35,588 nt of DNA, taken from NCBI GenBank assembly GCA_002746335.1, contig NVWW01000024.1, positions 4,658-40,245 of the forward strand, read 5' to 3'. This document shows, one piece after another, positions 1 through 35,588 of this stretch (positions are counted from its first letter, which is position 1; each line of letters starts with the position of its first letter). A program made the translations under genes and the position numbers. The notes beneath the pieces were generated by a model. That model made no database searches. It saw nothing but the letters and a program-made list of their open reading frames with translations, and had not been told where the DNA came from. The DNA comes from Flavobacteriales bacterium (GTDB lineage Bacteria; Bacteroidota; Bacteroidia; Flavobacteriales_H; GCA-2746335).

Positions 1-962
1 TTCCACACGGGTGGGTTGGTGGCACAGGCATCAAGAAAGGAATAAAGCGGAGATACGCGAAAACAATGTAGGGGAGCCAACCAGCGGTAGCCAACACCAA
101 TGGAATCGCTGAGGTTTTTTACAGCGTGCCAGTAAAAAGGAGGGTTCCACAGCACATCGCCCGGTTTTAGCAGCGCTTCATAACAATCAATATACCTGAA
201 CAGCTTGTAGTGTGGCTCATAGTTTAAGGTAAAGGGGTCGAAAGGGCCGTCTTCGCTTTTGTAATGGGCATTTCGGTAAACATTCCTAATTGGTTCAGGA
301 TCAATTACGGGCACATAGTAATTGGGATACATCATCCACTTTTTTTCACCATAAACCTGCACGAAAAGGTTGCCCTGGTTGGCATTGTGCAATGGTGTAT
401 CGGTATGCTTTGCACCAATGAAAACCTGAAATGCTTCAAAGAGTGAAAATTTATTTTTTCTTTCGCTCAACCATTTGAAGTCAAAATCCTTGATGTGTTC
501 GGGATGGCGTTCGAGCAAAGGGTAAAAACGGTAATATTCGTTCACACCTTCTTTAATCTGTTCAATGATTTCTTTTAGGGTTAATTCTCTATAGCCCGCT
601 TGCATTTGTTTTGTGTTTGCGATCACAATGCGGTCATCACCGTGCAATTCCTCAAAGTAATCAAGCGACCAATTTTTGCAGCAATCCCAGTTTTTGGCCG
701 CACCCTCAAAGATTACCGGCTTCCCGGGCTTTAGGTAATGCTCTCTGAATTCTTTCAAGCTGAGGTCATGCCTGCGGTCAATCTGCATTAATTGCCCTTC
801 TCCATTTGCTTCGAGTGTTTTGCGAAGTTTGGAGAAGAATTTACTACGCCCACTGCCAAGGGCTTTGAATACATTTTTTCTGCCGATAAAATGATCGAGA
901 AATTGGTAGATGCCGTACTGTGTGCGCTGCGATGAGCTGATATTGCGTTTGAAATCCTGCAT
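1..962 (-). CDS. Cupin-like (JmjC/cupin_8) domain protein, 3' end cut by window edge
   Basis: This reading frame was translated by hand; it is open from an ATG at 962-960 to the window edge (320 codons seen). Residues 60-300 resemble cupin_8/JmjC-type 2-oxoglutarate/Fe(II) oxygenases: a KPVIFEGAAKNW entry strand, the HTDTPLHNANQGNLFVQVYG core (about 186-205), a KKW lysine at 208, and the distal PGDVLWNPPFYWHAV strand with His279. The family's usual HxD iron motif reads H192-N193-A194 here, so one expected iron ligand is missing and catalysis is uncertain. The start lies one base after the stop of the upstream membrane-protein gene (TGA-A-ATG), so the two are probably co-transcribed and translationally coupled. 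The substrate cannot be told. Family call is fairly safe; hydroxylase activity is inference. Confidence 0.8.
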   Translation of the reverse strand, partial: MQDFKRNISSSQRTQYGIYQFLDHFIGRKNVFKALGSGRSKFFSKLRKTLEANGEGQLMQIDRRHDLSLKEFREHYLKPGKPVIFEGAAKNWDCCKNWSLDYFEELHGDDRIVIANTKQMQAGYRELTLKEIIEQIKEGVNEYYRFYPLLERHPEHIKDFDFKWLSERKNKFSLFEAFQVFIGAKHTDTPLHNANQGNLFVQVYGEKKWMMYPNYYVPVIDPEPIRNVYRNAHYKSEDGPFDPFTLNYEPHYKLFRYIDCYEALLKPGDVLWNPPFYWHAVKNLSDSIGVGYRWLAPLHCFRVSPLYSFLDACATNPPVW

Positions 963-963
963 T

Positions 964-2568
964 TCAAATATTTATTTGCCGAATAGTTTTTTCTTCGAGT
1001 TTGACAGGCTTTCCTTTAACATTAAAATATTTTACAAAAATAACACGCAGCTGCACCACTTTTTCATCGGGCTGCAAATATTTTTGATTTTCAGCATGCA
1101 TCACATGTGCCGGAGCAGCAATTAGATTTACAGTATGCTTCTCCATTCTTTTATTAAGGGTTTTGAAATATTTCCGAATAAATGAATCAAAATCATTTGC
1201 CTTTTGTTCATCAAAATAATTCTTCCCTAACGTTTTTTCGACTTCGCCAATTTTTTCAGAATTTGTTTGCCTTATTGCCCTCGCGGTTTGATAAGCGGGA
1301 GTATAACCAAAGCCCGAAACAGGCAGCAACGATTCGTTCACCAAATACAGCAAGGCGTCATACTGAAAGTATTGGTCAAATGGTTTGAAGTCGTTTTTAT
1401 TCATCGGATAAATTTTACCGCTTTCGCCCACTGCCTCGTAGCTGAAAAACTGGGTGAAAGGTGTATCATGCCAACTGATTTTCAAAGGGCTGAAAAAGAA
1501 AAAAGCTATTGCGATTATGCATAATGACAGCCGGAAATTGCTTTTGCTAAACAATTCGTCAAGAAAATTTTTGGGAAGCAACAGCAGCAAAGCGATGAGG
1601 GCCGCATCAACCAGCATCCATTTCCAGAAAAAGAGGCCGGTAAGAGCAAAAATGCTTTCGTGCATAATAATTATGCCAAGCAAGATGAAAATTGAAACTT
1701 TTTTTCGGAATAAGATAAAAAGAGCTGACAGTTCGATGGCAATAACGATGAGTTGCAGCAAAACGCTGTATTCATTGGCAAAACTGATTACCCCATTGCT
1801 TACAGGCCAGCCTCTTAGGGAGCAATTGGTAAGTAAATCTCCCAAATTGTTTGACACTGCCCAAGTATCTGAAAAGGGGCTGTTGAAGAGCTTTTTGACT
1901 CCGGAAAAGAAATAATTCGATGCAAGTAGGCAGCAGGTGAGCAATAGCAAGTTAACAGCACGAAGATTGAAAATAATCCTGAACAGCAAATAGCAATAGA
2001 ACATAATGAGCAAATCGAAGAGCAGCCGGATGTCAAACAAAGGAAACCCGCCAACTGGAAAATCGAATTGGGAGCGGAAAAGCAACGCAAGCACAGTAAA
2101 GGGACTGACAAACAAAGGGTGATAAAAAACAAGCAACGCGAGAACTAACAATAACAGCCTGTCTGCTTCATGGCCGTTGTCTATATAATAGTTGTAATCA
2201 TAGCTTTCCAGAAACCATAAAAGCACGGCCGTAATTGCCAATACAAACCATCTGAAATAATTTCCCGCTTCTATCTGGTTCCACTTTATCTTTCTGTAAA
2301 ACAGGCATAAGGGAAGCAGCAGGAGGGCAAACACGAAAGCAGGAACAAAAACGCTGAGGTAGTTTGCCAATATCGAAAAAGAATAATACGATTCATGCAG
2401 TTGGTTCGCAAAATCAATGTGCAGTGTAGTTTGTGAAAAGCCCAAACGCCCTTCATAAAAGACCTGAAAAAAAACGGTGTGAAAAACAAAATACACCGGA
2501 AGCATGAGCAGTGTGGCGAAGGCCGGCCGCTGCTGGATAGAGCGGATAAGTTGCTTTAGAGCGATCAT
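964..2568 (-). CDS. Polytopic membrane protein, possibly HTTM-like
   Basis: A 534-residue protein starting at ATG 2568. About ten hydrophobic segments fill residues 18-370, followed by a soluble C-terminal domain of about 160 residues. The stretch with SLRGWPVSNG, FANEYS and then HESIFALTGLFFWKW is reminiscent of the HTTM (vitamin-K-dependent carboxylase-like) membrane fold, but I cannot confirm this without a profile search; a generic membrane protein of unknown function is the safe call. It is the first gene of a leftward pair with the cupin-like gene, whose start codon lies one base beyond its stop. Upstream is an 865-bp gene-free region, so its promoter should lie just right of 2568; none with a good consensus was seen. 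Confidence 0.75.
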   Translation of the reverse strand: MIALKQLIRSIQQRPAFATLLMLPVYFVFHTVFFQVFYEGRLGFSQTTLHIDFANQLHESYYSFSILANYLSVFVPAFVFALLLLPLCLFYRKIKWNQIEAGNYFRWFVLAITAVLLWFLESYDYNYYIDNGHEADRLLLLVLALLVFYHPLFVSPFTVLALLFRSQFDFPVGGFPLFDIRLLFDLLIMFYCYLLFRIIFNLRAVNLLLLTCCLLASNYFFSGVKKLFNSPFSDTWAVSNNLGDLLTNCSLRGWPVSNGVISFANEYSVLLQLIVIAIELSALFILFRKKVSIFILLGIIIMHESIFALTGLFFWKWMLVDAALIALLLLLPKNFLDELFSKSNFRLSLCIIAIAFFFFSPLKISWHDTPFTQFFSYEAVGESGKIYPMNKNDFKPFDQYFQYDALLYLVNESLLPVSGFGYTPAYQTARAIRQTNSEKIGEVEKTLGKNYFDEQKANDFDSFIRKYFKTLNKRMEKHTVNLIAAPAHVMHAENQKYLQPDEKVVQLRVIFVKYFNVKGKPVKLEEKTIRQINI

Positions 2569-2698
2569 TTAAGGGCTAAAATTGCAACTATTTTTGTTTC
2601 CATACCTTTCGGTAATAGTTTCTTTTCATTCCTTTTTAAAAACGACCGCGTACAGCAAGCTGACGGATATTGTGCATGGCATGCGCGGGCGTTGGCCC

Positions 2699-2717
2699 GT
2701 CAAATCGCGGAGCGTGT
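2699..2717. repeat. Dispersed 19-bp repeat, left copy
   Basis: GTCAAATCGCGGAGCGTGT, exact match to 9653-9671 in the same orientation. The two copies bracket about 6.95 kb holding the nuclease cassette and the T9SS genes. Confidence 0.8.
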
Positions 2718-2789
2718 GTGGGCCTCCTTGCGGGGAGAAGATCGATTTGACTTGATTTTTTTGATACTTTTTTGTCAGGAAAAAAGTAT

Positions 2790-2850
2790 GGCACGCGCAC
2801 CAATTTCTTACGCGCTGGCCGGCTCAAACATCCACCGGATGTTTGCCCTT
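2790..2850. repeat. 61-bp direct repeat, copy 1
   Basis: Begins GGCACGCGCACCAATTTC and matches 3134-3194 at all but two positions (C/T in the GGCYGGCTC part, G/A after the hairpin). It contains an 8-bp inverted repeat, AAACATCC-ACC-GGATGTTT, at 2826-2844. The conserved stem suggests the unit is a structured, dispersed repeat. Confidence 0.85.
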
Positions 2851-3133
2851 GATCCAAGAAAAAGAACACTCGAAAGAAACTGTGGCAAAACAAGCTTTAC
2901 TACATCAACCACTTGATGGACAGTAGTTTCTTTCATTCCTTTTTTAGAAAAAGGAACACAAAAATCGGAAAACCTGAATACCATCACACTTGCTCGCTCA
3001 TTCTACCACTGGCAGAATGCCGCGTTTTTGCTTCGCACATACCAGCCCTGCTTGCCGCAAAAACCCCTACACACATGCGCAGCGCCAGGTTTTCCATTGA
3101 CCCACCCGCGTCAACTTGACGGATATTGTGCAT

Positions 3134-3194
3134 GGCACGCGCACCAATTTCTTACGCGCTGGCTGGCTCAAACATCCACCGGATGTTTACCCTT
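3134..3194. repeat. 61-bp direct repeat, copy 2
   Basis: Second copy of the unit at 2790-2850. Its hairpin AAACATCC-ACC-GGATGTTT lies at 3170-3188. It is preceded by GACGGATATTGTGCATGGCA, also present at 2662-2681, so in this copy two modules that are about 110 bp apart in the first copy are adjacent. Confidence 0.85.
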
Positions 3195-3276
3195 CAGCTA
3201 AGAAAAAGAACAAGAAAATTTGGGCATAAAATAAAATTTCGACATCTATTTTAGCACGAAACAGGAGGTAAACACT

Positions 3277-3302
3277 AAAAAACAGGGTTTTCCCTGTTTT
3301 TT
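3277..3302 (+). terminator. Rho-independent terminator-like hairpin, no clear upstream gene
   Basis: An 11-bp perfect stem, AAAAAACAGGG (3277-3287) with CCCTGTTTTTT (3292-3302), loop TTTT. It has the U-tract and A-tract of a bidirectional terminator, but no gene ends just upstream on the plus strand, and the gene ending leftward starts far away at 2568. It may shield the nuclease gene from read-through or mark a lost gene. Confidence 0.7.
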
Positions 3303-3409
3303 ATTTCAACTATTTTGATGTCTTTTGGCATTAGTAAGATAAGTAAATAAAACCGGTTATAAGGGCTTAATATATAAGGTGTGTAAACGGCATATGCTCT
3401 TTATACAAA

Positions 3410-3424
3410 CGTTGGCTGTAATTA
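3410..3424 (+). repeat. Left border repeat of the nuclease gene
   Basis: CGTTGGCTGTAATTA, ten bases before the nuclease ATG. Twelve of 15 bases match 4911-4925, just after the same gene, in the same orientation and 1,501 bp away. The pair resembles the borders of a single-gene cassette; no classical attC core (GTTRRRY) is present. Confidence 0.5.
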
Positions 3425-3433
3425 GAAAAAAGA

Positions 3434-4882
3434 ATGAAACTGAATCAATTAGAACCCCAGAAGTTTTCTGAATATTTCAAGCTTAATCAGAATAATGAAT
3501 TCGATTTTGTTGACATCTATGCGTACCAAGATATTCCACTTTTCCTTGACCCGTTTGGAATTTCAGCTATGGGGACAAGATGGGCTAAAGAATGTGAAAG
3601 TCAAATCGCAACTTATTTTCAATATTTAATTGATTGCATAAACACAGGTGATAAAAGAACAACAACAAGGCTACTAAATGCTTTGCACGAAGTAAATGAG
3701 ATAGCTTTAGGTTATTCTTCAGGGGTGCCACAAGGACGTGGAATTGGAGGTAAACAAGCCCAGCAGATTCAAAGGTCATTTGAAACAAGTGAAGCTGCAA
3801 AAAGCGGAGACATAAAAGACATCGCTGACTGTGCTATTTTAATTCCCGGAATCAGTCGAGATAAAATTTCTGATATAACTGCCAATATTTTGAAAAGGAA
3901 ATTAGTAGAGTATACTCAGAGACAATGTGAAAAATATAATATTCCGACAGAAAAAGTAGCAATAAATAACGCATTTGACTATGATACTTTTCAGTTTACG
4001 AGTTACTTTTCCAAACTACCTGTTATAGATGGACACGCTAAAATATTATTACCTATAAGTTCGGTTCGTCAAGACCCAGAGCTGAGTAAAAACAAGTACT
4101 ATAGAAATTTCGTCTTGGAATTTCTTAAAGCGGAACATCAGCATGCTGGTGATGCCCTTTCAACTGTTCTCAGAAATGGTAGCGTTGTGGTTCGAATTAT
4201 GGACTTAAAAGAAAAGTATCCAATGAATGTTGATTTTCTCTATCAGTTTTCAAAGAGTCATCCTAAGGTGCTTGAAAAATATAAGTCTGAACTACGAAGA
4301 ACTGCCATTAAAAAAGGGAAAGCACAACTCAAAACTCAAAGAAAAATACTGAACTCTATAGAAAGAAGAGCCATAATGGAATCTATCAAAACTGGTCGTG
4401 ATGACGCAACGCGGTTTCATAAAATTGCCTACGATAATCTTATCCATATATTATCAGGTAGAGCCTCTAACCCTTTGATGGAAAAAGAAATAAATGAAGG
4501 GCGTAAAAGGATCGATATCATTTTTAACAACTCTGATAAAAAAGGATTCTTCCATTTACTTAATACAAAATATCATGTCAAATGCCCTAAAATAATTGTT
4601 GAATGTAAAAACTATGGTAAGGAAATTGGAAATCCAGAAGTAGACCAAATAAATGGAAGACTAAATGACAACAGGGGGCGATTTGGAATTATTGTTTGTC
4701 GGTCAATTGAAGATAAGCCTCGACTACTCTCAAGATGCAAAGACTTATTGAATGACAATAGAAACTATGTGGTTGTTTTGGAAGACAAAGACATCATTCA
4801 ACTTTTGGAATACCGAGATAAAATCCAGGAGCAAGAAATTGATGATTTTTTTGAGAGAAAAATAGACCAAATAATAATGTAA
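3434..4882 (+). CDS. Orphan PD-(D/E)XK restriction-endonuclease-like protein
   Basis: A 482-residue protein with ATG start after an A-rich leader. The C-terminal third has the order expected of a PD-(D/E)XK nuclease core: a glutamate-bearing helix (EKEINEGRKR, about 350-359), D361 in RIDIIF, E390-x-K392 in IIVECKNY, and a Mrr-like Q405 in VDQINGRL, then a strand GIIVCRS. Residues 1-300 are an unrecognised, mostly helical region with the marks DIPLFLDP (33-40) and a glycine-rich GVPQGRGIGG (97-106). No methyltransferase, specificity subunit or helicase gene is adjacent. The gene is visibly AT-richer than the housekeeping part and sits between imperfect direct repeats. DNA cleavage is inferred from motifs; a role in phage or plasmid defence is a guess from family habits. 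Confidence 0.75.
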   Translation: MKLNQLEPQKFSEYFKLNQNNEFDFVDIYAYQDIPLFLDPFGISAMGTRWAKECESQIATYFQYLIDCINTGDKRTTTRLLNALHEVNEIALGYSSGVPQGRGIGGKQAQQIQRSFETSEAAKSGDIKDIADCAILIPGISRDKISDITANILKRKLVEYTQRQCEKYNIPTEKVAINNAFDYDTFQFTSYFSKLPVIDGHAKILLPISSVRQDPELSKNKYYRNFVLEFLKAEHQHAGDALSTVLRNGSVVVRIMDLKEKYPMNVDFLYQFSKSHPKVLEKYKSELRRTAIKKGKAQLKTQRKILNSIERRAIMESIKTGRDDATRFHKIAYDNLIHILSGRASNPLMEKEINEGRKRIDIIFNNSDKKGFFHLLNTKYHVKCPKIIVECKNYGKEIGNPEVDQINGRLNDNRGRFGIIVCRSIEDKPRLLSRCKDLLNDNRNYVVVLEDKDIIQLLEYRDKIQEQEIDDFFERKIDQIIM

Positions 4883-4883
4883 A

Positions 4884-4918
4884 AACTACTGGCAACAAAT
4901 TGCAAAATGCCGTTAGTT
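4884..4918 (+). other. Imperfect hairpin after nuclease gene, attC-like in shape
   Basis: AACTA (4884-4888) pairs with TAGTT (4914-4918) and GGCA (4891-4894) with TGCC (4908-4911), separated by a 2x2 mismatch, around a 13-nt AT-rich loop. The shape, two short stems with a bulge right after a stop codon, recalls attC cassette sites, but the sequences do not fit the attC consensus. It might also be a weak terminator lacking a U-tract. Confidence 0.35.
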
Positions 4919-4925
4919 GCAATTA
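4911..4925 (+). repeat. Right border repeat of the nuclease gene
   Basis: CGTTAGTTGCAATTA, overlapping the right arm of the hairpin at 4884-4918. It is the imperfect partner of 3410-3424. Confidence 0.5.
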
Positions 4926-5029
4926 TTTTATTAATAAAACAAAAAACAATTAAACCATGAAAACAAAAACAAAACATCAAAAATCGAACTGAGCGAACAT
5001 AGAAATGAAACTATCCTTACTTTTAAACC

Positions 5030-5890
5030 GTGAAAAACTTTCCTTTCATACTGCTTTTGCTTTTTGCTGACTTTGGTTATTCCCAAAACCTAATACCCAA
5101 TGGTGATTTTGAGCTGGGGCCGGATAGCACTTCGGTTGGTTGGGAATTATGGGAAGAGTTGGATAGCACTTGTTCTGGTGGTGCAGGACCATACGACACA
5201 ACAATTAAAGGCCCTGACTTCTGGGTGATTACGGTGCCTTCTCCTGATAGAGTAGTTGAATGGGATAGTTGTTTTATACCTAATATATTAGCTGCTCAAT
5301 CGGGTGCTGCTTATGTTCATTTTGGGGGGTATGAAGCCGGTAAGACAACGTTGCTTTCTCCTTTGGAAAAAGATTCTTTATATCGTTTAAGCTATTATGT
5401 TATGGTAGATTTAGCATGTCCTTTAGGCCCGCCATCCCGAATAACATTTAGGTTTAATGGGGGCGATTCTGTTGTTTCCCCTATGTTTTATAATTCTCAA
5501 AACTGGGAATATTATGATACGATATTTACAGCTTCCGCCACATCTACAGAAATTGAAATAATAGGAAGCTGGCTCGCACTTTCTTGTGCCGGAGTTGACA
5601 ACATTAAATTAGAAAAAACAACTTCTAATTCAGTTAAGAATTATCAGAAAAATCAACAAGTGAAGGTTTATCCAAACCCTTCTCATGGTATTGTTCAAAT
5701 TGAAATAGGCCATAATATGCTAAAAGATATTAAGGTATTTGATGCGGTTGGTGATTTTAAGAAAGTTGTGCAAAAGCATGCTGGGAGTTCAATACAATTA
5801 GATTTTTCTTCATATCAGGCAGGAGTATATTTTATTTACATTAAAACAAACCAAAGCAATGTCATTAAAAAAGTTTTGTTAATCAAATAA
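5030..5890 (+). CDS. Secreted protein with T9SS type A sorting domain
   Basis: A 286-residue protein with a GTG start; an ATG at 5005 is out of frame and stops quickly. Residues 1-18 form a signal peptide (KNFPFILLLLFADFGYSQ). Residues 20-195 look like a jelly-roll carbohydrate-binding-like domain: NLIPNGDFE opening, AYVHFGGYEAG, and a closing GVDNIKLEK. Six cysteines could form disulfides. Residues 212-286 are a T9SS C-terminal sorting domain (VYPNPSHGIVQIE, then GVYFIYIKTNQ and basic KKVLLIK), so it is expected to cross the outer membrane and be anchored or released. It lies 18 bp before the large adhesin gene, likely in one operon. Specific ligand unknown. Confidence 0.85.
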   Translation: MKNFPFILLLLFADFGYSQNLIPNGDFELGPDSTSVGWELWEELDSTCSGGAGPYDTTIKGPDFWVITVPSPDRVVEWDSCFIPNILAAQSGAAYVHFGGYEAGKTTLLSPLEKDSLYRLSYYVMVDLACPLGPPSRITFRFNGGDSVVSPMFYNSQNWEYYDTIFTASATSTEIEIIGSWLALSCAGVDNIKLEKTTSNSVKNYQKNQQVKVYPNPSHGIVQIEIGHNMLKDIKVFDAVGDFKKVVQKHAGSSIQLDFSSYQAGVYFIYIKTNQSNVIKKVLLIK

Positions 5891-5908
5891 CACTAAAATT
5901 TTATCATT

Positions 5909-6655
5909 ATGAAAACACAAATTATCAGAGGTATCATTGCTGCAACAGCAATTACCTTGCAGCCCGATTTCATTTTTGCCCAGTGGCAACAAAGCAATGG
6001 AAACCCCTATAAATTCGGGAGAACTAAAACGGATATAGCTGCAATAGGAATTGGTGCTTTTCCCAATGGTACTGCAAATCCTCCCCTTTCTGCTCTGCAT
6101 ATTAATACTAATCCACCTTTTCCACCCGCAACTGGTTTTTTCAGCCTAGGCGAAGTATTCCGCACTGTTGGCCCTTCTACCGAAACCAATGCCTGGCGCA
6201 TGCTTTCTGGCACAGGTACAGGCACCGAAAAGTTCGTTTTATTTAATCCCGCCAGCAGCGATAACGTCTTCCTCCGCTCCTCGGTGAGCGGAGCCAACAT
6301 GCAGTTCCAAACCACCCTCACCGTTTTTGGAAACCCTATTCCCCTTACGCGCATGACCATTACCGATGGTTTATTTGGCATGGTAGGCATCGGCAACGGC
6401 TTCACCAACCCCCAGTCGCAACTCCATATTAACGATGGCGATTTCCCTACCTACACCCAAATTACCAACACCAACACGGGTCCTAATGCCGATGACGGCT
6501 TCAGGGTAGGTATAGATGCCGATGGCGTGGCCGAGCTGCGCCAGCAGGAAAATTTTGGCTTCAACTTCTACACCCAAAATCCCAACACGCTGAAAATGAC
6601 CCTCACCGCAACAGGCGATCTCAACATCACCACTGCCAATAAGGGCACCAAATAG
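5909..6655 (+). CDS. N-terminal fragment of tail-fibre-like T9SS adhesin (frameshifted)
   Basis: 248 codons ending at TAG 6653-6655. Residues 1-24 are a signal peptide ending FAQ. The rest has the repeated lead of phage-tail-fibre-like proteins (GIGAFPNGTANPPLSALHIN, later GMVGIGNGFTNPQSQLHIN), and the same pattern continues in the next frame as GIGTSSPQSKLDI. The final residues read ITTANKGTK; inserting one base after 6646 would give ANKGYQIAGNYVLRHAG and run straight into the next frame. I therefore read it as the front part of a single gene of about 1,225 codons. If the shift is real, this fragment would be exported by Sec but lacks the sorting domain. Confidence 0.85.
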   Translation: MKTQIIRGIIAATAITLQPDFIFAQWQQSNGNPYKFGRTKTDIAAIGIGAFPNGTANPPLSALHINTNPPFPPATGFFSLGEVFRTVGPSTETNAWRMLSGTGTGTEKFVLFNPASSDNVFLRSSVSGANMQFQTTLTVFGNPIPLTRMTITDGLFGMVGIGNGFTNPQSQLHINDGDFPTYTQITNTNTGPNADDGFRVGIDADGVAELRQQENFGFNFYTQNPNTLKMTLTATGDLNITTANKGTK

Positions 6656-6666
6656 CTGGCAATTAC

Positions 6667-9582
6667 GTGCTGCGGCATGCTGGCACCCTCAGCAACATCT
6701 TTGTTGGTGTGAACGCTGGCGCTTCCAATAGCGGTATAGGTAACACCTTTGTGGGCTTCCGTGCGGGCATCGGGCCTTCATCCGGCAGGTTCAACACGTT
6801 TACCGGCTCCGAGTGTGGGTTTAACAATAACCTCGGTGAGTCAAATACCTTTTATGGTTATCAAGCGGGCGTGCTCAATAGTAGCGGCAGCCAAAATGTA
6901 TTTATCGGGGAGAATGCTGCACGTAATACCACCGGCAGCAACAACACTTTTGCGGGATTCAGAACAGGGTTCAACAACATAAGCGGTGATGCCAACACTT
7001 TTGTGGGCAGGCAGGCGGGCGGCAGTAACGAAACCGGCAGCCGCAATACCTTTGTAGGTGCAGACGCGCAAGCCACCGGAGTCGATGAAAAAACACTAAC
7101 TAATGCCACAGCCATAGGTAACAGGGCTACGGTTAAGCAAGACAATGCGTTGGTGCTTGGCGGTATCACCGGAGAAAACAATTACACTGGTTTAACTGTA
7201 AATGTGGGCATCGGCACACCAACCCCGCAAAACCGTTTGGAAGTGGTTAAAGGCACCATCGGCCCTACTTCCAGCGGCCTGCGGCTTACGGGGCTGGCTG
7301 GGGTAACAGGCGCAACGGGCATCCTCACCAATGGTGTGCTCAGCGTTGACCCCAACGGAGATGTTGTTTTGGTAGATGGCCCAGCAGGCCCCTCTGGTCC
7401 CGCCGGTGCTGATGGAGCAGATGGTCCCACCGGTGCTGATGGAGTAGATGGTCCCACCGGCCCTGCCGGCCCCGCTGGTTCTGCCGGAGCGCCAGGCCCA
7501 ACCGGCCCAGCAGGCTCCCCGGGTAGCGCACCGCTTGCAGGAATTACCGGTTCGGTGCAATTCAACGATGGCACCAACCAGCACGCCTCCGACCCAAACA
7601 ACTTCGTATGGAACAACACTACCAAGCACCTCGGCATCGGAACTTCGTCCCCTCAGTCCAAACTCGACATATTCCATAACAATAATGAAACCCCGCCATC
7701 AGGAACCCCTTTTACTTCTTTTGGCGCTGTGCCAATAGTTTTAAGAAATACAGACAATACAGACAACAATTTTTCTTTAATTGATTTTCAAAACGGCCTC
7801 TCTGGCTCTGGTATTGCCTGTTTTGGCATTCAACATGTCAGTCATTTGAATAATGAGTCAGATTTTGTTTGGAGAACAGGGGTTGGTTGTCCTAATGAAC
7901 GAATGCGGCTCACTTCTGATGGATGGCTGGGCATCGGCACCGCCCCCACCGCCCGGTTGCATGTGAAAGGAGACAATACACCAAGCAATTTTTCAGCAAA
8001 ATTTCAAAATAATAGTGGCGCTGACTTGTTAACTGTTAGAAATGATGGAAATATTGGTATCGGAACAAGTTCCCCTAACGCTCTTTTGCAAATAAGAAAA
8101 AACCAAAATGCGCCAACTTCTATGGAAGTTGCAAATAGTAATGGTGGAGCAAACGCATTTACTCAAATACGACTTGTAACTGATAATGCAAGCGTTGCTG
8201 CGCTATTTAGAAATTCATCAACAGCAACGTCTTACGGAGGGGCGAATTCTCTAAATTTAGGAACAGTATCTTCTGATGTTCTTTCGTTACTAACAGGAAA
8301 CGTTTCAAGAGTATTTATTACGGGAACTGGAAATGTAGGTATAGCACAATCTCTTCCAGGTGCACGGCTGGAAATAAAAGGAGTAGATGCCACAAACAGT
8401 AACTTCGGATTAATAGTGAGAGATGATGTAGGCACTAATAATTTAGTTGTTAGAAATGACGGAAAGGTTGGAATTGGCACAATTACTCCTAATGAGCTTT
8501 TATCTGTCAACAATCCAAGCGGTCATGTAAGCATTCAGCTTACCGATCTGGCCAGTAATGCAACGGCAAATGACGGCTTTACACTTAGTTTGTCTAATTC
8601 ATTTGTTGTGTTCAATAATCAAGAAGGAGGGGCATTTTACTTCAACTCGGGCAATGTGGCGGCAGGACAGCCCCTTATCAATCACATGGTTATCCAGCCA
8701 AATGGCAACGTAGGTATCGGGGGATCCCCTGCCTGTAAATTAGACGTTAATGGCGGAATATGTGGTTATTCATCACTTACCCCGTCAGACCAAAGCATAA
8801 AGAAAAACATACAGGGGTTGGATAATTCACTCGAAAAAATACAGCAGCTCATTGGTATTTCTTTTGAATGGGATTTGGATACCTTGCCTGATTCATTAAT
8901 CATGGCAGGCACGCAAATCGGGTTTATTGCCCAGCAAGTGGATTCGGTGATTCCCGAAGTAGTACATGAAGATACCGCTACCGGTCTTTTGTCAGTTGAT
9001 TACAGCAGCATCATTCCTTATATGGTAGAAGCCATCAAAGAACAGCAACAAATGATAGACTCGTTGAAGCAAAGACAGGCAGCTACGGAAGTGGCTATTT
9101 TCCAATGCTGTGCAACAAGTGGCGACACAACCTCGGCCATTTGCCACAAAGGAAATACCATGTACCTTTCGGGTAACGCTTTGCAGGCGCATTTGAACCA
9201 CGGTGATAGTTTAGGGCCGTGCAGTAATGCAAGGATGAGCAACGGGAATAGTATTGGAAGTGACAGGCCATTTGGAGATGGGCAGTTTAGCAGCCAAATC
9301 GTAGAATTAAGGGATGCCAAAGCCATCATTCTAAACCAGAACGACCCCAACCCCTTTAAAGAAAACACCACTATTTCTTATTTCATCCCTGAAGAAACAG
9401 GCCAAGCCGTCATCATGTTTTATGATAATTTAGGCCGCATCGTCAAAGAAATACAAGTGGAAGATAAAGGATTTAGTGAATTAAAGGTTTATGCCTCTGA
9501 TTTGAGCAACGGCATTTACACTTATTCGCTGGTTGCTGACGGTAAGATCATTGACAGCAAGAAGATGGTGAAGTCGGAATAA
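6667..9582 (+). CDS. Main part of tail-fibre/collagen/S74 adhesin with T9SS domain
   Basis: 971 residues from a GTG; the coding frame is open back to about 6646, and this GTG is likely internal to the original gene. Order of parts: residues 10-150, left-handed-helix-like repeats (NTFVGFRAG, NVFIGENAA, NTFAGFRTG), as in YadA-like heads and phage fibres; 170-235, GIGTPTPQNRLEV strands; 239-290, collagen-like Gly-X-Y repeats; 320-700, many GIGTSSP-KLDI strands; 707-800, a peptidase S74 intramolecular chaperone (SDQSIKKNIQGL, IGFIAQQV, PYMVEAIKEQQ); 889-971, a T9SS sorting domain (LNQNDPNPF to IDSKKMVKSE). Likely a trimeric surface fibre. S74 domains usually cut themselves off; here the T9SS domain lies downstream of S74, so cleavage would detach the anchor. 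Confidence 0.88.
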   Translation: MLRHAGTLSNIFVGVNAGASNSGIGNTFVGFRAGIGPSSGRFNTFTGSECGFNNNLGESNTFYGYQAGVLNSSGSQNVFIGENAARNTTGSNNTFAGFRTGFNNISGDANTFVGRQAGGSNETGSRNTFVGADAQATGVDEKTLTNATAIGNRATVKQDNALVLGGITGENNYTGLTVNVGIGTPTPQNRLEVVKGTIGPTSSGLRLTGLAGVTGATGILTNGVLSVDPNGDVVLVDGPAGPSGPAGADGADGPTGADGVDGPTGPAGPAGSAGAPGPTGPAGSPGSAPLAGITGSVQFNDGTNQHASDPNNFVWNNTTKHLGIGTSSPQSKLDIFHNNNETPPSGTPFTSFGAVPIVLRNTDNTDNNFSLIDFQNGLSGSGIACFGIQHVSHLNNESDFVWRTGVGCPNERMRLTSDGWLGIGTAPTARLHVKGDNTPSNFSAKFQNNSGADLLTVRNDGNIGIGTSSPNALLQIRKNQNAPTSMEVANSNGGANAFTQIRLVTDNASVAALFRNSSTATSYGGANSLNLGTVSSDVLSLLTGNVSRVFITGTGNVGIAQSLPGARLEIKGVDATNSNFGLIVRDDVGTNNLVVRNDGKVGIGTITPNELLSVNNPSGHVSIQLTDLASNATANDGFTLSLSNSFVVFNNQEGGAFYFNSGNVAAGQPLINHMVIQPNGNVGIGGSPACKLDVNGGICGYSSLTPSDQSIKKNIQGLDNSLEKIQQLIGISFEWDLDTLPDSLIMAGTQIGFIAQQVDSVIPEVVHEDTATGLLSVDYSSIIPYMVEAIKEQQQMIDSLKQRQAATEVAIFQCCATSGDTTSAICHKGNTMYLSGNALQAHLNHGDSLGPCSNARMSNGNSIGSDRPFGDGQFSSQIVELRDAKAIILNQNDPNPFKENTTISYFIPEETGQAVIMFYDNLGRIVKEIQVEDKGFSELKVYASDLSNGIYTYSLVADGKIIDSKKMVKSE
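7405..7458 (+). repeat. 27-bp tandem duplication in collagen-like segment
   Basis: Two 27-bp units (7405-7431, 7432-7458), 26 of 27 identical, each encoding nine residues of the Gly-Ala-Asp-Gly type. Recent duplication; collagen-like tracts change length easily in this way. Confidence 0.85.
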
Positions 9583-9652
9583 AAGTCACTTTTAGTTCTT
9601 CCATTGCGGGAAATTATGCAATGTTCTTCAGGCCGGCTCAGTGCAAAAGCCT

Positions 9653-9671
9653 GTCAAATCGCGGAGCGTGT
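9653..9671. repeat. Dispersed 19-bp repeat, right copy
   Basis: GTCAAATCGCGGAGCGTGT, identical to 2699-2717. The nearby GGCCGGCTCA (9631-9640) is also found at 2817-2826, so both sites carry pieces of the same dispersed repeat family. Confidence 0.8.
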
Positions 9672-9719
9672 CCTGCCATTTTGTGGACTAACCTACAGTT
9701 TGTTTAGATAAATCACCTG

Positions 9720-10409
9720 TTATTCATTCGAGATTTCACGGCCTGTTTCTGCAAACTTAGCGTCAATCTGTTCTTGGATGGAGTGAGGAAATCCGGCATA
9801 AAGTATTTCGCGCTGAGCTGGGCTTACCCGAGAAAAATCAATGTCATTGAATGAGAGGGGAGTTGCGTCACCGGTAATGCGTGCAATTTTTTCTCTGAAT
9901 ACTTTCATTTTTTGCCCGTAGGCGTCTTTCGTTAAAACATACAACCGGGCAATTTCACTGTTTTCAAGTTCGCTGTAGGGCACAAACCCAAGCATTTTGT
10001 TGTAGTGAAACGCGATTTTATTGTTATCCAAAATTTTAGCAAACGACCTTTCGAAGCCGAGGATGTAAAAGTTCAAATCGGCCATAATAACCGAACAGTA
10101 AACAGGCACGGTGCTTCCTATGCATTCATCTTCCCAGAAAAACATGCCTCCTTCCGATTCTTTTTTTTCAAAATCATTGTTTTTCCCATGAACCAGCCCT
10201 GACGGCTTTCCGTTGTAATGGACAAGAAAATAGTAGGAGTGGAGGTTGTTCACTTCCGTTTCAAACCAACGCTGCTGCATTTCCGGTGTGATGGTTTCGC
10301 GGTACTCCATAAAGTGCTGCACTTCGGACATGTTGCGCTTTGTGCGAACCAGTTCAATGTCTTCTTGCCTGAGCCTTGAAAGCGTTAACCCATATTTGTG
10401 AACCTGCAT
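9720..10409 (-). CDS. GNAT-family N-acetyltransferase-like protein
   Basis: A 229-residue protein starting at ATG 10409. The N-terminus (LTLSRLRQEDIELVRTKRN, then an R-x-x-I-T-P-E-M-Q-Q-R-W-F stretch at about 38-50) matches GNAT acetyltransferases of the RimJ/PseH style, which modify proteins or nucleotide-linked amino sugars. Residues 100-140 carry the middle strands and a helix with NNKIAFHYNKMLGF, the usual place where the acyl-CoA-binding region ends (N-x-x-A-x-x-x-Y-x-x-x-G-F). The last 70 residues are extra. Being last in a leftward run of acyl- and glycosyl-transfer genes, it may acylate a sugar amine; this is inferred from context, as the substrate is not shown by the sequence. Confidence 0.75.
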   Translation of the reverse strand: MQVHKYGLTLSRLRQEDIELVRTKRNMSEVQHFMEYRETITPEMQQRWFETEVNNLHSYYFLVHYNGKPSGLVHGKNNDFEKKESEGGMFFWEDECIGSTVPVYCSVIMADLNFYILGFERSFAKILDNNKIAFHYNKMLGFVPYSELENSEIARLYVLTKDAYGQKMKVFREKIARITGDATPLSFNDIDFSRVSPAQREILYAGFPHSIQEQIDAKFAETGREISNE

Positions 10410-10446
10410 GATATTTGTTTATCTAAATTCAAAATTTTATACACAA

Positions 10447-10469
10447 GTTGGCAATGGGCAGTTGGCAAT
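10447..10469. repeat. Left flank repeat of the S23 gene (two GTTGGCAAT copies)
   Basis: GTTGGCAAT at 10447-10455 and again at 10461-10469, directly abutting the stop codon of the S23-type gene. Its reverse complement, ATTGCCAAC, is the core of the array on the gene's other side, so the gene sits between inverted copies of one repeat. Confidence 0.8.
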
Positions 10470-10886
10470 TTAGCCATTGTTTTTCGTTTCATATTTTGGA
10501 CGATATTTTTCAGGATTTTCTATCATGTGGTTTAGCATTCGCCCTATTTCTTCCGACTTGTTGCGAAGTTCTCTGTTTTCTTCCTGTGAGATGTATTCGC
10601 AAGCCTCGGCAAAATCAAGTGAAATCTGTGTTTCTGTATTCTCCATATCTGCATCGCTCATTTTACTCGAAAAATGTTTTGGATATTGTCGTTTCCTATA
10701 TCCCTCTCCAATTCCTCTGCAAATTGAACGCGAAGACCTTCTAAGTTGGTCAGTCAGTGCATACTTCTCTTCTGGCGGAAACTTTTTGGTGATTTCAAAA
10801 ACCTCCATTGCCAATACAAATGCCTTTTTGTAAACAGTTAAATCCCGAAAACTACCTGCCACAATTGTTGATTTATTACTTGCCAA
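10470..10886 (-). CDS. Four-helix-bundle protein, S23 (rRNA intervening-sequence) family
   Basis: 138 residues from a TTG at 10886, or 130 from a GTG at 10862; no ATG is in frame. SFRDLTVYKKAFVLAMEVF, FPPEEKYALTDQLRRSSRSI and the ETQISLDFAEACEYIS helix are hallmarks of the S23/four-helix-bundle family, first known from 23S rRNA intervening sequences and related in fold to Avd of diversity-generating retroelements. The molecular role is unknown. The TTG start lies inside the flanking repeat (TTGGCAAGT), so the repeat may supply the start region; the GTG is the alternative. It sits between the GT2 and GNAT genes with repeats on both sides, as if inserted into their operon. Confidence 0.88.
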   Translation of the reverse strand: MASNKSTIVAGSFRDLTVYKKAFVLAMEVFEITKKFPPEEKYALTDQLRRSSRSICRGIGEGYRKRQYPKHFSSKMSDADMENTETQISLDFAEACEYISQEENRELRNKSEEIGRMLNHMIENPEKYRPKYETKNNG

Positions 10887-11169
10887 CTGCTTTTTTGCTC
10901 ATTGCAACTGCCTTTTACTGCTTGCCAACTGCTTTTTTGCTCATTGCCAACTGCCTTTTTGCTCATTGCCAACTTCCTTTTACTGCTTGCCAACTGCTTT
11001 TTCTGCTCATTGCCAACTTCCTTTTACTGCTTGCCAACTGCTTTTTGCTCATTGCAACTGCTTTTTCTGCTCATTGCCAACTGCCTTTTACTACTTGCCA
11101 ACTGCTTTTTTGCTCATTGCCAACTGCCTTTTACTACTTGCCAACTGCTTTTTTGCTCATTGCCAACTA
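10879..11169. repeat. Tandem array of about 14 units of 20-23 bp (42-bp dimers)
   Basis: Units begin CTTGCCAACTGC or ATTGCCAACTGC and alternate tails ending in TTTGCTC or TTTTACTG. Counted: six ATTGCCAAC, six CTTGCCAAC and two ATTGCAAC cores. The array fills the whole gap between the S23 gene and the GT2 gene stop at 11179. Because the units are near multiples of three, several long open frames run through it; these are artefacts. Unit variation shows it is not a recent perfect expansion. Confidence 0.9.
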
Positions 11170-11178
11170 TCTTTCCCC

Positions 11179-12093
11179 TCAAATTTTTTCTTTAACCGAA
11201 TACTGCGGGCTAGCGTTCATCATCAGGTAAAGCCGCCTTAAATAATCGCCTATCACTCCAATGCTAAATAGAATAAAGCTGGAGGAAAACATAACGCTCA
11301 CGATAAGCGCTGTAAACCCGTCCACTTCTGCTTTTAACATCATTTTTTTAATAATGAAATTAAGGCCGATTAAAAATGAAATTACCGAGAAGATAAACCC
11401 ACCCCAGGTCATCATTCGTATAGGCGTGGCTGAGTAACCGATAATAATATCGTGGCTGAAAACAAACAAGGATGGAAATGAATAACGCGATTTTTTACGC
11501 TTTCCTTTTGACCATTGCACCTCCGCGAAGGCCACATTGGTGGTGTACCAGTAAATCATCTCTTCAAGATAAACGAAGCGGGTTTCGTTTTGTGCAAGTG
11601 ATTGCGCCAAATCCTTTGTGAGTAGTCGAAAAGAAGAACCATCGCCTTTTCCGGTATTGATATTTTTTGCTCCCGCTTTCATCACTTTGCTGCCCGCTTC
11701 TCTCAGCAGCGATTTTCTTTGGCTTGAGCTGATGCCATAGACTATATCTGCATTGGTTTCTTTTTGCTTTTCAATCAATTTTGGAATTTCTTCGGGAAGA
11801 TGCTGTAGGTCATCATCCATCGAAATGACCTGGTTGCCTGTGGCGTTGGCAAAACCGCATACCGTTGCGTTGTGTTGCCCGAAATTCTTAGCCAGTCGGA
11901 TTCCGGTTACATTTTCGGGGTTTTGTTTTTTTATTTTTTTGATTGTTTCCCAACTTTGATCCTCACTTTGGTCATCGACAAAAATGGCTTCAAAAGTTTC
12001 ATTCCGGCTTTCAAAAACGGTCTTTATTCTGGAAAATAATTCTTCCAAACAAAAAGATCCATTATAAACAGGGATGACAATGGAATAGTTCAT
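11179..12093 (-). CDS. Glycosyltransferase family 2, DPM1/GtrB-like
   Basis: 304 residues from ATG 12093. N-terminal GT-A domain with SIVIPVYNG (4-12), FVDDQSEDQSW (38-48) and the metal-binding DDD at 93-95 (SMDDDLQHLP), then two C-terminal membrane helices (about 230-285). This layout fits polyprenyl-phosphate sugar transferases (dolichyl-phosphate mannose synthase, GtrB, ArnC), which load a sugar from a nucleotide onto the lipid carrier at the inner membrane face. It is 51 bp downstream of the SDR gene in a leftward run with ketosynthases and ACP, suggesting a glycolipid or O-antigen modification. Sugar donor unknown. Confidence 0.88.
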   Translation of the reverse strand: MNYSIVIPVYNGSFCLEELFSRIKTVFESRNETFEAIFVDDQSEDQSWETIKKIKKQNPENVTGIRLAKNFGQHNATVCGFANATGNQVISMDDDLQHLPEEIPKLIEKQKETNADIVYGISSSQRKSLLREAGSKVMKAGAKNINTGKGDGSSFRLLTKDLAQSLAQNETRFVYLEEMIYWYTTNVAFAEVQWSKGKRKKSRYSFPSLFVFSHDIIIGYSATPIRMMTWGGFIFSVISFLIGLNFIIKKMMLKAEVDGFTALIVSVMFSSSFILFSIGVIGDYLRRLYLMMNASPQYSVKEKI

Positions 12094-12144
12094 CAAATTT
12101 GAAATAAGAAATCAAAAATATGAAACTCGAAAGTAGGTTTTTTT

Positions 12145-12894
12145 CTACAGATGATTGATGGAAAGCCCCCCGTCCATCTGCAAATTTGCTCCGGTAATCC
12201 ATCTTGAGGCATCAGAAAGGAAAAAAGCAATGGCGCTTGCCACATCTTTCACTTCCCCATATCCGAGGGGGTATTTTTCTGCATAAGTGGCTCTTTTTTC
12301 TTCGGTCATGGCGTTCATTGTTTCCTTAAACATGGCAGTTTTCACCAGCCCGGGGCTGATACAATTCGCGCGGATTTTTTTGTGGGCATATTCTTGTGCC
12401 ACTGCCCTGCAATATGCTTCGATGGCCGCTTTTGACGAAGTGTATAAAGCGCCTCCCTGATATGGGTGTTGGCTGGAAATAGATGAGAGAAAGATCATGG
12501 AGGCCCCGGCTTTTAATTTTTTGGATTTTAAAACAGCAGAAGTGAGCAAAACAGGCGCAAACAGGTTGATATCGAACACTTCGTCAATGTGTTTTTTGCC
12601 GATGAATTTTACCGGAAACGGTTTGATGACCCCTGCGCTGTGTACAATGCCATCGAGTTCGGGCAATTCTTTTGTCAAAATTTCAATCCCTTTTTCTTCT
12701 GAAAGGTCAGCAGGCAGTATCTGGTGGCCCGTACCCGAAAGGGAATCGAATGTTTTTTTCAACCGTTCAATATCACGGCCTGTGATAAAAATACGTGCGC
12801 CAAGTTCAGAAATTAATTTTGCAGTGCCTTGGCCGATGCCTGCCGAAGCGCCCGTAATGAGAATTGTTTTATTGCTTAAGTCTATCAGGTTCAT
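12145..12894 (-). CDS. SDR-family oxidoreductase, probable 3-oxoacyl-ACP reductase
   Basis: 249 residues from ATG 12894, one base after the stop of the upstream ketosynthase gene (TGA-C-ATG); an in-frame TTG at 12906 is less likely. Rossmann motif TGASAGIG (14-21), active-site Ser138, Tyr151 and Lys155 (YTSSK), and the usual SPGLVKTAMF loop. Length is typical of classical SDR enzymes such as FabG. Lying between FabH-like and ACP genes, it most likely reduces the 3-ketoacyl-ACP they make to the 3-hydroxy form; sugar-nucleotide reduction is the alternative. Confidence 0.88.
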   Translation of the reverse strand: MNLIDLSNKTILITGASAGIGQGTAKLISELGARIFITGRDIERLKKTFDSLSGTGHQILPADLSEEKGIEILTKELPELDGIVHSAGVIKPFPVKFIGKKHIDEVFDINLFAPVLLTSAVLKSKKLKAGASMIFLSSISSQHPYQGGALYTSSKAAIEAYCRAVAQEYAHKKIRANCISPGLVKTAMFKETMNAMTEEKRATYAEKYPLGYGEVKDVASAIAFFLSDASRWITGANLQMDGGLSINHL

Positions 12895-12895
12895 G

Positions 12896-13951
12896 TCAGA
12901 TTTCAATGATTTGCGGGCAGGCGATTTTATTTGTTTTCAATGCAACCGACCCCCATGAAAGACCCACTCCGAAGCCGCAAAGTAACAACGAAAGTGGCTC
13001 TGTTTTTAACTGTGTATTGATTTCGGAAACCATAGTTAAAGGTATTGAAGCAGAACTGGTATTGCCGAAATTTTTCAACGTATAAAGTACTTTTTCAGGT
13101 TCGATTTTAAGCTTTTTTCTGATGGATTCGTTCATCAGTAGGTTGGCCTGATGAAACAAAAAATAATCATAATCATCATTTGAGGTGCTGTTGTATTCAT
13201 ACAGCTTTTTGATGTTTGGCGCCACTTCACGCAATGAAAAATTAAACACTTCCAACCCATCTAAAGCAAGGTTTCGTTTGTGCCTGACAATGCCTTTTTC
13301 AATTTCTTCTTCTTGGTATGATTCTTCTGTTACAGGATTTCTCATTCCTCCGTGTGGAATAATGATGGCTTGGTGGCCGCTGCCATCTGATTGCAGGTTA
13401 AAATCCATCTTACTGCTGTAGGTGTCGTATTCAATTGCTGTTGCCGTGCCTGCATCGCCAAACAGAGGATAAGAGCTTTTATCTTTTGGGTTTAATGATG
13501 AGGTGGATTTGTCGCCCGCAAGCAATAGGCCTTTTTTTAGCCCCGTGCTTGACATGAGGCCGGAAATGACGGAGAGGCCGTAAGCATACCCAGAGCAGCC
13601 GAGATTGACATCAAATGCCAAAGTTGTTTTTGGCAATTTGAGGCGATCTTGCAACAACACGCTGCTGGCCGGCAAAAAATAGTCAGGTGATTGAGAAACA
13701 AACACGAGGGCTTCTATATCGTTTTTGTTCCAGTTCAGTTCTTCGAGCAATTTTACAGCCGCTTCATAGCACATATCAGCGGTGGTTGTTTTTTCAGAAG
13801 CAATCCTTCTTTTTTCAATGCCAATGGTCTTTACCAACATTTTGCGCTCCGTTTCCGAAATCCAGTTATAGTCATAATTGGATTCTTCATGTTTAGGCAC
13901 GCAAGCGGCCACTCCTGAAATCCTGATGTTTTTGATGGAAAACAGCGCCAT
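12896..13951 (-). CDS. 3-oxoacyl-ACP synthase III (FabH)-like ketosynthase, copy 1
   Basis: 351 residues from ATG 13951. The Cys-His-Asn triad of KAS III is complete: C119 in NLGCSGYAYG, H267 in FHQAN, N297 in GNTSSASIP. KAS III enzymes condense an acyl-CoA with malonyl-ACP. The protein carries an extra basic/acidic segment at about 206-228. It lies three bases after the ACP gene and one base before the SDR gene, all leftward, so it forms a mini acyl-synthesis set, and it is not the housekeeping fabH, which usually neighbours plsX and rpmF. The acyl product is unknown. Confidence 0.9.
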   Translation of the reverse strand: MALFSIKNIRISGVAACVPKHEESNYDYNWISETERKMLVKTIGIEKRRIASEKTTTADMCYEAAVKLLEELNWNKNDIEALVFVSQSPDYFLPASSVLLQDRLKLPKTTLAFDVNLGCSGYAYGLSVISGLMSSTGLKKGLLLAGDKSTSSLNPKDKSSYPLFGDAGTATAIEYDTYSSKMDFNLQSDGSGHQAIIIPHGGMRNPVTEESYQEEEIEKGIVRHKRNLALDGLEVFNFSLREVAPNIKKLYEYNSTSNDDYDYFLFHQANLLMNESIRKKLKIEPEKVLYTLKNFGNTSSASIPLTMVSEINTQLKTEPLSLLLCGFGVGLSWGSVALKTNKIACPQIIEI

Positions 13952-13954
13952 GGC

Positions 13955-14185
13955 TCACCTCTTTTTTTTGATTAGGGTAAACAGGTCTGAAATGGTTTCG
14001 CAGCTTCGCAGGTCATTGCCTGTAAGCAGCACATCGTATTGAATATCTACCAGCGCGATGACGATAAGCGCATGCATGCTGCTCCATTCCGGCAGGTCGC
14101 GAAAACTCGTTTCGGGCTTGAGAGAGTTCGCTTCTACTTCTTCAAACTCCTCCTCTAATTCTTTGATGAAATTATTAATATCCAT
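13955..14185 (-). CDS. Acyl carrier protein
   Basis: 76 residues from ATG 14185, acidic, with the helical layout of ACPs. The phosphopantetheine-bearing serine is probably S36 in EWSSMHAL, where the housekeeping form would read DSL; the tryptophan version is common in ACPs dedicated to secondary or glycan pathways. It sits between the two ketosynthase genes, 3 bp from the downstream one and 13 bp from the upstream one, and should carry the growing acyl chain for both. Confidence 0.85.
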   Translation of the reverse strand: MDINNFIKELEEEFEEVEANSLKPETSFRDLPEWSSMHALIVIALVDIQYDVLLTGNDLRSCETISDLFTLIKKKR

Positions 14186-14198
14186 TTCCGGTCATAAA

Positions 14199-15203
14199 TC
14201 ATAAAGTAATTATTGTTCCTGCCCACGAATAGCCAATGCCGAAGCTCGCCAGCAGTATTTTGTCTCCTTTTTTTGCCTTCCCCTCTTTCATTGCCTCTTT
14301 GAGTGCAATAGGTATGGATGCCGATACGGTGTTTCCACAATTTTCAAGGTAAACATAGAATTTTTCTTCCGGAATTTTCATTTTTCTGCGCAACACGTTG
14401 AGCAAAAAGCCATTCGCCTGATGAAAGACAAACAAATCAATATCGCCCATTTCCATTTTTGCCTTTTGAAGTAATTCCTTTACCATTGGCAGCACTACTT
14501 TAAGTGTAAAAATAAAAATTTCCGAACCATTCATTTTCATCATTCCATGCTTCATCCCGTCTGCGTCTTTGTGCTTTTCAAGCCACTCCTTGGTGATGGG
14601 TTGCCGTGCGCCCGAGTAATGCGTCATTAAGTTTTTAGCTCCGCTGCCGTCTGTTCCGAAAACAAAATCACCGATTCCGCTTTCATTTTCCGAAGCTGAA
14701 ACAAGAGTAGCTGCGCCTCCATCACTAAAAATCATCCGCAATTCGTAATCTTCGGGGTGGACGACCTTGGTGGGCATATCGGCAGTGAGCAGCAGCACGT
14801 TTTTTGCCTGCCTGCTTTCAATGAGCGCTTTTGCCATGCTCAGGCCATAAACAAAGCCCGCGCATCCGGCCAGAGAATCCAATACGCCCGCAGTTTTCGG
14901 TAGTCCCAGCCGGTCTTGCAAAATGCAGGCAGTGGTAGGCCCTTTGTAGTCGAGCGCATCAGAAATGAAAATTAAAAAATCAATTGCTGCTTTTTCGATG
15001 GGATGCTCCTCAAAAAACTGCTCACCTGCGGCATAAGCGATGTCTGATGCGATTTCGTCAGGTGCCGAAATGTGTCTTTTTTTGATGCCCGTCATTTTGA
15101 CGATGTCATCGGGGATGAGATTTGGAAAAATGGCGCACAACTGCTCGTTGGAGAGCGTTTTTTCGGGGAGATAGTAGGATATGGCTTTGATGACTGCGCT
15201 CAA
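14199..15203 (-). CDS. 3-oxoacyl-ACP synthase III (FabH)-like ketosynthase, copy 2
   Basis: 334 residues from a TTG at 15203; no ATG is available upstream in frame, and the N-terminus SAVIKAISYYLPEKTLSNEQL fits the family. The triad is intact: C114 (LAGCAGFVYG), H261 (FHQAN), N291 (GNTVSASIP). It is clearly diverged from copy 1, so it may accept a different starter or acceptor. First gene of the leftward operon; 79 bp separate it from the divergent helicase gene, and the operon promoter must lie there. Confidence 0.9.
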   Translation of the reverse strand: MSAVIKAISYYLPEKTLSNEQLCAIFPNLIPDDIVKMTGIKKRHISAPDEIASDIAYAAGEQFFEEHPIEKAAIDFLIFISDALDYKGPTTACILQDRLGLPKTAGVLDSLAGCAGFVYGLSMAKALIESRQAKNVLLLTADMPTKVVHPEDYELRMIFSDGGAATLVSASENESGIGDFVFGTDGSGAKNLMTHYSGARQPITKEWLEKHKDADGMKHGMMKMNGSEIFIFTLKVVLPMVKELLQKAKMEMGDIDLFVFHQANGFLLNVLRRKMKIPEEKFYVYLENCGNTVSASIPIALKEAMKEGKAKKGDKILLASFGIGYSWAGTIITL

Positions 15204-15282
15204 AATCGTCTTTGTTTTTGATGTTCAAAACTATTCCTTTTTCTTGAATGCTCTTCGTTTTTGTAATTGCTAATTTCGCAAC

Positions 15283-17595
15283 GTGAACTACTTGAGTGAA
15301 CTAAACGAACCCCAGCGCAAAGCCGTTGAGCACACTGAAGGCCCCGTGATGGTACTGGCCGGGGCAGGCTCTGGTAAAACGCGTGTGCTTATCTACCGTA
15401 TAGCCCATTTAATGCAAAAAGGCATTGATCCTTTCCGAATTTTGGCACTCACGTTCACTAATAAGGCAGCCCGTGAGATGAAAGGTCGCATTGCGGAAAC
15501 CGTGGGTGGCAACGAAGCTCAAAACTTGTGGATGGGCACTTTTCATTCTGTTTTTGCAAAAATTCTTCGGTTTGAAGCCGAAAAAATCGGCTATCCTTCG
15601 AGTTTCACAATTTACGATACGGATGATGCCAAGAGCTTGCTTAAAACCATTGTGAAGGAGCGAAATCTCGATGACAAAGTATACAAACCGAATATGCTTT
15701 ACAACCGCATTTCGGCCTGTAAAAACTCACTAATTACGGCTGCAGCTTATCTCGAACACTCAGAGCTCATCAACGAAGACCACCAATCGCGCAAGCCGCT
15801 TTTTAGCGAAATTTTCAAAACGTATCAAGCGCGCTGTTTCAAGGCAGGCGCAATGGATTTTGACGACCTGCTACTGAAAACAACCGAGCTGCTGCGTGAT
15901 TTTCCCGATGTGCTTTACAAATACCAAGATAAATTCCACTACATTTTGGTGGATGAATTTCAGGATACCAACTTGGTGCAATACCTTATTTTAAAGCAGC
16001 TGGCTGCCCGTTTCGAGAACATCTGCGTAGTAGGTGATGATGCACAAAGCATCTACGCTTTTCGTGGCGCGAAAATCCAGAACATTCTCGATTTTCAGAA
16101 GGATTATTCTGACACATCGGTTTACAAACTGGAACAGAATTACCGTTCTACCCAAAACATTGTAAATGCCGCTAATTCCATTATATCCAACAACCGCGAG
16201 CAGTTGCACAAGCAGGTATGGACAGAAAACGAAGCAGGTGAAAAAATAAAGGTTTTTAAAGCATTGACTGATAACGAAGAAGGGCTTACGGTTGCCAATC
16301 AAATCTTTGAAATTCAGAATAATCTCCAAAGCAAAAACAGCAATTTCGCGATTTTGTATCGCACGAACGCGCAATCACGTGCAATGGAAGAGGCGCTTCG
16401 GAAACGCAACATTCCTTACCGAGTTTATGGAGGTTTGTCTTTCTATCAACGAAAAGAAATCAAAGATTTACTGGCCTATTTCCGACTCTCTGTCAATCAA
16501 AAAGATGAAGAAGCATTGAAGCGGGTTATCAACTATCCAGCGCGGGGCATTGGCCAAACCACAATGGAAAAAGCGATCGTTACAGCCAGTGAAAATACAG
16601 CGAGTTTATGGGAAGTGCTGGCAAATCCAAATAATTTCAACTTGAATATAAATGCAGGAACTCAAAACCGCATTTCGGATTTTACAACGATGATTAAAAG
16701 CTTTTCGACAATGCTTGAAACGCGCAATGCTTTTGACATCGGTAGCCATATTGCAAAAGCATCGGGCATTTTGAAGGATTTGAATGAAGAGCAAAGTATC
16801 GAAGCGCAAAGTCGCGTTGAAAATATAGAAGCGTTGTTGAACGCAATGAAGGAATTTTCCGAAAACCATGCCCCCCCTCCGATTGATTTGCCCGATTTGG
16901 AACAAAGCAAAGCTCAGGATTCAGAGCTCAGAACGCTAAACGAATTCATGCAGGACATTGCCCTTTTGACCGATGCCGATAAGGACAACAAAACAGATAC
17001 CGATCGCGTTTCGTTGATGACTATTCATTCGGCCAAAGGGTTGGAGTTTCCTTATGTTTTTATCGTTGGGCTGGAAGAGAATTTGTTTCCTTCTCAGCTC
17101 TCGCTGAATACGAGAGCAGAACTGGAAGAGGAGCGCAGGTTGTTTTATGTGGCGCTCACTCGTGCCAAAAAAAGAGCGCATCTTTCTTATGCTGCCAGTC
17201 GTTACCGTTGGGGTAGTTTGACTTATCCCGAGCCGAGCCGGTTCATCGAAGAAATTGATTCAAAATTCCTTGAAATGCCGAGAAAGGAACGTGCTTTTTC
17301 GTTTGATTCTAACCGGATTAATAAGCGTGCTAAACCAAAAGCTGTGGTGCAGCCGTTGCGGGTTTTTAATAAGAAATTGGTGAAAATGAATCAGGCGAGA
17401 GCTACTGGTAATTTTGTTGCAGACAATACCGACAACCTGCAAGCGGGTATGCAAGTGGAGCACCAGCGTTTTGGCATGGGAAAGGTGTTGAAGCTCGAAG
17501 GAATCCAACCCAACCAAAAAGCCACTGTTTTTTTTCAAGGGGTTGGTCAAAAACAATTGCTGCTCAAATTTGCCAAGCTGAAAATCATTGGCTAA
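15283..17595 (+). CDS. ATP-dependent DNA helicase, UvrD/PcrA type
   Basis: 770 residues from a GTG at 15283. All superfamily 1A motifs are visible: Q-motif LNEPQRKAVEH, Walker A AGAGSGKTR, DEFQDTN, GDDAQSIYAFRGA, LEQNYRST, TIHSAKGLEFPYVF and FYVALTRAKKR. The C-terminus (residues 720-770: AGMQVEHQRFGMGKV...) is the PcrA/UvrD Tudor-like RNA-polymerase-binding tail. It unwinds DNA 3' to 5' in nucleotide-excision and mismatch repair and clears replication conflicts. Length matches the family. Monocistronic, divergent from the ketosynthase operon. Confidence 0.95.
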   Translation: MNYLSELNEPQRKAVEHTEGPVMVLAGAGSGKTRVLIYRIAHLMQKGIDPFRILALTFTNKAAREMKGRIAETVGGNEAQNLWMGTFHSVFAKILRFEAEKIGYPSSFTIYDTDDAKSLLKTIVKERNLDDKVYKPNMLYNRISACKNSLITAAAYLEHSELINEDHQSRKPLFSEIFKTYQARCFKAGAMDFDDLLLKTTELLRDFPDVLYKYQDKFHYILVDEFQDTNLVQYLILKQLAARFENICVVGDDAQSIYAFRGAKIQNILDFQKDYSDTSVYKLEQNYRSTQNIVNAANSIISNNREQLHKQVWTENEAGEKIKVFKALTDNEEGLTVANQIFEIQNNLQSKNSNFAILYRTNAQSRAMEEALRKRNIPYRVYGGLSFYQRKEIKDLLAYFRLSVNQKDEEALKRVINYPARGIGQTTMEKAIVTASENTASLWEVLANPNNFNLNINAGTQNRISDFTTMIKSFSTMLETRNAFDIGSHIAKASGILKDLNEEQSIEAQSRVENIEALLNAMKEFSENHAPPPIDLPDLEQSKAQDSELRTLNEFMQDIALLTDADKDNKTDTDRVSLMTIHSAKGLEFPYVFIVGLEENLFPSQLSLNTRAELEEERRLFYVALTRAKKRAHLSYAASRYRWGSLTYPEPSRFIEEIDSKFLEMPRKERAFSFDSNRINKRAKPKAVVQPLRVFNKKLVKMNQARATGNFVADNTDNLQAGMQVEHQRFGMGKVLKLEGIQPNQKATVFFQGVGQKQLLLKFAKLKIIG

Positions 17596-17629
17596 TCGAA
17601 TTATTTTTTAGTAATCCAAATATTTGCGG

Positions 17630-17637
17630 TACCTTTG
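17630..17637 (+). promoter_or_regulatory. Candidate Bacteroidota -7 element, DUF4290-murA
   Basis: TACCTTTG matches the Bacteroidota -7 consensus TAnnTTTG, 54 bp before the DUF4290 start. The -33 TTG is not clear, which lowers confidence. Confidence 0.45.
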
Positions 17638-17690
17638 AAGCCCTTTCAAAAAATCATTCCTATATTTATTAACGAACCACAATTCTTGTA

Positions 17691-18335
17691 ATGGAACAAT
17701 TTTTCGTTGAGTACAACTCACATCGTAGCAAATTGCATATTCCTGAGTATGGCCGAAATCTCCAAAAAATGGTGAAACATTGCTGTACGATTGAAGACAA
17801 TGAAGAACGCAATAAATGTGCGAAGGCCATCATACACATCATGGGGCAGATGAACCCCCATTTGCGCGATGTGGCTGACTTCAACCACAAACTTTGGGCA
17901 CACCTCTTTATTATGTCTGATTTTAAGTTGGACGTTGATTCGCCTTACCCCAAGCCCGATCCTGAAAAGAAGGCTGAAGCGCCACCCAAACTATCATATC
18001 CGAACAAAGATATCCGATACAGGCATTATGGCAGAACTGTGCAGATGCTGATTGAAAAAGCCAAAGAAATGGAGGATGGAGATGAAAAGAATGCTTTTAT
18101 GGAGGTGATTGCCAACTTTATGAAAAAATCATACTTGAACTGGAACAGGGATTCAGTGAATGACCAAATGATTTTCGACCATCTTATTGAACTTTCCAAC
18201 GGTGAATTAAAGCTGCGCGATGATTTTGTTTTGAACCAAACCAGCGACATCCTTGCCATGACCAAGCGCAAAAGGAAACCACAGCACAACCAGAAAAATA
18301 ACAACATCCGCCACCGCAGAAAACACAATAATTGA
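17691..18335 (+). CDS. DUF4290 domain-containing protein
   Basis: 214 residues from ATG 17691. YNSHRSKLHIPEYGRNLQKMV, LRDVADFNHKLWAHLFIMSDFKLDVDSPYP and ANFMKKSYLNWN are the conserved stretches of DUF4290, a family found in Bacteroidota and of unknown function. The last 25 residues are very basic (KRKRKPQHNQK...), suggesting nucleic-acid or acidic-surface contact. It lies 21 bp before murA, an arrangement I recall from other Bacteroidota, and the two probably share a transcript. Confidence 0.9.
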   Translation: MEQFFVEYNSHRSKLHIPEYGRNLQKMVKHCCTIEDNEERNKCAKAIIHIMGQMNPHLRDVADFNHKLWAHLFIMSDFKLDVDSPYPKPDPEKKAEAPPKLSYPNKDIRYRHYGRTVQMLIEKAKEMEDGDEKNAFMEVIANFMKKSYLNWNRDSVNDQMIFDHLIELSNGELKLRDDFVLNQTSDILAMTKRKRKPQHNQKNNNIRHRRKHNN

Positions 18336-18356
18336 CCAATTTCCCGTTAATAAAGC

Positions 18357-19667
18357 ATGAACAGCTTTAAAGTTGAAGGTGGCCATAAGTTAATAGGCGA
18401 AATTACCCCGCAAGGTGCAAAAAATGAGGCGCTGCAAGTGCTTTGTGCCACACTGCTTACCCCCGAAAAAGTTACTATTAGCAACATTCCTGACATTCAC
18501 GATGTCAACCGGTTGATTAATTTGCTGCAATCGCTGGGCTCAAAAACAGAAAAAATTGATAGAGGAACTTACACTTTTCAAGCAGACGATGTTGATATCG
18601 AGTACCTGAATTCTGATGATTTCAGAAAAAAAGGATCCGGTTTAAGGGGGTCGATTATGATTGTGGGGCCTTTATTGTCAAGATTCGGAAAGGGCTATAT
18701 TCCCAAGCCGGGGGGTGACAAAATCGGTCGAAGACGACTCGATACGCATTTTATTGGTTTCGAGCGGCTGGGTGCAAAATTCGATTATGACTCAAAAAAC
18801 AATTTTTACAAAGCGGACGCATCTAACTTGCGGGGCTGCTACATGCTTCTTGATGAAGCATCCGTAACAGGAACAGCCAACATCGTCATGGCGGCCGTGA
18901 TGGCCAAAGGCACCACGACCATTTTTAATGCTGCTTGTGAACCATATGTTCAGCAATTGTGTAAAATGTTGGTTCGTATGGGTGCTGAAATTTCAGGCAT
19001 CGGTTCGAATTTGCTGACGATTGAAGGTGTAGAATCACTTTCGGGATGCGAGCACCGACTGCTGCCTGACATGATTGAAGTGGGCAGTTTCATTGGGCTT
19101 GCTGCGATGACGCAATCAGAAATCACGATTAAAAATGTGGCCTATGATGAATTGGGACAAATTCCCGATACATTTCAAAAATTGGGTATAAAACTCGAGC
19201 GTAGAAATGACGATATTTATATTCCTGCACAGGAAAATTATGAAATCGCAACCTTTATTGACGGTTCTATTTTAACCGTGGCTGACCAGACTTGGCCGGG
19301 ATTAACTCCCGATTTGCTGAGTATAGTTTTGGTGGTTGCCACGCAAGCCAAAGGTAGCGCACTCATCCATCAAAAAATGTTTGAAAGTCGCTTGTTTTTT
19401 GTTGACAAATTGATTGATATGGGTGCACAAATTATACTCTGTGACCCGCACAGGGCTACTGTCATTGGGCTGAACCGCCAACATCCGTTGAGAGCTATTG
19501 AAATGACTTCGCCCGATATTCGTGCTGGAGTTGCCTTGCTTATTGCAGCGATGTCAGCCGAAGGTACCAGTGTGATTCACAACATCGAGCAGATTGACAG
19601 AGGATACCAAAATATTGACATGCGGCTCAACCAACTTGGCGCGAAAATTGCTCGTATAGAGTCATAA
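18357..19667 (+). CDS. murA: UDP-N-acetylglucosamine 1-carboxyvinyltransferase
   Basis: 436 residues. First committed step of peptidoglycan synthesis: transfers enolpyruvate from PEP to UDP-GlcNAc in the cytoplasm. GAKNEAL (20-26, with the conserved K22-N23), IMIVGPLL and the PGG-loop at 118-124 (PGGDKIG), plus DIRAGVALLIAA near the end, identify it. The residue at 121, Cys in E. coli (Cys115, target of fosfomycin), is Asp here. Asp at this site keeps activity and gives intrinsic fosfomycin insensitivity in Mycobacterium and Chlamydia. Probably co-transcribed with the DUF4290 gene. Confidence 0.96.
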   Translation: MNSFKVEGGHKLIGEITPQGAKNEALQVLCATLLTPEKVTISNIPDIHDVNRLINLLQSLGSKTEKIDRGTYTFQADDVDIEYLNSDDFRKKGSGLRGSIMIVGPLLSRFGKGYIPKPGGDKIGRRRLDTHFIGFERLGAKFDYDSKNNFYKADASNLRGCYMLLDEASVTGTANIVMAAVMAKGTTTIFNAACEPYVQQLCKMLVRMGAEISGIGSNLLTIEGVESLSGCEHRLLPDMIEVGSFIGLAAMTQSEITIKNVAYDELGQIPDTFQKLGIKLERRNDDIYIPAQENYEIATFIDGSILTVADQTWPGLTPDLLSIVLVVATQAKGSALIHQKMFESRLFFVDKLIDMGAQIILCDPHRATVIGLNRQHPLRAIEMTSPDIRAGVALLIAAMSAEGTSVIHNIEQIDRGYQNIDMRLNQLGAKIARIES

Positions 19668-19727
19668 ATGTTGATAATTGCAATCTGAAAAACAATTACT
19701 TGTATTTGATTTCATTAATTTAGCGGC

Positions 19728-20294
19728 ATGAAACTGAAAACTACCACATCCATTTTTCTGATTCTTTTAGTGGGTTTTGCCTTCGCGCAAGCGCCCTTGC
19801 CACCACAAAAAGCAACTGCGCAAGCGCTCAAAGTAGGTGGTAACATCGGTAATATCGCACCGGAAATTGTGCTGCAAGGCCCTAATGGAGAAACACTCAA
19901 ATTATCTTCGTTGAAAGGGAATATCGTGTTGGTTGACTTTTGGGCATCGTGGTGCCGCCCCTGCCGCTACGAAAATCCGAATGTAGTTGCTGCTTATGAC
20001 AAATATTCCAAAGCCAAATTCAAAAATGCGAAAGGGTTCGAAGTGTTTAGCGTTTCGCTTGATAACAAAAAAACAAACTGGGTAAACGCAATCAAAAAAG
20101 ACAACCTGCATTGGAAATACCATGTGAGCGATTTGAAGGGCTGGCGTTCAGCGCCCGGAAAGGCATATGGAGTGAGGTCAATCCCTACAAATGTACTGGT
20201 TGACGCCAATGGCGTCATCATCGGCAAGGGGCTGCGGGGCACGCAACTGCACTATGCGCTAGACAAGCACGTGAAGAAATTCAAAGAAGAATAA
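19728..20294 (+). CDS. TlpA/ResA-like thioredoxin-fold protein, exported
   Basis: 188 residues from ATG 19728. Residues 1-21 form a signal peptide (ending FAFAQ). Thioredoxin fold with FWASWCRPCRYENP, active-site C76 and C79, and a cis-proline in RSIPTNVLVD. The TlpA/ResA family reduces disulfides in the periplasm, for example in cytochrome c maturation; the exact partner is unknown. No lipobox. 60 bp after murA and 137 bp before grpE, probably its own unit. Confidence 0.9.
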   Translation: MKLKTTTSIFLILLVGFAFAQAPLPPQKATAQALKVGGNIGNIAPEIVLQGPNGETLKLSSLKGNIVLVDFWASWCRPCRYENPNVVAAYDKYSKAKFKNAKGFEVFSVSLDNKKTNWVNAIKKDNLHWKYHVSDLKGWRSAPGKAYGVRSIPTNVLVDANGVIIGKGLRGTQLHYALDKHVKKFKEE

Positions 20295-20340
20295 TCACCT
20301 TCCTTTTTTCTTTTTTCAGCAAAACTTTCGGCTAACTGTT

Positions 20341-20348
20341 TACTTTTG
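20341..20348 (+). promoter_or_regulatory. Candidate Bacteroidota -7 element for grpE-dnaJ
   Basis: TACTTTTG followed by CA, a close match to TAnnTTTGC, 84 bp before the grpE ATG. A matching -33 TTG is not evident. No CIRCE-type heat-shock operator was seen in this leader. Confidence 0.5.
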
Positions 20349-20431
20349 CACGAATTTTTCCTGCCAACATGTCTTAAATTAGCTGGCTGGCAAGTTATTT
20401 GCACGCAACTTTTAGTACAAAACTCAACAAA

Positions 20432-20995
20432 ATGAGCGAAAAAGATAAAGAACTTCAAAACGAAGAAAACCCCATTGAACAAAACCTAAATGGCGAACCA
20501 CCCAAAGATGAAAAGGAAGATGCCGAAGAACAGCAGGAAGATATAAGCGAAGAAGAGAAGCTGAAGTTAGTGGTTAATGAACTAAACGATAAATACTTGC
20601 GGCTTTTTTCCGAATTTGAAAATTTCAGACGAAGGACAGCAAAAGAGCGGATTGAACTGATCGGCTCGGCAAGCGAAGATTTGATAAAACAATTACTGCC
20701 TGTGATTGACGATTTTGAGCGAGCAAATGAGAACAATCAAAATGTAGAAGATATCAAAGCAATCAAAGAAGGCATCCAACTTGTTTATCAAAAATTCAAG
20801 AATACATTAGAGCAAAAAGGACTGAAGTGTATGGATTCAAAAGGTGATAAATTTGATGTGGATTTGCATGAAGCGATTACCAAAATCCCAGCACCAAAAA
20901 AGAAATTGCGGGGTAAAGTGGTAGATGTAATTGAAAAGGGCTACACTTTAAACGAAAAAGTAATTCGCTATGCAAAAGTGGTAATTGGGGAATAA
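20432..20995 (+). CDS. grpE: Nucleotide exchange factor GrpE
   Basis: 187 residues from ATG 20432; an in-frame TTG at 20399 would add 11 residues with no family support. Acidic low-complexity N-terminus (about 1-45), long helix, then LFSEFENFRRRTAKERIEL, a LLPVIDDFERA core and the C-terminal beta domain with DLHEAITKIPAP, GKVVDVIEKGYTLNEKVIRYAKVVIG. GrpE releases ADP from DnaK. It is 49 bp before dnaJ, the classic pair. Confidence 0.95.
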   Translation: MSEKDKELQNEENPIEQNLNGEPPKDEKEDAEEQQEDISEEEKLKLVVNELNDKYLRLFSEFENFRRRTAKERIELIGSASEDLIKQLLPVIDDFERANENNQNVEDIKAIKEGIQLVYQKFKNTLEQKGLKCMDSKGDKFDVDLHEAITKIPAPKKKLRGKVVDVIEKGYTLNEKVIRYAKVVIGE

Positions 20996-21044
20996 AAGAA
21001 CTTTAAACACATAAATACTTCAAAATCTGAACACAACCCACACA

Positions 21045-22184
21045 ATGGCCAAACGCGATTACTACGAAATATTGGGCGTTTCACGCGATGCTTCTGCGGC
21101 TGAAATCAAAAAATCATACCGCAAGATGGCCATTAAATACCATCCAGATAAAAACCCCGATGACAAAGCGGCTGAAGATAAATTCAAGGAAGCCGCAGAA
21201 GCATACGAAGTTCTCAGCAATCCCGACAAAAAGCAGCGATATGATCAGTTTGGACATGCTGGTGTTGGCGGACCGGCCGGTGGTGGTTTTGGCGGCAGCA
21301 TGAATGTGGAAGACATCTTCGAGCAATTCGGGGATATTTTTGGCGGGGCATTTGGTTTTGGAGGTGGGAGAAGGCGTGGTGGCAGGAGAGTCAATCGTGG
21401 TTCAAACCTGCGTATTAAAGTTAAGCTCTCTTTGGAAGAAGTCGCCAAGGGTGCAAAGAAAAAAATCAAAGTCAACAAATACATCGCTTGCAGCACTTGC
21501 AGCGGTAGCGGTGCGCAAGGTGGCTCGTATGACACCTGCTCATCGTGTAATGGCAGCGGCACAGTTACGCGCGTTACCAATACCATTTTGGGTCAAATGC
21601 AAACGTCCTCAACTTGCCCTTCTTGTGGCGGAGATGGGCGTACCATTGGCAACAAATGCAAAACCTGTTTTGGCGATGGCATTGTGAGAGACGAGGAAGT
21701 CATCGAACTTGATATCCCCGCTGGCGTGGGAGAAGGCATGCAGCTCTCAGTGAGTGGAAAGGGTAATATGGGAGCCCGAAATGGCATTGCAGGTGATTTG
21801 CTGGTTGTGATTGAAGAAATTCCACATGAAGAATTGGTGCGTGATGGCAACAATCTCTATTATGATTTATATGTGAATTTTGCCGATGCTGCTTTGGGTG
21901 AATCGGCTGAAATTCCTACCATTAGTGGGAAAGCAAAAATCAACATTCAACCAGGCACACAGGCTGGGAGAATCCTTCGACTGAAAGGCAAAGGACTGCC
22001 CAGTTTAAATGGCTACGGCACGGGCGATTTGCTGGTGACTATCAATGTGTGGACGCCACAAAATCTATCGAAAGAAGAAAAGAAAATGATGGAACAATTG
22101 AGGAAGTCCGAGAATTTCAAACCCAGCCCGTCCAGCCGCGATAAGAGCTTTTTCAACCGAATGAAGGAATACTTTACTGAGTAG
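21045..22184 (+). CDS. dnaJ: Molecular chaperone DnaJ (Hsp40)
   Basis: 379 residues from ATG 21045. J domain (1-70) with the HPD triad in YHPDKNP, Gly/Phe linker (75-115), four zinc-binding CxxCxGxG repeats at about 145-215 ([32 protein letters not shown]), then the substrate-binding C-terminal domains ([32 protein letters not shown]). Full type I DnaJ, activating DnaK ATPase. Co-transcribed with grpE in all likelihood; dnaK is not in the window. Confidence 0.96.
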
Positions 22185-22252
22185 TAATCCAATTTCATTT
22201 AATTTTACCCGATTTATTTTTGATGTCATGTTGAATGAAATGAAGCGTATTT

Positions 22253-22272
22253 AGATTCTTCGCTGCGCTCAG
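22253..22272. repeat. Short dispersed intergenic repeat
   Basis: AGATTCTTCGCTGCGCTCAG, followed by GATAACA, between dnaJ and the ABC gene. This string is familiar from many bacterial genomes as a dispersed intergenic repeat; only one copy lies in this window, so the call rests on recollection. Confidence 0.45.
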
Positions 22273-22291
22273 GATAACAATTTGCTTGTAA

Positions 22292-23224
22292 ATGCAACCC
22301 CTTCTCACTACTCAAAATATCGTCAAACGCTACGCAAACCACACTGCGCTGGAAAATGTGAGCATTTCTGTGCCGAAACAAAGCATTTTCGGTTTGCTGG
22401 GGCCAAACGGAGCAGGCAAAACATCTTTAATCAGAATCATTAATCAAATCACCGCACCTGATGAGGGTGAGGTTTTTATTAATGGTGAAAAACTGCGCCA
22501 AAAACACATCGAAAACATTGGCTATTTGCCCGAAGAGCGAGGGCTTTACAAAAAGATGAAAGTGGGAGAACAAGCGCTCTATCTTGCCCAACTCAAAGGC
22601 ATGAGCAAAAGCGATGCGTTGCGAAAACTCAAAGAATGGTTCGAAAAGTTTGACATTGCCACTTGGTGGAACAAAAAAGTGGAAGAACTTTCAAAAGGTA
22701 TGCAGCAAAAAATTCAGTTTATTATTACCGTTTTGCACGAACCAGAACTGCTGATTCTGGACGAGCCATTTACCGGCTTCGACCCAATCAATACGCAATT
22801 GATTAAAGATGAAATTCTGCAACTGCGTAAAAACGGGGCAACGGTGATTTTTTCTACTCACAATATGGCTTCTGTGGAAGAAATTTGCGACCACATTGTG
22901 CTGATTAACAAAGCAAAAACTATTTTAGAAGGTGCTGTGAGCGACATTAAAAACACATATAAATCAAATGTTTACGAAATCGAATTCAAAGGCAACATGA
23001 TGGCCTTTACCAATGCCATGTGGACAGGCGGTGAATTGCTCGAAAAAGCAGAAAAAAATGGCACTTCAAAGGTGAAGATCAAGTTGTTGGGCAATCACAA
23101 ACCGAACGATTTGCTGCAAGCCATCATCCAGCATGTGGAAGTGCAGTCGCTCAATGAAATCATTCCAAGCATGAACGATATTTTTATTCAAAAAGTAACG
23201 GAAATAAAAGAAGAAATTCAGTAG
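22292..23224 (+). CDS. ABC transporter ATP-binding protein, NatA-like
   Basis: 310 residues from ATG 22292. Walker A GPNGAGKT (37-44), Q-loop, signature LSKGMQQK (a variant of LSGGQ), Walker B LLILDEP and H-loop STHNM. DUF4162-type C-terminal domain of NatA-like exporters follows (about 225-310). It energises export together with the permease 26 bp downstream. Substrate unknown; sodium or a drug-like compound by analogy with NatAB. Confidence 0.93.
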   Translation: MQPLLTTQNIVKRYANHTALENVSISVPKQSIFGLLGPNGAGKTSLIRIINQITAPDEGEVFINGEKLRQKHIENIGYLPEERGLYKKMKVGEQALYLAQLKGMSKSDALRKLKEWFEKFDIATWWNKKVEELSKGMQQKIQFIITVLHEPELLILDEPFTGFDPINTQLIKDEILQLRKNGATVIFSTHNMASVEEICDHIVLINKAKTILEGAVSDIKNTYKSNVYEIEFKGNMMAFTNAMWTGGELLEKAEKNGTSKVKIKLLGNHKPNDLLQAIIQHVEVQSLNEIIPSMNDIFIQKVTEIKEEIQ

Positions 23225-23250
23225 CCAGAATCCAACAACCAAAACTCAGA

Positions 23251-24576
23251 ATGAACAAAACCTTACTCATCATAAAACGCGAATTTCTCACGCGAGTGAA
23301 GAAAAAATCGTTTATCGTGATGACGATTTTAGGCCCTTTGCTAATTGCAGGATTGATGATTGCCGTCATCTGGTTCGGCATGAAAGAATCAGACCAGCAA
23401 TTCGTGCTGGTGGTTGACGATACAAACCCTGTTTTTTCTGAACTGAAAAGCAGTGCCAGTATCAAATTTGAGTATTCAGACATGTCGCTGGAGCAGGCGC
23501 AAAACATCTTTTACGAATCCGATTATACCAGTATACTTTACATCCCCGAAAACATTTTGAGCGCAAATACTGCGAAACTTTATTTCAAAAAACAGCCGGG
23601 TGTAATCACAATAAAAAGTGTTGAAAATCAAGTGGAAAACATTATTGAGGAGCAAAAATTACTGCTTTACAATGTGGACCGCGAGACATACGATAAAATC
23701 AATACCGACTTCATTCTCGATCCTTTTAAATTGGAAAAATCAGGCAAGCAAGAAGCTGTTGACAGCAGCAAAGCATGGGTAGGTTTTGGTTTTGGATTGC
23801 TGATTTACATGTTCATTTTTCTGTATGGTGTGCAGGTGATGCGCGGTGTCATCGAAGAAAAAACCAGCCGCATCATCGAAGTAATTATCTCATCGGTGAA
23901 ACCCTTTCAATTAATGCTCGGAAAAATTATTGGCGTTGCGATGGTAGGGCTAACACAATTTTTGCTTTGGGTGATTTTGACTATCACGATAGTAACTGCT
24001 GCTCAGGTTTTCTTTTTTACTGATATGATGGACCCCGCAGTGCAAGCGCAAATGACTACTGAAATGATGGAACAAATGCAGCAGTCAAAAAGCGCACAAT
24101 TTAACTTAAATGATCCCAACAACATCGTGAACCGCACTGATTGGGGCGTGATGCTCGGTTTGTTTTTATTCTACTTTTTAGGCGGCTATCTGCTTTACAG
24201 TGCGATGTTTGCAGCTATTGGCGCAGCAGTTGACAACGAAACCGATTCGCAGCAATTCATCCTGCCTGTTTCCCTGCCGCTGATAATTGCCTATACCGTT
24301 TCCACTATGATTGTCAACAACCCCGAAGGGCCAGCCGCTTTTTGGTTCTCGATTATTCCGCTTACATCGCCTGTAGTCATGCTGGTGCGCGTAGCGATTG
24401 GCATTGGCGATGGTGGTGTTCCCTATTGGGAAGTGGGGCTGTCAATGGGGCTTTTGGTGATTGGATTTCTTCTCACCACTTGGCTTGCGGCCAAAATTTA
24501 CCGCACGGGCATTTTGATGTACGGCAAAAAAGTGAATTACAAGGAATTGTGGAAATGGCTGAGATACAGTAGTTGA
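23251..24576 (+). CDS. ABC-2 type permease, NatB-like
   Basis: 441 residues from ATG 23251. One N-terminal membrane helix (23-45), a large extracytoplasmic domain (about 50-170), and five more helices, with the ABC-2 motif MRGVIEEKTSRIIEVIISSVKPFQLMLGKI at 198-228. Partner of the upstream ATPase; together they form a NatAB-type exporter. A methionine- and glutamine-rich loop (about 262-285: MTTEMMEQMQQ) follows the third helix, an unusual but plausible variation. Confidence 0.92.
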   Translation: MNKTLLIIKREFLTRVKKKSFIVMTILGPLLIAGLMIAVIWFGMKESDQQFVLVVDDTNPVFSELKSSASIKFEYSDMSLEQAQNIFYESDYTSILYIPENILSANTAKLYFKKQPGVITIKSVENQVENIIEEQKLLLYNVDRETYDKINTDFILDPFKLEKSGKQEAVDSSKAWVGFGFGLLIYMFIFLYGVQVMRGVIEEKTSRIIEVIISSVKPFQLMLGKIIGVAMVGLTQFLLWVILTITIVTAAQVFFFTDMMDPAVQAQMTTEMMEQMQQSKSAQFNLNDPNNIVNRTDWGVMLGLFLFYFLGGYLLYSAMFAAIGAAVDNETDSQQFILPVSLPLIIAYTVSTMIVNNPEGPAAFWFSIIPLTSPVVMLVRVAIGIGDGGVPYWEVGLSMGLLVIGFLLTTWLAAKIYRTGILMYGKKVNYKELWKWLRYSS

Positions 24577-24651
24577 TGTACTAATTTATAATGTACAAAT
24601 GTACCTATGGCTTCATGCAATACAATCGACACATATGCTAATTGATACACC

Positions 24652-25575
24652 ATGCAAGTAGCAATAATTGATTGCGGTACCAATACCTTTAACCTGTTCA
24701 TTGCGGAAGTAAAAAATTCATCCTATCGGACAATTTTCAAAACCAAAATTCCAGTAAAGCTGGGCGAAGGTGCGATTGATCGAAATTTGATTGCTGAAGT
24801 TCCTTTTCAGCGGGGAATCGAAGCGCTGAAAACCCACAAAATAACCATCGAAAAATATAAAACAGAAAAGATTTTTGCCTTTGCAACATCTGCCATCCGT
24901 AGTGCAAAAAACGGCCTGGAATTTGTAAAAGTGGCAAAAAAAGAAACAGGTATTGACATCAACGTAATTGATGGAAATCGAGAAGCTGAGTTAATTTATT
25001 ATGGGGTGAAGCAGGCGTTATACATGGGAAAGGAAAAGTCATTAATTATGGACATTGGCGGGGGTAGCACCGAGTTCATCATTGCCAACAACAAAGAGAT
25101 TTTTTGGAAAAAAAGTTTCCAACTTGGCGTTTCACGCCTGCTTGAAAAATTCAAACCCAATGAACCCATCACCAAAAAGGAAATCGAAAAAGTGGAAAAT
25201 TATTTGGAGAAAGAAATCCAGCCGCTTTTAACTGCAATCAAAAAGCACTCCACGCAGTCGCTAGTTGGGGCATCGGGGTCATTTGATTCCATTGCCGAAA
25301 TGGTGGCGCATCGCTTTTACAAGTTACAACTTTTAAAAGGGCGCACTACTTTTGAATTCAAAATAAATGAAATGAAGGCAGTGCACGATGCGCTCATCAA
25401 ATCAACGTATGAAGAGCGTCTAAGGATGAAAGGGTTGGTGAAATACCGCGCAGACATGATTGTTTTGTCGAGCATTTTTGTTAACCTCGTTATCGAAAAA
25501 TTGAAAATAAAACGCATGCGCCTTTCCATTTTTGCGCTCAAAGAAGGTGTGCTTTGGGAAATTATGAATTCTTAA
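24652..25575 (+). CDS. Exopolyphosphatase / ppGpp phosphohydrolase, Ppx/GppA family
   Basis: 307 residues from ATG 24652. Actin-like ATPase-fold phosphatase: DCGTNTFNLFIAEV (phosphate-1), FATSAIRSAKNG, DIGGGSTEFI (phosphate-2) and GASGSFDS. The short, two-domain length fits the Bacteroidota type without the C-terminal HD domain. Likely removes terminal phosphates from polyphosphate or pppGpp in the cytoplasm; which of these cannot be told. Followed 22 bp later by the response regulator gene, possibly in one operon. Confidence 0.93.
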   Translation: MQVAIIDCGTNTFNLFIAEVKNSSYRTIFKTKIPVKLGEGAIDRNLIAEVPFQRGIEALKTHKITIEKYKTEKIFAFATSAIRSAKNGLEFVKVAKKETGIDINVIDGNREAELIYYGVKQALYMGKEKSLIMDIGGGSTEFIIANNKEIFWKKSFQLGVSRLLEKFKPNEPITKKEIEKVENYLEKEIQPLLTAIKKHSTQSLVGASGSFDSIAEMVAHRFYKLQLLKGRTTFEFKINEMKAVHDALIKSTYEERLRMKGLVKYRADMIVLSSIFVNLVIEKLKIKRMRLSIFALKEGVLWEIMNS

Positions 25576-25597
25576 TCCTAAAATTTAAATTCAAACC

Positions 25598-26767
25598 GTG
25601 GCAAATATTCTAATCATAGACGATGAACGCAGCATCCGCAACACGCTGCGCGATATTTTGGAGTACGAAAAATTCAAAATTGATGATGCCGAAGATGGTG
25701 CAACTGGGCTGGAATTACTTAAAAAGAACACCTACGATGTAGTGTTTTGCGACATCAAAATGCCCAAGATGGACGGCTTGGAAGTGTTGGAGAAAATGCA
25801 GGAAATGCCTTATGTGCCTGTGGTGATGATTTCTGGGCACGGTGTTATTGAAACTGCTGTGGATGCACTGAAAAAAGGAGCCTATGACTACTTGGAAAAG
25901 CCGCTCGATCTAAATCGTGTGCTGGTCACTATCCGCAATGCGATCGACAGTTCATCGAAAGAAAAAGAAATAAAAACGCTGAAACGAAAAGTTGACAAAC
26001 AACTCAACACCGAAATTGTTGGCGAGTCCTCAGCTATTCAGAATATAAAAATGATGATTGATCGTGTGGCTCCCACCGATGCGAGGGTTTTGATTACAGG
26101 AGAAAACGGCTCGGGAAAAGAACTCGTTGCTCGCCAATTGCACGAGAAGGGCGAGCGCGCAAACGGTCCGTTCGTAGAAGTAAACTGCGCTGCTATTCCT
26201 TCAGAATTGATTGAAAGTGAATTGTTTGGTCATGAAAGAGGAGCTTTTACTTCAGCGATCAAACAACGGATTGGGAAGTTTGAGCAAGCTAGTAATGGTA
26301 CGTTGTTTATGGATGAAATTGGCGACATGAGTGCATCGGCACAGGCAAAAGTGCTGCGGGCTTTGCAGGAAAACCGCATTACTCGTGTAGGGGGAGAAAA
26401 GGACATCAAAGTCAATCCCAGAGTAGTTGCCGCTACGAACAAAGATTTAAGGAAGGAAATTGAAAAAGGTAATTTCCGGGAAGATTTATACCATCGTTTA
26501 AGCGTGATCGTGCTGCATGTTCCTTCGCTGAATGAGCGAAAAGACGACATTCCTATTTTGACTGATTATTTTCTGAAACAAATTTGCGAACAGCACGGTA
26601 TGCTGCTGAAGGAATTCACCTCAGATGGCATCAAAGAGCTGCAAAATGTGAACTGGACAGGCAACATCCGAGAGTTGCGTAATATCATCGAAAGGTTAGT
26701 GATTCTCTGCGATAAAAAAATTGAAGGGAAAGATGTGAAGGCATTTGCGAATCCGGGTATAAGTTAA
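25598..26767 (+). CDS. Sigma-54-interacting response regulator, no Fis HTH
   Basis: 389 residues from a GTG at 25598. Receiver domain (1-120) with phospho-acceptor D52 (FCDIKMP), conserved DD at 8-9 and K in LEKPLD. AAA+ domain (140-370): GENGSGKE Walker A, GTLFMDEIGDM Walker B, and the sigma-54 loop, which reads GAFTSA in place of GAFTGA. The protein ends at about residue 389 (KAFANPGIS), just after the AAA+ C-terminal helices, without the Fis-type helix-turn-helix that NtrC proteins normally carry. No histidine kinase is adjacent. It may act from solution or be recruited through another protein. Confidence 0.93.
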   Translation: MANILIIDDERSIRNTLRDILEYEKFKIDDAEDGATGLELLKKNTYDVVFCDIKMPKMDGLEVLEKMQEMPYVPVVMISGHGVIETAVDALKKGAYDYLEKPLDLNRVLVTIRNAIDSSSKEKEIKTLKRKVDKQLNTEIVGESSAIQNIKMMIDRVAPTDARVLITGENGSGKELVARQLHEKGERANGPFVEVNCAAIPSELIESELFGHERGAFTSAIKQRIGKFEQASNGTLFMDEIGDMSASAQAKVLRALQENRITRVGGEKDIKVNPRVVAATNKDLRKEIEKGNFREDLYHRLSVIVLHVPSLNERKDDIPILTDYFLKQICEQHGMLLKEFTSDGIKELQNVNWTGNIRELRNIIERLVILCDKKIEGKDVKAFANPGIS

Positions 26768-26770
26768 AAA

Positions 26771-26859
26771 TACTACTAATTACTAATGAGCTCTCGCTCA
26801 ACACTTCCCTATTCTTTTCGGTTGCCATTCGTAATTTGCTTTGATTCGTAATTAGTAGT
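26771..26859. repeat. 89-bp element with 12-bp perfect terminal inverted repeats
   Basis: ACTACTAATTAC at 26771-26782 and its exact reverse complement GTAATTAGTAGT at 26848-26859, 65 bp apart, with two ATTCGTAAT-type direct repeats inside. It fills the space between the response regulator and the leucine-rich-repeat gene and may be a small MITE-like or REP-like element. Confidence 0.7.
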
Positions 26860-26902
26860 GAAATAGTTTTTACTTTTATCGGGAGAAATTTGCATAAAAC
26901 CC

Positions 26903-28519
26903 ATGTTTAGTTTGTTGAAAAAAGTTTGGCTTGTCTTTGTTTTAGCATGTTTCACATCAACTGTTACTGGGCAATATGATGACGATTCGCCTGTAACTCT
27001 CCTTTCGCCCGAAGTGCTTAAAAACCTTCCAGTTTACACCGATGTTGAAGACGCGCTTCGGGATGCCAACATGGTTTACAAGCTCGACCTTTCTAATAGA
27101 GGAATGGCTGATTTTCCGAGAGAAGTTTTCAAAATGCCAGAGTTGAGTGTGCTCATTCTCAATGGAAATTTAATTCGTGAAATCCCTTCTGAAATAAAAA
27201 AGCTGAAAAAACTGCAAGTGGTCAGTTTGACGCGTAATCGCCTGAATAAATTGCCGCCTGAATTTTACCAACTCACCAACTTAGTCGAGCTGAATTTGAA
27301 CTACAACCGTATCGAAACCATTTCCTCTGACATTGGCTATTTGTCAAAACTGCGTTGGTTAAAACTGGCGCACAACCGTCTCGACTCGTTGCCTGAAGAC
27401 ATTGGTTTTTTACCAGAGCTGGAAGAACTCACCCTCAACGACAACCGCTTGCCTGAAGTTTTTGAAGCCATCTATGGGCTTTCAAAGCTCAGGGTATTGC
27501 CATTGAACAATAATCGCATTACCATATTCCGCGGTGGTATTGCCGATTTGCAAAATCTCGAAGAATTGTATTTAGAAAACAACTTCATCTCTTCTTTGCC
27601 CGAAGATATTGGCGAATTGCAAAACTTAAAACGCCTTATTATCGATAATAATGAGTTAACCGATTTAAACAGCAATATCGGATACTTGAAAAATCTTGAA
27701 TACCTTTCAGTTAGAAACAATAAAATAAAAAACTTTCCAGACCTTGGCGAATGCGTGTCGTTACAAACGATTGATGCTTCGGATAACCTTATTGAAGATG
27801 TTGCGGGCGATATGAATGCTTTGGTATCGCTCGAAGCATTCTTTTTGGATAGTAGCAAAATGAAAATCATTCCCGAAACTATGCTGCAAGTGCAGAAAAA
27901 AGGTGTGCTAATTACGGGATTGAAAAATCCGGTTGATTTTGATGGCATTGAAGCTGAAATCAGTGATTCGATTTCTCCCTATTTTTATCAATCATTGATG
28001 AAAAAATACCTGAAAAACAGTGAATTCCTCAATGCGGAAGAATACAAGCATTTGTATTACGGCTATGTTTTTCAAGAGACATACAAACCCAATAAAAACC
28101 TCGGGCTGGAATATGCGTTTTATGAGGCTCTTTCTCATAATTTTACCGGTGAGGTGAGAAAATTTGGTAAGAAAATCATTCGGGATGACTTTTTCAACAT
28201 CAAAATCATTTACCACCTTTACAAAAGCTATGAAGGCACAAAAAAAACAGAGCACTACTTGATTTGGAAACACAAGTATTACGGACTTATCGAAGCCATA
28301 AAAGCCAGCGGTGATGGGCAAACCATAAAGTCAGCTTACAAGGTAATCAACACGCGAGATGAACAAGCTTTGCTAAAACAAATGGGCTTAAAAATAAGGA
28401 CGCAATCATTGCTGAACAATAAATTCGATATATTGATGCTCAAGCCCAACGAATTGGGCATCAGTATGTTCTATTTTGATGTTAGAAAACCGATGGAAAA
28501 ACTCGCGGAAAGGCTGTGA
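26903..28519 (+). CDS. Exported leucine-rich repeat protein
   Basis: 538 residues from ATG 26903. Residues 1-23 form a signal peptide (FVLACFTSTVTGQ). From about residue 55 to 330 there are some 12 leucine-rich repeats of about 23 residues (LxxLxLxxNxLxxLPxxI type: VLILNGNLIREIPSEI, EELYLENNFISSLPEDI). The C-terminal 200 residues are not repeats and look alpha/beta. No T9SS domain is visible, so it is likely periplasmic or anchored otherwise. LRR proteins bind protein partners; function unknown. Confidence 0.9.
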   Translation: MFSLLKKVWLVFVLACFTSTVTGQYDDDSPVTLLSPEVLKNLPVYTDVEDALRDANMVYKLDLSNRGMADFPREVFKMPELSVLILNGNLIREIPSEIKKLKKLQVVSLTRNRLNKLPPEFYQLTNLVELNLNYNRIETISSDIGYLSKLRWLKLAHNRLDSLPEDIGFLPELEELTLNDNRLPEVFEAIYGLSKLRVLPLNNNRITIFRGGIADLQNLEELYLENNFISSLPEDIGELQNLKRLIIDNNELTDLNSNIGYLKNLEYLSVRNNKIKNFPDLGECVSLQTIDASDNLIEDVAGDMNALVSLEAFFLDSSKMKIIPETMLQVQKKGVLITGLKNPVDFDGIEAEISDSISPYFYQSLMKKYLKNSEFLNAEEYKHLYYGYVFQETYKPNKNLGLEYAFYEALSHNFTGEVRKFGKKIIRDDFFNIKIIYHLYKSYEGTKKTEHYLIWKHKYYGLIEAIKASGDGQTIKSAYKVINTRDEQALLKQMGLKIRTQSLLNNKFDILMLKPNELGISMFYFDVRKPMEKLAERL

Positions 28520-28727
28520 TTTTTTTGCATTCTACTCAATATTCTTTTCATTTTTTTGTGCAACACACATTGGTAGTGTTGCAAAATAAACCTTGCATCT
28601 TCCCTAAAATGGTGCTTTCCGATAAGGTAATTTCTTCTTAAACTCCTTAAAAAAAAGCATTTCAAATAACTCTAACTCTGATTTTATAATTTACTGATAA
28701 TCAGAAATTAACATTTTTATGTTGGTA

Positions 28728-28754
28728 ATAACTTATTGATTTTGAATAAGTTAT
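28728..28754 (+). promoter_or_regulatory. 10-bp inverted repeat over the -33 box (possible operator)
   Basis: ATAACTTATT (28728-28737) and AATAAGTTAT (28745-28754), perfect complements with a 7-nt loop that contains the -33 TTTG of the promoter. A repressor binding here would block RNA polymerase. Confidence 0.5.
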
Positions 28755-28772
28755 ATTTTTTTCGTACTTTTG
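28742..28772 (+). promoter_or_regulatory. Strong Bacteroidota-type promoter
   Basis: TTG at 28742-28744, a 20-bp spacer and TACTTTTG at 28765-28772, a full match to TTG-N20-TAnnTTTG. It would drive the membrane-protein gene starting at 28844 with a leader of about 65 nt. Confidence 0.75.
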
Positions 28773-28843
28773 TCGAATATTTTTGCAACTTAATCGTGTA
28801 AATACACGTATTAATCTAAACAAAAATCTTAAAACATAATGTT

Positions 28844-29356
28844 ATGGCAACGTTAATAGATATTTTCTCGCATCATTACGCCCCGGTCATTATATTAGGA
28901 GGATTACTTTTATTTTTCATTGGTGCAGTTGGCCAGTGGATGCTTTATGAAAAATGCAATCAACGCGGCATTGCCAGTCTTGTTCCGGTGTGGAACGTGG
29001 CTGCCTTTATGAACATTGTAGGGCGTCCCGGATGGCATATGATTTATCTTTTAGTGCCGGTTTACAACATATACTTCGCCATTAAAATTTTCATGGAGCT
29101 GTGCTATTGTTTTAAACGAACCAAAGCAAAGGACTATTTTTTCATGTTGGCCCTTAATGGGTTTTTCGTATTGAATCTGGGATTCTCCGCTACTTCAAAA
29201 TATTATGGGCCTGTATATGAAGGCCCGATTAGAGACGAATGGCTGGTCGAACAGGAAAAAATAAGGGAGATGAAACTGAGAAAACAACGGATGGGCGGTC
29301 ACACGAGAGTGAGGCGAAATGCAACCTCCTATCAGGAAAAACCCTTAGTCGCTTAA
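28844..29356 (+). CDS. DUF5684-like small membrane protein
   Basis: 170 residues from ATG 28844. Three to four hydrophobic segments in residues 12-125 with the pattern RGIASLVPVWNVAAFMNIVGRPGWHM and LLVPVYNIYFAIKI, typical of DUF5684 and of the membrane part found before some Bacteroidota signal peptidases. The last 45 residues are charged and basic, probably cytoplasmic. Function unknown. Strong promoter and terminator make it a single-gene transcription unit. Confidence 0.75.
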   Translation: MATLIDIFSHHYAPVIILGGLLLFFIGAVGQWMLYEKCNQRGIASLVPVWNVAAFMNIVGRPGWHMIYLLVPVYNIYFAIKIFMELCYCFKRTKAKDYFFMLALNGFFVLNLGFSATSKYYGPVYEGPIRDEWLVEQEKIREMKLRKQRMGGHTRVRRNATSYQEKPLVA

Positions 29357-29365
29357 AAAACCCTT

Positions 29366-29389
29366 AGCCCTTTCGAGGGCTTTTTTTTT
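29366..29389 (+). terminator. Rho-independent terminator with UUCG loop
   Basis: AGCCCT (29366-29371), loop TTCG, AGGGCT (29376-29381), then nine T. UUCG tetraloops make very stable hairpins. Ends the transcript of the gene at 28844. Confidence 0.9.
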
Positions 29390-29402
29390 GCATCTTTATT
29401 CC

Positions 29403-29410
29403 TATCTTTG
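29403..29410 (+). promoter_or_regulatory. Candidate -7 element for lipoprotein gene
   Basis: TATCTTTG, a match to TAnnTTTG, 26 bp before the lipoprotein ATG and right after the preceding terminator. The -33 box would fall on the terminator hairpin and T-run. Confidence 0.55.
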
Positions 29411-29436
29411 CTTGCAACAAACTAAAAATCAAAGCC

Positions 29437-29880
29437 ATGAATTTTTTTAAAACACTATTATTATCAATTGGGGCAATGGTGTTTTTATCGGGATGTACAC
29501 TGAATTCACGCTCGTACAAAACGCCAAACCACCACGTAGAATTCAAGAAAGCTGATTTCGAATTCTCTTCTCCTCAATCGGCCGAAGCGAAGTCAGTAAC
29601 CATCGTGGGACTTGATTTTTCACGGCTTTTCAAAAAAGAAGTCGGAATGATAGATACTGAAGTTCCTACAAGTGGATTTTCGCTTTCATCTATTCCAATT
29701 ATCGGCAGCTTGTCAAAGCCTAACAGGGTGCATTCGTACGCACTGTATCAAATCATGTTGGAAAACCCCGGCTATGATGTGATTTTCTATCCCAGATATG
29801 AAGTAAAAAAGACAGGGATTCCATACATTTTCGAAACCACTATTGTGAAAGCCACAGCACGGTTAGGAAAATTGAAGTAG
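29437..29880 (+). CDS. Small lipoprotein of unknown function
   Basis: 147 residues from ATG 29437. Signal peptide with lipobox LSGC (cysteine at residue 20), so a lipid-anchored envelope protein. The rest is a compact domain ending YDVIFYPRYEVKK, then FETTIVKATARLGKLK, a pattern I associate with small Bacteroidota lipoproteins but cannot name. Convergent with alaS; only 7 bp separate the two stop codons. Confidence 0.8.
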   Translation: MNFFKTLLLSIGAMVFLSGCTLNSRSYKTPNHHVEFKKADFEFSSPQSAEAKSVTIVGLDFSRLFKKEVGMIDTEVPTSGFSLSSIPIIGSLSKPNRVHSYALYQIMLENPGYDVIFYPRYEVKKTGIPYIFETTIVKATARLGKLK

Positions 29881-29887
29881 AAGAATA

Positions 29888-32710
29888 TTATTTTACTAAA
29901 AACTCTTTGGCCCTCTCGAGGGCCTTTTTTATGCCCGAAACTTTCTTTCCGCCAGCAGTAGCGAAATGCGGTTGGCCTCCCCCGCCTCCATCAATTTCTT
30001 TGGCCAATTCGCGGACAATATTTCCGGCATTAAGGTGCTTTTCACTAACCAACTTGTTGGAAATAGCAACTGTGAGTGTGACTTTACCGTTGCTTTCATT
30101 TCCGAGAATCAAAAACAGGTTATCATTTTCACGATTTAGCTGAAAAGCCAGGTCCTTCACCGCGTTATTGTCGAGTTCAACTTTTGTACCAATGAATTTC
30201 ACCCCATTGATTTCTTCGGCATTTTTGAGTAAATCTCCTTTCAGATTGCTTGCTTGTTGCCGATTTGTCGCTTCGATTTTCTTCTGTAATTCCTGATTTT
30301 CCTTTAATAAATCCGAAACCGATTTTTGCAAATCCTTCGGGTTTTTGAGTAGCGCTTTTAATTTTTTTATCAATTCAAGCTGATGGCTGACGTATTTTTC
30401 AGCCGTTTCAGCGGTAATGGCTTCAATCCTACGGATGCCGGCGGCAATAGCGCTTTCGGATGTGATTTTAAACAACCCGATTTTTCCTGTGGCTGAAACA
30501 TGGCAGCCGCCACATAATTCTATTGACTCGCCAAATTGAATCACCCGAACAGTATCCCCGTATTTTTCACCAAACAGTGCCATGGCGCCCATTTTTTTGG
30601 CTTCTTCCATAGGTGTGTTTTGTTTTTCATTCAGCTCGATGTTTTCTCGAATTCGTTGATTGGCCAATGCTTCTATTTTAGCCAATTCTTCATCGGTAAC
30701 TTTTTGAAAATGAGAAAAATCAAACCGAAAATAATCGGGATGAACCAATGAGCCTTTTTGCTGCACGTGCTCTCCTAAAATTTCACGCAATGCTTGGTGC
30801 AAAAGGTGTGTAGCAGAGTGGTTACTTTCCGTTAATAACCGCTTTTCATGGTTGACAACTGCTTTGAATGATTTGGTCAAATCAGCCGGCAATGTATCCG
30901 TAAAATGTACGATGAGGTTGTTCTCTTTTTTTGTGTCAATGATTTCAATTTTTTCACCACCTGCTTCGATATACCCGGTATCGCCTACCTGCCCGCCACT
31001 TTCGGCATAAAACGGTGTTAGATTGAAAACCAATTGGTACTGCTGTTTGCCTTTGGCTTTGATTTTCCGGTAACGGGTAATTTTTACTTCGGCTTCCAAT
31101 CGCTCGTAGCCGATAAACTCTTCTACATCATCTTCCGCAAGCACCACCCAATCTTCGGTTTCGATAGCTGTGGCTTTTTTGGAACGTTTTTTTTGTTGTA
31201 GGAGAAGTTGTTGAAACTTATCCATATCAATTTGCCACTTATCTTTTAATGCTTGAACAACTTGGTCGATAGCGGCTTTCTCAAATCCGTGAACGTCAAC
31301 ATTCCAGCCAATTTCTTGTGCCATCAACTGGGTTAAATCTATTGGAAATCCATAAGTATCGTATAATTCAAATGCTAACTCTCCTGATATTGTAATCTGT
31401 TTATTTTCTGCAGACCGCTTACTGCCTTGTTCTAATTCTTTAACTAATACTTGTATTATTTCGCCAACAGGAGCTGTTCCATCTTTCCTCCATTTTATTT
31501 TTGGCAACACTAATTGTAGAATGTCTGGAAGTACCTCTTCCTGTCTTTTAGTTAAAAAAGAATTTAATTTGTCAATCCCCTTTTCCAACGTCCGTAAAAA
31601 GTTCTCTTCTTCTTCTTTAATTACTTTTTCAATCAATTCCTGCTGTGATTTCAGTTCGGGGAAAGTTTCGCCCATTTGCTTTACTAATATTGGCACGAGC
31701 CGGTATAAAAACGGATTGTTATGCTGTAAAAAACTGTAGCCATAGCGAACCGCTCTTCTTAAAATTCTCCGAATAACATAACCCGCTCCGGTGTTCGAAG
31801 GAAGTTGTCCGTCTGCAATGGAAAAAGCTATTGCCCTAACATGGTCTGCTACTACCCGCAAAGCAACTTGTTGTTTCTCATCATTGTCGCTTTTCATGTA
31901 TGAAATTCTTTCTGCTTCTTCAATTAGTGGCAAAAAGACATCCGTATCGTAATTTGATTTTTTCCCTTGCAGCACTGTGCATAGTCGTTCGAAGCCCATA
32001 CCTGTGTCCACATGCTTTTTAGGTAAGGATTTCAAATTACCTCCCTTTGCCCTTTCATATTGAATGAACACTAAATTCCAAATTTCAATCACTTCAGGAT
32101 GGCCCGTATTCACCAATTCCTTTCCATCTTCTTTCTTTCTTTCATCATCATCTCGTAAGTCAATATGGATTTCCGAACATGGGCCGCAAGGGCCTGTGCT
32201 GCCCATTTCCCAGAAGTTGTCCTTTTTATCGAACTCAATGATTCTTTCTTTTGGAAGGACTTTTCCCCAAAACTCAATGGCTTCTTCATCTTTGCCTAAT
32301 CCATCTTTTGCATCACCACCAAAAACAGTGGCATATAAACGGCCTTTATCAATCCCATAAACTTCGGTGAGTAGTTGCCATGCCCATTCAATAGCTTCTT
32401 TTTTGAAGTAATCGCCAAATGACCAGTTGCCAAGCATTTCGAACATGGTGTGGTGGTAGGTATCCACGCCCACTTCTTCCAAATCGTTGTGCTTGCCTGA
32501 AACGCGCAGGCATTTCTGGGTGTTGGCAACACGTTTGTTTTTGGGTTTTGTGTTTCCGAGAAAGATGTCTTTGAACTGGTTCATACCCGCATTGGTGAAC
32601 ATCAGAGTAGGATCATCCTTAATCACCATTGGGGCAGAGGTCACAATTTCGTGTCCTTTTCCCTTAAAGAAATCGAAGAAAGTTTGACGGATTTTTGGAG
32701 CTGTCCACAT
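29888..32710 (-). CDS. alaS: Alanine--tRNA ligase
   Basis: 940 residues from ATG 32710, where the usual KIRQTFFDFFKGKGH start sits; a TTG at 32734 would add eight residues with no family support. Class II catalytic core (1-360, TLMFTNAGMNQFKD, the GSTGPCGPCSEIH motif), an editing domain with SNHSATHLLHQ (HxxxH) and ELCGGCH (CxxxH), and a C-Ala domain (GGGGGQPHFATAGG) that corrects Ser- and Gly-tRNA(Ala). About 60 residues at 380-440 separate the catalytic core from ISGELAFELYDTYGF, where I would expect some 15-20. Divergent from the M23 peptidase gene, whose promoter overlaps its start. Confidence 0.97.
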   Translation of the reverse strand: MWTAPKIRQTFFDFFKGKGHEIVTSAPMVIKDDPTLMFTNAGMNQFKDIFLGNTKPKNKRVANTQKCLRVSGKHNDLEEVGVDTYHHTMFEMLGNWSFGDYFKKEAIEWAWQLLTEVYGIDKGRLYATVFGGDAKDGLGKDEEAIEFWGKVLPKERIIEFDKKDNFWEMGSTGPCGPCSEIHIDLRDDDERKKEDGKELVNTGHPEVIEIWNLVFIQYERAKGGNLKSLPKKHVDTGMGFERLCTVLQGKKSNYDTDVFLPLIEEAERISYMKSDNDEKQQVALRVVADHVRAIAFSIADGQLPSNTGAGYVIRRILRRAVRYGYSFLQHNNPFLYRLVPILVKQMGETFPELKSQQELIEKVIKEEEENFLRTLEKGIDKLNSFLTKRQEEVLPDILQLVLPKIKWRKDGTAPVGEIIQVLVKELEQGSKRSAENKQITISGELAFELYDTYGFPIDLTQLMAQEIGWNVDVHGFEKAAIDQVVQALKDKWQIDMDKFQQLLLQQKKRSKKATAIETEDWVVLAEDDVEEFIGYERLEAEVKITRYRKIKAKGKQQYQLVFNLTPFYAESGGQVGDTGYIEAGGEKIEIIDTKKENNLIVHFTDTLPADLTKSFKAVVNHEKRLLTESNHSATHLLHQALREILGEHVQQKGSLVHPDYFRFDFSHFQKVTDEELAKIEALANQRIRENIELNEKQNTPMEEAKKMGAMALFGEKYGDTVRVIQFGESIELCGGCHVSATGKIGLFKITSESAIAAGIRRIEAITAETAEKYVSHQLELIKKLKALLKNPKDLQKSVSDLLKENQELQKKIEATNRQQASNLKGDLLKNAEEINGVKFIGTKVELDNNAVKDLAFQLNRENDNLFLILGNESNGKVTLTVAISNKLVSEKHLNAGNIVRELAKEIDGGGGGQPHFATAGGKKVSGIKKALERAKEFLVK
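29909..29930 (+). terminator. Terminator for lipoprotein gene, inside the 3' end of alaS
   Basis: GGCCCT (29909-29914), loop CTCG, AGGGCC (29919-29924), six T to 29930. The stem also encodes part of the last alaS codons on the other strand (around KALERAKE). Works in the plus direction only; on the minus strand no T-run follows. Confidence 0.85.
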
Positions 32711-32727
32711 TGCGGTTTGTTCAGGAG

Positions 32728-32758
32728 TTGACAAAATTAATTGATTTTCGTAATTTTG
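32728..32758 (+). promoter_or_regulatory. Bacteroidota-type promoter for the M23 gene
   Basis: TTG at 32728-32730, a 20-bp spacer and TAATTTTG at 32751-32758, an excellent TTG-N20-TAnnTTTG match. It lies just upstream of the alaS start on the other strand, so the two divergent promoters must overlap. Confidence 0.75.
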
Positions 32759-32776
32759 CAGCGCTTTTAAAAACAG

Positions 32777-33748
32777 ATGTTCGAAGCTAAGTACAAATAC
32801 AACCCAAAAACGCTTACTTATGAGAAAGTGGCAATCACTTTGCGTAAGCGCTTGCTCAAAATCGGTTTTTTCATTTTGACAGGGTTGGTTTTCGCGGTGC
32901 TCATTGTCATCAGCTCGTATTCGTTTATTGATTCACCAAGGGAGAAACGGCTTCAACGTGAAAACCAGCAATTGTCGCTTCAATACGAAATCATGAACAG
33001 CCGTTTGTCACAGATGGAAGGTGTCTTGGAAGATATTCAGAAACGTGATGATTACATTTACCGTGAAATTTTCGAAGCCGAACCGATTCCCAACAATATT
33101 CGCAAGGCGGGATTTGGTGGGGTGAACCGTTACAAACAGTTGTACGGATATGATAATTCTGAATTAACGATTGAAACGAGCAAGCGGCTTGACAAGCTGT
33201 CAAAACAGTTGTACATTCAATCGAAATCATTTGATGAAGTGTACGAAATGGCCAAGCAAAAAGAGAAGATGCTGGCTTCGATTCCCGCTATTCAGCCTAT
33301 TTCCAATAAAGATTTAACGCGTGTGGCTTCTGGTTTTGGGATGCGCATCCATCCTATTTACAAAACGCGCAGAAGGCACGATGGCATGGATTTCACCGCA
33401 AAAATCGGCACCGATATTTACGCTACAGGCAACGGCAAAGTAGTGGAAGTAGTGCGCTCGCGCAGGGGCTACGGTAACCATGTGGTGATTGACCATGGCT
33501 ACGGTTACAGAACACTTTATGCTCACATGAACAAATTCAAGGTGCGCAAAGGGCAAAAAGTGAAGCGCGGAGAAATCATCGGTTACGTTGGCAACACGGG
33601 CACTTCGGCAGGCCCTCACTTGCACTACGAAGTAGTGAAAAACGAGCGAAAAATCAACCCTGTAAACTTTTATTTCAACGATCTCTCCCCCGAAGAATAT
33701 GAGCAGATGATAGAAATTTCTTCGGCTTCTAACCAGTCATTTGATTAA
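32777..33748 (+). CDS. M23-family metallopeptidase (LytM-like)
   Basis: 323 residues from ATG 32777. One membrane helix at 30-50 (cytoplasmic N-terminus), a coiled-coil-like region at 55-95, and a LytM domain at 185-300 with all zinc ligands: H201 and D205 in RRHDGMD, H250 (LYAHM) and H281/H283 (GPHLHYEV). It should cut peptidoglycan cross-links or act as a regulator of such enzymes in the periplasm. The alaS / M23 / MerR gene order is one I recall from other Bacteroidota. Confidence 0.93.
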   Translation: MFEAKYKYNPKTLTYEKVAITLRKRLLKIGFFILTGLVFAVLIVISSYSFIDSPREKRLQRENQQLSLQYEIMNSRLSQMEGVLEDIQKRDDYIYREIFEAEPIPNNIRKAGFGGVNRYKQLYGYDNSELTIETSKRLDKLSKQLYIQSKSFDEVYEMAKQKEKMLASIPAIQPISNKDLTRVASGFGMRIHPIYKTRRRHDGMDFTAKIGTDIYATGNGKVVEVVRSRRGYGNHVVIDHGYGYRTLYAHMNKFKVRKGQKVKRGEIIGYVGNTGTSAGPHLHYEVVKNERKINPVNFYFNDLSPEEYEQMIEISSASNQSFD

Positions 33749-33805
33749 ATCAAATTTATTTTCTACTTTTCTGCTCGAATTTAAGTTACTCTTTTCGAGA
33801 GGATT

Positions 33806-34141
33806 ATGCCCTATAAAGAAAAACCAACCGTAAAGCTCTACTATGCCATTGGCGAAGTGGCTACGATGTTTGATGTAAACACTTCGCTGATTCGCTTTTG
33901 GGAAAAAGAGTTTGACATCATCAAGCCTAAAAAAAACAAAAAGGGCAACCGCTTGTTCACTAAAGGTGATGTGGACAATTTTCGTCTGATTTTCCATTTG
34001 GTAAAACAGCGTGGTTTCACACTTGAAGGTGCAAAAAAGAAGTTAAAGGACAACAAGGAAGACACCGTGAAAAACCACGAAGTGGTAAAATCGCTCGCTA
34101 AAATCAGGGAGTTTTTGGTGGAGGTGAAGGATCAGCTTTAA
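33806..34141 (+). CDS. MerR-family transcriptional regulator
   Basis: 111 residues from ATG 33806. Winged helix-turn-helix of MerR type (10-75): YYAIGEVATMFDVNTSLIRFWEKEF, then GNRLFTKGDVDNFRLIFHLVKQRGFTLEGAKKKL, followed by a helical tail of about 25 residues and no metal- or drug-binding domain. Such short MerR proteins accompany the M23 gene in Bacteroidota. Target promoter unknown. Confidence 0.9.
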   Translation: MPYKEKPTVKLYYAIGEVATMFDVNTSLIRFWEKEFDIIKPKKNKKGNRLFTKGDVDNFRLIFHLVKQRGFTLEGAKKKLKDNKEDTVKNHEVVKSLAKIREFLVEVKDQL

Positions 34142-34154
34142 ACTTCCCTTGTTT

Positions 34155-34877
34155 ATGGAAATCAAGCCGCTAGTGTTTCTTGCCATGTGCTTGGTAATTG
34201 GTTTTGCATTTGGACAAGAAACTAATGAATATGGGAAAATCGAATTTAAGATTTACCCCATGAGTGCTATTATAAAATTAGACGGAAAATTGCTTGAAAG
34301 CAGGGACACCACTATAATACTTAAAACTGGGAAGCATCACTTTATCCTTTGGGCGCCAGACAGAGAGTTGTTTCAAACAGACGTGGAAATTTACAAAGAT
34401 TCAACGATTAAAATCCTTCACGAATTAAAATACACAGAAGATTATTTGCAATACGAAATAGATTTAATAGCGTATAAAAAACTGCGAAAAAAGAAAGTAA
34501 CGCTGCCTTTTTTGGGGCTTGCATTTTTGGGAGGGAGTTCTGTTCCCTTTTTTAAGTGGGCGGACCAATATCATGCAAAAGCGCTGAGCAGTATCACAAT
34601 GTACGAGCAAGCCGTTAATGAACAAAACATCAACTCATACAAAGAAAAGCATGAACGTTATAGGAATAAGTACCGCTTGAATCAAAGTATCGGTATTGGA
34701 TTGGTGACTTTGACAACTCTATGCACCGGGTTTTATATCAAATCACTGATTTCATATTACAAAAGCAAAAGCCCAAGGCCAACTTACAAAAATGTACCTT
34801 TTACCAAAAACACCAACTTTTCAATTTCAACTGACTTTGTAGGAAATTATTCGTGCAACCTGTTTATTCATTTCTGA
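34155..34877 (+). CDS. Exported protein with PEGA-like domain and membrane helices
   Basis: 240 residues from ATG 34155 (a TTG at 34149 is less likely). Signal peptide (VFLAMCLVIGFAFGQ). Residues 25-100 look like a PEGA-type beta domain (KIEFKIYPMSAIIKLDGKLL, TGKHHFILWAPDRELF). Two hydrophobic segments follow at about 115-130 and 180-200. The stop overlaps the next start (TGATG at 34875-34879), so the two are translationally coupled. Function unknown. Confidence 0.75.
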   Translation: MEIKPLVFLAMCLVIGFAFGQETNEYGKIEFKIYPMSAIIKLDGKLLESRDTTIILKTGKHHFILWAPDRELFQTDVEIYKDSTIKILHELKYTEDYLQYEIDLIAYKKLRKKKVTLPFLGLAFLGGSSVPFFKWADQYHAKALSSITMYEQAVNEQNINSYKEKHERYRNKYRLNQSIGIGLVTLTTLCTGFYIKSLISYYKSKSPRPTYKNVPFTKNTNFSISTDFVGNYSCNLFIHF

Positions 34878-35287
34878 TGCGTTATCTTTTTATATCGGTC
34901 ATTATGCTGCTATTGGGTTGCAGCAAAGAAATTGATGTGGAACTCAATTACAACCCGTATGACCCCGATTATACTGGGGAGCCGTCTGTTGTAATTGAAA
35001 AAATCGAAAAAACTACATGGTTTTCCTATAACAATGGGCAGGAATATGAAAAGGTGAAGATTACAGCAAATGTCAAATATGAAAATTACGAAACGATTGA
35101 ATTGTATCGAGATGGGCAAAAAATCGGCTCAGATTCATGGAATAATGAGCTGACCGATTACATTACTGCATATTGGGTGCTAACTGATCCGGCCGTTGCT
35201 GGAAATACGTATTCCTATCAGGTTTCTTTAGCAAAGCAGGATAACGAAACAATGCTCAGTTCCGAATATGAATTCACTGTTCCATGA
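34877..35287 (+). CDS. Lipoprotein of unknown function
   Basis: 136 residues from ATG 34877, overlapping the previous stop by one base; a GTG upstream (34853) is less likely. Lipobox LLLGC with the cysteine at residue 15. The rest is beta-rich with acidic clusters, an immunoglobulin- or PKD-like fold at best. It also overlaps the next start (ATGA at 35284-35287), so three genes form a tightly packed operon of envelope proteins. Confidence 0.8.
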   Translation: MRYLFISVIMLLLGCSKEIDVELNYNPYDPDYTGEPSVVIEKIEKTTWFSYNNGQEYEKVKITANVKYENYETIELYRDGQKIGSDSWNNELTDYITAYWVLTDPAVAGNTYSYQVSLAKQDNETMLSSEYEFTVP

Positions 35288-35588
35288 CTATTAACAAAAT
35301 AAATTTTTGCTGTTTGTTTTTCGTGTTCATTTACTTTTTACCCGCATGCAAAAAAGAACCTGTTGCATGCGCAACTGCCGATAAAACACTTGTTGCAGTT
35401 GGTGAAGAAATTACATTCACCAATTGCTCTGTGGATGCGGATGAATATAAATGGAACTTTGGAGATGGCTTAACGAGTGGCGTGGGAACTATTGCCCATG
35501 CTTATGATGTCGTTGGAATTTACGCTGTAACCTTGTCGGCATACTCAGAAGACAAAGAGCTGGTTGACGAAGTATTTTTTGAAATTAC
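35284..35588 (+). CDS. PKD-domain lipoprotein, 3' end cut by window edge
   Basis: About 101 codons are visible from ATG 35284. Signal peptide with lipobox (FLPAC, cysteine near residue 22), then KKEPVACATADKTLVAVGEEITFTNCS and a PKD-like core: YKWNFGDGL followed by GTIAHAYDVVGIYAVTLSAYS, the family's WxFGDG and hydrophobic closing strand. PKD domains serve adhesion or protein contact at the cell surface. Overlaps the preceding gene by four bases, so co-translated. Confidence 0.85.
   Translation, partial: MTINKINFCCLFFVFIYFLPACKKEPVACATADKTLVAVGEEITFTNCSVDADEYKWNFGDGLTSGVGTIAHAYDVVGIYAVTLSAYSEDKELVDEVFFEI

Follow-up and report, generated by a model that had tools for sequence, protein, structure and literature searches.

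A solitary PDC-M36A relative with a Mrr-like PD-(D/E)XK domain: a candidate single-gene defence nuclease in a probable integron cassette of a Flavobacteriales bacterium

The PDC entries of PADLOC are unpublished candidate systems (PMC11811056, PMC12988326), and two such candidates, other than the one considered here, were inactive when tested (PMC12409345). PDC-M36, which comprises PDC-M36A and PDC-M36B, was not found by name in the literature searched, and the family has been known so far solely as an unpublished profile. Other points of comparison are provided by Mrr and other solitary type IV enzymes (PF04471), and by integrons, which are gene-collecting platforms. Anti-phage genes have been described in the cassettes of Vibrio chromosomal integrons and of mobile integrons, according to works cited in PMC12444791 and PMC12753305. 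We analysed a 35,588-nucleotide stretch of DNA from a Flavobacteriales bacterium (hereafter referred to as the window), which carries a gene (3434..4882, + strand) for a protein with an N-terminal domain (N-domain) and a Mrr-like PD-(D/E)XK domain, identified from its ORF, Pfam and PADLOC profile matches and relatives as a solo relative of PDC-M36A. On the sequence evidence set out below, it is fairly likely to encode a single-gene defence nuclease directed against phages or other incoming mobile DNA.

The ORF is intact, begins with an ATG and encodes 482 amino acids; it can be considered a real gene because relatives of its product, at 61–77% identity, were found at 11 further loci in Bacteroidota. 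Its GC content is 34.4%, versus 41.6% for the whole window. The PDC-M36A profile matched the protein over residues 10–470 (E = 2.5e-48), thus covering both domains. The original prediction had presented the protein as an orphan and as a candidate for something undescribed, which was not borne out, because PADLOC-DB already includes the family as the candidate PDC-M36A. Nevertheless, the window protein scored 163 bits with this profile, versus 826 bits for a canonical member (L030), and it is only about 25% identical to the canonical PDC-M36A proteins. In the canonical branch (L013, L014, L023, L024, L026 and L030), two small paralogous PDC-M36B genes lie directly 3′ of PDC-M36A, a pair seen in every canonical locus whose downstream DNA was covered and identified with PADLOC profiles in L013 and L014, and with a custom-built HMM in the other four. 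The PDC-M36B paralogues have a conserved (S/G)KK...K core in common. A search of the window and of L002–L012 with the PDC-M36B HMM gave no match, in agreement with the earlier description of a single gene without a partner. A tree built from 36 N-domains placed the PDC-M36B-bearing branch in one clade (support values of 100/100) and the window protein in a separate clade of ten members (100/99), throughout which the predicted partner is absent. The family is therefore an already flagged candidate, and the window clade appears, from these comparisons, to be a relative without PDC-M36B that is distinct from the canonical branch. Several family members (L007, L012, L036/L037 and L043) are broken by truncation or frameshift, suggesting turnover.

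The C-terminal domain (residues 315–482; 4376..4879, + strand) was delimited from Pfam, Foldseek and a Paenibacillus homologue. A PD-(D/E)XK core had been predicted from a pattern of acidic, lysine and glutamine residues, the coordinates and numbering of which proved correct (D361 in RKRIDIIF, E390-C-K392 and Q405). The catalytic positions D361, E390 and K392 (4514-4516, 4601-4603 and 4607-4609, respectively; span 4514..4609, + strand) are invariant in two alignments, and Q405 (4646-4648, + strand) is likewise invariant; all four residues were retained in an alignment of 11 sequences, the most distant members of which are 23–26% identical, and the catalytic residues were unchanged across relatives spanning 23–77% identity. 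Pfam PF04471 (Mrr_cat) matched residues 373–423 with 23.1 bits, against a gathering score of 21 (E = 8e-5), in an alignment of just 39 profile positions. Foldseek comparison of an AF2 model of the whole protein (pLDDT 75.9) with the PDB placed the nucleases FokI, MspJI and Cap4, together with RPB5 chains, among the top matches, all of them weak (best E = 0.011) yet consistent with such a fold. The invariant D, E-x-K and Q, the Mrr_cat score above the gathering score and the weak nuclease matches together uphold the assignment to the PD-(D/E)XK fold of the Mrr_cat type. Searches of PDB sequences with the single protein, a family-alignment profile and an N-domain profile yielded no meaningful match, and a search of NCBIfam gave chance matches only. 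The C-terminal domain is exchangeable, as it recurs with 43% identity over 168 amino acids in a Paenibacillus plasmid protein that has a dissimilar N-terminus.

The window protein shares with Mrr and other solitary type IV enzymes its Mrr_cat-type C-terminal core and the absence of a methyltransferase: inspection of the gene list confirmed that neither a methyltransferase nor a helicase adjoins the gene. It might accordingly be a modification-dependent, Mrr-type restriction enzyme, in which modified bases would be bound by the N-domain and the DNA cut nearby by the C-terminal domain. MspJI, which appeared among the Foldseek matches, is a modification-dependent enzyme. We nonetheless consider this explanation unlikely: the match to MspJI is weak (E = 0.013), the N-terminus differs from those of the type IV enzymes in matching no Pfam family and, in Foldseek, no base-reading fold, and it is marked instead by invariant acidic residues. 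Furthermore, the stand-alone N-domains encoded by plasmids, described below, would be readers without a cutter.

The N-domain (residues 1–295; 3434..4318, + strand) could not be placed by the first reading of the sequence, and the same outcome was obtained here: no Pfam family was matched in the profile search, and Foldseek comparison of the N-domain model (pLDDT 80.9, pTM 0.79) with the PDB gave a best E value of 1.4, which was taken as noise. It had also been described as a helical N-terminus of 300 residues; the model is mainly helical, but not purely so, as it includes a beta hairpin at residues 173–195 and further short strands. The two motifs put forward as its marks are genuinely conserved. 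In DIPLFLDP (residues 33–40; 3530..3553, + strand), D33 and D39 are invariant in the family, and the GVPQGRGIGG loop (residues 97–106; 3722..3751, + strand), which has low confidence in the model, contains the conserved G105 and the invariant G101. The alignments also revealed an invariant E86 (3689..3691, + strand) and a DKISD sequence (residues 143–147; 3860..3874, + strand), of which D143, S146 and D147 begin a long helix in the model. Across 14 N-domains from the group fused to Mrr-like domains and the stand-alone group, the invariant residues were D33, D39, E86, G93, G101, D143, D147, T161 and P207; with the addition of a group bearing a second type of C-terminus, D33, D39, E86, D143, S146 and D147 were invariant. 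The presence of D33, D39, E86, D143 and D147 in a mostly helical domain suggests a metal- or nucleotide-binding site, or an active site, and the conserved positions provide targets for mutation in a domain without a structural match.

Three combinations of the N-domain were found. The first is that of the window protein, with a Mrr-like C-terminus. In the second, the C-terminus has the sequence GRGPxD...VEFKLA...Q (L021, L031–L035 and L038–L042), in which a PD-(D/E)XK-like D, E-x-K and Q pattern can be read from the alignment only, and which matched no Pfam family; these proteins occur in Bacteroidota genomes, on plasmids of Rhizobiales, Roseomonas and others, and on contigs from viral collections. 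In the third, the N-domain stands alone as a protein of about 300 amino acids encoded by small plasmids of Acinetobacter, Bacillus, Lacticaseibacillus and Listeria, and by plasmids of Rhodococcus; one of these plasmid-borne genes adjoins a restriction-modification pair. HHalign comparison of the Mrr-like-fused group with the second-C-terminus group aligned only residues 10–227 (probability 99.5, E = 2e-23), indicating that the N-domains are homologous over this region, whereas the C-termini of the two groups did not align. These alignments indicate that the N-domain is a module, and the analysis as a whole divides the family into four architectures. The modular nature of the family, the absent PDC-M36B partner and the integron setting described below are additions to the original prediction.

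The N-domain could itself be the effector, an enzyme with a fold of its own, with the nuclease domain as an accessory for DNA binding or nicking. All six invariant residues (D, D, E, D, S and D) are retained in the stand-alone proteins, and different branches carry different C-termini, as such a reading would imply. However, the catalytic residues of the nuclease are kept just as strictly, and no structure match identified the chemistry involved, making this a doubtful alternative. A broader proposal, possible but tentative, takes the N-domain for an enzyme of a novel fold in which D33, D39, E86, D143 and D147 form an acidic active site. The domain would serve by itself as a defence gene on plasmids, would have become joined to PD-(D/E)XK nucleases of two kinds, and would be spread as a cassette by chromosomal integrons of Bacteroidota. 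The confidences attached to these explanations overlap and need not sum to one, as the type IV and N-domain-effector explanations are sub-cases of the main one, a single-gene defence nuclease.

The distribution of the gene is patchy. Among the 40 nearest genomes, it is present only in its own, and the N-domain was found in 10 of 396 Bacteroidota. No match was obtained in 50,697 phage records with the window protein, or in phage records with second-C-terminus, stand-alone and PDC-M36B-linked proteins as queries; viral scans with the stand-alone N-domains and the close-homologue alignment were also negative. The neighbours of the relatives were identified by PADLOC and Pfam searches of selected genes, the remaining neighbour lists being judged by eye. 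Defence genes were found beside homologues in this survey, which is purely descriptive: a type I methyltransferase (L002), AbiH (L003), a type IIG restriction enzyme with a methyltransferase (L004), a PLD-SNF2 helicase of the DpdE/DrmD type (L005, with the same block in L012) and LmuA/LmuB of Lamassu (L011). None was noticed near L008, L009 or L010, for which the lists were read by eye. IrrE-type peptidases adjoin the family members of L002 and L007, and HTH and/or ImmA/IrrE-type genes, possibly regulators, lie at or near the members of L016, L017, L002 and L007. From ORF reading only, with no profile applied, L006 resembles an integrative conjugative element and L042/L043 a prophage tail region, and L039 looks like a satellite in which an integrase adjoins the gene.

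Many relatives lie on plasmids, adjoining replication and mobilisation genes, and UmuC/UmuD or polymerase IV genes are close to the family member on three of these plasmids (L013, L014 and L015). Both features would be compatible with a role in the upkeep of plasmids or mobile elements, in competition between elements, or in DNA repair, rather than in defence against phages. Such a role is improbable in our view, because the chromosomal homologues adjoin several unrelated kinds of defence system.

The region upstream from the window gene resembles the leader of an integron. An attI-like leader (3249..3433, + strand) shares about 80% identity, over some 160 bp, with the leaders at two other places in the genome (158 bp and E = 6e-34 for one of them). 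One of these leaders lies ahead of a gene for a 565-aa HEC-05/GmrSD_N protein (L082:5525-7222, − strand; 657 bits), and the other separates an AbiEi/AbiEii pair from the genes that follow. The leader contains a site core, TTATACAAACGTTGGCT (3401..3417, + strand), with a crossover-type ACG^TT at about position 3411, and the window gene starts 17 bp past the attI-like sequence. A pattern search with the 17-base core TTATACA(A/T)ACGTTRGSC identified six more candidate copies in the genome, at C58, C86, C100, C122, C147 and C12 (L075, L076, L081, L082, L077 and L079, respectively). Five copies are strong (0–1 mismatch); that at C12, with two mismatches, rests mainly on the surrounding alignment, as the reversed control pattern likewise gives six matches with two or fewer mismatches. 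The window, searched with up to three mismatches, lacks the exact palindrome that the other attI-like sites have, and its site is, on this comparison, a diverged copy. At four copies, the site is preceded in the alignment by sequence that appears to be a tyrosine recombinase gene truncated to its 3′ end, and the fragment at C147 matched the integron integrase profile TIGR02249 (66 bits). All six further sites have a gene in the same orientation downstream, usually within about 10–35 bp; the called gene start at C122 is about 170 bp from the site, and the first gene after the site at C147 is interrupted. C86 and C147 resemble short cassette arrays.

Past the stop codon of the window gene, there is a weak attC-like sequence, ACTACTGGCAAC ... 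GTTAGTT (4885..4918, + strand), the left core of which is complementary to the leader scar at 9 of 12 bases (shuffle p = 0.05). At five other tested sites, an attC-like core lies at the end of the gene or gene pair downstream, with 9–12 of 12 bases complementary to the scar (combined p = 8e-9). Pairing with the scar was also detected for the homologue L009 (9/10, p = 0.002) and, more weakly, for L003 (p = 0.01), the remaining homologues giving no clear pairing. All these p-values are exploratory, as the test was widened once, after a version with a fixed post-stop window had failed at C86 and C100. An attI-type site is present upstream in the orientation of the window gene, which is probably an integron cassette, because the attI-like leader recurs in the genome and attC-like cores complementary to the scar are found at the five other sites; the case is weaker on the 3′ side. 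Like the defence cassettes of Vibrio and mobile integrons, the window gene has an attI-like site ahead and, less surely, an attC-like core behind, and HEC-05 is among the other cassettes of the genome. Unlike them, it belongs to Bacteroidota, and its genome has sites lying behind truncated recombinase 3′ ends; no full-length integron integrase exceeded the cutoff in the 97% complete assembly, which yielded only C-terminal TIGR02249 fragments (62–66 bits) beside ordinary-scoring recombinases. These results provide new evidence for scattered integron platforms with candidate defence cassettes in a Bacteroidota genome, extending a theme reported mostly for Vibrio.

A defensive role for the window protein is supported by the invariant nuclease residues, the Mrr_cat match, the Foldseek matches to PD-(D/E)XK nucleases and the full-length PDC-M36A match, and also by the defence genes adjoining close homologues, the patchy occurrence and the low GC content of the gene. 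Further support comes from the stand-alone N-domains on small plasmids, one beside a restriction-modification pair, and from the recurrence of the same leader, once preceding HEC-05 and once separating AbiE from another cassette. It is weakened by the inactivity of the two other PDC candidates and the lack of matches in the phage records; moreover, no defence gene was recognised beside the window gene itself, and none was noticed by eye near L008–L010. The N-domain would most likely be a sensor, a switch or a second enzyme, detecting a signal of infection or processing a small molecule or a DNA end. Its action would then license the C-terminal domain for DNA cutting, either of the invader, in a restriction-like manner, or of all the DNA in the cell, in an abortive response. 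The protein would work without the PDC-M36B helper proteins of the canonical branch, and its gene would travel, probably as the first cassette of a chromosomal integron. As a compact one-gene candidate system, it can be cloned directly.

The window gene is flanked by housekeeping and secreted-protein genes. An operon with the downstream secreted-protein genes (5030-9582) was considered and rejected, as their sorting-domain, collagen-like and S74-chaperone products had no defence matches. One of these genes (6667-9582, + strand) encodes a 971-aa protein that combines collagen-like repeats and an S74 chaperone domain with a sorting tail for secretion. Further downstream, a gene on the opposite strand (10470-10886, − strand) encodes a bAvd-like/23S rRNA intervening-sequence protein, and is adjoined by low-complexity repeats at about 10900-11200.

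Follow-up and report, generated by a model that had tools for sequence, protein, structure and literature searches.

The window, i.e., the whole analyzed stretch of 35,588 nt from a Flavobacteriales bacterium, contains a small S23 gene located between the genes for a GT2 glycosyltransferase and a GNAT acetyltransferase. The two neighbors have the same orientation as the S23 gene, which is flanked on each side by tandem arrays of a short word, inverted relative to each other. The features are, in the direction of transcription:

11179-12096, minus strand: GT2 glycosyltransferase gene, the host gene upstream of the insertion
10445-11168, minus strand: heptad array, S23 gene and inverted heptad array between GT2 and GNAT, at a site that is empty in relatives
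10872-11168, minus strand: upstream array of 7-8-nt GGCA/AGCA units, arranged as a 21/22-nt and 43-nt higher-order tandem repeat
10470-10862, minus strand: S23 gene (PF05635/TIGR02436) for a four-helix bundle, likely GTG start, frame open to a TTG at 10886
10445-10469, minus strand: downstream arm AAGTTGGCAATGGGCAGTTGGCAAT, inverted heptad copies adjoining the S23 stop codon
9720-10409, minus strand: GNAT acetyltransferase gene, the host gene downstream of the insertion

Anatomy of the Element

For the upstream array (10872-11168), TRF reported a period of 43, 6.9 copies, 87% match and a score of 369. The 43-nt period is a higher-order repeat that has grown from the 7-8-nt units. The coding strand reads AGTTGGC AATGAGC AAAAAAGC AGTTGGC and so on, the repeated core being GGCA/AGCA. 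The downstream arm reads AGTTGGC AATGGGC AGTTGGC AAT on the plus strand, and arm pairs of 13-18 nt each were 83-100% complementary to the array. The two arms are very unequal in length, i.e., 25 nt downstream versus 297 nt upstream. The GT2 stop codon precedes the array by 10 nt, and 35 nt separate the downstream arm from the ATG of GNAT.

An earlier note on this DNA had described an array of 291 nt adjoining the start of the S23 gene; the array is present, but its length is 297 nt. The note had also placed a TTG start codon within the repeat. The TTG at 10886 indeed lies inside the repeat, but S23 homologues begin at the residue that matches the GTG at 10862 (VAGSFRDL versus MGSFRDL), and, thus, the true start is probably this GTG and lies outside the repeat.

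S23 is the only gene of the element. Profile searches revealed no enzyme, transposase or HUH/Y1 domain in the element, and neither a reverse transcriptase nor a template repeat was found inside it. In the vicinity, positions 6667-9582 of the window encode a protein of 971 aa with collagen repeats, an S74 endosialidase chaperone domain and a C-terminal sorting (Por) tail of a secretion system. The GT2-GNAT pair is adjoined by an SDR reductase gene and two KAS III genes (12145-15203), suggesting a cluster for fatty-acyl or sugar modification.

The S23 Protein

The protein scored 110.4 bits with PF05635 (cut-off 33.8) and 97.5 bits with TIGR02436 (cut-off 24) and is, thus, a member of the S23 family. 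The predicted structure was a four-helix bundle (pLDDT 70, pTM 0.63). Its best fold matches were XCC0516 (2GSC) and BT_0352 (2RLD), both of which were deposited with five chains. A weaker match was found by Foldseek to Avd (4DWL, TM 0.56-0.67, E 0.065). The bAvd model PF22296 scored just above its cut-off (40.5 versus 40), and the Avd equivalog model of NCBIfam remained far below it (32.1 bits versus 80). Most close pairs of S23 proteins had dN/dS values of 0.03-0.19, and the protein is under purifying selection.

Empty Sites

Homologues of the GNAT protein were sought in 149 genomes, and the best 11 other genomes were examined for the upstream gene. In ten of these 11 it was GT2, with 41-50% identity and without an S23 gene in between. 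The distances from the GT2 stop to the GNAT start in these ten relatives were -4, -4, -4, -1, 1, 1, 2, 2, 9 and 21 nt, in contrast to 769 nt in the window. The stretch 10445-11168 is, therefore, an insertion into an otherwise tightly packed gene pair. The earlier note had likened the S23 gene with its inverted repeats to a small mobile unit inserted between GT2 and GNAT and had proposed a search for empty sites, and both the insertion and the empty sites were verified. A target-site duplication was not detectable in 131 elements, which showed no excess over swapped flanks.

A second site was found in three states. In the family of Chryseosolibacter indicus, the gap between fadB and fadA was empty (2-6 nt), or contained an S23-less hairpin of two inverted heptad arrays (81-170 nt), or harbored S23 genes of at least two clades with differing words. 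This stop-start gap is a hot spot for S23 elements of several clades and hairpins of several words (L210-L240, L294, L304, L306, L307). Further hairpin words without S23, of the CGCAGATC and TAGTGTCTTAGTG types, were seen there at L216 and L238. In many genomes, of Bacteroidota and others, both types of word are common.

Inverted Arms and a Period of Seven or Eight Nucleotides

The source genome of the window contains 11 S23 genes, and a survey set of 89 S23 genes was compiled from 40 genomes of the same class. For each gene, the upstream flank was locally aligned to the reverse-complemented downstream flank, and a score of at least 16 was counted as inverted arms. Such arms were present at 73 of the 89 S23 genes, but only at 17 of 179 size-matched control genes (Fisher p = 5e-33). 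When the partners were swapped between loci, the number dropped to eight of 89. Clear arms were absent from the remaining 16 S23 genes. The statement of the earlier note that S23 genes with such repeats seem widespread in Bacteroidota was borne out.

Recurrence of 6-mers at a distance of 7 nt was 17.8/kb in S23 flanks versus 3.95/kb in control flanks, and additional peaks were observed at 8, 14, 16, 21 and 28 nt. Each unit combines an invariant core with variable positions, e.g., TAAG+NNN, TAGTT+NNN or TTAG+NNN. A few S23 loci had a period of 11 nt instead. Strict unit counts per arm were spread from 2 to 17, without a peak at five.

The same anatomy was found on plasmids of Nostoc, Brasilonema, Tolypothrix and others, with inverted GCAGGGG heptads as flanks. 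When a partial XCC0516 sequence was used as query, matches were obtained only on cyanobacterial plasmids and on one Gemmatirosa plasmid. Carriage of S23 by phages was also considered and discarded, as two S23 queries matched none of 50,697 phage records.

Rules of Position and Strand

The earlier note had also proposed to look for a rule of orientation, and such a rule was found. Between codirectional neighbors, the S23 gene was in sense in 70 of 74 cases of the class set and in 59 of 60 cases of the named set. At 59 sites between codirectional genes, the left arm began a median of 1 nt past the upstream stop codon, and the right arm ended a median of 6 nt ahead of the next start codon. These rules may result from the mechanism of insertion, or they may result from the survival of harmless insertions that get S23 expressed.

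The Repeat Word Follows the S23 Clade

A single terminal repeat shared by S23 genes, which the earlier note had suggested to look for, does not exist; instead, each S23 clade has a heptad word of its own. S23 pairs with at least 60% identity shared 0.23 of the array 6-mers versus 0.02 in distant pairs, exclusively in the same strand sense. For pairs with at least 55% identity, word sharing was 0.175 versus 0.029 after permutation, i.e., six times higher (p<=0.0005), again only on the same strand. For the S23 clade of the window, a scan of a genome collection yielded a set of 80 named loci from Bacteroidota, Balneolaceae, Ignavibacteria, Calditrichota, Cloacimonadota and Chlorobiota. Pairs of RRCAR..RRCA units were present in 53 of 76 upstream arms and likewise in 53 of 76 downstream arms of this clade, in contrast to 11/80 upstream and 9/80 downstream arms of other S23 clades. 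On the opposite strand, the window clade had such pairs in only 4/76 upstream and 6/76 downstream arms. The repeat word is, thus, linked to the clade of the S23 protein, on the same strand.

At least three matches to GGCA arrays were found in seven of nine genomes with a window-clade S23 versus five of 31 without (p = 0.001). Clear exceptions were the four genomes G001, G002, G013 and G016, which have many GGCA arrays without a window-clade S23. In one genome, G021, this S23 is present without an array match.

Copies at Other Sites and S23-Less Hairpins

Close copies were found at unrelated sites. The S23 proteins of L156, L158 and L146 are 86-88% identical and their flanks are not homologous, and the S23 of the window and that of L131 are 83% identical, also at unrelated sites. 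Homology between copies extended from the first heptad to 0-30 nt past the right array. At L152, L156 and L158 a stretch of 25-30 nt past the right array was alike between copies at different sites, and, therefore, the right boundary may lie beyond the array. L152, L162 and L174 were compared by their downstream flanks only, the upstream side being contig ends. Other pairs, i.e., L139/L140, L150/L157 and L193/L208, occupy the same site and look like cases of vertical inheritance. For L139/L140 and L193/L208, one site has been kept over long times, as by a resident gene, which counts against a mobile element.

Hairpins of two inverted arrays without an S23 gene were detected in 22 of 267 intergenic regions and in none of the shuffled sequences. 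As a group, they were closer to the S23 arms of their own genome than to those of other genomes (p<=0.002); individually, only six of 18 matched an S23 sampled from their own genome. The strongest case was L062, with three hairpins that carry the word of an S23 gene on the same 10-kb stretch. In the source genome of the window, contigs devoid of S23 genes also carry the GGCAGTT word, among others in hairpins of about 110 nt on C2 and about 70 nt on C58. On C58, C80 and C23 (L397, L398, L402), GGCAGTT arrays lie inside an interspersed repeat of about 150 nt that contains GCACTTTCAGTGC and occurs at least three times. The earlier note had held that repeats equally common away from S23 genes would speak against its proposal. 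Repeats away from S23 genes do exist, in the form of S23-less hairpins with the same word, which fits non-autonomous copies and does not overturn the proposal.

Discussion

The insertion, the anatomy, the period of 7/8 nt, the linkage of word and protein, the rules of strand and position, the hairpins with the same word and the selection on the protein are shown by the data. Beyond these, we infer a family of two parts, and we consider this reading probable. A small element, mobile now or formerly, would encode S23, S23-less hairpins would accompany it, and S23 would recognize its heptads. The ends of the element consist of a word of 7 or 8 nt in tandem, inverted relative to each other; one part of the word, the core, is constant and the other varies. 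S23, a four-helix bundle of the Avd fold, would recognize the core of the word of its own clade. Probably several S23 subunits would bind to successive units; relatives of S23 crystallize with five chains. The idea of multi-subunit binding was borrowed from ring-forming proteins that bind repeats, e.g., TRAP. Exactly five units per arm, as a match to a pentamer, were rejected since the counts do not peak at this number, and for the same reason a correspondence of each pentamer subunit to a single unit is no more than conjecture. Binding, to ssDNA, dsDNA or RNA, would mark the element and the hairpins with the same word for copying to new places, so that movement would depend on S23. The copies would settle in sense direction in the few nucleotides between one stop and the next start, without target duplication, and the strand chemistry would have to be borrowed from the host or from another element. 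Several observations speak against this reading: the missing catalytic domain of S23, the missing target-site duplications, the S23 copies that have kept one site over long times, the genomes in which GGCA arrays and the window-clade S23 do not occur together, the low number of hairpins that individually match an S23 of their own genome, the unit counts without a peak at five, and the 16 S23 genes without clear arms.

The element could instead act at the RNA level, like the intervening sequences (IVS) of 23S rRNA: in the transcript of the operon, a stem formed by the two arms would be cut by RNase III, S23 would be removed or expressed from the loop, and spreading would occur by horizontal transfer and recombination. 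In Coxiella burnetii, the loop of the 28-bp IVS stem carries an S23 ORF, which is preceded by tandem GACAGAT heptamers (PMC4990558), and the location of S23 in sense inside operons and the complementarity of the arms would be in accordance. Nevertheless, we regard this explanation as unlikely. A stem selected for pairing in the sense RNA found no support, since 73 arm differences were rescuable by G-U pairs in the sense transcript versus 122 of the opposite kind, i.e., the asymmetry was reversed, in a test that is weakened by related arms and AT-rich sequence. The linkage of word and clade also goes beyond what pairing alone explains, and the arms are often of unequal length, as in the window. 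Less likely still is that S23 is a resident autoregulator, which binds the heptads at its own start codon and controls its own translation or the operon, while the arrays grow by slippage and nothing itself is mobile. The array directly ahead of the start codon, the vertical inheritance over long times at fadB|fadA and in Algoriphagus, the strong purifying selection on S23 and the proposal, cited in PMC4679880, that heptamers arise by slippage would fit, but this leaves the inverted downstream array, the S23-less hairpins with the same word elsewhere, and the empty sites at conserved gene pairs together with close copies at unrelated sites unexplained.

Two further explanations are very improbable. 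The inverted ends, the insertion at empty sites and the resemblance of the S23-less copies to MITEs are reminiscent of the remnant of an ordinary cut-and-paste transposon with terminal inverted repeats; however, the element of the window has no transposase domain, target duplications were not detected in 131 elements, and the ends lack fixed terminal repeats, being composed of tandem arrays whose words are specific to the clade. A transposase gene and a target-site duplication, as in DDE insertion sequences and MITEs, are, thus, both absent. Equally improbable is that S23, as a relative of Avd, serves a trans-acting reverse transcriptase that copies the element or the hairpin RNA. The bAvd score just above the cut-off, the Foldseek match to Avd and the almost exclusive sense orientation agree with this, but the Avd model of NCBIfam is far from being reached and the element has neither a reverse transcriptase nor a template repeat. 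S23 shares the four-helix-bundle fold with Avd and bAvd of diversity-generating retroelements, and differs from these systems in exactly these points.

Among known systems, the 23S rRNA IVS has the S23 ORF, the inverted complementary ends and, immediately ahead of the ORF, the tandem heptamers in common with the element of the window. The anatomy of the Coxiella IVS is the same as that of the S23 elements, which was not generalized in PMC4990558. In contrast to the IVS, which sits in an rRNA helix, the element of the window lies between the protein genes GT2 and GNAT, and S23 elements have many loci per genome, S23-less hairpins and a word that varies with the S23 clade. The nearest parallel in organization is REP/REPIN with RAYT, in which a single genome-encoded protein is accompanied by numerous short palindromes that are non-autonomous copies and have the end sequence in common (PMC3116915, PMC2817692), just as non-autonomous hairpins carry the end sequence of the S23 element. 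Unlike REPIN/RAYT, S23 elements have no HUH/Y1 transposase, they have tandem words of 7-8 nt instead of a fixed REP, and they are inserted in sense between cotranscribed genes.

Heptanucleotide repeats have been described as GGGAATC in Xanthomonas, where inverted heptamer pairs are common, as GGGGAYT in Nostoc (PMC4692102) and as TAACTGA in Beggiatoaceae (PMC4679880). Like the S23 arrays, they are intergenic and mostly comprise few units, and some positions of the 7-nt unit are constant and others variable. These papers make no link to S23, and the repeats were left unexplained or were read as slippage, G-quadruplexes or regulatory sites (PMC4692102, PMC4679880). In a literature that excluded bioRxiv preprints and most subscription journals, no publication beyond the Coxiella paper was found that joins S23 to heptad arrays.

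Structures of S23 proteins have been solved since 2006-2007 and a function is still lacking, and, among long simple repeats, those with heptanucleotide units rank first in abundance in many bacterial genomes. The link between the two gives the repeats a testable partner, as each S23 clade predicts its own word, it offers a natural home for the odd intervening sequences of rRNA, and it points to an organization of a mobile element without known transposase. The design was seen, with differing words, at the majority of the S23 genes examined from several bacterial phyla and would explain the origin of many unexplained seven-base repeats. More tentatively, and with somewhat more doubt than trust, S23 could represent a new class of mobile element, in which a non-enzymatic, multimeric bundle would read tandem heptads with one subunit for each unit and would spread itself and its hairpins between cotranscribed genes. 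The rRNA IVS would then be a special case, and much of the excess of heptanucleotides would be the footprint of these elements.

Two further observations were made at other loci. At L053, L060 and L185 (4265-4612), S23 genes of different clades are clustered within a few kb in the same genome. At L121, in a frame upstream of S23, and at L400 on contig C63 of the source genome, heptad arrays enter open reading frames and give rise to repetitive peptides, e.g., NNEQLSIVNCQLSI; reading frames that are run through by heptad arrays are a likely source of spurious annotations.
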